Shown piece by piece: positions 1 through 64,000 of a stretch of 64,000 nucleotides of DNA (positions within the stretch are counted from its first letter, which is position 1; each line of letters starts with the position of its first letter). The translations under genes and the position numbers were made by a program. The notes under the pieces are model-generated. The model did no database searches, had not been told where the DNA came from, and saw only the letters and a program-made list of their open reading frames with translations. Source of the DNA: Calliopum simillimum (lineage: Eukaryota > Arthropoda > Insecta > Diptera > Lauxaniidae); NCBI GenBank assembly GCA_951812925.1, contig OX638371.1, positions 115,963,124 through 116,027,123 of the forward strand, read 5' to 3'.

Positions 1-184
1 AACAAAACCAAAAATAGTAATTTCAAATGTATTTTTTGATGCTGAATCCGGCACCAGAATTGCGCTAGTTTGTCTAGATCTTTAGATATCATTATCTTAA
101 AGTGCATAAAATACCATATTTTGGTGCCGGAATTGGATTCAGCATCGAAAAATACATTTAAAATTATTATTTTTGTTTTTGTTT
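1..184. repeat. foldback repeat with GATGCTGAATCC motif (cut by the window edge)
   Basis: Bases 1-56 are the imperfect reverse complement of about 121-184: both arms contain AAATGTATTTTT, GATGCTGAATCC and CCGGCACC. It belongs with other foldbacks here that carry a GATTCGGATTCAG-like motif. It may extend left of the window. Confidence 0.7.
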
Positions 185-1070
185 GTTGTATTTAGTTTTA
201 GGTTTAGTTTAGGTTTAGGTTTGTATTAAAATTGAAATCGGTTCCACCTAACCGTGGTGTATTACTTTTTAACTGCTGCTCTATTTTGTTCAATTCGGTT
301 AGTTTTTGACAGCTATATAATTTACATATGCCAAAAAGTTTATTTTAGATCATTGCACATTTTTAATGATATTGGAGCTTTCCCACAATTTAATGCGCGC
401 CTAAAACTATTCAATAGATACTGCTTTAATTTGTATATGCCTTTTACCATGGAAATTGGTATATTTTGCAATGCATACTTTCAGGCGCACAATTTACTAA
501 GAACGTTTAACTACATACTACTATTTCGCACAGCTGGCAATTTGTAAATTGTATGTAATACGTACTTAAATCTCCAGCACTTTGCGTTATCATAAATCAA
601 CACTACACTTACTCCCCTTTTTACATTTAGCCCTAGCTCATATGCTTTTGTGTGTCTTACAGCTTAATAACTATCACCTGTGGTTAAGCGTTTAACAACA
701 ACAACAACAAACACAACAACAGTGTAACAAATGCAAAAATGCTACTGGCAAATTAAACACTTTCAATTGATTTTTTTTTGTAGTTTTTCCATTGTTGTGT
801 ACAACAACACTGTGAGAAAGTGTTATACCGACAGGTTGTGTCGTATACGCTACGTATAAATGTAAATTATTCAATAAGCAATTAGAAGACTACGATTGCT
901 AGATTACACCTGGTCTTATGAGCTAACTGACTGACACACAAACAAAATAGCAATGGGGGGATTTTCTTATAAACTGTAAGATTTTTACGCTCAACTAATG
1001 ATATAGCGGCGTCATCTATGTATTTTTCCTCGTATTGTGAGAAAATTGAAAAATTAACAGACGACTAAAA
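185..1070. other. AT-rich non-coding stretch
   Basis: Only a CAA microsatellite (about 696-722) and short chance ORFs. Nothing else recognised. Confidence 0.5.
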
Positions 1071-1182
1071 GCAATCAGTTCAGTTCAAAACAAATTTGTG
1101 CAAGAAAATTAAGAAGATAAAGAAATATTTTTTTTTTTTTTTGTTATTTTTTGCTAATTTAAATTATTAAAAATATAGTAAG
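1071..1182 (+). promoter_or_regulatory. possible transcription start and 5' leader exon of the short trio isoform
   Basis: TCAGTTCAGTTC at 1075-1086 resembles the fly initiator (TCAGTY) followed by A-rich leader-like DNA, and a strong donor GTAAGTAT occurs at 1178. A leader exon of about 100 nt spliced to an acceptor near 3894 would fit. No clear downstream promoter element is present at the expected spacing, so this rests on pattern only. Confidence 0.2.
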
Positions 1183-1379
1183 TATATTTAATTTATTTTT
1201 AACATTTTGTGTGCTTCGCTTCGAGATCAACATTTTGTGCGCTTTTTCTCATCGCATTTGACTCTGTCTCGGTTAGTAGTAGCGTATCTGAAAGAAATGA
1301 ATGCGATATTTAGAATATCCAACCGATTAGAGATGCCGTTTATTAAAGCGTTTTTTTTTTATTATTATTATCACACCAT

Positions 1380-1603
1380 CTCTGAAAACAACAACAACAG
1401 TAATCAGTAATAATAATATTTTACAAACAAAGTCAACGTTATCAAGTGTAGCGGCACCACCAGCAACAAGCAACACTAACAGAAAAGCATTAGCAGCGAT
1501 GGATAAAAATTCATTGAACGACAAGGAAATAAAAGCGATGGCGCTAACGTAGCATCAACAGCAATATCGTTCCTACATGTATATACAAAAGATGAAGCCA
1601 ATA
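1380..1603 (+). other. leader-like CA/CAA-rich stretch
   Basis: CAACAACAACAG, GCACCACCAGCAACAAGC and similar strings are typical of fly 5' leaders or coding exons of low complexity. A 17-codon ORF starts at ATG 1499. No frame continues far enough to call a gene. It could be part of an untranslated exon. Confidence 0.2.
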
Positions 1604-3079
1604 CAGTAGTGAGCTAAAATGGATCAATCACTTTGCTGTTAATCTGTCCATAAAAAAAAAATAATGGGTGATTCATTTAGAACTTTTTTTTTTAATTTGA
1701 AATAAAATACTGAAATAGAAATGGATGTCGGAATCTTTATAATGACCCAAAAGAACAATCTCTGACATTTACTTTTTAAACGTGATTTCGTTCCGCCGCG
1801 ACTATGTCGTAGGTGTTCCATTCGGAAGGTCGACCACTCTTGCCAGCAGTGCTACCGGTATATCGCGAATTACGCGAGTAATGTTTGCTTCCAAGTGTTG
1901 AATCGAAGACTTTTGACTTCACATTATCCCAGAGACAAAAATCCAGAGGTGTGATATCTCACGATGTAGGCGGCCATTTGGCAGGTCCGAAACGCAAAAT
2001 TAGATTCACACCAAAATGATTTCTCCATAAAGCGATTTTTGAGACTGGATAGTTTACAATTGACACGACAATATGTTTAATAGGATGCAATTAAATTTTT
2101 CGAACTAATGCTTACCTTAGAAGAAGGTCTAATAATAAAGACTGCATTTTTGGTTTGGATCAAATCTACCAAAAAAGGAAGCACGCCCGTGGCTTGAATG
2201 AAGGGCGTCAAGCTAAAAACCAGTGTTTTTGACAGTTTTTCGAACTTATTTCAAAATCCAGTTATCCGATTTACATAATTTTTCTCTCAAAGACATGCTA
2301 TCCGGTGAGTTTTTAAGACAAGCTCTAATTCGAAACTACTTCCACTCAACCGATTGGCGAGATTTGTTCCAGCCGATTGTTTTATTTTAAAATTCCTTCG
2401 GGGGTTCGCCCGGAATATCATAAAATGTGTTATTCTGTCTTTCTGCGTTTCCCCAAACACAAAACTTTTCATATCTCTGAAACTGTTGGACATCGATGGG
2501 TAACAAGTAATGGTAGCAGCAGTTCAAGAATCCCTTCGGGTCGCTCATTAGCCTAAATGAATCACCCGAAAGCATGCAAAATACGTTTGCAGTGCTAAAA
2601 AGTTTTACAGAACTTAATGTTTTTCTAATGTTTTGACTTATAGCGGTTTCCTTTCTCAAAAATACTCTGCATTTTTTCCGCCCACTTTGTGAATGTCACA
2701 TTTTTTCCGTTCGAAATAAAATTTCTTAAGAATTGTATGTATGAAAGCATACCACAAGAGAATTCGACTTTTCCAACTTCCGAAAAATTTTAAACAAGTT
2801 GCTTAAATCATGAGGAAATAATCATATTAACATTGATGTGGTTGTTGTTCATGCCCGAATCCAACTAAAAATGTAGATCTCTTCAAAGAAAACATAAAAT
2901 AAGTGTGGAAGTAATGCTAATTATGTATAACAAGTGTATTATTCTTTCGAAGACAAATATGGAAATAGTTCGAGTCTTGCAAAGTTTTTTGTTTTGCATT
3001 TAAAAGTAAATGAAGAATAAACTATAAAAGATTCCTTATGGACAGATTAAGATTACACGAAAATATTTGCTCGCCACTG
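1604..3079. mobile_element. degraded Tc1-like element (TA target site)
   Basis: Left end CAGTAGTGAGC and right end GCTCGCCACTG are inverted copies, both next to TA (1602-1603, 3080-3081). A second inverted block, TTAATCTGTCCATAA (about 1638-1652) and TTATGGACAGATTAA (about 3036-3050), lies just inside both ends. CAGTGGCGAGC-type ends are typical of Tc1-like transposons. No intact transposase; the interior is occupied by another relic. Confidence 0.65.
1664..2566 (-). pseudogene. mariner-related transposase relic nested in the Tc1-like element
   Basis: GGGTGATTCATTTAG at 1665-1679 is mirrored by CTAAATGAATCACCC at 2551-2565. Read on the minus strand, about 1750-2010 gives broken pieces including FGPAKWPP and DITPLDFCLWDNVKSKVF. 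These match the C-terminal PPRSPDLTPLDFFLWG-type motif of insect mariner-related transposases, interrupted by stops. Too decayed to be active. Confidence 0.6.
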
Positions 3080-3081
3080 TA

Positions 3082-4333
3082 GACAAATAGATATACAGAT
3101 GAATAGATAGATAGAAATGTATCAAAAAGATTGATTGAAAAGCAAAGAAAAAAAAAAAAGATTATGAAGAAAAATAATCGTGCTGTCGCTACTATGGACT
3201 ACTTAGCAGAAATCGTTTTTGTTTAGAAAAGAGGGGAAGAAAAGGGTTCCTATGCTCCGCTAACTGACAGAGTGAGTGATAAATTATTCCTTTCTCGCAC
3301 AAACGGATTTTGGTATATTTTTACGCAAAATGTGCAAAAAAAAAAAAATACCCAAGGATACCTAAAATCGAAATAACTAAAAATCAATAAATTCTAAATT
3401 TAAATAAAAAAAAGAAGTTATTTATAAAAAAAAAATGGTAGCATAAAGGAAGACACATCAGTACGTAGTTGCAGAATCAATGAAGCAAGATATATAAAAA
3501 TTATGATTGTCAATTAAATACTAAGTTTAACTGTAAGGATATTAGTAAAATAGAAAAATGCAGTCAACCAATTGCAACCTATTTATATTTAAAAGCTACA
3601 CTGAAAGTTTACATTTGGAGCACTGTAAATTGAACATTTTTTAGGTTTCGGCGTTTCAAAATCACAATCGCAGTTAGCATTGAATTTTGGTTCGTTTACA
3701 ACAAACACAATTTTTCAATATTTTCCAAATTTCTCGGAACTACAACACCCATTACAGCATATGTACATACTGATATATCAAGAAAACTATATACTCAGTA
3801 AAATGGAAAAAGTAGTAGAAAACGTAATAATGTAGTAGAAAAATCAAAAGTTAAAATGTAAATATATTAAACATAAAGTTTTTTAAAATTTCAGCTTAAA
3901 AAGTGTAGTTAGAAAAATAACCAAAAATTTAACAAATCACATGTAAAAATAAAAGATATAAACAACTCGCAAACATTTTGGCGTGAAAACAATTTTGAAT
4001 CCTCCTTGTACAGTAGTTAGTGGAGAGAGGTGCAAAAAGTGCTAATTTTAAAATAAATCGACCAAACGTAACACTCATTACTTTATTTTTAATATACAAA
4101 AATACCAACTACAGTAAAACGAGTAAACCAGTAAGAAAAGTGTATTTTGTTGTAAATGAAACTGTGATTTTTTTTGTTAATTTTTTTCAAACAAAAGCAA
4201 GTAGTACAAAATGAGTTTATAAAAAATAAAAAAAAAATAATGTAAACAAAAAAAAATAGACCCTTTCAGTTATTTATATAGAAAGCTTTAATTCAAAGAA
4301 ATAACCCCAAAATCCATCGCAACAACAATCAAA
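3082..4333 (+). other. region upstream of the short-isoform ATG, probably including 5' UTR
   Basis: A-rich DNA with no long ORF. A good acceptor-like site (TTAAAATTTCAG, ending 3894) could begin the exon that carries the ATG at 4334. There are several TATA-like strings (e.g. TATATAAAAA at 3491-3500) but no convincing TATA/initiator pair. No transposon ends recognised here. Confidence 0.3.
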
Positions 4334-5029
4334 ATGAAAAGTGTCAAAAATTTTTTCATCGAACGTATGAGTAGCGTTGATAATTCGGATAGTGCAAGCA
4401 CCGGTACTGGTGGCGGTGGCAGTGTTAGTAGCAGCCTACGCAACAGCTTCAAGAAACATTCGCACAAATTTGAAAAATTTAAGGTTACAGCAGCCACGAC
4501 TGGTTCCACTTCAACCAATACCATCACCACCACCACCACCGATAGCATTATTACAGACATTGGCGGCGTCGGTGATGGCAACGCCGCCTCTTCACCATCT
4601 GTTGGTCTTGGCGATCCTTCGCCCACACCTTCTGCGACGCAGACACCAACGTTTGCCGTTCCTGAACCTTCACTAAGTACAGGAAGTGATGCTGGTAGTA
4701 ATTCAGCCTCTGTTTCTCAGTCAATTTCTGGTGGTAATATGGCTCAATCGCCAATATCCAATACTGGTAATGATACAAACGATGGTAGTAGTGCCACAAC
4801 ACCAACCGCGAATCCATTTAATTTTAATACACCACACCAGCATAAAACAACAAGTGTTTCCACCTCTCTTTCTGCGCCTGCTATTAAGCCACAAAAAAGT
4901 CGACGAAAAATTTCATTACCATGGTTTCGTCAGTCGAGTGTCATTTCGCATGCGGCTTTGTCACGTCAACATACCATTGATTCACCAGGATCTTTTCGTC
5001 TCTTTCGGCAGCCAAGCAACAATTTTAAG
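4334..5029 (+). CDS. trio: trio exon 1: isoform-specific N-terminus (residues 1-232)
   Basis: The ATG at 4334 opens a frame beginning MKSVKNFFIERMSSVDN. It is Ser/Thr/Gly-rich and low in complexity, but includes positively charged patches (SLRNSFKKHSHKFEKF; PQKSRRKISLPWFRQ) that look like conserved docking or phosphorylation segments. No folded domain is recognisable. The exon ends at AAG with a non-consensus donor GTTTGC (5030). If unspliced, the frame stops 12 codons later at 5066-5068. Joining at phase 0 to the exon at 31876 gives ...NNFK/VGTLEATW. The start was chosen because it is the first ATG of the frame and the product matches the idea of an internal promoter for a short isoform. Confidence 0.85.
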
Positions 5030-8000
5030 GTTTGCATTGAAATTAAAATTAAAGCTAAGGGATTATGATGTTATCGTACTTTTTGTATTTTAAACTAAAA
5101 TTGAAAGAAGGGCCCATATAACTTTTTATCTATGAATAAAGTGTAGTACCAAGGAACCCGGCATGGTGATATGTTTCGGTTTTTTTGGATCGAAAGTACA
5201 AAACATAGCGTCGGATTAAAGAAAGCAAAACACATTAATTTGCAATAATTTATTTAGGTTAATACATAAATATTCCAATAAAAATGCATGAAAAATGCGA
5301 AATTTAATTAAATTTTTATTCTGAGCAACATTTTATTTTTGAATAAAATTGCGCTTGTGCTCTGAACCGACGATATATAGAGCCCTAACCGCCAAAAAAA
5401 CGTAACCGATACGACTTTTTCGTGTTTCAAAAAAAAATTAATTTTTCTTAACTCTGAAAATATTTAACGGACATGGATGAGGTTTGGTACATCGTTTTGG
5501 TACAGTATCGGGACAAATAATGCCCAAGGAAAAAATGAGCGGTTCCCTTAAAAAAATGTCATATCTCTGAAACTATTTAACGCACTTACACGGAAAAAAC
5601 TAATCAGCAAAAATTCATTGAAAATCCCAGTAATTTCTACTGATTTTTTCAGTAACTATGCGCCTGTAAAGAAAAACCGTAATTTTTACGGTTTACGTTT
5701 AGTAAAATTTATTATAAATAAAAAAAAAATACATTGGATGTAAGGACTGCCCCGGAAAAATTTGTCCCTTTGTTTTTCATTAACAAAAAAATACGTAATG
5801 AATATTTTTGAAATTTTGATTTTTTATTTATTAGTGAGTAGTATATTGCCGTCCTAAGCAAGAATGCCGTAACTCCAATTTTCCAAAAAAATGAGTTTAT
5901 GGCTTTTTTTGGGTCATCTCGGTTCTGTTCGTCAACCCACAAGAACAGGTTGCATTATACCTTTATTTTCCCTATAAAATCAATTACGGCTTTTGTCGTA
6001 ACTCCCAGCCGTACACATTTTACTAAGCAAGAATACCTTATCTTCACATGCTAAGCAAAAACACCGCAACTCCATAAAAATGTATGTAGTATCATTCATT
6101 TTTAAAATCATTTTGTTTCCCTAAATCATTTCAAAAACAAACAAATTTTCCTTATGAAACATCTCGTGCGCGTAGAAAGTATCGATTATGGCCTCTGGAC
6201 AAGTTAGTCAACGGTTACCGGACATAATCCCAAAATTTTTCGGTCATAATCCCCATTTTGGCCATGGGGGTTATGTCCGCAAATTTTTCGGACATAATCC
6301 CAATGGGGGTTATGTCCGAAAAATTTAATTAAGATTGAACAAAATTTTTGCAATAATCCATTTAAAAAATTTATATAGTGTTGGATGTTATAGACTTATC
6401 CGCGGCCGAAGGCCGCCGCGAAGCCGGTGTTGAATTTTTGGGAGTTTTAAATCCTGAGCTGCGGCCGCAGGCCGCCCACTTACCCCTACTCTTATGAAAA
6501 ATTACTGTGGCTAGCAAACTAGGTGTTGGATATATTATAGACTGATTCGCGGCCGAAGGCCGCCGCGAAGCCGGTGTTGGCTTTTTGGGAATTTTAAATC
6601 CTGAGCTGCGGCCACAGGCCGCCCACTTACCCCTACCCTTATGTAAAATTACTGTGGCTAGCAAACTAGGTGTTGGATATATTATAGACTGATCAGCGGC
6701 TGAAGGCAGCCGCGGAAACGGTATTGGAATTTTTGGGAGTTGTAAATCCTGAGCTGCTTCTGTTGTCAATAACAAAATATCGTTATGGGGACTATGTCCG
6801 TTTTTTCATGGGGATTATGTCCGAAACACTTGCGGACATAATCCCCATTGAAAAAATGGGGATTATGTCCGAATAACTTGCGGACATAATCCCCATATCG
6901 TGAATGGGGATTATGTCCGTGGGGATTATGTCACGGCACCTTAGTCAACTAAAATTTTCGCTAAGATCTATTTTAGAGTATGGTTCCACAGAGGACAACT
7001 GAGGAGTAATTTTTCAAAAGGGCTTATAACCAAAACGAGGCAAAAGAAATGTAATAATATTAATTGCCTGATACTTTGTCATAAATTAATAAAATTAAGT
7101 TCTGTTTCTACGAAAAGCTTACCTGATACCGTGAAATTAATGATATTAAGTCAAAAAAATTATATTCATCCAATAACCGATTATTATGCAAGTAATGTGT
7201 ATGATATTACTTTTGCCTCGTTTTGGTTATAAGCCCTTTTGAAAAATCACTCCTCAACTATAGCAGCTCAGATGAATTAATCTGTGATTCAAGTTGGAAA
7301 TCACAACTTTAGGAAATTCAAGCCCGACAGCAAATCAGATCAAAACCCTATTACAAAAAAAGGAAATGTGCGTAAGCGGAAATATTACAAAGACACTGCA
7401 GGACAACGGAAAAGAGATTGCCAGGAAGAAAAAGCCAATAGACACAAAATTGGTATTGGTCTTGGTCACCAAACGACAAGAGTGCTTCTTCGGATTTACT
7501 CTTTCTTTTTTTCTTTAATCAAAAGTTGTCTTTACGGCATTTTTGTTTTGTATCAGCTTCGTCAAAAGTAGTGCGATGCAAAACATATTACCGCAACTCC
7601 ATTTTTGATTGAAATTTACGGAATTGGCTATGTTCACTATCGCCATCATGTAGAGCGTGAAAAATCCTTTAGGAATGAGGAATAAAAAATAATTTTCCTT
7701 TAAGCTGAAAACGTTGAGGAAACGAAACAGCAAGAAACACAAAAACTCATTTTACAGGAATAAAAATTTATTGGATTTACGGCATTCTTTCTTAGGACGG
7801 CAGTATAACAAACATAAATAACCTTACACTATTAACAAATATTTATTTTATAAAAAAATATTTTACTTTTTTCTTAAGACCTTTCATTAAGTATTGTACA
7901 GTTGTTTCGTCGACAGTACCGTACGGCCTTCGCCACTTATTTTTGAAATCCTTTAAATTTTTTGCAGTGCTTTTACTCTTCTGAAGATCTGATTTCATTA

Positions 8001-11000
8001 GAGTCCAATATCTCTCAATAGGTCGAAGCTGTGGGCTGTGTTAGGTGGATTCGCATTTTTGGGAACAACATTTACATTATTGCTAAATCAGGCCAAAACA
8101 TTACAGTACCTCCGTGCTCACGAATAAATGGCAAAAAACGTTTTTCAGAGCATTCATCAATATAAATTTTTGAGTTAATTGTGCCCAGTGTTACAAAAAA
8201 AATGCTCCTCAGACCGCAGGTGCATATGACCTGCCAAACCATATACTGCTTGGGAAATTTTGTAATTTTCTTCTCTTTAAATTTGCTCTGTATCTGCCCC
8301 TCATACGAACAGGTGTAAAATTGGTGTCTTGTTAGCTGTTTAAAATCTGCCTAAACGTATGTTTCATCGTCCATTATGCAGCAGTCAAATTAAGTCAGGT
8401 AACCGACATATAACTTTCGAGCTCGCTTTTGAGCTTTTAACTGCTTTTCATCGGAACGGTTTGGTACTTTTTGAAGTCTGTAGGTTCTTAGCTTAAGTTT
8501 TTTCTTTAGTCTGTTTACAGAAAATTTTGAGGTTCCTGCTCTGGCAGCCATATCTCGTTCTGAAGTGTTGGGATTCTGATTAAAAAGGCGCTTCATTTTT
8601 TTCACCAATTGTGGGTCTATACTGGCTTTTCTACCTAAACTCATTTTCCGTGTAATAAGTTGACCCTTTCTATAATTCGAAATAACCCATTGGACAGTGA
8701 TTTTTGATGCACCTGTTTTTTAAGCTATGGCTGAATATTTTAATTCTCGTTTTTGCATGCAAGTGTACAAAATGAATTTGCTCTTTTTTTCTTGATTGCT
8801 AGATATCTTTATCGTCTGAAGTTTGTTTGCCAAGTGTTATATATTTTTTTAATCGTCATGTTATATAGAAAATATAGCACCCATATTTCGACCTGCACGA
8901 TCATCAGGTAAATCATAATCTTAAGGAATAAAAGTCAAATTTTTCTGGGGCAGTCCTTAGCAAACCTACTTCAGAGGTTCTTTAACGAGCATAATTTTTT
9001 TTTTTATCTATGCTGGAATTTACTAGACAACATTGACTTCAACTGAATTTTGCTGAAAATTTACCGTTTGTCACTTGCTGCAGCTGTTTCGTTGATGTGG
9101 ATTTGACTATAACTTTAACAAAAGTGATGTCTTTCTATTAAATGTATTTTTTATCTCTATTTTTTATGATATTTTAACAAAAAAAAAAAAAAATTATTTC
9201 ATGCATAGAAAACTTTGGTAATTCTAACAAAATTATTGAATTGACTTTTTCGGCTTTGTTGTCATAGTTTCATTGAAGCAATGTGACCTTTTTTTCACTT
9301 TGTCAGCATTTACTTTTGCTTAACGACAGTTCTTTGTATTCCTTTTTTTCATTATTATATGTATACATACATACATTTTCATGTATGTATATATTATATA
9401 TTTCTTTTCTTTTACAATATTGTTGCCTTATCGGTTCAACAACTAAGTATTACCCTTTTCAGCATATTGAAACCATCATCAATGCCTTGGTCGTTAGTTT
9501 CTACTGTTCTGTTCGCTCATCACAGTGACTTTATTTAATTATGCACTTGGACGAAAAAGTAAAATAACTTTGTTATTTCAATGGTTTATTACACGTAGCA
9601 CAAATAGAAAATATTATTGTAGATAAATATATAATTAAACATTGGAAAAAAGAAACGCAGATCCAAAATTGTACGTATTATGATCACCGACTCGGAATAG
9701 GTCGGAAGAGGTACTTGAAGAGCGAAGAATAATCATAAATCCTAAAAAAATATATATCATACATGTTCTCCCCTTATGCATACATACATACATTAAGATA
9801 GTAAAGATGTATGTAGATTAATAAAGTTTCGCCAAGGCCGAATCATTCGCATTTGATTGGTGTCCTCTCGTGAAGTATGCTATATGTTTCTTCTACTAAC
9901 GTATTGTTGTTGTTATTGTTGTTTACTTGTTTGTAGTTATGACTGTTCAGTTCTTTTACGTCATAATTTGTATTTGTTTACTTTTTTTTCTCTTTTCATT
10001 TCGAGTATTTTTATTTTTTGCTTCCTTCCTTCCTTATTTTGACATGGAGGATACTCCTACACTTTGTGGTCATGACTTTTGTATACCCATGCTTATTTAT
10101 GCTTTTAACATGACCTATGATAAATGAATGAGGCAAATTATGATAAATAGCAGCTGAATACCTAAATATTATAATATGTATGCATGTTGTTGTACTTACA
10201 TATAGATTGAAGTAATATTTACATCGTGTTTAAATCTTAATTTTTTTAGTTTCTGCTCAATTTTTGATAAGAGTATACTTTTTGAGTAATTTGGCAATAG
10301 AAAAGAATACAAAAAACAAAACTCTAGCTACAGAACTAAGTAACTTTGTTGGTTTTTTACTTCGTAACATCGACATAACATGTCCACCAACTTTCATTCA
10401 AGAATAGAGGTCTTTAATTTAAAGTATAATGAATAACACATATGTACTATATAATTCTGCAGGGCCTAAATACCACTTTTACGAGTTTAAGACTTATGAG
10501 TACAATTATTCAATAAATTTTATTCAAAAGAGTAAATAAAAGCACTTATGTTTGTTTCATTCAAGTTTTATATAAAAAGTAGTGCTCCTATAACAATAAA
10601 ATAACGCTAACGTTTCCTACCTCCCATAGAAAATGAACTTAAATTCCTTAACCCTAAAGGTATGCAATACATTTTTTCCCATAAGTATGAAACACATTAT
10701 TTCCATAGACAATTATGTAAACTAGAGTTCGCCTTGTGGCCGAAATTCGACCATTTCCTACAAAGCAAAAAGTTTTTATACCTCCTTTTATACCCTCCTT
10801 GGTCGATAAAACTCAAAAAGCTTTTAATATTCTTCCTTGGAGTTTGGGTTATCTGCATGCATAAAAATCGGTGCAGCAGCTAAGTTGCAATACCGTGCTT
10901 TCCATTAAGAGGCTTAACTCCTACCCATATCAAAATTCATAAAAATCAATCCTTAGTGCCGAATTTCATATAAATCTAAGAAGTGAGAGCGTTTTTTCAA

Positions 11001-14000
11001 TTTAGTTGCGTAGCAACGCCTACTAAAAACATAATGGTCATTTGATCGTTCTTTAGTATTAACCCTATCTCCATACCAAATTTCATAAAAATGGTTTGGC
11101 CGTGAGAGCGTTTTTTCCACTGAGGGACGTGATACCGCCCACTAAAAAACATAATGGTAATTTTATCGTTCCTTAGTGCTAACTCTGTCTTCATACCAAA
11201 TTTCATAAAAATCAATGCAGTAGCTTAGCCGTGAGTGCGTTTTTTACATTTAGAGGCGTGGCACCGCCCACTTTTAAAAATAATATAATCCTATGCACTA
11301 CCCCTCCTCACAACCTTTCCAGCAAAGAAAAAATCAAGCAAATCGGTTGAAATTTAGGTATAGAAACAGGGACTGAACCGATTTCGTTTGCCTATTTATA
11401 TATACTAGAGTTCGCCTTGTGGCCGAAATTCGACCATTTTCCCATAAAGCAAAAAGTTTCTATAACCCTCCTTAGTCGATAAAACGTTAAAAGCTTTTAA
11501 TAATCTTTCTTAGAGTTCGGGTTATCTGCATGTATAAAAATCGGTGCAGTAGCTAAGTTGTAATACCATGCTTCCCATCAAGAGGCTTGTAAGAGCAAAA
11601 AGTTTTTGATATCTTTCCATCCTGTTAATTTTAACCCCATATCAAAATTCATAAAAATCAATCCTTAGTGCTAACCATATCTCTATACCAAATTTTATAA
11701 AAATCTATGCAGTGGTTTAGCCGTGAGAGCGTTTTTAGAATTTAGGGGCGTGGTTCCGCCTACTAAAATATTATGCTCATTTTATCGTTCCTTAGTGTTA
11801 ACCCTATCTCCATACCAAATTTCATAAAAATCGATGCAGTGGTATAGCCGTGAGAGCGTTTTTTCTATTCAGGGGCGTGGCACCGCCCACCTCAAAAAAA
11901 AATATAGTCCTATGCACTGCTCCTCCTCACAACCTTTTGAACAAAAAAAGAATCAAGCAAATCGGTTGAGATTTAGGTATAGAAACCAGGACTGAATCGA
12001 TTTCGTTTGACTATTTATAAATAGATGTAGATACTTGCATTGCAAACTCGCGTTAAAAATCACATTATCTTTTTCAGAAAATGTATGATTTTTTTCAATT
12101 GGCGCTTATAAGCCAGAAATGTTTTGACTAAAATTGAAAGAGCATATTCTCACCTTCCATTTTTTATTGGGTGTACAACTTAAAAACCGGAATTTGACGG
12201 TGGATGTCCGTACTAACAAATATCGTGAAAGCTCGAACTTTATATATATGTCATTTTGAAGGTACATTTGACAGCTGTCAAAATCAGTCAACAAAACAAT
12301 TTTATCTTGTGTGTCATTATTATTTTTCACGATGAATAACTTCGAAAATTGGAGAAAAAGACAGCATTTGCGGGAGGTTCTGTTGGGTCATTTTTTTGCA
12401 AAGAAAACTGCTGCCAAAAGTCATTTTTGCATCGGATCGTGACTAGGGATGAAAAATGGATCCATTACGACAACCCGAAACGCAAACATTCATATATGAA
12501 GCCCGGACAACCAGGACCTTCCCAGCCAAAGTCAAATAACCATGGTGCCAAGGTAATGCTCTGTAATGCTCACAGGTGACCTCTATCGAACACAATTAAT
12601 ACGATTGAAGCGTGCCATCATCGAAAAACGCCCGGAAAATGCGACCAGACACGAAGCAACAATTTTTCATGACAACGCTCGGCCACATATTGCTGCCCCA
12701 GTCAAAAATTACCTGGAAAACAACGGAACACAACGGATGGGAAATTTTGCCTTTATAGCCAAGACCTTGCACCATCAGACTACCATTTGTTCCGATCGAT
12801 GCAGAATGCCCTATCAGGAATACGCTTCACTTAAGTTCAAGATATCGAAAATTGGATAGATTCATTTTTGGCCGCCAAGCCGGCACAATTTTTTTGGGAT
12901 GGAATTCATTAATTGCCTGAAAGATGGGGAAATGTTGTAGCTTCCAATGGACAATACTTTGAATAAAATATATTGTAACATTTTTCCACAATAAAGCATC
13001 AAATTTCGCTAAAAAGTTCCGGTTTTTAAGTTGTACACCCAATATATTTAGAAATTATTTTTACAACGCCATTTTATATTTATATTATTTTTTTTTTCAA
13101 GTTTTTTTTTCGCTTTAAAAAACATCTTGGGGAGTCGTCTGTTGATCCTTTCTGGAGATCATTTGCAGATTCTTCTTAAACATTCGAAACTACCGGACAG
13201 TTTCTCACTCCAAAAGCATCGCGAAAGATCAAACTGCGATGCCGCGCGGACGTTTGATTTGATCACCTAGGAGAATAAAATGCGACTCTACCGCGATTGA
13301 AACTGATTGCTGGGTAGCTCGTGTATGGAGTTCATCACAATTAGTTACCACATTAACGAATAATTTACTGTGCGGCCATTATAACAACAAGGACTACATT
13401 AAGCAAACAGTAGGCTACACAGATAACATTAATACGTATATTCGTTGTGTCGTTGTGTCATTGTGCGATTTTTATTACAATAACATTATCATTATTATTA
13501 TCATCATCACTGTCATTTGTTATCACTACTACAAGTACATAAACATAACATATATCATTATTTTATATCACATTCTTCCTCATTTAATGGCGGCCGCCTT
13601 CTAATGTCTACCTTCCTTATTTTTCTCATCATTCCTACTCTCTGTAATAGTGTTTGTAGCTTTATTTCTTATATCATTTTCCTCTTGACATGGGCATCTT
13701 GCGCAAAATACTCGTGGCGCTATCACATTTCGTAACCAATATATCATTTTGTATTATCATCGGTTATGCTATTCATTGTTCAGTGGTGCATGGAGAAAAG
13801 TATCCCCAGTTACAAAATTGTTGTAGTCTGATTTAATTTTCGTAAACCTGTTTATTCATAATTTGGAAATGGCGGAAGATTTAACTTTAATATGGTCATA
13901 ACTTTTAAAAAAAAAATATATATTAGACCAATACATAGCTCATTTTAAGACGAAGCATAGTACTAAGCGATGCTTTTGTTAGAAAAGAGCGACACAGTTT

Positions 14001-17000
14001 CGTGCGTCTTCTATATGAGTCTATGAGAGCAACAAAATAATTGAGAAAACGTTATTTCCAGTATCTGTAGAGCTCTCTGCTGCTATTAGACAAATAAATG
14101 AATGCAACAGTGGCCTAACCTACAACAAATTCTCGAACGAGCAAGTTGGTTGATTACAATCCACTTCGGGAAAGCATTAGATATAGCGTTACCTGCCACT
14201 CCCAGAAATAGGGTTAACATTTTAAAACAAGCTGTTTCAAGTTGTCATAATTCACAAGGAAAACATGTTTTCATCGAAGTGTTTGGAGAACAATATAGCG
14301 GCAAGAAGTCAAAACAAAAGAAAACGTGGAGCAGTTCAAAATCCAGTGGCTTAAGTTAAAAGAGCCTGAGCCGTTTTGCTTACAATATAAATATAATAAC
14401 CAAGAAGGATCTCCATTTGATCTTGAAAAAAAAAACTAAGCAAATAATTTTAGACTTAAAAATTTCTCATCCATATTTTTTGGACACTTTTAGTAGGGTA
14501 AGGGAGGGAAATATGGACCACCCATCTTTCTTTTTTAAATAAAACATAAAATACATAAAACAAAACAATTAATTTTATGTCATTCAGTAAAGAAAACAAT
14601 TTACCTTTATTCTGATTCACTTTCAGATAAATATCTCATCAAGATAAAGAAAAAAAATTAAAAACCTGAAAATACTCAAACTGAAGATAAAAAAAAAGTG
14701 TAGTGTTATATGGACTATATAGTCCATATTGCCCCACATGTTTATTTGGTACAGAAGTTGCATATAAAAATGTCACTTCCACATTCGGCACATTTTTCAT
14801 GACTCCAAGAACGTCAGATTACACATTCAACCCAAAATTCGCCACGTCGATCTTCTGAGTAAAGAGTATTACATTATATGCATTTTTTATAATTTTTTTC
14901 CTTTGTAGTTAACGAATGACATATAATGACAATCAGACTCGTCATGAAAACTTCAACTAGATTCCCCATCTGAAAAAGATGATAAATACATTTGTTTTTG
15001 AGGCTTTTTTCTTTGGTGGTCCATATTACCCATAGCACATGTTGGTGAAATAAATGGTTTTTTTTATCAAAAACCCTTTTGGTTAATGAACTTATTTGTG
15101 CTAATAAATTATAAATGGTATTCACTGACTTCATATAATTAACCATTTATTTAAAAACGCGATGTCTTTAAAGTGAAATAATGAAATATACTCACTAGAA
15201 AAAAATTATCACTGATCTTTTTTTTAGAAAAATCAACTTTACAGAAACATGCGACTTCACCGAACGCTAAAATCGCCCTATTATAAGCTTTAGGTATTAG
15301 CATTAAGTTTGAACATGAATAACGGTAAATCCTATGTATGCAGTGGGAAATAACCGTGTGGTCCATATTACCCACGTAGTCCATATTTCCCTCCTTTACC
15401 CTACTTTTTTTTGCAATTTCGAACAAAACAGAAATCTAATTTATCATCTCTGGTACGATGTAAAGCGAAACGTAAACAAAGTAAGAAACATGAAGCCACG
15501 GCTTTTTGTCTTTCTCTTTGTGCTTCATCCTATTTTGGAGGTCTGAGTGACCACGTATATTGCTGTTGTTAATATTGAAAAATTGTATTTAATGTTACTT
15601 GGCTTACAAGCAAAGTATTTAGATTTTTAACTTTCTGCAAATCTACACACAAATACCTTTCTAATGGTATATAACTCATAGTCGTAATCAATTTCTAAAA
15701 TATTAAAAAAAGGGTGAACATTATTGTTCAGAATATTAATATCTAGATATTATAACCTAAACAAAGTATCATATTTGAAATTAAAAAAAAAAAAACAAAA
15801 TGCAACAGTATCCTAACGCAAATTTACCCTATTAATTCATTGAAAACTTACAGATTTTAGTAGCCCAAAAGTAGAAAAAAAATTATTTCAATATCAAACT
15901 ACATTACAGAGATACACGTGTTTAAAATATTGCTGAATATTAACTTGCGCTTATCTCCGATAGTTATGCTTGCGCTCATAGCCTCATATAGCCTCAAAAA
16001 TCATGTGTTGAAACTTTTAGGTTTGAATATCTGGAAAACCATACTTGATAGAGCAATACTGAGACTGGATTCGGATTCAGCATTGGCAAGTATGTGCAGC
16101 GGGCGCTCCATATGAGTTTGGATGAAGCTAAGCGCACCGGATAATGCTAGTGAAGTATATAAAAGTAAATCCGATATATATTACTAACTTTCATCTCAAG
16201 GTTAAAAAAGCTTTAAAAAAGGTCACACGTACCCACAAACGATTTTAATGTGCTAACAAATTCTAACGTGGATGCACTTGTGCCAATGTGCAGCACGATC
16301 TGAATTAAATTAAAACAAATAAGTAGCACATAATTAACACGTTTCTGTTGAAAATTCATGGAGCTTCTTGCTAAAGTTTCTTTATCATTGCAATGTGGCA
16401 AAAGAAAATGGAAAAAATAAATAAATAAGTAACAACAAAGCAACAAACAGTTCCTTGCAACTTGCACAGATTCCTGTGTGTGTGTGCAACAGAAGCAGTA
16501 ATGGAAGCATCTACTTACGTCCTTCTTACGTACCAGCTGTTGCAGTTTCTTAGGGAATTCTCGATAGTTGGTTCACCATGAAGAAGCGAATTACTTTGCC
16601 AATGTGCTTGCAGCAATAAATAAAATTACATTTTAAAGTAAAGAGCACGAGGATGAATAGTTAATGGAAAAAGATACATAAACAAGCAACGTGTAACTTT
16701 ATTATCTTTAAAAAAAATCATTAAAATTTAAATGGCGAAATAATGATACCATAAACTATTATACACACAGGATTATTTTATAGATAGGGGCGTGCCAGTT
16801 ACAAAAAAATTTATACTCTAGTGTTTGCCTTGTGGCCGAAATTTGACCATTTCGGTTTGACTTTAAAAGCCTACCCAGCTGTTAGCTTAAGCAAAAAAAT
16901 CCGCATTATAACCATGTCTGTGTGGCACCGTCCACTTGAAAACATAAAGGTCATATTATCGTTCCTTAGTGTTAACCCTATTTCCGTACCAAATTTTATA

Positions 17001-20000
17001 AAAATCGATACAGTGGCTTAACCGTGAGAACGTTTTTTACAATAAGGAGCTTGGCAGCACCCACTTAAAAAAAGGAAGGAAAATCAAAGGATGGAAACTA
17101 AACCAATTTCGTTTTCCTATTTATATAATGATGATTCTTGATCATGAATATTTTGCATATTGGACAGAAATTGCATTTTTTGGGTAAAATACCGCATGAA
17201 GTTTTAGTTCTTAATTTTTGGCATTATTGAACAAAATTACCCTATTAGCTTGTTCATTCTCACCATACGATATTTTGATTCCAAAAATATTAATTAAAAT
17301 TGTTCATTACATAAATTATTTGCTTAAAATGTCATTGGAATCGGAATCAAATCCTTTTCCACTCAACTTCTTATTGGCAGAAATTGTCTCAAATACTCTC
17401 AATTTGTTTTATTGTCCCCGCAAAAATAAAAGATATTTAATTTTATGGGTTGTAAAAAATAAATTGTGCCTTGACATCACTTCCATACATATGTAAGTAC
17501 ATACAGACACACAAAAGATAAGAAATGTACGCATTTGATTTTATGGCAAAAATTCGGAATCCCCATTGTTTATTGTACGTGAGTCATGTTAAGTAAGAGG
17601 GAAAAGAATTTATCGCACATAAAATTTATATTTATGTAAGCTTCGTTAATAAAACATCGATGCATCGTTTCTACATATGTTTTATATTTGAAATAATTAT
17701 TTTATACATCAATATTTTCTATACTCTGTATGCTTCAATTTGAAATATCTATGTGAATATTAATACGCAAGACAAAAATTTGTCCTACCTTCTTTAATAT
17801 GTTAGAAATGAAGCACGACTTTGAATTATACACCATTTGAAAGGTATTTGTGTGTAAATGTGCACAAAGATAAAATTTTTTAATATATTGCTATTAAGTC
17901 CGGTAAAATTAAATGCAAATTGTTCAATGTTAACAACGACAAAATACGCGGTCACACAGAGCTGAAAAGAGGATACAGCACAAAAAGACAAAAAGCTGAC
18001 TGACACTGACTTTTCGTTTCACATTTGTCATTGTACCAGGGATGATAAATGAGGTTTTTTGTTTGTACCAAATAGCAAAAAAAGTACTAAAACTATCCAA
18101 AAAGTACCAAAATTATTTAATACATTTGTGGTCAAATTTAAACAATGGTGATTCTAGTATATTTTAAAAAAATAATGCCTAGATCCTTGATTTCAAGGCA
18201 TTTTGTTGGTCACTTCATATCAAGAATGTTCGTGTATAGCACAAAATAAATTAAAAGTAACTGCAGGAAGGTTCGTTTTGCTATTGCTAGAACCATCAAG
18301 AAGGCTTTAACTACACGTTTGCTTGCAGCTCATTTTTAGTTTGATTGCAGTGCATTGAAGCTAAAGTGCTGAATGTTGAAAAAAAAGAGTTTGCCCAGTA
18401 CAGTAGAACGTTTAAAGGACAGGAAATTGTGCATGGGAGTAACATAAGTTTAGGGATTTGATTGCAACGCAATCTAGAAATCAAACTTGAAAATTTCATA
18501 ACAATATGGAATTATTTCTGAAAAGTTAAAGCAAAACTTTGGATTAAAAACCATCCTTTTTATAATAAATAAGGCATTCGAAATAACATCACCTGTATGT
18601 ACCTTGAGAATTAATTCATACAAGTCGTAAAACGCTATTTAAGCGATTGTGCATTTCACTTATTTGTCATATCCATTCTTCACTCAATGCCAAACTAAAA
18701 GAAGGATTTAAATTTTACGCGAAATTAGAAACAATACACAGATATTCATATCCACACATTTTGTGTAAATTGCATACAAATACATGGCAGCAAATGTATA
18801 GGGTATAAAAGAACAATAAAATGTTAAGATGGGTTGTGGTTTTGAGTTAGTAGTATGCTAAAGCCATGGAAATACATCAATATGAATGATGTATTTCTGT
18901 GTGCTTATAAAATGAATTGCAAACGATACCTTTGTATTATAAAATCCATAACAAGTACACAGTACATACTCGTATAAGTACTTACATATATGTTCCCTGC
19001 TCTTATAGTGATATTACTTAGAAGAAGAAAAAATACTCTTTACTATATTACCTTTATGTACAATTAGCTGGGTCGGGCTCTATACAGTCTACGAACAGCC
19101 AAAACCGTAAATTTTTTTTAATACCGCAGATGTTTTAAAATGACACATATATCGCTGCGTAATGGCCTAGCTGCCCAACTCCTCTTAACATATTTAGTAA
19201 ATTAACTTTACTAAATATTTGAAATAAATAAATAAATAAATAAATATATCGCTGTTGTCTTTTTACGTCCAAAGTCATGTTCGACTAATAAGACATAAAA
19301 AGCAAATTTTGTTCCTTTCGAAATTAAAGTCTTGCCATTTTTCGTCCGATCCTTGTCGGCAAGGGCTCGAAATGTTCGTCATAAAATATGTTACTGATAA
19401 ATAGAATAAAGTTTTAATATTGTACATTTTTAATTTTTCGGTCCAGAAAAGTCTTTTGTATGTTATTGAGAGATACCCTTTTCTTAAAGGCTTATAACTC
19501 GGAAAGTAGGAATCCAATTGAAAATGATTAAAATACGGCTTGCTAAGGATAATTTTGGCTATCTGCATCCGTTGACAACAAATAATTTTACTATATGTGA
19601 CTGACCAGAGAAAAAGTTCATAAAATCTAAAACCGGTTTTTTCCCCATTTTCTAAAAATACATATTATTTTGAATAAAATGACACCACGATCACCGGAAA
19701 ATTCCAAAAATTGACTGAGTTATGGCATTAAGAAATCGTAAAATAAAAAACTCAAGTTTGTAGACTCCAAAGTTTATCTATTTTTTTTCTCCAAAAGGGT
19801 TTCATAAGACCACTTTTATTTCTAATTGTAATATGATAACACAGGCCCACAAAAAAAAAGTACCCTGCGCGAAAGGTCAGACCACCTGAACTTTATGTTT
19901 TCGGAATCGCTGAATCCGAATATGCTGTCAAAATAGCTAAGTTGGTTCGCGTTTTTTCAGAAATCAGAAATAATGCTGAAAAAAATCTCAAATTTTCAGC

Positions 20001-23000
20001 GCAATTGCTGATTTCTGAAAAATCGCGAACCAACTTCGCTATTCTGGCACCATATTCGGATTCAGCGACCCCGAAAACATAAAATTTAGGTGTTCTGGTC
20101 TTTCTCGCAGGGTACTTTTTTTTTTGGTGACCTGTGTAAGCGAACTTAAATCAATTGTAAAATGTTCAGAATATGTCTAAGGAATGAAAACTGGTAAAAT
20201 TGACCCTATCTCATATTTTTAGCTTTACTATTTTGATGTGCTATTTTGTCCCTTTGCCTCTGGACATTTGTTGTTTTTGTTATATAGGGTAAGGGAGGGA
20301 AATATGGACCACCCATCTTTCTTTTTTAAATAAAACCCAAAATACATAAAACAAAACAATTAATTTTATGTCATTCAGTAAAGGAAACAATTGACCTCTA
20401 TTCTGCTTCACTTTTAGATAAATATCTCATCAGGATAAAGAAAAAAAATAAAAAAACTGAAAATACTCAAAATGAAGATAAAAAAAAAGTGTAGTGTAAT
20501 ATGGACCATATAGTCCATTTGGTACAGAAGTTGCATAAAAAATGTCACTTCCACATTCGGCACATTTTTCATGACTCCAAGAACGTCAGATTACACATTC
20601 AACCCAAAATTCGCCACGTCGATCTTCTGACTAAACTGTATTACATTATATGCATTTTTTATCATTTTTTTCCTTTGTAGTTAACGAATTACATATAATG
20701 ACCACCAGACTCGTCAAGAAAACTGCAACTAGATTCCCCATCTGAAAAAGATGATAAATACATTTGTTTTTGAGGCTTTTTTCTCTGGTGGTCCATATTA
20801 CCCACAGTACGTGTTGGTGAAATAAATGGTTTTTTTATCAAAAACCCTTTTGGTTAATGAACTTATTTGTGCTAATAAATTATAAATGGTATTCACTGAC
20901 TTCATATAATTAACCATTTATTTAAAAACGCGATGTCTTTAAAGTGAAATAATGAAATATACTCACTAGAAAAAAATTATCACTGATCTTTTTTTTAGAA
21001 AAATCAACTTTACAGAAACATGCGACTTCACCGAACGCTAAAATCGCCCTATTATAAGCTTTAGGTATTAGCGCTAAGTTTGAATATGAATAACGGTAAA
21101 TCCTATGTATGCAGTGGGAAATAACCGTGTGGTCCATATTACCCACGTAGTCCATATTTCCCTCCCTTACCCTACTTAGCTTAAAGAATTCCTAAAAGTA
21201 GTGATGTTTGCACTTTCGAGCAAAGACAACTCAGGATCAGGATATAAGTAGATCCCATTTCACCATTAACGGCTGTAAATATCGAGAACAGAAAACTATG
21301 TTTTGGACTGGAGATGGAAGGGGGTAGTAGATAAAAAAATTGCTCACCGCAGATCCTGGCAACCTCCACATATTTGTTACTTAGGGTCCTACCTATAAGA
21401 ATCTGATCTCAGTTTTTGTGTACTCCTACGTTTCATATTACAGTTTTAGAAAATCTGTTAATTTCAACATTAAACTAGTAACGTTGTTGTCTTTGGCCAA
21501 GCATTAAATACTCTACAATGCAAAATTTTGAAAATTTTACTTGTAATGGAGATGCCACGACCTCTTATCCGAATTCACATAGCTTTTGCTCTAATTTTGC
21601 ACTAACTATCCTTAATGCTTGAGTGAAATTTAGTTGGGTTATCTCAAAAACCGTTTTCAGTATATTATTTTGAAGCTTTTGCTTATATGGGATGTGCCAC
21701 GCCCTCTTGTCCGCGTTCACCTAGTTTTTGGTCAGAGCTTGCGCTAATCATTCCTAGTATTTATGTATATTCGGTTGCATTGTCTTGAAAAATACTCCTA
21801 AAGTTGCATTTTGAATATGATTTTTTATATGGAAAGTAGGCTTGTCCGTTGGCCGATTCCCCCATATTCAATCCGACGGCCTTACTTTGAAGATGGAGGC
21901 AGTGTATCAAATTTCATCTAATTATCTTGCTATCAAAAAATATTAAAATTATTTCAACGGACATCCAGACAGACGGACATGATTATATCGACTCCGGAAG
22001 TGACGCTGATCAAGAATTTATATCGTTAGCTTAATATGGAAAAGGCGTAACTCACATTTTTTCGAAATTGACTTTTTTGCCTATTCTGGTTGGCCACTTT
22101 CTAATACACCTCCCTACAAAAATTAGGCATGATATTAAAAAAGCCCTAACACGTAACAAAAAATTCTTGAAAGAAAAAAGCCCTAACTCACAATATGTAG
22201 CGTTTAAATAGTGTTAAAATCACTCAGAAACTATTCGGTTAATTAAGCTGAAACCTTGGCAGTGAGTGTATCTCAAACATGGGAAGGTTTTTATACTATA
22301 CACGAAGGTTCCCGAAGGTCATCCGAAGATTTTCTGGTCAAAACGAAGAATATCTGGGCATACTAGAGGAAAAACATCTATAGTAGACTATCAATGAACC
22401 TTATTTGATAGTTTTCTTAGACACCCGAAGATTCTCAAAGGCCACCCGAAGGCTTGATAGTCAAAACGAAGAATATTTCGGTATACTAGAGGGAAAATAT
22501 CATTGGCGGACTATCAAAAAGGTCTAACTGGTAGTTTTTTGGGACACCCAAAGGTTCCAGAAGTTCACCCGAAGGCTTCAAAATCAAAACAAAGAATTTC
22601 TAGGTATTTATAGAATATGGCGGACTATCAACAAGCCTTAATTGATTGTTTACTAAGGCATCCGAAAGTTCCCGAAAGTCACCCGAAGGCTTCATAGTCA
22701 ATACGAAGAGTATCAAGGTATACAGATGGGAAACCATCAATAGCACCTATGAGTTCAGTTGCTGTAGATACTTGATTATCATCAACTTTACTTGATGTAC
22801 ACTTTAATGTTTTAAATTGTTGTTACCTGCTGATTGTCACCACTTTTATGATAATCATCCCTACAAAACATAAACATTTTCGTTCAAATTTTTGTCCAAT
22901 CCAATTAACTTTCTTTGTTAAGGTTTTCCTCTTCATTTTATATTGAATAACTTAAATTTTATTCATAATTTTTGATTTATTGTAGAAAGCCCTAACTCAC

Positions 23001-26000
23001 TTTTTTTTAAAAAAATTTTAAAATGAAAAGACCTAACACACACAACTACCCAAAAAACAAAGAAAATAAAAAAAAAATCCTAGAATGAAAATTAATGATA
23101 GTTTTTGTTGTAAATTGCATTTAAAGTTTTTTTAAATGTTTGGCGTATCAAATTTTATTCAGTTTTTTCCTTCTCCTGTAAAGTATTGAAAATGTGAGTT
23201 ACGCCTTTTCCATATTAAGCTAACGATATGTATTAATAAGCAAGACAAATAATATTTTGACTTTCAGCCAGGTAAAATTTAATACAAATTTTTCAATATT
23301 AACAACAACAAAATACACAGTTCCACAGAGCTGAAAAAAGGATAAAGCACAAAGAGAAAGACATAAAGCACAGCACTGTCTTCATGTTTTTTGTTTTATT
23401 CGCTTGAATTATACCAGGGATAATAAATGAGCTTTACGTTTTCGTACCAAATAGCAAAAAAATGTACTAAGAGTGTCCAAAAAGTACCAAAATTATTTGA
23501 TACATTTGTGGTCGAATTTTGAACACTGGGCGATTCTAGTATATATAATTTTCACATCCTTCTTGGCGTTAGGTAGATATTAAAAAGAATAAAAAAAAAA
23601 CTTTCTTTCGATTTAACAAACAATTTTGCTTTAAGTATGTCTCCACTGAATGTATCCTCTTTTGACGTTTAAAACCAGCAAATAGCTTTCAAATGCAAAA
23701 GTGAGCATCAATTAACTGTCATTATGCCACATAACTTCTGTTTGTGCGTCAGTTGCAGTCGTCAACGTGGCATAAGCATCATAGCTTGCATAATTTTTAC
23801 CACAGTGAGCATTAGGGTGTTATATGTAAATGATTGTTATTTAATTTTGACTAGCAAAGAAAATTTTTCTTTTTATAAAAAAGTTGACAGAAATATTAAG
23901 CAAAACTAAATGTCAAAAGCGTAAAAAAACTCCTAAATAATATCTTCAGATTCAGAACATTCTGAAATAGTTTCAACATAATTGCTTCTCTTATGCCATA
24001 TCTTAATTTCTGCTTCCTTAAAAATCAAAACTTTTTTGAGACACCTCTAAATGTGTAGTTATAGAACTTTCTATCGCGTTGGCATAGCACTTTATATCAT
24101 CGACATTTTTGTTATAGCCGACAAGTTGGTATGCAAATTGAGGGCAGAAAAGAAAAACTGTTTTCATTCCATACAATTTGTTACAATAATTTTAATGGAT
24201 TCATAGCTCTCTGTTTTTTTTATATATATTACGCTAGTGATAATTTACCAAGTAATTGTGAATGATTCTTTTTTATTGCAGTTCTGCATGAGTTTTTTTT
24301 TATCACCCAATGGATATTTTATTTTTCTTTCATAAAATTCATCAAGTAGTTTAAGGATTCGCCTTTTTAGCTGAAGGTATTCAATGCGCTTAATTAGAAT
24401 TGTAACTCAGCATTATTTCAGCAGTTTTGAAAACATCGTTACCATAAAAAAAGAGAAACTAGATAGCATTACGTTCAGTTACAAAACGGAGGAGCTAACT
24501 AAAGTTCGCTGAATAGGTTAAAAGAAATATAAGAAAATTATTTTTGTTTGTTTATTTACGATCTTCATCCAACAGTGTTTTTGAAGCTTCTCAATTTCTA
24601 TATGGAGAGTGTTTTGCAATAATGTGTCAACCCACTCGAAACTAAGGTTTTGAGATATTTACGTTTTTGTGTAGATGTCGTAGAACAAATGATATCAAAG
24701 TGTCAAACAAATTTTATTCTTTCACCCTCTTATTAACGAAATATTGGTTCGGTTGTTTTAAAAGAGGTAGTTCTTATTATTTAAAATTGAACTGCTTTTC
24801 TAAGTCGAAAAAAATTTTTTTTGAGGGTTGACTTGTTCTTGCATGACAGTGTCCATATTAGCTCCGCATTGCCACTCCCTCAATTTTTTTTTAAACTTTT
24901 GTAAATATCCTCAACAAAAAATTTACTTACTGTAAATGTGGAAAATGAGAACCAAATTTCAGATCTAAGTGATAAATTTAAAAGAGGATTTTCTTCTTGT
25001 TGAAAAATTCGCGAAAATACGATTCCTTTGACCAAAGGAAAGCACTTTCACAAAATTATTTCGAGTTTTTTGAATTTTAATTTTTATTGGTGGTGGTTCT
25101 ACCCATTGTGCACAAGAATGGATGCGGATCCTTACATCAAAAGCGAATTCAAAACGGATTTGCTTTTAATAATGTTAATGCTGTATTTAAAAAAAAAAAA
25201 AAATTATTTTGAAGCGCTTATTAGCGACTAAAAAAAATAAAATAAAAAAAAAAAATAAAAAAGAAAGAGAAAAAAATATAACGCCTTTGGTAGGATTCGA
25301 ACCCTGGTAAATCCACGTGACGGATCCATTTCGAACCGGTAAAGAACTTCAAATACGAACTCAAAACGGATTCGCTTTAATTAATGTTAATGATAAAAAA
25401 AAAACATTTTTTATTTTTTTTTATTTTTTTATCTTTTTATTTTAATGCGTATGATTTTTTGCCAACTTTTCAAACTCTGTTTAAAGAGACGTTTTTGATT
25501 CCAAATTTGAGTAATATTTTTTATCAAAAGGAGGGAAGAGAAAGGACACAGAATACTTATAAAAAAACAACAGAAATTTGTTTTATAGAAAAACTTTATG
25601 TCTCAACATCATACAGGTCAATAGCATAGTTGTCTTATGTGTAATGTAAATTAATACTCCGGGTTCGCCTCCTACCACCTTTGGGTGCATTGTCTCCTTT
25701 TTTTTTTTTTTTTTTTAATTAAAAATAAGCGGTTCAACATTTTTTTTTTTTATAAGCAGCATTAACATTTTAAACGCGAATCCGTTTTGAATTTGAGTTT
25801 ACGTGTTCAAAACGGATTCGGGATTTCAGAGGAATTTCACCCGCAAACAGGTCCGTATAGGACCCGCAACGAATAAAATATACGAGAAAGGGAACCCAGT
25901 ACGGATTCGAAACGAGTCCCTTTGGCACACGGGGTATTAATATTGGCAATAGCAGTAGTGGTGACTCTCTTATGATGCTTCTGATCGTTCATCTATCAAT

Positions 26001-29000
26001 TCATCCATCCATTCTTCCGTCATGCAATTTGTAGAATGCTACGATTTTGTTGTACGAGATACTTAATCATTTATCGCTATACAGATACTCGTAGCTATCC
26101 ATCCGAAGAGTGCGAATATTTATGCTCCACTCGTGTGGCCGTGTGTAGATGCAAACATGTTTATTGATTCGCTGTGTGACAAGCGTCAATATAATGATTT
26201 TCTTTTAATAGAGTCCGTGTGTGTGAGTGTGTGTGTGTGCCTGTTTTTTTTTTTTTTTGTGGTTGATGAATATTTTTTGCGGGTGTCAGCTGGTGGGTGG
26301 GTGTGTGCTGGTAGTGGTAAGATGGTACAGCGCGAAGGATATTGCTATAGTTTGCGAGGTTAAATTCATTTTGAGTTATAGGACTTTCTTTGTTTTATTG
26401 TTGATTTTATTGTGAAATATTGGCTCGTATTCTTTTGTATACGCATGTATGCATGTATATGTATATATTTAGTTATGTTTATCAGTGTGTATTGTTCTGT
26501 GTAGAGGTACAAGTTCTTTTATCAATAAAACAAATACAGACAAACTACATGTACGACGACAAGTCTACTCTTATCTACGTGCCATCCACCCATGTACTAC
26601 TGCACCATCATCATGATGTACCTACGAGTGTGTGCATTGTGTTTTAGGGCTTTGTAATTGCCCAAGAGGAAAAATTTCTAGCGCTTCTAATCCAAGCGCT
26701 TCAAAAGTGCTTGTCCCCATAGAAATATAGAAGCACTATCACAATGATTTTTTATAAGGTTGCAGTAAGAACAACGTGAGTTCGAACCCAGCCCGGGAGA
26801 TTTTTTTTTTACTTTTTTTTAATTTTTTTTACTTTATTTTTTTTTTTAATTAAATATTTTTTATTCAACATCTTTTATTTCACTTTTCTATTTTCCTTTC
26901 TCTTATTAATTTACTTTTGTTTAACCGAATTGAAATTGATTACACAATGATTCCATATAAGGCTGCAGTAAGAACAACGTGAGTTCGAACCCAGCCCGGG
27001 TGATTTTTTTTTTCCGTTTTTTTATTTGTTTTTGCTTTATTTTTTTTTTTTTATTAAAATATATTTTATTCAACCTTTTTTATTTCACTTTTCTATTTTA
27101 ATTTCTCATTTTTATTACACTTTTGCTTACTTGAATTGAAACTGATTGCACAAAGATTCTATGTAATGTTGCAGGACAGCATTTGCTTAATATACAAATT
27201 TAATACCTCTTCATATCATCGGGCGTTGGTGGAGCGGTCTAAAGGGTTGGTAAATGTAAGAAAAAAATATCTAGGGTCGTGGATTCAAATCCTGGCGCGG
27301 CCAGTTTTTTTTTTTTTCTTTTTTTTTCTTTTTTTTAATTTTATTGAAAAACGCTTACCGCAGCATTACAGATAAGCGCTTTAAAAACTCTTTTTTGGTA
27401 AGGCTGCGGTAAGCTTTTGCTCGCTTACATCCTATGACATGCAATGTTAAAAAGAAAGTATTGTTCTTACGGAGCGGAAGCGCTTATTGGTGAAAAGGAT
27501 GCACTTCAGAAGGGTTTTTGAAGCACTACTTTTCCCCTTGGGTGATTTGTAAAAACTACCGCAAACGTGTGTATGTGTTAAAGTGATAAATGTGTGTAGT
27601 TTAATAATTACTTAATAGAAAGGTTTTGTTTATGGGAAATTGGTATAACGTGATATTGCGTTATTAGCGGTGTAAACATTGGCAATAAAGATTAAAAATG
27701 TGCAGTTTGTTTTTCTGTATGTAAATAACATGTTTCGGTGTGATTTAGATAACTTGAATAAAAATTTTCGCATCTCCGTAATTTTTCGAATTCCTTAACA
27801 ATAAGTAACTATGGAATCGAATCGCACCGTATAACAATTTTTAACCTTTCATATCTGCAAATTATAATAGCAATATTAATTATATTTTCTTAAACCTTTC
27901 TATTGGAGGTAGGCGTCTCCATCGTTCATATTCACAAATTTTTTTCTTTTTAATCTAAAAAACATCTGTATCAAATTTCAAGAGCTTAGCTCTATTATTA
28001 CCATATATGACCTACAAACGCATCAACTGTACGGCTCTAATTTGGATTTTAGTTTCTTTTTTTTTAGAAATCTATAATATGTTTAGTTCTCGTGCCATTG
28101 GATTTTGGTTTAAATAAAAGTTTTCACTGCAAAAGTATCCTTTTAAACTAAAAATCGCTTTTTAAAGTCTAAGGATTTGATTATTTCTCAACAAAAATAT
28201 ATTTAAAAAATCATTTTTGATGATATTTGAGCGATTTCAAAGAAAAAAAAAATAAAATATTAAATCGTATTTACCAGGAAAATACAGTTTTAATGAAAAA
28301 TCATTGATTTATGAAAAAACTCAGTTCTTCATAGAGATCTTTCATTTGATTGTAACAATGACATTATTTAAGTATTCGTCATGTTAATAAAAAAAAAACC
28401 TAAAGCGTTTTCCTGTTTCAAACATAATAATTCACAAATTGAAACCGTTGGGACAATGAACTTACATAAATAAACATTATTCCACTCACTTGGAGTACAT
28501 ACATCCATACTTACATACATACACAATTACTCTTACAAATCCACTTTATTCGCATCAGTTTGCCCTCATTGATTACTGGCATCCCTGTTGAGTTGTGCTG
28601 CGTTCCAATGAAAATAAAACTCATAATATTAAATTCAATTAATTTGTCGTCTTTATCATGTTGCGTGTTGCTCTAAATGTTTTACAATTACATTTTATGT
28701 ACAAGTAGTTGCTGTTTATTTTTCTTTTACCACAATGGAGACTACAATCAAATTGTTTTCAATTTGTATCCCTGCGCTTTATAACGCGTCCTTTGTATTC
28801 AACGTCTTCATTTTTTATTTTTATTAGAGTTAGAGACATACTCTCGTAACGATTATGTTTGAAACTCATAAATTGGATGGTGCACTTGAAAACAATTTTT
28901 TTTTTGACTGATGCATAATAAATGCGAATCATATTCCTTAATAACATATGAAGCACTTAATATGCCAAATAACAATCAACTTTAAAATTACATTTTATAA

Positions 29001-32000
29001 AAAGAAAATTCTATTTAGATCCTATACCTTCGTTAAAAACAATTACGCCCACATATAAATAACAAGCGAACGCATGCATAATTAATAAGAAACCGCTACT
29101 AAACCTTTAAATTATCCATTCAACCTACCAACATACATGTATTTATGTATATTATCGTATAATATTCTAATTAGAAAGCGTACTGACTTTTAGACGTAAC
29201 ATGGCAGCCCAGTAAGAAATTTGATTTGAAGCAAAGATATTTGTAACATTTCCTAATTTAGAACATATAAAAAGACTTCCCAAACGTCAGTTGCAATGCA
29301 TTGAAAAACCATACAAATATTTTATTTGTTTTATTACCCCACTAAGCGATATTCAATTGAATCAGTTTTGGCTACTGACTCCTAAAATTATGCAACATTT
29401 TTTCAGAAAAAATTAAAAATGTGTATTAGTACAGTCATTTGGTAGTTTTACCTGTAAAGTTTTGCGGGATTTTTGCCAATGCAGAATTTCAACTTTGCTA
29501 CCTCGAGTCGTGTTCGCTCGCGCCGCCATATTGGAAAAATGGCGTCCAAAATCAAAACCGTTCATGAGTTATCGTAATTTTAAGATCAATACATCACTGT
29601 GCATGCACAATTTACTAATTTTTTTCAAATTTTGTATTCGAAAACAGTTCAAAGGTAATTTTTATAGAAAATTTTATAAGCTACAATATTGCTCCACAAT
29701 ATTTTCCTCTAAATGTAACCTTTAAAGAGATATTTGTATATTTGATTTTGGACCCCATTTTTCCAATATGGCGGCGCGAGCGAACACGATTCGAGGTAGC
29801 AAAGCTAAAATTCTGAAAGAGCACATCGAAATCTATGAAATAACTCATTTGCAAAAATCCCGCAAAACTTTCCGGGTTACATCATTTTATTCTCCCGAAT
29901 GATTGTTATATATCGCCGGTGCTTACGAAGACTATGTCTTCTTTAAATGCGGACAAGAAAATCTTTTTTTTGAAATTGCGGCGAAAAAAATCTTTTTTGT
30001 AATATGCGGACAAGAAAATCACTTTTTATAAAATGCGGAGAAGAAAATCACTTTTTACAAAATGCGGCGAAGAAAATCTGTTTTTTAAAAATGCAGCGTG
30101 AAAAATCTAATTTTTTCGAAAAAAGGAATAGGAAAAATTTCTCTGAAAAAATAAAATAAATAAAGAGATTTTCTTCACCGAATTTTGTAAATAGTGATTT
30201 TCTTTGCCGCATTTTGTAAAAAGTGATTTTCTTCTCCGCATTTTATAAAAAGTGATTTTCTTGTCCGCATATTACAAAAAAGATTTTTTTCGCCGCAATT
30301 TCAAAAAAAAAAAGATTTTCTTCGCCGCAACTTTCGGTTGGAAAATTTCCTTCGTAAGCAGCATATAGGGACACTGTTATGCAATAACGAGTCAACCCTC
30401 AAACAAATTTTTTTCGACTTATGAATACAGTTCGATTCTATATATGAAGAAGCACCTATTTTTAAAAAACCGAACCTAAATATTGTTAGTAAGAGGCTGA
30501 AAACAACAAAATTTGTTTGACATTTTCATATCATTTGTTCTACGACATCTACACAAAAACGTAAATATCTCAAAACTAATTTCGGGTGGGTTGACTCGTT
30601 ATTGCATAACACTGTCCATAGTTTTTAAGTATGTAGTAGGATAAGCGAGGGTAACATGGACTACGCTGGTAATATGGACCGCGCGGTTATTTCCCATTGC
30701 ATACATAGGACTTACCGTTGTTAATGTTTAAACTGTACGCCAATACCTAAAGCTTATGTCAGTGCGATTTTAGCGTTCGGTGATGTTGTTTTTTCTAAAA
30801 AAATGTTTAGTGATTTTTTTTTCTAGTGAGTAAATTTCATTATTTCACTTTAAAGACATCGTGCTTTTAAATAAATGATTTTTTTTTTTAAAGTAAGTGA
30901 TTCGTTATGTTTTAGCACAAATTAGTTAATTAACCACAAGAGTTTTTGATAAAAAACCTTTTATTACACCAACACATGCTGCGTAATACGGACCATCAAA
31001 GAAAAAACCCAAAAAAACAAATATATTTATCATCATCTTCAGATGGAGAATCTATTTACAGTTTTCATGACGAATCCCATGGTGATGATTTGGAATTCGT
31101 AAATCTCAAAGAAAAAGAAGATGAAAAATGCATATGCTGTTAAACCCTTTATTCAGAAGATCGCCTTGGCGAGGTTTGGGTTGAATGTGCAATCTGGCGC
31201 TCTTGGAGTCATGAAGGATACGCCGAATGTGGAAGTGACATTTTTATATGCAACTTCTGTACCAAATAAATATATGGTGCAATATGGACTACATGATTTA
31301 TATTACACTACGTTTTTTTTTTCCTCTTCATTTTAAGTATTTTTAGTTTATTAAATTTTTTTTATTTATTCTGATGAGATATTTATCTAAAAGAATAAAG
31401 GTGAATTGTTTCCTTTAATGAATGAAATAAAAACAATTGTTTTGTTTTATGTATTTTGGGTTTTATTTAAAAAAATATTGATGGTCCATAAATTCCTCCC
31501 TTACCCTAAATATAATGTGACATTATATCAACAAACACATAAGTATAACAGCAGATTAACTAAATTCATTTTCAACTGGGTCTATCTATACACTATCAAA
31601 AATGGGGCTCCTCGCAACCACCACCAACTAATCCTTGTGAAATTTCTTGCGCTTACAACAGTTATGCCAGCAAAAGTGCTGTTCATTACCAGTTTCACTG
31701 CAAAAAAATAAATTTCATTAAGGGGTTAACAATTTTAATCACTTGAACAATTTTTGCATTATTAATTATATTGCTTATAAAAATGCTCGGCGGAGTACAT
31801 TGTATAATAAAGTTTATATATGGCCTTTTTTCAGTTATTGATTTTCTTTCTTCATTTTTTCATTTTATCTTTTAGGTTGGCACACTGGAAGCTACATGGG
31901 TGGTATCTGATTATATTGCAACACCGGGCTCAAACGAATTAAGCGTCACAAAAGGACAACAAGTGGAGATTGTTGAAGCGCCATCTAGTACAGAACCAGA

Positions 32001-35000
32001 TTTTTGTCTGGTACGCTTAAATCCACAAAATGATGATGCTGCCGTACAAGAGGGTCTAGTACCAGTATCAATATTAAAGCCACCACCTGGCACTCAAAAG
32101 ACAGGTGGCGGCGGTGGTAGCTCATCATCCGCACGTAAGGAGGTCAACGATTCTTTACAAGAGCAAAGTATGTGTATAAAATTTAATTTAAATAAAGTTT
32201 CTCACATTCTTCTTTAACTTATAGGTAATAATCGTGGCAAACCAGATCCACTGACATCCTCGACTAAACGACGTGTTTTTGGCGGGTAAGTTTTATCAAA
32301 TTGTAGCGTTTTTGCATGGTACAAAAAATATGTATTTATATTGATTTTGGTCAGGCGAGGTCTAAAATGTACCCCTGAAGAGTTATGGAAAAAAAAAAAT
32401 AAAAAATCTTGGGTCACCCTAACGCTTTAGAGTAAATTTTTTTGTGTGAAACTTTTAGTTAATTGTAGTAGCTTTCTAAGAGTGTATTTTGTTTATAGTG
32501 CTTTAAAGGATTTCGCAATGTTCTGGACCTTTAAAGTTGATATTTAAATATTTTTTTCTTACTTTTTGACTTCAGCGGTGATTTTAATATGAAAAATGTG
32601 CTATTAACATACCCATTTATAATTTTATTTTGGAATCCTCGTTAAATTTCCTTTAATTCGGTAGTAAATTTGTCATTCCAATTTTTTGATTTGAATCAGA
32701 AAAAAATACAGAGTTGTAATGATAAAGAATTTTTTAAGTGTCTTTATAAACGATAAATGCAGATTTTAACTTATGCGCTCCTACGGAGCTCATTGACAGG
32801 TTACTTACTTACCTCATAATTCATTGTATTATTATTATAGGTTTTTATTTATGTTTTTAGCTATTATTTTCCTTTAAGTCTTTATTTCAGTTAGTTGTTT
32901 ATCTCTATTATTAAATTTGAATTAATTTTCTGTTAAATACATAGGATAAAATCTTAAAGTTTGTAACTTTAAATATAAATATTGTATTTATGATATAATA
33001 AGAAACAATAACAACAGCCTATTCTATATCATACAAACATTTCATTATTAGAATTAAAATAAAACCAAAAATTTTAACCGAGCTAAATTGCTAAGTAGGT
33101 AGTAATCCCACAAGGTCAAATACATATTTTCCACTTAATTAAGTTAAGGAAGAACATGGTGGGCTCTAAAGCGAAGAAAAAAAAACTTTCATTTTGCATA
33201 CACTTAACAAAGTTTTGCTGGCGGTTTTCATTCATATTTTATTGCATAGTTTTAGGCAGAAATATTAATTATTTTAACGCAAAATTAACTTGCTTTGTTT
33301 TTGTGGGTTATTATAATCGCAGTGTATGAAGAATGCTTTTTGTAAAGTTACTATAAATTCATTTAAGGGTCTATCCCTATATACATAGGCAAATGATAAA
33401 ATATTTTACCATTGATTACTTTATCAAGAACTTAATGAGAATAATACTTTATAAGTATATTAAAGAATATACATGGCATATCTGTATCTATTTTTTGTTT
33501 GGTCAAATATCAGACACTAAACTTTTTCATATCAGAAATAAATCCGTACGATTTATTCAGCCTGTTCTTAATGCCAAAGTGGATTTAGAAAACATTAAGC
33601 AATGTACAATTGTCCCTAGTGAATTTGTTTTAGATGTTATTCCGAATAGGTAGGCCCAAATTAAATTTTTTTTTTTTTTTTTTTTTGGTCATTCTATAGA
33701 CTCATGAATATTGATTTTATCTACTTTAACTTAAGTAATTGAAAAATATATAAATATACTTGCAATCAACTAAATTGATAAGTGTTGTATTTTTTTTTTT
33801 TTTCTTTTTTTTTTAACTGTGTTGCCACATAAATTTACATCAGCATTTTTTATTATGTTGCTTCCATCTATTTGTTTAACTATTTTCCACTGTTTGTCGT
33901 TCCTTTAAGTGATCACCACTTTTTCCATTAAAGATAGAATTTTTTAAGTGTATAATTTAGTTAGTTTATCTATTCTGTCAAACGAAGCTAATTTTTGTGC
34001 TTGTGTGCTCATTTGCAGTTTGGCGTAACATGGAGAGCATGTAAATATCAGGTTTACTTAGACAAAATGCTTGTGTGAAGAGTAGGTATTGCCACATTTA
34101 GAAAAACTCAAATATATTTTTAAAAGTTTTATTGTTTTGAAAAACTTGCAAATCGTAACGTGAACACGAATTCTTTATGTTCTAGTTAAAGGACTTGAAC
34201 TAACAATAAAACAAAGTTTCGATAAAATATTCCTGTTAAGTGAACTTTTGAATATTTTATGTTACGATGTGCTATCGCAATCCTGGTTTCATCTTTCGGT
34301 AGATAGAAGTATACACGTATGTATACTTATTGTATATTCTTGATTAGTGTCGCATCCTGAGTCGATATAGCCATGTCCGTCTGTCTGGATATCTATTTGT
34401 CCGTTTTAATATTTTTTAGGATCACGACAATCCGTTGAAATTTGATACGCTGCCTCCATCGTTAAAGTAAGCTCGACTTTTTGAAAACGAGCGAAATCGG
34501 TCAACGGACACGCCTACCGCACCCACAAAAAATATATTCAAAATGAAACTTTAGGTGTATTTTTCACGACATTGCAACCAAAATGCACATGAATACTAGG
34601 GACGGTAAGCGCAAGCTCTGAGCAAAAACTAGACAAACTCGGACAAGACGTGGCACCTCCCATAAAAATTTTAAAATGCTGTACAGAAAGCATTTTTCGA
34701 AATAATACAACTAAATTTCACTCCGACACTAAGAACAGTAAATGCAAGCTCTGAGCCAAAACTAGGCAAACTCGGAGAAGAGGTCGTGGCAGCTCCAAAA
34801 CGGTATACTGCAAGCGTTTTTTGAGATAATGCAACCAAATTTCACTCAGACACTGAGGACAGTAAGTGCAAGATCTGAGCAAAAGCTATGTGAATTCGGA
34901 CAAGGGGTCGTGACACCTCCCGTGCAAGCAAAATTTTCAAAACACTGCAGTGTACGATATGTAATATTTTAGTTTTTAAGTTTGAACTTAAAACGATTAA

Positions 35001-38000
35001 AAATGAAACCTCGAAAACTGATTTTTTCCACATTTTCATTACACCTATTCTGCCGTCCTAAGCAAGAATGCCGTAACTCCAATTTTCCAAAAAAATGAGT
35101 TTACGGCGTTTTTTGGGTCATCTCGGTTCAGTCCGTCAACCCACAAGAACAGGTTGCATTATACCTTCATTTTCCTATAAAAACAGCTATGACTTTTGTC
35201 GTTTGTCCCAGCCGTACACATAAACATAAACACAAAAACTCATTTTCCAAAAATAAAAATTTATTGGAGTTACGGCATTCTTTCTTAGGACGGCAGTATT
35301 GATTCTTCAAGACAACCGTGTGTTACATATCGGCATTTCCACAAAAAGGTCCATCTCTGAAACTATTTAGCGTACATGAATAAAATTTGGTACTTGTGTA
35401 AAAAGCACCAAGACAAATAATGTGTCCTTGGAAAAATGGGGGTATCATGCCCCCACAAAAATCACTTTATCATATCTATGAATTTTTAAGCGCACATAAA
35501 TGAGATTTGATGCATGTATACAGAGCGCCTGCACAAATAATGTTCCCTGGGAAAATGGGCGATGCCACACCCCTAAAAAACAAAATTCATAATTTACGAG
35601 ATTTGGCACACATGCAAAATGGATAGAGACAAATGACATCCTTTGGAAAAATTGGTGATGCCACCTCAACTTAACAAGATAAGGTGAACCAACATTCACT
35701 GGAAAATCCTGGTTTTTGAAAGATTTTCAATTTTAAATTTGCATGGTGGAAAAAATGTTCCGTGCGGCACGTCCCGTGCGACCCTGATTAAAATTAAATT
35801 TAAAAAAAGTATAAATCATTCTTGGGTAAAATCAAAACAATTTTTAAGAGACATCAATGCACAACATTCTCAAAATTAGCCACATTGAAATATTGCCTCA
35901 GCTTTCCCTGAAATCGTCGTTTGAATTGTAGGCCACGAAAACCACTTGTTTTTGTCCCGTGTAACCGTCTTGGTTTTTTGTAACTATCTTGAAAACGGAA
36001 AATTTCGCAAAATCAAACTTAACACCAATTATAGGACTAATTAAGAGCTATAAGTTAAGCCTATTGTCAAAACCAAAATACGTTTTATTCTGACTTTCTT
36101 TTACTTCAAATGTGTTTGACGGTCACGTGCGACACCATGGAAATGCCCATATATTTATTGTTGGTCAGAAGGTTCTTAAATTTTCCAATTTCCATGCATT
36201 TAACTGTTTGTTTACTCTTTTTCTTAAATTCTTTATGATAAATGTTTAACCTTTAGTCTGGCAACATCGGCCTTTGCGGTTCATCAAAATTGTTGACCGA
36301 AGTAGGAGCATATGACAACAGCGCCCGCGGTCCTCCAACATTTATTTGCCTAAAAGTGACATCGCAAAATATCCAACTTGTTGTTGGTGTTGTTGTTGTT
36401 GTTTTTTAGTTGTCACTCGTTCGTCACAAACTAATACACAAATACCTACATACATACTCATATTTTTTATGAGAAATACTTAATGTTATCGTTATTTGTG
36501 TCTTTGTGATATTGTTGTTGCGGTTATTATAGCCATTGTTGTTGTTGTTGTATTATATTTCACTTCTACTTTTCTGATAAGTGGTGAATTACTCAACATT
36601 AGTCCCTGCCTGCTGCTTAGACTTTATCGTTTCTTTTTTTCTTTTTTTTTTTTCATTTTACATGAAATTTGTCTTTTCTTTTATGCAAAAGTTTAGTCTG
36701 CTTTTGACAGTGTTTTGCTCGAGTTTAAAGAAATTAAGCGCGAAAAGAATTTTATACGTTTAGTTCGATATTTAAAGAAAAAACAACAAAAAGAACAAAG
36801 TGCAAGTAGTAACAATCACGCAATTTTTTGTCATAATCAAAATTGATAAGAAATTCGGAAATTTATGCCACAGTTGCGTTGTGTATTACTTAATGACACC
36901 TGTTTGATATTCAAAATAAAACAGGAAAAATATTTAACAAACTAACAAAAGAAAAAAAGTGTCCATCACCATTATCCTAGCGTCAATGAAATCCTGTAAT
37001 ACGGATAATTTTTCATGTTTTTGTTGTAATCCAGATCAGAAGCTGTTTACCCGTAATAGTGATCATCGGAAATCATGGTATTAAAAATTTTCTTAAAATT
37101 ATAACGTAATTTGTATTAAAAGTGAAAGAGGAAAAGGAAATTTTGACATTTACTTAAAATGGTTCCCACACAGCAAATAGTTTGGGTGTAAAATTCCAAC
37201 CAAATTGGAATGAATACAAATTCACACCAAACATGGTATAAAATCTATACCACAAATTGGTATACAAACCGTTTATGCTTGTTGGTATAAAATTTATTCA
37301 AATAAAGTATTATTACAATTTCAATTAAAAAAAAAAAAAAAAGACCGTACTAGGATTTGAATCTACGACCGTTAGACCTCTACACCATTGACCGACTTGA
37401 TGAAGAGGTATACGTATATAATTTGTATCTGTAGGAAATGTCTGTCGAAACCGAATTTGATGTTCGAATGCTTACATAAAATCATTATGTAATCAGTTTC
37501 AATTCAATTAAACAAAAGTAAATAAATAAGAGAAAGGAAAATAGAAAAGTAAAATAAAAAATCATATTAAAAAAAAAATAAAACAAAAAAATAAACAAAA
37601 ATAAAAGACCTCAGAAGGATACGAACCTACGACCGTCGGCGTGGTACAATTACGAACTCGTTAGACCACTACACCATTGACCAATAAAAAAATATGTACA
37701 TGTAAAATTTGTATATTTAGCAAATGTTGTTCAAACAGAATTTGATATTAAAATTATACAATTTTGGTATGAAATTTATAGAATTTAAACTTATTTGGTT
37801 TAGAATAACTTCATAAAAAAAATTTTTATAAATTACATAATCGTGGAATTTCCAAAAATCGTTTTTTTTTTCTCTTAAATCAGTCTAGTATTCATGTTTG
37901 GTACCTTCTTACAAAATTTAATCGCATAAGCTCACAAATTAATTTATAAACCATTTCACACAATTTAAAGTTACAGTGCAATGTAAAAAAACTTACAGTT

Positions 38001-41000
38001 GATTCATTATTTGCGATATGATGATAAACAGTTAATAAAAGTGTGTTTCAATGCTTACAAAACATGCAGCTGCTTTAGTAATGCATATATGATTTCATAA
38101 CTTACACTCATAAAATTTTCCGAAAGTACTTACAAATTTATTTTAGGTCAAAAAGCAAACATACAACGTCACTAACGTCGAAAACCTCTTTAGAATCAAT
38201 ACGCACAAATGGCACAAGTGACCATGAGATAATGCCCTGTGACGTGTTTAAATGAATGAAGGAATTACTCACTTTGGCACGAATAGATAGCAATATTCGT
38301 ATTGTTTGTCGCTAAGTTGATTTAAAAGCTTAGAATTGGAATATATAATTAATTGGTTTTGATTATACATAGGTGTAAACATAGTTGAATGGCTGCAATT
38401 GAAATTAACTTCAGACAGATTAATTAAACTATCGTTATAACCCCCAAAATGATTTTTGATTTTATAAGCTGATTTTTTTTCGACTTGTGATATAGCTGAT
38501 ATAACTGCCCTGGACCTTGAATCAGACATTAATTATGATAAAAAATGTTTATTTATAAAGACAAATGCCAGTATATTAACTAATGTAAAAAATAAATAAA
38601 TATTAGCAATAATAATAAAACAGTAGACACAATGCATTTGATACTGCCAGGGAATAGAAGCTTATCTAATAAATCGCAATTAATTATCACATTACAACAT
38701 GTTAGGTATTGTAGTAAAACAGCATGCAAAAACAAATCATACTTAATATTTCGATAAGCTTACACGAGCAATTGCAATAGAATGGAAAAGATACGCCAAT
38801 TTAATTACGTTAGTTAAGTTAAAAGCATTAATCAGAAATAAATCATATTTTACACATCAATATAATAAATTATTATTTTTTAAGTATACCACATAGACTA
38901 GCTAATGTCCGACCATGCGTTGCAATGCCCGTTTTCATAATTTATGTCAAACTTTACGGCATGGCATAGCCCATGTTTCTATTTGATGTTATTTGGCTTG
39001 TTACCCTTAATATATGTATGTACCAAATGGCAACGCTATGCGACAAACAGTTTCTGAAATACGTTGAATTTTTTTATTTTGTGCGTACATCCACCCATTG
39101 TTCTAGCCTATTACCTTCCCCTGAAAACCGTCCCCCAGCAAGTTTAAATTTCATAAAAATAAAGGAGAATTTTGTAAATGAGGTTGTCTTAAGTTGGTCG
39201 AATATGGCAAAATGGCGTTGATCTTAAAACCGTAAATGCTTCGATTCTCGTTTTATGATCCCGAACAGTAACGGACCCCAAACGGTTCTAAATTTAAAAA
39301 AAAAAAAAAAATAATCCAAAAACTGAGTATGTAGAAAGGTCCGCACATGTTTGTAGATATTGCATTTTAAACCATTTCTTTTAAACTTTCCTTTAAAAAT
39401 TGTAAAATGCTAAAAAATGGGTTAGAATTTAAAATTTTTGGATTAATGTTTTTCAAATTTAGAACATCAAAATAGGTAGTTGTTTCGGTAACAACCTCTT
39501 CATTCGACTCTAATCTCTTACCGCCCAGCCAATTGATCAGGTTTGGAAACAGGAAATGGTCGCAGGGGCTTAATTTGGAGAATATGCTGGATGGGGTAGC
39601 AGTTTGCAGCCCAATTTAAGTGTTTTTGACATGTTGATTGCTCAGGTTTATTGTCTTGATAGAGCAGTACTTTTTGTTTGCCAAATGCGGTCGTTTTTAG
39701 TTCAAATCAATATCGAATATGTTCAGAAAGTTCTGAATAATATTTGTCGGTGATTGTTTTACCATTTCCATGGTAAACGATGTGGATGATAGCGCGTGAA
39801 TTCCAAAGCCAGTGGCCATGATTTTGTTGGCCGACAGACCAACTTTACCCTTCTTTGTGGCACATTTTCCCGAGGAAATCCACTATTTTGGATGTTTCTT
39901 GGTCTCTGGTGTCTTGTGACGGATCCATGTTTCGTCCACGATAACGAAACGGCGCAAAAACTCGTTCGGATTGTGTCAAACTTTCCTTTGAAGTAGTTAC
40001 ACTTTTGCGTTTATGGTCGAGTGTGAGCAATTGCGGCAGACATCGCGCAAATATGTTTGTCGTATCCAAATCTATACATTAATATGCTAGACAAAAAAGT
40101 GTCCATCTCTTTTTACTATGTTAGAAATGGAGTACGACTTTTAATTATACACCATTAGAAAGATATTTGTGTGAAGCTGTGCAAAATTATGTTAATAAAT
40201 TGACTTTAAGCCTGGTAAAATTAAATACAAATTTTTTAATAATAACAACAACAAAATGTACGGTCACACAGAGCTGAAAAAAGGATAAAACACAAGGAGA
40301 ACGACAAAAGCATAGCACTGACTTCACCAGGGATGATAAATGAGCTTTTCTACTTCGTACCAAATAGCAACAAAAAAAGTACTAAGTGTCGAAAAAGTAC
40401 CAAAACTATTTAATACATTTGTGGTCAAATTTTGACCACTACCACGCACTTTCTTTGGTTTATTACGCAAAAAATTGTGCTTAATGAGTACCTGAAATTC
40501 ACTTTGTTCTAATTTCTTCAAAATTCTCTACTTTATTTCTTGAAAATTTTACTAGTATTTCAAGTCAATATAGTGTCATTTTTTGTCCATTCTTTCAACC
40601 CAATGATATTCTTATTAAAGTTATTAAAGCTATGGTACAATACTTTTGAGCTACCGGACAGGGTTTAACTAAGTGCGATAAAGCTATTAGTGGATGCGGA
40701 AGGGCCCATAGCCCTTGACGACATAACTTGAGATTCGGTTAAATGGTCTTTTCAAAATGGTAATTTCTTACATTTATTTTATGGCGCCATAAGTTTAACT
40801 GTCGACATACATTGTAAATACCTGATCGAAACATTTTAAAATTCTGCATTTTTCCAAATAATTACTGTTATTGTTATCAGTCCACTCACTTGCCGCTGTG
40901 TGTTTTTGTGGCATTAGCATTGAAAACAAACCCCATTACCGTAAACTACAAATGAAACTAATTTTCATACCAAAATAATGAACAAACATTAATAAATGGA

Positions 41001-44000
41001 CATTTAGTATTTAGTTACAACGATGATGACTGTTTATTTACATATTCGCGCTTATTTATTCAAAATGTTTTTGTTTTGTTTTTTTTTTTCTGTCAGTCTG
41101 TCTGTCTGTCTGTTATTATTTATTTGAGCATTTTGAGCCAAATGAATTGTTTTGAATTATTTCCATTTATTTTGTTTACTTTGTATTTAGTTTACCGAAA
41201 ATTCTGCACCTCTTTTATACATACTTTAAGTAGTAGCTATAGCTGCTACCTAACGCTCTATTCACTCCTCATCCCTGATTGCCTCCTCTAATTGCAAATG
41301 GCATTGTTTGTTTGTATTTATGGTTAACACACACACAGACACTCACCACACTTATTTACACAACACTTTTCAGACGAATGCTAAACTAATGAGCTCAAAT
41401 ATACAGTTATTTTTTATGCATACACATGCACTTGCAAATGTATGACTGACAGACAATTACATATACAGATAGTCCTTACCATTCGTATGTATATCCTTCA
41501 TTTTGTCTTTTTAATTCTGCATAATTTATTGATGATGACATTAGAGTGGGCTTTAATTTTGATTATGGCAAGCTCGAACCGTGCCAAAATATATGAAAGA
41601 AATATCTTTCATCTTTCAAGACTTCTGATACTTGATAAATATGTTTTCTTTCATCTCTTGACATCTTAGGCAAATGGATGGCAGGATCTTTAAAGTCGAA
41701 GTCTTGTTTTTATCGAATTAGATTATACTCAGAGACAGTTACAAAATATGGAAGAGACTTTCGGGAAAAATCCCAAAGTATCGAAAAATACCCAAAATAT
41801 CGGTAAAAGTCCAAAAGCACCAAATTTGGTGTTAAAGGCATTAAGTTGGCATTACTGATAAAAGCACTCTCATAACATCAAACTCTAAATTCTCTCTTCA
41901 AAACGACGTAAATGCAAACGAAACTTCTTTATGCTAGATTTGAATTTTTGTTTTTCATCAACTTCATACTAAAGAAAAAAAGAATAAAATTTTAAAAATC
42001 AAAAAAAAAAAAAAAAATAAGTATGCAGTTTTGTACCTTAGCACAAATAGAATGTTTTTTAAAAAAATTATTAAAATTGGTTCGGTGCATTTGGCGTTAC
42101 GTAGAGTTTTTATACAAGCTAGTAAACTGTAAAGATTTATTTCATGCTGAAAACTTTGCGCCCAAATTTATAATTTTCGAGATATTGGCAAGTACAATTG
42201 AAGTTTATACAGGTTCAGGCTCTTAAACCATTAAAAGTAACAACAGCAAAAATAGCGAAGATCTAAAATTGAAAGGCTTGTTAAAATTTAAGCAATTTCT
42301 ACCATTTTAAAATCTCTTATTTCTTTCAATTAAACCATACAAGCTTTACATCCCAGCAAGAGATTTTGCCCACTGTGCGAGAACTTTTATGAAAACGCTT
42401 GCGAGCAGTAGCAATCATTATTTGCATGCGTATTATTTTATTGTTTTCTTTCTTACTTTTAATATTCTAAAAGTGCCTCTCGTGTATTTTTTTTTTTACA
42501 TATAAAATTGTAAAGTTTTCATTTATTAATAAATATGTGACATTCACACAGATTTAGATAAAACAGACGACGATCAGACGAGTCAGTTAAAATTTCGTTG
42601 TTCAATGAAACGAAGCGTTGAAAAGCGTCTGTCTTCGAAAGAAAAGTTGCAATATAATTCATCAATGAAATTGTTAGAATTTTTTAAAATTTTTGTTACC
42701 TACATAAAATATAAACGCAATTCTGCGCAAACGCACCTATTAAATAAATTTTTTTTTTTTTCTTGCAGGAGAAAATGGTTACCACAACCCTTGCGAAAAC
42801 TCTCACAGAGCAAGGTAGAGAAACCACCAACAGAGAAATCGCTCATTAAGAAGGCTTCAGAGAAAAATCTACGGGTAAGTTCTAAACAAATTAGGCGAAA
42901 ACAAAATCGTCACAGAAAAAGGCATTCGAAAATCGATCATCCTAAATACCTTAAGCGGCAAAAACCTTAAATAAAGCCTTACATCGGTATGGATTTCTAC
43001 AAAAAATCCATTCCATTTCATGATCTGTATAGAAAATGTAACCGAAAATATGGCGTTAAATAAGGAATAGATCGAAGTGATGCAGAAAAATTTCTTCAAT
43101 AACACTGTTCGACACAAAAGAAAAACACATGAGAAAATCGAAAAAATTTTAAAGTAGACGTTAAAAAAAATACCCGTGTCTCGTGGTTTTTCCCCAGCAC
43201 GTCACATTTTTTTTAATCGATTTTTGAAGTTTTTTATCCACTGTACATGAAAAAAACAAAAATATCGCATTCTTGTGTTAAATCGATGAATTTAACTATA
43301 TGATCCTTACATTTGAGGTGTATCATGTGTTCAGCAAACTTATGCAGGATATTGCGGGGAATATTTTTGTAGATAATTTTAACCCTGTACAACCCCCACA
43401 TGTGGGTCATTTTTGCCCTTTTCTTAAAAAGGTACAAAAATGACACCTAATACAGGGGAATACTGAGTCGGTATGTACTACAGAAATATTTGCTATACAA
43501 TTTCACTACTGTGCAACTATTGCTAATGCCAATTTATAGTCAAATCGGATTCCATGAACAAATTTCTTGATCGTTTACACGTGGTTTACACCTATTATTG
43601 AAGAAATTTTTCTGCATCATTCACTTCGCCATTTTTTTAAATTTTGAAAAAATATTTGGTAGTAATTTTTCTCACTATGCTACTATTGCTTATGCCAATT
43701 TATAACCAAATCGGGTGCCATCAAAAAAATCTTGATCGTTTTGAAATAGTTTACACCAATAATGTGGTTGCAATCGAACGATGCAAAAGTGCTCTAATAA
43801 GCGTAATGACTCAAGCAATTTTTTCTTTTAAATTTCCTTAAAAATTTTCTTGCAAGGGAAATTGTTCAAAATCTACAAAAGCTGTACTTGGCATAGGTAC
43901 TCTAAGAGATGCTGACAATTTTACTAAAATTAACCAAACCATATGAATATATTTTTTAATTTTTGTGTTTTATTTATACAATTTACCACTAGATGCTACC

Positions 44001-47000
44001 AAAACCTGCTGAACATGATGAAGAAAATATTACAAGTGGCTTACACCAACTCTCCACGAATTATTCAACATCAACCACATCACATCATACTGCAAACACA
44101 CAACAGCCACCTGATTATGAAGTCGAAGAGGAGGCCGGCCCGGAGCTACCGCCACCAATGAAACCTATACAGGAGCCACATTTAATGGCGAATGGACCAC
44201 CCACATTTAAGAAAGATGCAAAAGAAAATTCCACAAATATGGTGAGCTTACAATTCAATTTAACTTTCAATCATTTAGGGGGTAGTGGATAATAGACCCC
44301 CTTATCAGGGAATAATAAGGTTCAAGGTCCTTCAAAAAGCAATAAACAGAAAGGTTAATAATAATGGAGTTTAGCTACTGCAGCTAAAAGCCTTCTTAGC
44401 CAATTAACAAAAAAGGCTATAAATCAAATTTAAAGCTTTTTATAAAAATATCTGACATAAGGGATAAAAAACCATGCAAGTTACTATTAGTTATATAAAC
44501 ATGTAAGAATATATCCATACACCTAGGTCTTTAACAAAATCGACACGATAATCATATTTTATGTTCCTTTTTTTCCTAGGTTGGTGGCATATTTTTTTGT
44601 GGACACCACCATCAAAGGTTGGAGGAGATATAGGATTCGAAAAAGAAATGGGAACTCTCCGATAAACGATCGCTAATTAGAAAGAAAACATAGTACCATC
44701 TATTTATTTTTCTCTAAAAGCAATCATTATTCTTTGTCATGAAGAAATATTCTAATAAACATTGTTGTAATGTTACAAAATGTCCTCTAATATTCAAGTT
44801 CGTTCCTCTATTGGTTTTTTTTTTTTTTTATCAACATATCACTTAGGTGGTTCACCGCATTTAGTCAAAAAAATTCGACGACGACGACCACGATAAATAT
44901 TTTGTTTACATTTTTGTTTAAATGTCTATAACATTTTTCATTTGTATTCATCCAGGTCTAAGTATTTAGTATTTATCTGTTTCTCCCACACAAACTTTGA
45001 TTTTGTTGCGTTACGTTGCACAATGGTATGGCTTCATACATGTTTTGTAAAAAAATGTCCACACTTTATTAGATATAGCTAGATAAAAAATACGTATGCC
45101 GAACGGGCACGCATACCTCCCATGGAAAATTAACTAAAATTTTGTATCCTTAATGTAAGCAATATATTATTTCCATATGGAATTACCTACAATGCAAACT
45201 CACATTGGAAATCACATGACCTTTTTCAGAAAATTTATGATTTGAATGATGAGCTTGAAATATGCCGAACTTTTTTTTGACTTAAATTGAAAGAGTAGAT
45301 TCCCACATTTAATTTTTTTTTATACTTGGAAGACGTAGCTAGACGTAGCCAACTTATTAATTTTCCGAGGAAACGTAATGCCCCAGACAGACGGCAGCTC
45401 TAATGCACATTACAGACTTAATAATGTGAAACTTTTTATTGCATGATTTTAGGCATTTTTTAAATACATATTTCATGGACATTGACTAAAAGAAATTTCC
45501 CAATTTAGTGTTCAAAAAATTCTAATTAGCTTTTCTGATACTTAACTCACTATTAATCTTGTTTTTAATGTTTTAGAATTTTTTGGACCTTGAATTGGGA
45601 AATTTTCTTTTAGTCAATGTCTATGAAATATGTATTTAAAAAAATGCCTAAAATCATGCAATAAAAAGTTTCACATTATTGCGTCTGTAATGTGCATTAG
45701 AGCTGCCGTCTGTCTGGGGCATAATCCAAATAATTATTTCTTTAAATTAATTACAAAATAGAAACTATTCAGCAATGAGCGTATCCTAGGTATGGGAAGG
45801 TTTTTATGCTATATACGAAGGTTTCCGAAGATCACCCAAAAGCTTCAAAGCCAAAACGAAGTATATCTAAGCATACTAGAGGAAAAACATCTATGGTGGA
45901 GTATCAACAAGTTTTAATTGATAGTTTTCTGTGTCACCCAAAGGTCAGCTAAAAATTTCATAGTCAAAACGAATAATATCTATATGGCGGACTATCGACA
46001 AGCCTTAATTTTCTGGGACACCCCAACTAAGCTATTGTGAATTTTGAGATGATTTGAAATGAAATTAACTTTCCCATGATACATAAAATTTTATTGGTGC
46101 GTAAATTGACCACTGATTTGCATGAAAATGTTAGTCCGGTATAAACTTGAAGTGAATTTGGCTCATTTTTTCAAAGTAAAACTATGACTTTAAAAGCAGT
46201 ATTCTCGACACCTTTTCATTTAAACATTTCTCTATTAAACTGCATCATTAGATTTTTGAAATTTAGTCGTAGAAAAATGTTTTTTTCCGGCAAAATACCA
46301 CTGTGCACTGCGTTACTTTTATTTTTTATCAAAAGAAAATCCCCACATTTTCTTGAGGTTTTCCCCTCTTTGTGCCTCGTCTGTTTTTGTTTATGTTGAC
46401 ACTTAAACCGGGCTGAGTGATCAACGCTTTGAAAATATGTATAGCCGCCTAATTATTGTGAAAATATTTGAAAAATAAACATATGGTACGCTCACTAGAA
46501 AACTTGCTGGTCAGCGGCTAATTTAAGACATTTTTTTTTAGTAATTCATTGAGAAAAAAGAGCTATACTTTTTTATAAATTATTCTATTTTAAACTATTG
46601 GTTGAGAGTGATAATGAAAGTCATGCGAACACGTAAATTAATTGAACATTAATGGAAAAAATTAATTGCGCAAAAATTTACGTATTTAATTTTAAATATT
46701 ATTCAAGTATTTTCTTAATTTTTCATACATAAAATAATCCATAAACATTAGGCCAAAAACATTAAAATTCCAAAGTTTAATTTTCTTGATCAAAAACAAA
46801 GAGTGACAACAAAATAGTTTTTGTATCGCGATTCGCGCTATAAATCATATTAAATTGTCTGTTTAATGTGTCGTTGGCTGTTATTTTCCATGTCGTATAA
46901 TTTTGATGGTATACTTAATTTTAAAAGGATTTGATTGTAGAAATTGGTAAAAAATTCTCAACTGTGTCAACTAAAAATCGATGTCTTGCAGTAGTCACAG

Positions 47001-50000
47001 CAAAAGGGACTATGTATATCCTGTTATTTCGATAATTTTCTCTACATCCATGTCTATCAGATATACATAAATGAGTCAATTTGTTTTGCTATACCTATAA
47101 ACTTCATAGACGTACTATTATTATTATTATTTTTTTTTTTTTTTTCAAATAATTTACACTTCAGTGACTGCATGAAATGTTGAGTGACTCAAAAAGAAGA
47201 CATATACTGTGATAGCTTTTTTTTATTTTTATTGCAGCATTTAGCCTAATTAGGCATTATGGATGGTTTTTATGCCTTTTTTATTTTTGTTACCTTAAGG
47301 AGTTCACTACTTTTTTATGTTTAAACAATAAACGCACGTTGAAATGCGTGCCAAGGTGTTTTATTTTATAACTTAACCGTAACAGCTGTTTTGCAGGAAA
47401 CAAATACAAAAGTTGGAATACTGAATACAGCAAATGCCAAAAAAAAAAAAAAAGAATTGACAATAAAAAAGCAATTCTTGAACAAAAACAGTTATTTACA
47501 TAAAGTGAAGAAAAAAAAAAAACAAGACCTTGCAAAAAAGTTGATACCCTACACAGTAAACGCTAAAACTTCGTGGGAGAGTCTTATAATCGCAATAATA
47601 ATGTCTGCGCCTTTCCTTGAAGTACGAACATGCGGCTGCCGGAAATAACGCCAAAAAATTCGTTGGAAATAAAGCCAAAAAAATCTCGATTTAAAATTCT
47701 GGCCTTATTTCCATTTCGTTTTGGAAATAAAGAAAATAAAGCCAAAAACTTTTCTGGCGTTGTTTCCAAAAATGTATGGTTTTATTTCCAAAAGTTATGT
47801 GGTTTACAAAAAGGAAATAACGCCACAGGAAAAATGTCAGAATTTTTTTGAAAATAGAGCCAGAAATTTAGCTAGCAAATGCAATAAATTTTTGAATTTA
47901 TTTCTAAAACAAAATGGAAATAACGCCAGAACTTTTTCTGGCTTTATTTCTAAAAAAATTTTGGAAATAATAATAATTTGCACTATGTTGTTTTTTTTCT
48001 ATTTAAACAACCGAAACAGAAGGAACAAAATATAAACAATTTCAAAATCTATTATCCTTCTCGTTCTTTAATTAACTTCATACTTCAGTTTAATTAATTT
48101 AAATCAATATAATCAGTTACATCATTCGTGAAAAAATAAAAACATCTCTTGAGATTTTTTGCTTTTAAAAGTAAAAGGTCGAAAGCGTTACGATCTTTAG
48201 CTACTTATCATTACTCTTTTTATGCATTTCATTATTAACAACAACATATCTCAAGTGTTCAAAACATTCAGTTTGTGCAAACCATTGAGATTTTTTTTTA
48301 ATTTACAATTGAATCTTTTATCAGGCGAATATCCTATTTTTTTACGAAGTCTGGACCTATTTGCATTTACAACAAATGGTAACCCTTCGTCTTTCAGAAA
48401 GTCGTGAGCAAACCACAATCTATGTAAGTATATAGTCCTTGTTTATTAAGTGAAAAGTTACCTCTAAATTGATACCTTCGAATTCCACAACAGCAGTTAT
48501 TGTCTTGGATAATCGAATAGTCAAAAAGTAGGAATTCCAAACGCATGACAATTTGGAATTAATATAACCTCGTATTAGAGAGCAATCTGACCCAGAATAC
48601 AAAAAGCAGTTCTAAAATTAAATTTTTTTATAAACCCGTTGTTTTCCCCAACTAGAATTTTCATCGCACCCTTTCTTTTTGCAAAAAGGGCAGGTGTTGG
48701 TATTTTACCAGTTGCCCCCAATAAATTTGTTATCATTTTATTATTACAAGAAAAACTTTTAGTACCGTTTAATCGTCCGTGGCCTACCTCACAGAGTAAA
48801 TAATTTTCAATTAATTCCTTCCTAATGCATAATTGTCCTGCCGCATAAATCGCAAGTTTATATCTTGTTTTCGTTTAGGGACGTCATGAACAGATGACAA
48901 GTGGTCAAAAAAAAATTCAATTAATTTTTCAGGCTTGCATTTGAAGTACACTCAATAAAAATACGTAATTTTAGAAAGTTTTTCGATGAAAAATTCATTA
49001 TAGGAAGTACATCCACAGATTTCTTGACTCATTATTTTTTTCAATTGCGTTATCAAATCCGCGTTATCATCTCGGATCAAGGATGATCGCAAATCCTCCC
49101 ATGTTCAATGGCGAACGAAACCCAAACTTAACACACCGTTACAAAATCAAAATATGTTGAACACTCATCTGACCATTTTTTTTTTTTTTTTTATTAATAT
49201 CAAATTGATCCTTGCCTAGGATGCCGACTCCGTTCTTAAGACGCTAACGTTCATCTTGATTGTTGATATCTTCTCCCTATAAGTCGACGACCTCACCATC
49301 AAGCGCCACCACTTTTATTTATTGCTTTAGTTTGGGTTTATCCCACTCCTGATGAAAGAGCCAGTTTAAAAATATTCAAATTATTTAATTTTCAGTTTTT
49401 TTATTTTTAAAAATAATTTTTGGCACTATTGTCTGGGGAACATCGACAAGAGCTCTACAAAGCTAGCTTTTTCAACTAGCTCCCCAGACCAAAGCTTACT
49501 TTTGTACTTCTAAAATTATAAAACATACACAGTAGTTTTTACTCTAACATTCACATGTATAGATTTAATTTTTTGATTACCTAATCTGGTTTTGTTTTTT
49601 TTTTTTTTGTTGAGCTGATTTTTCAAAACCGATTTTTGTGAAATTTGTCCATAACTATAGCAGCTTATGAAAATAGTGATTATTTTTGGAATAAGCGTCA
49701 TTAAACCACCGAGGAAAAGTTAACTGAATTCAGTTACAGCACCTATTTTTCTGACTCACCACGTCCTTAGTTGATGGCTTTATCATTTATCATTAAGAGT
49801 TTTACATTCGGAATCAAATAAAATATTGAAATAACCATTTGCCATACCTTGACCATCAAAACAAACCGAACAAGTAACGCAAATTGAAAACCATGAATTC
49901 AGAGCTATAAAATCAACAGCCAAATCTGACAAGCTCTCTATCACATTTTTCTCCTTCTCTTTTTTTGTTGCTTTCTTCTATTAAATATTTTCGCATTTAT

Positions 50001-53000
50001 TCGACGATGCAGCTCATTAAAATATCACATTTATTAAACTTTTATATACCCACCACTACCTCTGTGATAATGTGGGGGGGGGGGTTGTTTTTTTATTGCT
50101 CCTCTCTTATTTATTTATAACACGTATCAAATGTAAGTGTGTGTAAACACCTTTATTGAACGTTCGTTTTCATATCGTAGATGCATAGGAACTTGGCGCT
50201 ATAATCAGACTAAAAATGTTGTTGTACATACGGTCATGCTGTAAAAACGCTACTTTTGATTTTAGAGAATTTGCGCCGCCATACCCCGATATGTCGAGCT
50301 CACTCAACACCACCACCACACCACACCACACCACATGTTGGTTCTTTGTACGAAAATAATAATTTTTATTAATTTGAAAAAAAAAAACTAAAATCTCTCT
50401 TATTCGCCGCTTGCTTGAGTAGTAAAAATAAACAACACAAAATCAATGTTGTACAACAATACCAAAAACAATATCAAAATAATTCATGCAAAATAAAAAC
50501 AACAATACCTGAACATTTTAGCACCGGAACACCACCAGAACGTAGAAGAAGAAGCAGAAGAACATTCATACACGCTAACGCCACCAGCACTGAAGAGTCT
50601 TTTCACTCACAACTAAGCGCACGGCGCTCAGTATCTGATTGAGTTTTGTAGCGCGCAATGCGTTTTTAAATATTTTCAGTTTTAAAAGTTTTATCCACAA
50701 TACGGATAATTAGAAATTGCATTTTTTAACATAAACAAAAAAAAAAAAAGGAAAACTTAAAAAACCTACATACATATATAAAGTGAGGAAAAGCATGAGT
50801 TGCTTCTTTCGAATTTTTGTAAGCATCTTTAATCGTATTATTAATACTAATTAATATCATTTCCCATACCAACTAAAAAAAGACACCGCAATTGACATAG
50901 ACATAGCCTCAACTTTGTATTCATAACCCGAAAACGCTTCATTTGTTGAAGTTTGTTTTATATTTATTGCTTATCTTTGATAAAAAGAAGAAAAAACCCA
51001 CTATTTAAACAATTTTTATCTGCAATGTCGACGATGACGACGACGACAACGCAAAATCTTTTTATTCACATATAAAATATTTCTACACTTAATTTGATTT
51101 TAATTCAGCTGACCGTACGTACGTACTTTTACAATATAGAATGTTGGATAACAAATATAAAAACTGTCTTCTTAATTCGTTTTCATTAGGAAACTCTTTC
51201 AAACATACGTTGTGATAGCGACAACTCACATGGTTGTAGCTTCATTAGCTTTTATTTTTGTGAGTTGTTTCGTTAACTATCGTATCAATATCAAGATTAT
51301 TGAATTTTTTTCATATGTACTTTACAGAAGACAAAACTAAACTCTTCAAAGCATTTCAGTCAAAATTAACGATATTTCTGAAGGAAAGTATGCTATTCTC
51401 GTGATATATTCTATACATATAAAAATGATGTGTGCGTGGTTTGATACCTTATAATTTTGAAACCGCTTAACCGATCGTAACCATTTTCGCACTATGTATT
51501 TGTTTTGTACTGCAGGTGGTTCTTTGTTAAAGAGGGATTGGGTGAGGGGGCGTTGTAGCCCCCCATACAACAAAAAAAAAGCTATTTTTCTGCAGGTATA
51601 GCAGATTTTGTAATAAAAATTGGTACGTGGATAGATGTTTTTACTACCAATCAACGTGCAAAAAGTGGAGTGGATTGCGCAAGAGGATATTACATCCGTC
51701 ATACAAAAAAATTACAAAATGCTATATCTCTGTAGGAATAGAGGCTTTTGTTATAAGACTTGGATAGATATAAATAGTTTCAACCATTGACTTATCAAAA
51801 AATTGCAGGGACCGGACATGTCGGTTGTTGCGCACGCTATACAAATTTGTTTAAATGATAAATCTTTGCACCTATAGAAGCTTTCGTTCAAATCGCACCA
51901 TCTACAGAAAATGGGCAAAACAACGTTTGCCGGGACCTCTAATTACACAGTGCAACACAAAAAATGCCCCTGGGGTCTCATAAAGTTTTTCTGATAGGTT
52001 ATGAAGAATAAAAATACACGTATTTCACCGAATATATGTATCAGTGATTTTTTTCATTTTATGGTTCCTCAAAGCCTAAAGTTCGCGTTTTATATGAAAT
52101 TTTGTGAAAAAACCATCTTATTATGAAAAAATGGTGCTCACGTCCTTACCTTTAATTTAAGATACAACACTTGAGAATCCGCATGGTAGTTTTTGTTTTA
52201 TAAGCAAAACTGTAAAAATTTTGCTATTTCAATAGAGAAGACTTTGTTATGATATTTTTTTTTATTTTCCGAAATATATGAAAAAAAAGAAATACATTGA
52301 AAATGGTTTTGCTTATAAAACAAAAACTACCATGCGGATTCTCAAGTGCTATATCTCAAATTCTAGGTAAGGTCATGAGCACCATTTCATAATAAGGTGG
52401 TTTTTTCATAAACCTGAAAATTTCATATAAAACGCGAATTTTAAGCTTTGAGGAGCCATAAAATGGAAAAAATAACTGATACACATATTCGATGAAATAC
52501 GTGTACTTTTATTTTTCATAACCTATCAGAAAAACTTTATGGGACCCCAGGGTCAAACATTTTTTTCCATTTTGTCGCACTGTGTTATTAATATAAAATA
52601 TATAAACTCAATTGAGATGAAATTGAGTATCATGCTATTAATAAAGTTTCTTACCAGGCGGCTTATCGAAGTGACTATTCCAGAACTTATTCAAAAAATC
52701 GAAAAATTACACAGGTTTACAAAAAAATAAATTATCATGGCGTTTTGACCAGACTATGTGTTTCCTAGGGACTTTGACGTCCTGCATCCGAATCCGAGGT
52801 CCGTTTTTTTCCAGAACGTCTGAGAAAAAAGATTTCAAGGTCATATGGAGGTCAAAATAAGGTTCATGTGTCGTTTAGTGATAAATTCGCTAAAATTCTG
52901 AAATTAATTTTTTATCATTGAATTCGTAGCCCTTAAAAAGAATATGTGATCAAAAAAAGCTCTAGTTTCGGAGATATATCCATCGGAAGATCCGGATATA

Positions 53001-56000
53001 TCTTCTATAAAAACCGCTATAAGTTGGGAACCCCTGGATGGATTTGTAAAATATTGATGTCATATGAAAGGTATTTTGACAGCCTATAAGTGTTTTGAGC
53101 ATATTTTCAATCGGATTCATAGTTTTGGAGATATGACCTTTCTTGAAATTTTTCAATTACAACAACAAATACATCAACAACAACAACAAAAACAAAATAC
53201 ATTTCATATGACACCAATATTTTTCAAATCCATTCAGTGGTTCCCAACTTATAGCGGTTTTCATAGAAGATATGTCGGGATCTTCCGATGGCTATATCTC
53301 CGAAACTAGGTCCGAGATACCCTTTTTGATAACATATTCTTTTTAAGGACTAAGAGTTCAATGATAAAAAGTTAGTTTCAGAATTTTAGCGAATTTATCA
53401 CTAAACGACATATGACCATTTTGACCTCCATATGACCTTGATATCTTTTTTCTCAGACGTTCTGGAAAAAAATGGACCCCGGATTCGGATTCAGGACGTC
53501 AAAGTCCCTAGGAAACACATAGTCTGGTCAACACGCCATGACATTTTTTTTTTTTTTGTAAACCTGTGTTATTATTGAAAAATGAGCTACTACAAAAAAA
53601 AAAAAATACAAAATACAAAAAATTCTTCATGATCACCTTTTCATGACTAACCAAATATACTTATTTCAAAACAGGCGTTTTTTACATTTTGTGATTAAGA
53701 TTAAATTTCCAAAATATTATAGAGGTAGGAAGCCGGTGCGTAGAAAACAATAACAAAGCAATAGGAAGTGAATGTGCAGTAGCAAACTTAATTCCTCGAA
53801 TTACAACACATATTTTAAAGCTTACAAAAATTATGTTGTTAGAGTGTTAAGAATTAGGTGATTGGCAACACGGTTCCTGTTGGAATATACATTTTCTAAA
53901 ACATAACATATAACCCTGCTCCACTATTTCAAAATACTTAAAAGTTGGCCAAAAGTCGAAAAAAAAGTTTTTTTTTCTATTAACTTTTTACAGATTGTAT
54001 TGTCTCACTATATCTAGGTATTCCTACAATGCTTTTGGGATCTCTCCAAAATTTCGCTTCTCAGACGCAACATTCTGTTGGTTTAAAGTGAAAATAAATT
54101 GTTTGAAGTGTTTCCATGATGATTTAAAATGTGATTTCGCTATTTCAACCAAGCTGAAATCATAAATAAATTGAGGCTGTTCCTAGTGAAAACTTTAGAT
54201 CTCATCTTGCAATTTATATACAGTCTTGCATATTTGTTTTTCATATTATGCAATAGCCGTTAAATTTACCATGACTAATATCCATGATTATTTAATGAAC
54301 CAACCCGTAGACTATAGTCCGAAGTTTTTACTATAATATCAGCAATGTAAGCAAACTAAATTCATTTCTATTTTTACATTGCAGGCAAGCACCGGGAAAA
54401 TGGATGGAAATACGGCAATAGATTTGTCTGAAATTGAACAGCTGGTAAAGGAGAAAACGGTAAGTTATATAAACTATAACGGTTGTTATCACATTACATT
54501 ACATTTATGTAAAGTCAAAAGAAGCGAAAAACCTTAATTAATTTCATAATTTTTGTAAAGGAACAACATGAAGAAAAATCCAAGATACTGAAACCAAATT
54601 TTGATGCCAATAATGTCAGTAGCACCGATAGTAATGGACGTGACTTGGATTTGCAGTGTTACAATGATAATGTAACAGACAACAATGATGAGGTAAGCAA
54701 AATTGAAATCGAAAAAGGATAATAAATCAAACTAAATTGTAAATTCTAAAAACGTAGAATAACACAGAAGCTAATGATGTTGAAGCTGCACAAAGAAAAC
54801 GTTACTGCGCTTTAGCGGAGCTGCTCTCTACTGAAGAATTGTATATACAAGATTTGTCGGAGATAGTTAATGGGTTAGTAGAAAACACACAAAACACTTA
54901 TCTCAAATAACAAGACGCTAAATTTGTAAGCCTTTTTTTGTTTTTTTGTTTTTGCAAGTGTTGGCTACACTATGACAAGCTATTAAAAATTATGTATGCT
55001 CCGAAAGCGGAAAATTATTTCATGTGATGTGAAACCAAACAGATCAACTCCATTTTGTTTTAAAGCATTTAATTTGCCTTAAAATTTCCAGGTAAACCGA
55101 TCCCTGCTCGGTCAACAATCTGATTTTATTATTTTAGTCGAAGCTATTTTTTGTTATGAAACTTGTACCTTTTCACCTCCAATGGTCACGCTTTCAAAAT
55201 GATAAATTAACCGATGAGAATAATAATAAGAAAAATCTCGGAAAGTATCGATTGTTATTTAAAAATATCTAAAACTCAAAATTTTTTTTGGTGAAATAGA
55301 ATGCCCTAAAATAAATAAATGGGATATGCTACGCACCCAAAATATTTCGTCCTTTGTATGGGGGCTGAAATATCTTATTTTCAAAGGATCATAACTAAGA
55401 AAATAAGAGTTCTATTGGAAAAATCCGAAAGGATATTTTGATAAGAAAAAGTGTGGCTATTCGATGTCATTAATAAAAAAGAAATTCACCTTTTCTTGAA
55501 GCTACGCTCTAAGACTGAACACAGCGTTTTCTTCAACTTCAAGCAAAGATATTTCAAAATCCTGCAGGTATAATGACAGTTCTGCTGATGAAGACGGATT
55601 CAGCCCTTCTACGAGTTTTTTAATATAACGGTATATCACATATTATTACTTATTTTCAGGGGTACACTCTCTTCCATTTTCATTATAATTGTTGGAGTCG
55701 TTATCGAGTAATATTGATAATAATAATAATAATACTTTTTCCCGCCCACTTTTCTGTTATCACAAGGCATTGATAAGTAGTACCTACATACCAAATTTCA
55801 TTTAAATATCTTGTAACATTTGCGAGAAATAGCATTTAACGTATTTTGCTTGTATGGGAGGTTCCACGCGCAACGGCGATATTTCGCCCACTTTCAGAAC
55901 AGAGATGCCCTATGGCAATTAAGCTCCACACAGTTAATTTCAGAATGTTTTCTTTTTAAGTTTTCTTTTTACACCGTTTTATATTTTTGTGAGCGGTGCC

Positions 56001-57884
56001 ACGCCCTTCAACGAGTTTTCCCAAAATAACGGTGTATATTTATCCCTGTTTGCAGAGGTAATATCTCCTAAATTTTCATTAAAATTGTTGGAGTCGTTTT
56101 CGAGTAATATTGAATCAAAATTTTCAAGGGTTGAAAAATGGGCGTGGCACTTATTCGATCCCGCCCACTTTTTGTCTGTTACAACGTATTTTTAAGTCCT
56201 ATATTTGGCACAGAAATAAGTACAAAGTAACAAAGAAACATACACTTTTAGCTCGTATAAGAAGAGAAGATTTTGCATTCGTTTTGTTTTTGTTTTACGT
56301 TCAAAATTTAAGGCAACTTTTCTCAAGATCCACATTACGTTTTAATTGTTATACATCATATTTTTATTTATTCCGCATTAGATACATTGCTGAAATACGC
56401 AATCCCAATAGTGATATACCATTGCCTGATGACCTGAAAGGCGGCAAGGAACGTATGGTTTTCGGAAATATTGAAGCTATCTATGAGTGGCACCGAGAGT
56501 ATGTTGTTACATTTATTTGTTTTTTTTTTTAAGTTTTTTATAAAAACTTTTTTTCTGTTTTTCTAGCTATTTTCTCAAGGCTTTGCAACGTTGCCAAAAG
56601 GCACCAGCTGAACTTGGCGCCATGATTAAGCGGTATGAACCTAAATTTCATATGTACATCGTTTATTGTCAAAATAAACCAGTGTCAGAGCACATTGTAA
56701 CCGAACATTATATGTATTTTGAGCAAATTCGACAGAAACTAAGACACCGTTTAGATGTAAGTTTCAACATTTATTTAAACTTGTATTAGGTTTCCATTTT
56801 GGTTTATTTTATTTGTATTAGATATATGTCTATTTAATCAATATATAAAATTTTCCGCTTTCTCTCTGTTTGTGCAGCTGAGCGATTTACTCATAAAACC
56901 TGTACAAAGAATAACAAAGTATGAACTACTTTTGCGAGAAATCACTAAACAAACTGAACGTGCTGGTCTTGTAGATGAAGTTTGCAGCATGGACGAATCA
57001 TTTCGTGTAATGAAGGTATGTATTATAACTTTCGCCAATAAAAGTTTAGTTAAAATTTATGAATCAATGCAGGTTGTTTGTAAGGCTGTCAATGACATGA
57101 TGGTGCTAAGACGTTTACAAAGATTTGGTGGTAAAATAACAGCGCAGGGTAAATTATTACTGCATGGACCGCTCACATGCATCGACGATCCAAAGAGTGT
57201 GGAACGCAATGCGTGTATGGTACAAAAACCGCGGGAACTTCAAGTATTCTTATTTGAACAAAGTATTATCTTTTCGGATATTGTTGGGAAAAAGACGCAG
57301 TTCACAAGTCCTTCATACATATATCGCTCCCACATACAGGTTAGTTATCAAATATATTAGCAAATTGACAATCACAGCTAGCTATTAAAAAACAAGACTT
57401 AGTATTTTCACAACAAATTTCTAACGCTTTGTAATCAACCTAGGGGTCTGCACAAGATGTCTTGTTAAAGTCTTAAAACATTTAATTTCACGACACGTTA
57501 TATCTTGTACCCGCTTTTTATTGATCAAACACTTATACTTCAAGTACACTATATTTAAAGATGTCTTGAGCAGGCTCCTATTTCGAACTGCAAACTATTA
57601 ACATGAGTTATTAATTTCAACTGCTGTAATAAGATTCTTATATATTTTTCTTCTTTATGCAGGTTAACAAAATGCAACTCGAAGAGCTGCCCAATAATCG
57701 TTTTCTACTCAAATCTACAGATCCAAATCGACCTGATTTACATATGGTCTGCTATGCGGCAACCGTTGATTTGAATCGTGAATGGTTGGAAACAATACGC
57801 AACATTCTACAGTCACAACATGATTTCCTTAAAGCAATCACCAGTCCCATACAATACCAAAAAGAATTGACGAAGGATACGTGA
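4334..57884 (+). CDS. trio: Trio, short (GEF2-type) isoform: SH3-DH-PH Rho guanine nucleotide exchange factor, 13 coding exons
   Basis: Joining 4334-5029, 31876-32167, 32225-32285, 42769-42874, 43993-44241, 54385-54459, 54561-54692, 54758-54873, 56382-56498, 56567-56756, 56878-57015, 57073-57339 and 57663-57884 gives 2661 nt in one open frame (886 residues plus TGA); every junction has GT/AG ends and compatible phase. Order: Ser/Thr/Asn-rich unique N-terminus (1-232), SH3 (about 238-303), basic linker (330-385), acidic/Pro-rich linker (386-550), DH (about 552-728) with the hallmark helix LLIKPVQRITKYELLL, and PH (about 735-850). Trio family proteins exchange GDP on Rac/Rho GTPases at the membrane and cytoskeleton, notably in axon guidance; the second DH-PH unit is the Rho-directed one. 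The product lacks spectrin repeats and GEF1, so it corresponds to the short isoform with its own first exon. Longer isoforms probably splice from upstream of the window into the 31876 exon. Kalirin-type paralogues are less likely in a fly. Confidence 0.94.
5340..5640. repeat. dispersed repeat, also at 35310-35760
   Basis: Phrases such as TATCTCTGAAACTATTTA, GACAAATAATG and GAGGTTTGGTAC recur near 35340-35520 with divergence. Old, unclassified family; no ORF. Confidence 0.5.
6213..6940. mobile_element. non-autonomous TIR element with 9-bp target duplication and GGACATAATCCCC iterons
   Basis: TTAGTCAAC flanks it on both sides (6204-6212, 6941-6949). Ends are GGTTACCGGACATAATCCC and, reading inward from the right, GGTGCCGTGACATAATCCCC. 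About a dozen copies of (G)GACATAATCCCCA in both orientations are packed near the two ends. The middle is a GC-rich 147-bp tandem repeat. A 9-bp duplication fits Mutator-like (MULE) elements; assignment is tentative. Confidence 0.85.
6378..6775. repeat. GC-rich 147-bp tandem repeat, almost three units
   Basis: Units begin at about 6378, 6523 and 6670 (GTGTTGGAT...). Each has the palindrome CGCGGCCGAAGGCCGCCGCG or a decayed form, then CTGAGCTGCGGC. The unit length, a multiple of three, leaves a minus-strand frame open across all units; I regard that as a by-product. The composition is strikingly GC-rich in an AT-rich region. Confidence 0.85.
7001..7255. mobile_element. 255-bp MITE with 46-bp terminal inverted repeats
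   Basis: Left arm GAGGAGTAATTTTTCAAAAG and onward (GGCTTATAACCAAAACGAGG, CAAAAG) is repeated inverted at the right end (…CTTTTGAAAAATCACTCCTC). Flanked by AACT (6997-7000, 7256-7259), a 4-bp target duplication. No coding capacity. Confidence 0.85.
7870..8750 (-). pseudogene. Tc1/mariner-type transposase, broken
   Basis: The N-terminal part (8390-8644, 84 codons) reads MSLGRKASIDPQLVKKMKRL and continues through a helix-turn-helix (NTSERDMAARAGTSKFSVNR). Downstream, frames give MDDETYV (first catalytic Asp), FPKQYMVWQVICTCG, FLPFIREHGGTVMFWPDLA (second Asp) and RPIERYW (catalytic Glu). In-frame stops and a deletion after the second Asp separate them, so no active enzyme can be made. The family moves DNA by cut-and-paste at TA. 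Confidence 0.85.
8960..10690. other. AT-rich intronic stretch
   Basis: Contains TACATACATACA-type microsatellite DNA (9360-9385, 9780-9790) and homopolymers. No transposon ends, RNA gene or exon recognised. Confidence 0.45.
10720..12030. repeat. ladder of degenerate repeats (GAGTTCGCCTTGTGGCCGAA / GGGGCGTGGCACCGCCCAC)
   Basis: ACTAGAGTTCGCCTTGTGGC opens units at 10721 and 11404. Sub-units of about 110-130 bp share CCAAATTTCATAAAAATC, GCCGTGAGAGCGTTTTTT and GGCGTGGCACCGCCCAC. It ends at AAATCGGTTGARATTTAGGT and TTTCGTTTG. Non-coding, old and of unknown class; single units recur at 16800-17130. Confidence 0.75.
12035..12166. repeat. dispersed repeat shared with 45185-45330
   Basis: Both copies contain TGCAAACTCRC, TTTTTCAGAAAATKTATGAT and AAATTGAAAGAG in order. 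The mariner at 12167 was inserted at the end of this copy. Confidence 0.55.
12167..13042 (+). mobile_element. mariner element, decayed
   Basis: Terminal repeats TTGGGTGTACAACTTAAAAA and TTTTTAAGTTGTACACCCAA are perfect inverted copies, followed inward by CCGGAA/TTCCGG. TA flanks both sides (12165-12166, 13043-13044). At 876 bp it is shorter than a full mariner (about 1.3 kb) because of deletions in the transposase. Confidence 0.93.
12349..12870 (+). pseudogene. mariner (DD34D-type) transposase pseudogene
   Basis: Fragments in shifting frames: FLHRIVTRDEKWIHYDNPKR (first Asp in RDEKW), SNNHGAKVMLC, a deletion, then DLYRTQLIRLKRAIIEKRPE, TIFHDNARPHIAAPVKNYLE (second Asp), and in another frame QDLAPSDYHLFRSMQNALSG (third Asp). 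At least two frameshifts and loss of the segment between VMLC and DLYR. All three catalytic Asp codons survive, so inactivation was by indels. Confidence 0.93.
13045..14490. other. intronic stretch without recognised genes
   Basis: ATT/ATC microsatellite at about 13480-13512. A short ORF at 14102-14359 has no known motif. About 13120-13330 is less AT-rich than its surroundings but shows no open frame. Confidence 0.4.
14496..15401 (-). mobile_element. pogo-like TA-target element, copy 1
   Basis: Ends GGGTAAGGGAGGGAAATATG and CATATTTCCCTCCTTTACCC are inverted; TA borders at 14494-14495 and 15402-15403. Minus-strand frames keep a cysteine-rich tail (TLYSEDRRGEFWVECV, RSWSHEKCAECGSDIFICNFC) that resembles PHD-like fingers at the C-terminus of some insect pogo-type transposases. 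The DDE core is absent. Near-identical to 20287-21172. Confidence 0.85.
15404..16799. other. intronic stretch; one GGATTCGGATTCAGCA motif
   Basis: At 16055-16090, GAGACTGGATTCGGATTCAGC matches the motif found in the foldback elements of this window. A GT microsatellite lies near 16475-16488. No exon seen. Confidence 0.4.
16800..17130. repeat. single unit of the 10.7-12.0 kb repeat ladder
   Basis: Shares GCCTTGTGGCCGAAATTTGA, ACCAAATTTTATAAAAATCG and a degraded GCCGTGAGAGCG motif, ending TTTCGTTTTCCTATTTAT. Confidence 0.7.
17131..17765. other. AT-rich intronic stretch
   Basis: No repeat boundary, RNA gene or exon recognised; short ORFs only. Confidence 0.4.
17766..18165. repeat. three-copy dispersed repeat, copy 1
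   Basis: Shares a run of motifs with 23243-23535 and 40083-40445: ATTATACACCAT, GGTAAAATTAAATRCAAATT, CACACAGAGCTGAAAA, CAGGGATGATAAATGAG, ACCAAATAGCAA, AAAAAGTACCAAAA, ACATTTGTGGTCAAATTT. No ORF; terminal repeats not evident. Confidence 0.8.
18166..19839. other. intronic stretch
   Basis: An AAAT microsatellite at about 19222-19246 and unique-looking AT-rich DNA. No feature supported. Confidence 0.4.
19840..20136. mobile_element. 297-bp foldback MITE with CACAGG ends and TAA target site
   Basis: Arms of about 135 bp are inverted copies: CACAGGCCCAC...AAGTACCCTGCG and CGCAGGGTACTT...GTGACCTGTG, plus GCGAACCAACTT near the loop. Flanked by TAA (19837-19839, 20137-20139). It contains GCTGAATCCGAATATG. 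A 3-bp TWA target duplication fits PIF/Harbinger-like elements. Confidence 0.85.
20287..21172 (-). mobile_element. pogo-like TA-target element, copy 2
   Basis: Same ends and interior as 14496-15401, with TA at 20285-20286 and 21173-21174. It differs by scattered substitutions and a small deletion near the TATAGTCCAT segment (about 20510-20525). Minus-strand cysteine-rich remnant present but broken. Confidence 0.87.
21500..22018. repeat. dispersed fly repeat, related (inverted) to 34370-34960
   Basis: ATGCCACGACCTCTTRTCCG, GTTTTTGGTCAGAGCTTGCG, GGAGGCAGTGTATCAAATTT, and at the end CAGACAGACGGACATG... GATCAAGAATTTATAT. The last phrase is a common ending of an old dispersed repeat in higher flies. 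Non-coding. Confidence 0.7.
22023..23226. mobile_element. TIR element with TCGTTAGCTTAATATGG ends carrying a minisatellite
   Basis: TCGTTAGCTTAATATGGAAA at 22023 and its inverse TTTCCATATTAAGCTAACGA at the right end, extended by AGGCGTAACTCACATTTT. TA at 22021-22022 and 23227-23228. Sub-terminal copies of AAAAGCCCTAACTCAC occur near 22138, 22177 and 22986. No transposase. Confidence 0.8.
22270..22745. repeat. tandem repeat of about 120-140 bp, four degenerate units
   Basis: Each unit carries CCGAAGGTT/CACCCGAAGGCTT, CAAAACGAAGAATATCT, ATACTAGAGG and GGCGGACTATCAA. Units diverge by many substitutions. The same array, two units, is found at 45775-46030 outside any recognisable copy of the surrounding element. 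Confidence 0.8.
23243..23535. repeat. three-copy dispersed repeat, copy 2
   Basis: Same motif order as 17766-18165, lacking the first part; abuts the right end of the 22023-23226 element. Confidence 0.75.
23536..24599. other. intronic stretch
   Basis: No recognised repeat boundary or exon; short ORFs only. Confidence 0.4.
24604..24854. mobile_element. 251-bp MITE, copy A (ATAT target site)
   Basis: Ends GGAGAGTGTTTTGCAATAAT and its inverted partner (reading inward GGACACTGTCATGCAAGAAC), then GTCAACCC. Flanked by ATAT (24600-24603, 24855-24858). Homologous to 30369-30617 in inverted orientation, sharing TACGTTTTTGTGTAGATGTC. Confidence 0.85.
25020..25900. repeat. inverted pair of B-box-bearing SINE-like units with AAAACGGATTCG arms
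   Basis: CAAAACGGATTCGCTTTAAT (25362) is inverted at 25770 (AACGCGAATCCGTTTTGA). Between and beside them, GGATTCGAACCCTGG (25290; minus-strand tRNA B box) and CCGGGTTCGCCTCC (25658; plus strand) each sit next to long A/T runs. This looks like two tRNA-related units in opposite orientation. Confidence 0.55.
25930..26735. other. intronic stretch with GT and CATACA microsatellites
   Basis: GTGTGTGAGTGTGTGTGTGT at about 26218-26240. Several short ORFs are of low complexity. Nothing further. Confidence 0.4.
26740..27350 (+). repeat. tandem SINE-like units (about 205 bp), three copies
   Basis: Units start at ACAATGATTTTTTATAAGG (26741), ACAATGATTCCATATAAGG (26943) and ACAAAGATTCTATGTAATG (27150). 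The first two carry GTGAGTTCGAACCCAGCCCG (a tRNA B-box core) followed by long T runs and a tail TATTTCACTTTTCTATTTT. The same tail, inverted, follows the tRNA-like unit at 37608-37684. Confidence 0.75.
27217..27303 (+). repeat. tRNA-derived SINE head (A and B boxes), not a functional tRNA
   Basis: TTGGTGGAGCGGTCTAAAGG matches an RNA polymerase III A box of the tRNA-Leu/Ser style. GTCGTGGATTCAAATCCTGG contains a B box, and T runs follow. T-stem pairing is poor and the acceptor stem does not close, so I call it a SINE head or tRNA pseudogene. Confidence 0.6.
27400..29440. other. AT-rich intronic stretch
   Basis: Only homopolymers and short ORFs; no exon or transposon ends recognised. Confidence 0.4.
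29451..29876. mobile_element. 426-bp foldback MITE with TTA target site
   Basis: Left AAAGTTTTGCGGGATTTTTG and right CAAAAATCCCGCAAAACTTT are inverted; inner arms GCTACCTCGAGTCGTGTTCG / CGAACACGATTCGAGGTAGC and GGCGCGAG...CCATATTGGAAAAATGG also pair. TTA flanks at 29448-29450 and 29877-29879. Harbinger-like by target length. Confidence 0.83.
29920..30360. repeat. long hairpin built of GCGG(A/C)(C/G)AAGAAAATC repeats
   Basis: TGCTTACGAAG at 29920 pairs with CTTCGTAAGCA at 30350-30360. Each arm has five or six tandem copies of a roughly 33-bp unit such as AATGCGGAGAAGAAAATCAC (left) and GTGATTTTCTTCTCCGCATT (right). A transcript would form a long, nearly perfect duplex. Confidence 0.85.
30369..30617. 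mobile_element. 249-bp MITE, copy B (ATAG target site)
   Basis: GGACACTGTTATGCAATAAC at the left is inverted at the right (GTTATTGCATAACACTGTCC). ATAG duplicated at 30365-30368 and 30618-30621. Same family as 24604-24854. Confidence 0.9.
30639..31506 (+). mobile_element. pogo-like TA-target element, copy 3 (inverted)
   Basis: Left GGATAAGCGAGGGTAACATG, right TTCCTCCCTTACCC; TA at 30637-30638 and 31507-31508. Opposite orientation to copies 1 and 2 and more diverged. The plus strand reads KKQIYLSSSSDGESIYSFHD, then EDEKCICC, then in a shifted frame EVWVECAIWRSWSHE and GSDIFICNFC, the same cysteine-rich tail. Confidence 0.85.
31876..32167 (+). CDS. trio: trio exon 2: SH3 domain (residues 233-330)
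   Basis: Preceded by a pyrimidine-rich acceptor (ATCTTTTAG) and followed by the strong donor GTATGT at 32168. It encodes VGTLEATWVVSDYIATPG, with the SH3 features VVSDY (ALYDY equivalent), acidic KGQQVEIVEA, and EGLVPVSIL (the GxVP motif). A Gly/Ser-rich linker follows. The usual SH3 tryptophan region reads DFCLVRL, as in the diverged SH3 between the two GEF units of Trio. This exon is probably shared by long and short isoforms. It ends after one base of a Ser codon. Confidence 0.93.
32225..32285 (+). CDS. trio: trio exon 3: short linker exon (residues 330-350)
   Basis: A 61-bp exon bounded by acceptor ACTTATAG and donor GTAAGT (32286). It reads SNNRGKPDPLTSSTKRRVFG. The 57-bp intron upstream and the phase (1 in, 2 out) agree with both neighbours. 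It is too short to stand out as an ORF; I place it by frame and by the KRRVFGG/RKWLPQPLRKLS junction typical of Trio. Confidence 0.9.
34370..34960. repeat. dispersed fly repeat, inverted relative of 21500-22018
   Basis: CGTTGAAATTTGATACGCTG, AACTTTAGGTGTATTTTT, GCAAGCTCTGAGCAAAAACT and repeated TCGGACAAGRNGTGGCACC. Two or three internal sub-units of about 120 bp. Confidence 0.7.
35050..35296. mobile_element. 247-bp MITE derived from the 5846-7803 element
   Basis: CTGCCGTCCTAAGCAAGAAT to ATTCTTTCTTAGGACGGCAG, flanked by TATT (35046-35049, 35297-35300). About the first 180 bp follow the left part of the larger element closely (GGGTCATCTCGGTTC, AACAGGTTGCATTATACCTT), then it jumps to the right end: an internal-deletion derivative. 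Confidence 0.9.
35310..35760. repeat. dispersed repeat related to 5340-5640
   Basis: ATCTCTGAAACTATTTAGCG, GACAAATAATGTGTCCTTGG and GATGCCACACCCC repeat in two or three tandem sub-units. No ORF of interest. Confidence 0.5.
35761..37180. other. intronic stretch with GTT microsatellite
   Basis: GTTGTTGGTGTTGTTGTTGT at about 36378-36402 and another near 36535-36550. Low-complexity ORFs only. Confidence 0.4.
37343..37395 (-). repeat. tRNA-derived SINE-like head, minus strand
   Basis: On the minus strand: GTCAATGGTGTAGAGGTCTA (A box) and GGTCGTAGATTCAAATCC (B box), next to an A run on the plus strand (37327-37342), that is, a T run after the head. Confidence 0.6.
37450..37684 (-). repeat. full SINE-like unit, minus strand
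   Basis: The head at 37608-37684 reads GGTCAATGGTGTAGTGGTCT (A box) and GTCGTAGGTTCGTATCCTTC (B box) over 77 nt. It is followed by T-rich DNA and the tail TTTTACTTTTCTATTTTCCT, ending near ATTACATAATGATTTTATG. The tail matches the tandem units at 26740-27350. The acceptor stem does not pair, so it is not a functional tRNA. Confidence 0.7.
37700..39260. other. intronic stretch without supported features
   Basis: AT-rich. An 86-codon minus-strand ORF (38269-38529) has no known motif. No repeat ends recognised. Confidence 0.4.
39270..40075 (-). pseudogene. mariner-type transposase relic
   Basis: Minus-strand fragments in order: HKRKSVTTSKESLT; RRFVIVDETWIR (first Asp, at about 39915-39950); FLGKMCHKEG; SANKIMAT (about 39800-39840); and near 39480-39570 FSKLSPCDHFLFPNLINWLG then GKRLESNEEV, the third catalytic Asp region (C-D-H-F-L-F, normally PSDFFLF). 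The fragments lie in different frames with stops. Terminal repeats not identified; the dispersed repeat at 40083 follows at once. Confidence 0.8.
40083..40445. repeat. three-copy dispersed repeat, copy 3
   Basis: Same order of motifs as 17766-18165, including CACACAGAGCTGAAAAAAGG and CAGGGATGATAAATGAGC, ending ACATTTGTGGTCAAATTTTG. Confidence 0.8.
40450..42600. other. intronic stretch
   Basis: TGTC microsatellite at about 41093-41113. Otherwise AT-rich, no gene recognised. Confidence 0.4.
42769..42874 (+). CDS. trio: trio exon 4: basic linker (residues 350-385)
   Basis: Acceptor TTTCTTGCAG at 42759-42768, donor GTAAGT at 42875. It encodes RKWLPQPLRKLSQSKVEK followed by a Lys-rich PPTEKSLIKKASEKNLR. 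This basic segment follows the SH3 region in Trio and Kalirin. It lies 10.5 kb downstream of exon 3 across an intron full of repeats. Confidence 0.92.
43072..43629. repeat. foldback repeat in trio intron 4
   Basis: GAAGTGATGCAGAAAAATTT at 43073 is inverted near 43600 (AAATTTTTCTGCATCATTCA), with CTTCAATAA/TTATTGAAG inside. The intervening 500 bp has CCCCACATGTGGGT, a short palindrome. Target duplication not identified. Confidence 0.65.
43993..44241 (+). CDS. trio: trio exon 5: acidic/proline-rich linker (residues 386-468)
   Basis: Acceptor TTTACCACTAG, donor GTGAGC at 44242; 83 codons, phase 0 at both ends. It begins MLPKPAEHDEENITSG and later reads YEVEEEAGPELPPPMKPI, a Pro-rich stretch that could bind SH3 or WW domains. 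No catalytic domain. The opening ATG is internal to the joined frame, not a start. Confidence 0.9.
45379..45721. mobile_element. 343-bp foldback MITE, long near-perfect arms, TAA target site
   Basis: TGCCCCAGACAGACGGCAGC at the left and GCTGCCGTCTGTCTGGGGCA at the right; arms of about 145 bp match with few differences (e.g. TTTCATGGACATTGAC versus GTCAATGTCTATGAAA). TAA at 45376-45378 and 45722-45724. The high arm identity suggests a young insertion. Confidence 0.9.
45760..46030. repeat. minisatellite related to 22270-22745
   Basis: GTATGGGAAGGTTTTTATGC, ATACTAGAGGAAAAACATCT and GGCGGACTATCGACAAGCC repeat the units of the 22-kb array, here about two units. Confidence 0.75.
47637..47965. repeat. 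iteron-rich block of GGAAATAA(A/C)GCCA repeats
   Basis: At least eight copies of GGAAATAACGCCA/GGAAATAAAGCCA or the inverse TGGCTTTATTTCC in both orientations, spaced 20-50 bp. It resembles the sub-terminal iterons of the 6213-6940 element in design. Clear terminal repeats and target duplication were not found. Confidence 0.65.
50380..50660 (+). other. coding-like or promoter-like island in trio intron 5
   Basis: CpG-containing and less AT-rich than its surroundings. After an acceptor-like CATTTTAG (ends 50522), one frame reads TGTPPERRRRSRRTFIHANA and on to a TGA at 50640. That phase does not continue exon 5. GCTCAGTATC (50627) resembles an initiator. It could be an alternative exon, a leader, or chance. 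Confidence 0.25.
51946..52584. mobile_element. 639-bp foldback element with CACAGTG ends and TTA target site
   Basis: CACAGTGCAAC and GTCGCACTGTG at the ends; arms of about 260 bp pair throughout (AAAACTACCATGCGGATTCT versus AGAATCCGCATGGTAGTTTT). TTA at 51943-51945 and 52585-52587. Confidence 0.88.
52710..53568. mobile_element. 859-bp foldback element with CACAGG ends and TTA target site
   Basis: CACAGGTTTACAAAAAAA and its inverse TTTTTTTGTAAACCTGTG; arms of about 370 bp (GTGTTTCCTAGGGACTTTGA versus TCAAAGTCCCTAGGAAACAC). TTA at 52707-52709 and 53569-53571. It includes the GGATTCGGATTCAGGA motif. A CAA-rich loop lies at 53160-53195. Confidence 0.9.
54385..54459 (+). CDS. trio: trio exon 6: 25-codon exon (residues 469-493)
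   Basis: Acceptor TTTACATTGCAG, donor GTAAGT at 54460; phase 0/0. It encodes ASTGKMDGNTAIDLSEIEQL then VKEKT, a predicted helix leading toward the DH domain. Being exactly 75 bp and phase 0, it could be skipped without a frame change, but nothing here shows that it is. Confidence 0.88.
54561..54692 (+). CDS. trio: trio exon 7: Asn/Asp-rich linker (residues 494-537)
   Basis: Acceptor TTTTTGTAAAG, donor GTAAGC at 54693; 44 codons, phase 0/0. It starts EQHEEKSKILKPNFDANN and ends DNVTDNNDE. It is separated from exon 6 by a 101-bp intron. Like exon 6, it is a symmetric exon just before the DH domain. Confidence 0.88.
54758..54873 (+). CDS. trio: trio exon 8: start of the DH domain (residues 538-576)
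   Basis: Acceptor AAAAACGTAG, donor GTTAGT at 54874. It encodes RKRYCALAELLSTEELYIQD, helix 1 (conserved region 1) of a Dbl-homology domain: the pattern ELxxTExxYxxDL contacts switch regions of the GTPase. Leaves two bases of a Gly codon. The intron upstream is 65 bp. Confidence 0.94.
55560..56200. repeat. tandemly duplicated dispersed repeat in trio intron 8
   Basis: TTGGAGTCGTTATCGAGTAA (55692) and TTGGAGTCGTTTTCGAGTAA (56091) mark two units about 400 bp apart. Each has CGCCCACTTTT and ACGAGTTTT.. AACGGT boxes. Related in style to the GGCGTGGCACCGCCCAC ladders. Confidence 0.65.
56382..56498 (+). CDS. trio: trio exon 9: DH domain, middle (residues 576-615)
   Basis: Acceptor ATTCCGCATTAG, donor GTATGT at 56499. 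It encodes YIAEIRNPNSDIPLPDDLKG and then KERMVFGNIEAIYEWHR, the loop and helix between conserved regions 1 and 2, with the typical (I/V)FGNIxxIYxWH motif. The 1.5-kb intron upstream is filled by a duplicated dispersed repeat. Confidence 0.94.
56567..56756 (+). CDS. trio: trio exon 10: DH domain conserved region 2 (residues 615-678)
   Basis: Acceptor GTTTTTCTAG, donor GTAAGT at 56757. It encodes DYFLKALQRCQKAPAELGAM and the region FHMYIVYCQNKPVSEHIV, the long helices of conserved region 2 that support the catalytic face. Intron upstream 68 bp. Confidence 0.94.
56878..57015 (+). CDS. trio: trio exon 11: DH domain conserved region 3 (residues 679-724)
   Basis: Acceptor TTTGTGCAG, donor GTATGT at 57016. 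It encodes LSDLLIKPVQRITKYELLLR, the most conserved helix of RhoGEF domains, which inserts between the GTPase switches. Ends FRVMK at phase 0, followed by a 57-bp intron that is itself open in frame. Confidence 0.95.
57073..57339 (+). CDS. trio: trio exon 12: DH-PH junction and most of the PH domain (residues 725-813)
   Basis: Acceptor TCAATGCAG, donor GTTAGT at 57340. It encodes VVCKAVNDMMVLRRLQRFGG, the last DH helix, then PH strands including GKLLLHGPLTC, RELQVFLFEQSIIFSDIVGK and the loop to YIYRSHIQ. PH domains of RhoGEFs bind phosphoinositides and help position the GTPase. Confidence 0.94.
57663..57884 (+). CDS. trio: trio exon 13: end of the PH domain and C-terminus (residues 814-886)
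   Basis: Acceptor TTCTTTATGCAG; the frame ends with TGA at 57882-57884. It encodes VNKMQLEELPNNRFLLKSTD, the last PH strands, and the C-terminal helix VDLNREWLETIRNILQSQHD with the invariant PH tryptophan. The product stops about 20 residues past the PH domain: no second SH3, Ig or kinase domain, as expected for fly Trio and unlike vertebrate long forms. Confidence 0.94.
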   Translation, partial: VNKMQLEELPNNRFLLKSTDPNRPDLHMVCYAATVDLNREWLETIRNILQSQHDFLKAITSPIQYQKELTKDT

Positions 57885-58800
57885 GCAACAGTCGTCACTG
57901 TCGCAGCTGCTGTTTCAGTTTAAAAAAATTACATTTATAATAATAATAAAAAAACAAATATTATTATTCAGTATATTGCTAAACAAAAAAAAAAATAATC
58001 TTAAAAAAACAAAAACATCACAGTTTAACCAGTTATGTGCGGCAAAAATTAAACTAAAGAAATTTGAGAAATAAGAATGAATGAATGTAGTGGTGCATAA
58101 CAAGCACAGGAACAGGAAGAATATAAAAGCAATTTAGAAAAGTTTATGTTTTTACTCTTTAAAGAATAATTCCTAGTTTTAGCTTATTATTTAATTTAAT
58201 TTTTAAGAAAAATACTTATTTGTGCTCTTATACTCAGACTTATAAAACTATTTATTATTTTTTTTTTTAATTTATTTAAAAACCATGTATATGTATTTTT
58301 TTGTGTAATATTGACAAAGTATTAATGAAAAGCATATTAAAAAAAAAGAATCATTCAAACTTTAAATTCTCATAATTATGTTACAAATAATGTTGTGCAA
58401 CACATTTCTCTTTATAACAAAGCAATCATTAATATTTGTTTAAACATATTTATATTACTTTTATTTTTTCTAATTCAAAAACTTTTATTAGCTATAACAC
58501 ACAGTACTATAAGTTAAAACTAATATTTTAAATTAGCGATATTATTATGTTAAAACTTTTTAAACTAAAACAAAGAAAGTACTTTATTGTTTATAAATAT
58601 ATGAATGTAAAATAAGGAAAACATTGCAAGTGATTTTTAAAGTTAAGATTTTAAAATTTATTTTTTTTTTATTTTTCGTTTATTTTATGAAATTTTTTGT
58701 TTCTTATTTACTCTGAAATCACCCAATAAGAAAACAGTGAAACATTAAATTGTATTTTCATTTGTATTTTATAATTTAATAAAATACGAACATTTATTTA
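57885..58800 (+). other. trio: trio 3' untranslated region (extent inferred)
   Basis: Very AT-rich DNA after the stop with no coding signal. Candidate poly(A) signals AATAAA are at 57945-57950 and 58778-58783; alternative polyadenylation is possible. Dispersed repeats begin just after the second signal, which suggests that the transcript ends near 58800. Confidence 0.45.
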
Positions 58801-58849
58801 AATGCCGTTGATTTCATAAGTTTCAGTTTTTTAAAGCCATAAATAATGA

Positions 58850-59830
58850 CGTGACCCTGTTTAAAATTGCATTTTAAATATCTCGAAAACATCAAAGCAA
58901 CGAAATTTGGTATGTGATTAAAGAAAACAGGGTACCTACTCAAAAACTCGGTCAATATTTTTAATTGACACTCAGAAGCGTTTTTATTCGGTATTCAGGA
59001 AAAGTAAAGAAAATAAAAATACACTGTGGTATAGAATGCTATTCTAGTCGGTCATAAGTCTGGCTGTTTTTAATAAAAAAAATATCAGATTTTATGTTTT
59101 TGGGGTTGCTGATTCCAAATCTGGAAATCATTTTTTAAAAATCAAAATGGCGAACCCAAATTGGCGTACAATTTTCTCAAAAAATTAATATCTCGACAAA
59201 ATTGTGGCTAGATGGATTTTGGAGTCTGCTAACTCCGAATTTGAAATGAACTTTTTAATGGCGGACAATTTTCTTTAAAAAAAAAAAATTACGGTTAGCT
59301 TAGGTAAGGTTGCGAGGGCGTAGTCGGCATATATGTAAGCCGACTTCCACCTAGACCATTCTGCTGGTCTATTGTGATCCTTCTTTAAAAATGGTTATAT
59401 TACAACAAAATTGTGGCTAGGGAGGTATTTCAGCCGGCTGATTCCAAATTTTGGATAAAATTTGCGAAATAAAAATGGCGGATAGTTTAGGATCACGCCT
59501 ATTTTCAGCTTAAAGCTAGTTGATACCGATTATATCTCAGATATCAAATATTATTGTTGTATTTCAAATATTCCCGTGGTTATGGAGATTTCAAACTTCC
59601 GGCCATATAGAAGGTGGGCTTGTCCTTGATCTGATCGCGCCCATTTTTAATTAATAGCTTTATGCCTCCTCAGATATCAAATATTATTGTTGTACTTGAA
59701 TTATTTCTAAAGTTATTGCAATTTCTAATTTTGGACTATATGGGAGGTGAGCGTGTCCTTGGCCCAATCGTAGTGTCCTTGACCCGATCATGACTATTTT
59801 TAACAAATGGCTAGATGCTACCAATACTAT
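58850..59830. repeat. dispersed repeats between trio and the Fanzor gene
   Basis: Two units with CAGATATCAAATATTATTGT (59549, 59671) and GCGTGTCCTTG/GGCTTGTCCTTG; blocks with ATCTCGACAAAATTGTGGCT. At about 59292-59385, GGTTAGCTTAGGTAAGGTTG followed by TAGACCATTCTGCTGGTCTA is like the end of a dispersed fly retroelement. No ORF. Confidence 0.55.
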
Positions 59831-59872
59831 CTCTGATATCGCATTTAATTTAAACAGTTTGGCTATTATTAG

Positions 59873-59968
59873 TATTACGAAGCTGGAGCGTTTCAGGAAT
59901 ACAGAAAAGTTGCTGAAGAAAAACTAAGCGCAGTTCAAAATGCGACGAACCTTACATTACACATTTAA
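59873..59968 (+). other. coding-like 31-codon segment just upstream of the Fanzor gene
   Basis: After ATTATTAG (acceptor-like), one frame reads YYEAGAFQEYRKVAEEKLSA, continues VQNATNLTLHI and stops at TAA (59966-59968). The composition looks protein-like (amphipathic, helix-forming) and unlike the surroundings. Could be a terminal exon of a captured or decayed gene; no family recognised. Confidence 0.25.
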
Positions 59969-60109
59969 ACAATCGAGCCGTTGCAACTCCATAAAACTTT
60001 CTTATAATCCACCGAGTGCAATATTCGTTTATTTGGGAAATAAAATTAGAGATTCTTTGTGATGATCCGAATATCCTTTTTGTAGTAAAAAAAATATTAA
60101 TATCTAAGT

Positions 60110-60294
60110 ATGCAATTCGTAAGAATTGAAATTTCAATGGCGAAAAGACTAAGTGATTTAAACAATAGTAGTAAACAACATACAGAATTTGTAATAAAAA
60201 AAGCTCTATTTTCAACATGCAAGAATGAAGAAATTTATCAAAAAATTCAACAAGACGTTGACGAAATGTCGGCACTCTTTGTAGAAGTTTCCAG
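60110..60294 (+). CDS. Fanzor exon 1 (residues 1-61 and part of 62)
   Basis: ATG at 60110 is the first in frame after a TAA at 60098-60100. It encodes MQFVRIEISMAKRLSDLNNS and a helical segment EEIYQKIQQDVDEMSALFVE. A second in-frame ATG (60137) could also serve. Ends TTTCCAG with donor GTAATT at 60295; without splicing the frame stops at once (TAA). Confidence 0.82.
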
Positions 60295-61939
60295 GTAATT
60301 ATAATATTTCTTTTAATATACAATTCAAGATTTACAATGTCATTATTTATCTACACACACACACAGATATATACATTTTGTTCTAATGAGGAAATGGAAA
60401 GCTGGAGATTTTAACGAAATAAAATTTGCCGATTATTATTATCATTTGATGGTAAAGAAAAAATCAAAGTACATTATCGACGAGGACTATGCTAAATTTC
60501 GTAAAGATTTGCCGTTTTACAACAGTGCATACCGATCAAATTTATTCATCGATTCCGCCAATCAGTATAGCGTCATATTTCACAACAACATATGGATGCA
60601 TGCGTATAGTAGACTACGAAGGTTTTTCAAGAAATTCACTGAAGATAATACAAAAATCTATAATACATTAAACTATTTATTCTGCGACCAAGATGACAAT
60701 AAAAACAAAGAGCCAGATTTTGATCTACTGATTCATTTGATCGAGGAATTACAATGGAATGGTGAAAAATTATCCAACTTGAAAAATAAAAAACTATATT
60801 GGTCAACAGGCATTAAACTATTTTTCAATCTACAAAGATTCAACGAAAGAAACAATTATCGCAATTTCTCAATGATTCCCATATTCAAACACGGAGCACA
60901 TCATATTCGCTATGATTCGTATGCCTTCTATTCGCTGTTGTGTTCGTTAAAGTTGTACAAGGGTCCATGGAAAACTTTCGATCGTGCAGAATATTGGGAA
61001 AAATATTTCAAAATTCCGTATGCTCAATCCTTGTCAGAGAAAAAATTTGATTATTCTCTACAGACCGACGGTGTAGCTGTATCGTTTCTAATGCGAAAAC
61101 CAATTGTAAAGTTAAATACTGCAAAGAATTCTGCAAAACGAAAAAGAACTTCAGCAATTCGAGGCGAAAACAAAGAAATTGAATACTATACAAATGTCAA
61201 TTTGGAGAAAATACGCTCAACAGAATATGCCAACAAAATTGGTCTTGATCCGGGACTACGTTTGATATATGGTGGAGTTCGTAATGGAAAGCCAATCAAA
61301 CTGAAAAATTCTACATATCAACATATGAGCGGATTCTATTCGCGCAAATGTAAATTAAAAAGATTCACTTCAATGTGCCCAGAAAATACAAAATATTCGG
61401 CCAATTCAATTGAGGATCTGGAGAACTATACGCAATACGAATTGGAGATATTTCTTGAAAAACAAATGATTTTCAGTCAACGTAAAGTAACCAGATTAAA
61501 ATTACAAAAATACATTTGTGTAGAGAAGACTTGTCATAAGCTGGCTAAAGAACTTGTTGGACCTGGTAATAATGGATCGACTCTAATTTGTATCGGTTCA
61601 AGTGAAATCTCATCAGCGTCACCAATGCGCGGCTATATACGGACACCACATCGGAAATTTGTACGGGCATTGCGAGAACATAAAAATGTCGACGTTATGT
61701 TAGTTAATGAATATAGAACCACTAAGCTATGTGCAAATTGTTATTTTGAAAATAAAACATCACGATCACCACACAGGTATCAATTTTGTCCAAATTGCAA
61801 TACTTGTTGGAATCGTGATGTTAATGCTGGTGCTAATATATTGTACTTGGGCCAATGTATTATTGCCGGTATCAAAAAAAATGAAAATTTTTGTAAAAGT
61901 ACTACTATTTCTGGTATAGCGAAAAATGTATGTACTTGA
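60110..61939 (+). CDS. Fanzor (eukaryotic TnpB-like RNA-guided nuclease), two exons, 585 residues
   Basis: Joining 60110-60294 to 60367-61939 (1758 nt) gives 585 residues with no stops. The C-terminal half is a split RuvC nuclease: IGLDPGLRLIYGG (RuvC-I, Asp at about 356), TLICIGSSEIS (the RuvC-II strand), VNEYRTTKLCANC and FCPNCNTCW (zinc ribbon, Cys at about 517, 520, 536, 539), then NRDVNAGANIL (RuvC-III, Asp about 546). This order is diagnostic of TnpB/Fanzor. Fanzors are carried by eukaryotic mobile elements and use a guide RNA encoded near the gene's 3' end to cut DNA. The N-terminal 340 residues are probably the RNA- and DNA-binding lobe; I do not recognise individual motifs there. AATAAA at 61953. 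It lies 2.2 kb past trio on the same strand and is unrelated to it in function. IS605-type TnpB contamination is excluded by the intron. Confidence 0.9.
60367..61939 (+). CDS. Fanzor exon 2: most of the protein, including RuvC and zinc ribbon
   Basis: Acceptor is an AC run ending ACACAG at 60366; the intron is 72 bp. The frame resumes as RYIHFVLMRKWKAGDFNEIK, giving a continuous helix with exon 1, which supports the junction. It runs uninterrupted for more than 520 codons to TGA at 61937-61939. If the intron is not spliced, an internal ATG at 60386 would give a 517-residue form. A basic patch (NSAKRKRTSAIRG, about 318-330) could serve as a nuclear localisation signal. Confidence 0.9.
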
Positions 61940-62460
61940 CCGATTTTATTGTAATAAATAAAAATGGTTTAACTCTGGAAAATTCAGATAACACAATCGT
62001 GTAGTCTGGGTCTGAAAGGGTTACAAATATTCTATATTTTATTAATAAAAAATAAATAAATAAATAGAAATATTTAAAATACAAATAATAAAAATTGAAA
62101 GATTTCGTTTTTATTTATTTGGATCGTACCCAGATAGAAACAGAAGCAAATAAAAATACGAAAACGCTAAAACATCGATCGGTAGGTATTGTATCTATAT
62201 GACTATATAGGATTTATTGTAGGTTTGTATTTAACAACTTTTTTTAACTACAAAACTCACAAAAAATGTTTAAGCTACAAAAACCGCACACTAACATTTT
62301 TTGTGTATAAGTAACCGATGACCTTGAACAAAATTTTTGGACAGCGCCCTTCATAACTGAATATTTACATAAGTATCTCTTGCCAATGATAAAATAAATG
62401 CATTACGAGGAAATTATAAAATTAAAATAAAGAAAAATCCAGCAAGATTACTTATATAAA
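61940..62460 (+). other. 3' flank of the Fanzor gene: poly(A) signal and possible guide-RNA region
   Basis: AATAAA at 61953-61958 is close to the stop. TCTGGGT (about 62007) and ACCCAGA (about 62130) could pair. Otherwise AT-rich. In this family the guide RNA is expected at or after the 3' end of the gene, but nothing here proves it. No terminal inverted repeat was found. Confidence 0.3.
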
Positions 62461-63300
62461 ATTAATGGACAAAATGGTAAATAAAATAAGAAAAAAAGTC
62501 AGGCAGACACATCAATTTGCTGAAAAGAGGCATGAAGATATCCCTATCTTTCTTGTAAATATGTACATTAGAGTGGTCAAAAATCCGAAAGTGTTAAAAA
62601 GTCAAGGTGCGCGCGACTTTTCTGAATCCTTGGATCCTGCTAATTATAAAAAGTGCTTTGGAACCAAAAAAAAAATTGCGTTTAGATATTCCGCAACGAG
62701 CTTGAAGGTACTTTTTTAGGAATTTTTTAGTTTTTTAGTACTTTTTTTAATTTAAACGCTATATCTTTTTAACCAGATAAGGTATTTGCAAAAATTAAAT
62801 TGCAATTTTGTAAAAATATTTTGGGTCAAGTTCCGCATCAATAATAATAAGTCTAGTCTTTCCCAATTTTTTTTAGCAGCACTTTAAACTTCAAAATTTG
62901 TTAATTTTTTGAGGTATTTGCACATTCAAGAACAGATTTTTTTCTTATTTTGCTCTAGCAAATTTTTTTTTAAATTTTTATATTCTTATGCATTAATTTA
63001 TCTTTAAAATAATTTCAACAGCTAAGCTTTTTACCACAGTTTTACTCACTAAAAACAATTAAGTATAATTATATTCAATTAAAAAAAAATTCATTTTAAT
63101 GTTTTCAAGGCATTGAAATAAAATATCTTAATGGGATGACGTAAGGTACCACTTTTTTCTTATAAATTCATTAGTTCCTAATCTTCTGAGTAATACAACA
63201 TTCTTTGCAATATCGAAACCTTGGCACTTCATGTTATTTTTGGCAAAATAGGTTAACAGATAGTTTTCGTAGATTTTCTAAGGAAACTAAAAAAATAAAT
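62461..63300. other. AT-rich stretch
   Basis: Short lysine-rich ORF at 62465-62719 without known motif; homopolymers. Nothing supported. Confidence 0.4.
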
Positions 63301-63307
63301 AAATCGA

Positions 63308-63880
63308 AAAGAAACTAAAATAGTCATTTTGGATGTATTTGATAATGCTGATTCCGAATTCAGTCTCAAAATTGCTATATCTTGTACGGTTAAGGAGATA
63401 TTTTTACATAAAAGTATAAGAAACACCGTTTTTGCTCTTTTTAAAGTGATATTACAAGTCGAGGTTACTTTCAGCCACAAAAAGTGGTATAGTGGTTAAA
63501 AGTGCCAGTCTGATTCTTTAAAATTCAATTTAAATTATACCGATATCTTTTTTATCCTCTGAGTTATCCTAACCTAAAAAGTTGAAAAAGTGCAAAAAAC
63601 ACGTTTTTTTGTTATTTCTGCTTACGATATTTCGGAGGAACAAAGAAATATCGATACAATTTAAATTGGGTTTTAAAGAAAAAGGCTGTCACTTTTAACT
63701 TCCATACCAGACTGAAAGTTACCATGTTGTGATATAACAGCTTCAAAAATAGCAAAAACGGTGTTTTTTGCATTTTTAGGTTAGGATATCTCTAAAACCG
63801 TAAGGGATAGAGCAATTCTGAGACCGGATTTAGAATTTTCAGGAACAAATACATCGCAAATGACTATTGTTGTTTCTATT
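63308..63880. repeat. foldback element with GATTCCGAATTCAG motif
   Basis: GAAACTAAAATAGTCATTTT (63310) is inverted near 63858 (AAATGACTATTGTTGTTTC). The arms continue through ATTCAGTCTCAAAATTGCTA versus GAGCAATTCTGAGACCGGAT and ACCGTTTTTGCT versus AGCAAAAACGGT. Arms about 130-180 bp; ends decayed, target duplication not found. Confidence 0.75.
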
Positions 63881-64000
63881 TCACCATGAAAATTTTAAAC
63901 TCAAAGTTTTTTTTTGGCCAAATTTGATTATATTTTACGGTTTTTAGTAAGTAAAATGAAGCTTATAGCTTAGTTGAAATCAGTTGATAGATAATTTAGT

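Follow-up and report, generated by a model that had tools for sequence, protein, structure and literature searches.

A Fanzor1 gene on a 5′-truncated element

The window, a stretch of 64,000 nucleotides of Calliopum simillimum DNA, carries a gene for a spliced Fanzor1 protein of 576 residues, the frame of which is open across both exons (Table 1). Read without splicing, the frame meets a stop after codon 53. Homologous proteins run continuously across the 60294/60367 junction, with P0003 reading VEVSRYIHF at the same point, and over exon 2 P0001–P0007 are 58–62% identical to the window protein. In the 24 other copies holding this region, the sequence common with the window begins at 60116 (60124 in L022) and diverges leftwards; the ATG at 60110 straddles the element boundary and lies partly outside the element. 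Because the shared element sequence begins at 60116, the start is likely to be 60137. The open two-exon frame given in the preliminary description was thus upheld, with a GT-AG intron, its start moved and its length reduced from 585 to 576 residues.

The protein has a TnpB-like RuvC domain with a C4 zinc ribbon and a D...E...RD motif, and its landmarks could all be located (GLDPG at residue 345, NEYRTT at 500, CANC at 508, CPNC at 527 and NRDVNA at 535). The profile search and structure prediction proposed in that description were run, and both agree with its assignment to Fanzor. PF07282 was matched at 35.5 bits (Pfam cut-off 26.3). An AlphaFold2 model of 523 residues of exon 2 (mean pLDDT 81.9) has the overall fold of Fanzor1, the best seven PDB matches all being Fanzor1 proteins: SpuFz (TM 0.59–0.61), PpFz and GtFz. 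With SpuFz1, GtFz1 and PpFz1 the fly system shares this structural match, the RuvC and zinc-ribbon motifs and an omega-RNA-like right end (predicted in the fly), but identity in the structural alignments is only 13–17% and the fly vehicle appears to be of piggyBac type. By its motifs and modelled fold, the window gene encodes a Fanzor1 RNA-guided nuclease with putative cleavage activity. A RhoGEF/PH-domain exon at 56779–57357 fits the neighbouring gene named earlier, trio, whose identity rests on that exon.

Table 1. Features of the Fanzor1 locus in the window
Feature	Position	Strand	Remarks
Left flank	59773..60115	+	99% match to DNA next to copy L010/L039, 9.5 kb downstream
5′-truncated element	60116..62020	+	Begins 21 bp ahead of the ATG; right end ...CTGAAAGGG
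Last bases of LTR-derived leader/promoter	60116..60125	+	TATA box (−310 from the ATG in full-length copies) absent in the window
Fanzor1 exon 1	60137..60294	+	Start ATG 60137; junction matches homologues such as P0001–P0007
Intron, 72 bp, GT-AG	60295..60366	+	GT-AG kept in 23 of 23 family A copies compared
Fanzor1 exon 2, RuvC and zinc-ribbon (TNB) domains	60367..61939	+	Stop included
D347 codon (GLDPG)	61247..61249	+	Presumed first RuvC catalytic residue; motif position, role inferred from Fanzor1 literature
E501 codon (NEYRTT)	61709..61711	+	Presumed RuvC glutamate; motif, column at least 90% conserved, role inferred
D537 codon (NRDVNA)	61817..61819	+	Presumed last RuvC catalytic residue; motif position, role inferred
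Predicted omega-RNA scaffold	61938..62024	+	Thermodynamic prediction; similar shape in families A and B
Right terminal inverted repeat, 52 bp	61969..62020	−	Exact to left repeat of full-length L041; left partner missing in the window
TTAC target site at right end	62021..62024	+	Adjoins right terminal repeat

Of the element, the window copy retains its Fanzor gene together with the right repeat and the omega-RNA-like end; missing are the left terminal repeat, the promoter and nearly all of the 5′ leader, so that only one of the two ends of a piggyBac element is present. A search of the 1.5 kb to the left found no duplication of the TTAC end that reached 7 bp. A stretch of 1,908 bp of the window copy is identical to a second copy, L010, which lies 9.5 kb downstream. 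Among the matches listed, the left flank has its 99% match only beside L010, the longer others being ~68–80% identical. At L010, a further 1,354 bases lie between the shared flank and the gene. The simplest reading is that one of the two loci, L010 or that in the window, would have been copied from the other, and that 1.35 kb was later lost from the window locus. The DNA at 59500–60115 is itself a copy of a very abundant repeat (~71% identity; best 40 of 1340 candidates scored).

A young family under purifying selection

There are 109 places in the 690-Mb genome with PF07282 matches above the cut-off. The strongest match of the assembly (L001, on contig C295, 39 kb long) matches OrfB_IS605 as well, looks like a bacterial-type TnpB and is likely to be contamination or a symbiont. 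The window gene gave 48 DNA matches, corresponding to at least ~40 elements (40 of 142 candidates scored), which we define as family A. A sister family, B, has 34 copies (of 42 matches, the remainder being partial) that are ~99% identical or more over nearly the full query; identity among family A copies is likewise ~99% or more, and the two families share 70% amino-acid identity over exon 2. One B copy (L007, 2000–3189) lies near an apparent gene which, from its protein sequence, we take to be a chaperonin (TCP-1-like).

Twenty-three A copies were compared and classed (L009–L030 and L033); L031, L032, L034–L038 and eighteen further matches, which were incomplete, short or not retrieved, do not enter the count. 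The frame is intact in 13 of the 23. The pN/pS ratio is 0.34 among the intact copies and 0.51 over all 23, and dN/dS between A and B is ~0.09 with dS saturated. Purifying selection is visible at the family level. The copies are also mosaic (11 copies, 29 sites, permutation p 0.005). The intron common to A and B is absent from a family D copy (L003) and from several homologues, so it has been gained or lost within these elements.

The preliminary description attributed the intact frame to recent arrival or selection. Recent copying is borne out by the identical copy 9.5 kb away, but the gene is one of many copies and not a single arrival, and selection applies to the family. At the window locus the intact frame is more likely to reflect youth, because the left repeat, promoter and most of the leader have been lost. 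A host-domesticated gene held by selection at this locus would agree with the open frame and the family-level selection; we regard it as highly improbable in a multi-copy family where this copy has neither promoter nor left end, has an identical copy 9.5 kb away and is flanked by a repeat. The window copy is a promoterless, 5′-truncated member of a recently active Fanzor1 element family, and is probably silent since the left repeat and LTR-derived promoter are missing. The locus had therefore been over-read: the Fanzor gene is real, but it belongs to a young, probably silent copy.

Full-length elements have piggyBac-type ends

Full-length A copies (L012/L041) are 3.49 kb long with an exact terminal repeat of 52 bp. 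L011, L012 and L018 are flanked on either side by TTAA or TTAT, and the two-ended A and B copies in general by ~4-bp TTAN duplications, TTAT being commoner than TTAA. The target of canonical piggyBac is almost strictly TTAA, with a stagger of 4 bp.

A scan of the genome for the same terminal repeat found three pairs 2.6–2.7 kb apart that contain no Fanzor gene. The pair with an open frame encodes a piggyBac transposase (PF13843, E 9.4e-58; piggyBat structure, E 2.8e-23). The CCC...GGG terminal repeats are shared with this same-genome piggyBac, CCCTTTCAGACC being exact, with further similarity to the L116 end seen by eye. Because of the shared terminal repeats, the 4-bp TTAN duplications and the transposase partner in the same genome, the Fanzor elements are best read as putative non-autonomous, piggyBac-type passengers.

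In full-length A copies, the gene is preceded by ~420 bp with 92% identity to the LTR of a retrotransposon of this genome that carries gag, and this LTR-like leader has a TATA box at −310 relative to the ATG. As seen in L044 and at window positions 60116–60125, a retrotransposon LTR has apparently been recruited as the promoter and leader of family A.

Most left ends are missing, often with a ∼12-bp duplication nearby

The left end is missing in 43 of the 57 classed A and B copies (19/23 A and 24/34 B, by reading). Here L024 was counted as two-ended though its match starts at base 20, and B copy k was moved to the two-ended class when its left repeat was found, a change included in the Fisher tests below. 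One fixed end, a variable other end and the inclusion of donor flank make up the pattern of one-ended transposition, and all three are seen here. The queries that gathered the A and B copies came from the right part of the element and so favour copies anchored on the right; when the left part was used (best 40 of 74 candidates scored), no large left-only copy turned up, only fragments of up to ~450 bp.

Duplications were then counted in 47 one-ended copies (19 A, 24 B and 4 C). In this census L031 was added, L014 was left out as its left junction lies beyond the fetched end, copy k still stands among the one-ended (scoring 4), x was dropped as its right end was not found, and the C copies c2 and c6 were left out. 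In 20 of the 47, a duplication of 10–16 bp (median 12, typically 12–13) stands no more than 100 bp from the left junction and repeats the first bases of the right flank, beginning TTA(N). With 1000 shuffled pairings, the mean number of copies with a target-site duplication (TSD) of at least 9 bp was 0.109 and the maximum was 2. The remaining 27 have no TSD of at least 9 bp within 100 bp. Nine two-ended B copies have TSDs of 3–5 bp.

Further TSDs were found past filler or captured DNA: 14 bp at a distance of 1,167 bp in L010, 15 bp at 968 bp in g, and 13 bp in j, 1,105 bp before the assigned break, together with 14 bp in i, 12 bp in h and L033, and 13 bp in r when more sequence was taken. Those of L015 (10 bp) and L019 (9 bp), at distances of 594 and 394 bp respectively, were judged too weak and were not counted. 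B copy f has a ~45-bp imperfect repeat on both sides, seen by eye (L072/L054), which is longer than the other TSDs and may be compared with the 44–443 bp cases of Chlamydomonas. Some left junctions show filler or microhomology of 1–3 bp. Left flanks of other copies are carried by L010 (that of the window copy), g (that of w) and j and p (that of m), and truncated copies can therefore serve as templates. Donor-flank capture was rejected for h, i, k and r, where the stretch is an insertion shared inside the element.

For comparison, 12 Fanzor-less piggyBac copies were kept from 26 matches after weak, internal and end-piece matches had been dropped. By reading, 10 of the 12 are two-ended and 2 one-ended, against 14 and 43 for A and B (Fisher p 0.0002, the control's right end not being the same as that of A and B). 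The difference persists if two short piggyBac end pieces (125 and 80 bp) are counted as one-ended (p 0.003). Element length alone is not the cause, because the piggyBac control, at 2.72 kb, is longer than B (~2.16 kb).

The right end as a predicted omega-RNA

The right end is predicted to fold as an omega-RNA scaffold with a first stem (GACCG...GGUU), an inner stem-loop and a terminal stem (UAACUCU/AGGGUUA) that takes in the TTA of the target site; the predicted guide would start at 62025. Compared with single-base shuffles, the predicted fold of the last 75 nt has a z-score of −3.5 in A and −2.8 in B. The predicted end is intact in the window copy.

Four of the six family C copies have TSDs (c1, 15 bp; c3, 13 bp; c4, 12 bp; c5, 10 bp); c2 has no TSD and the 8 bp of c6 lie far off, neither being convincing. 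The terminal GGG is replaced by GAG or AAG in c1–c3 and c5, and c4 has the repeat-like GTCTAAGGG at its end. In predicted folds, TTA closes the hairpin in c3, c4 and c5; for c1 it does so only if the folding is limited to a short stretch. The termini before TTAN differ between C copies (GTAGAG, AAAG, AAGGG and AAG; L119, L132, L134, L136, L138 and L140), so the right end is unfixed in this family. The left regions of the six C copies hold the right end of another element (GGTCTGAAAGGGTTA) in the same orientation (L130, L131, L133, L135, L137 and L139), as would be expected had a chimera come to serve as template.

These ends bear on whether the piggyBac transposase alone, through one-ended transposition or aborted gap repair, accounts for the pattern with Fanzor as a passenger. 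Whether an A or B copy has one end or two, its right end is the piggyBac repeat plus TTAN; mosaicism and filler are what aborted repair typically yields, and the c4 end is repeat-like. However, the 4-bp stagger of piggyBac does not explain TSDs of 10–16 bp, the Fanzor-less piggyBac of this genome is two-ended in 10 of 12 copies, and c1, c3 and c5 do not have the GGG repeat. Fanzor elements of Helitron type and from Mucor, which use other transposases, also show a similar pattern in the published descriptions accessible to us. We consider this explanation unlikely.

Alternatively, a LINE-type reverse transcriptase could act on a read-through transcript after recognising the 3′ hairpin of the omega-RNA end. 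The 5′ truncation, TSD length, microhomology and filler resemble target-primed reverse transcription of LINEs and SINEs, c1, c3 and c5 keep the hairpin when the GGG repeat is gone, and the intron is absent from L003 and several homologues. Against such RNA-templated insertion, the intron is kept in all 23 A copies compared, the right ends have no poly-A, and there is no RNA-like 5′ limit of the LINE type: 9 of the 24 one-ended B copies begin upstream of the TATA box, and several copies bring with them as much as ~1.1 kb of left-flanking genomic DNA or filler, so read-through RNAs would be needed. We therefore hold this route to be fairly improbable.

A tentative model for right-end copying

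The reading to which we lean, at a little under even confidence, is that the piggyBac transposase would move complete copies, whereas a one-ended copy would come from DNA synthesis that begins at the right end and proceeds towards the left until it breaks off, its product then being end-joined. The RNA of the Fanzor/omega-RNA complex would be the right end itself, and this complex may make or direct the break ~12 bp from TTAN. Such a process would be a form of cut-and-copy like that proposed for TnpB, and the window copy would be the product of right-end copying followed by the 1.35-kb deletion. Fanzor is implicated because it is the common factor across vehicles (piggyBac-type, Helitron and MCi-2).

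The C copies with TSDs of 10–15 bp, of which c1, c3 and c5 have no GGG repeat yet keep the predicted hairpin, argue for a role of Fanzor; the c4 end, which still resembles the piggyBac repeat, argues against it, as do the conditional TTA pairing in c1 and the lack of a convincing TSD in c2 and c6. The 27 one-ended copies in which no TSD of at least 9 bp lies within 100 bp, and the bias of right-part queries, also count against the model. The position of the cut is also a difficulty. Known Fanzor cuts lie mostly 14–21 bp past the TAM, and nearer only for the target-strand cut of MmeFz2 (9–14), according to the accessible text of Saito 2023. Cuts at 14–21 bp predict a TSD of ~18–21 bp including TTAN and not 12 bp, so trimming or a different cut must be assumed.

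Two related schemes were considered. Guide-directed insertion at new sites was rejected, as the right flanks of donor and daughter copies are unmatched beyond TTAN. In-situ homing would explain the right-end bias, with the TSD as the cut position; if the process were restricted to the element's own empty site, templates would have to be switched ectopically very often, and family C would be hard to accommodate. As a sole mechanism it agrees poorly with C right ends without GGG at several loci and with the captured flanks, and it is kept only as a variant of right-end copying. A broader proposal is that the mobile right end is set by Fanzor and its omega-RNA instead of the piggyBac transposase, and that these drive copy-type insertion with ~12-bp duplications, in the same mode in unrelated Fanzor elements (piggyBac-type in the fly, Helitron in Chlamydomonas and MCi-2 in Mucor). 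We regard this generalisation as doubtful.

Relation to other Fanzor elements

The following comparisons draw on the portions of the cited papers available to us. In Chlamydomonas, Fanzor Helitrons are 5′-truncated with TSDs of 7–19 bp, and a Fanzor-less relative has TSDs in 1 of 200 copies; whether Fanzor or element length causes this difference was left open by Bao and Jurka 2013 (PMC3627910). Like the fly elements, CRe-1/2/3 have truncated 5′ ends, an intact 3′ end, variable TSDs and captured upstream sequence (PMC3627910), but they are algal and carried by a Helitron, whereas the fly vehicle has TTAN and terminal repeats and a narrower TSD range (10–16 against 7–19 bp). Mucor MCi-2 has TSDs of 11–12 bp (PMC3627910).

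The insect-virus Fanzor1 elements HVav-1, SFav-1, PUgv-1, HAgv-1 and HAmn-1 (13-bp terminal inverted repeats) likewise have TTAN duplications and terminal repeats (PMC3627910). In SfAV, as in the fly, Fanzor is alone on the element and the TSD is folded into the scaffold (PMC10711439). The fly differs in having a piggyBac partner with the same ends, and the viral elements are likened to it by description, not by sequence. In the text accessible to us, Bao and Jurka 2013 assigned the viral TTAN elements to no superfamily (PMC3627910), and the 2023 NAR paper called the vehicle an unknown family (PMC10711439). No close viral relatives were found in IMG/VR with a single-sequence query, the reach of which is close relatives, and no published link between Fanzor and piggyBac was found in the accessible parts of the open literature, including PMC12324416, PMC3627910 and PMC13199778.

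In TnpB/IS605 cut-and-copy, as predicted for the fly, the right end doubles as the guide RNA; scarless excision would restore the target of such a right-end guide. The IS605 transposase is of another class, and the fly process is inferred from scars only. Help by Fanzors in the cut-and-copy of their host elements is a proposal only in the available text of Saito 2023.

The value of this case is the family around the window locus and not the single copy. A superfamily is suggested for the insect TTAN Fanzor elements, at least in Calliopum simillimum. The role of Fanzor becomes testable in this young family, which offers dozens of nearly identical copies, a piggyBac relative without Fanzor for comparison and a measurable scar of TTAN plus ~8 bp. 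If Fanzor does drive insertion across vehicles, it would be a propagation enzyme in its own right.
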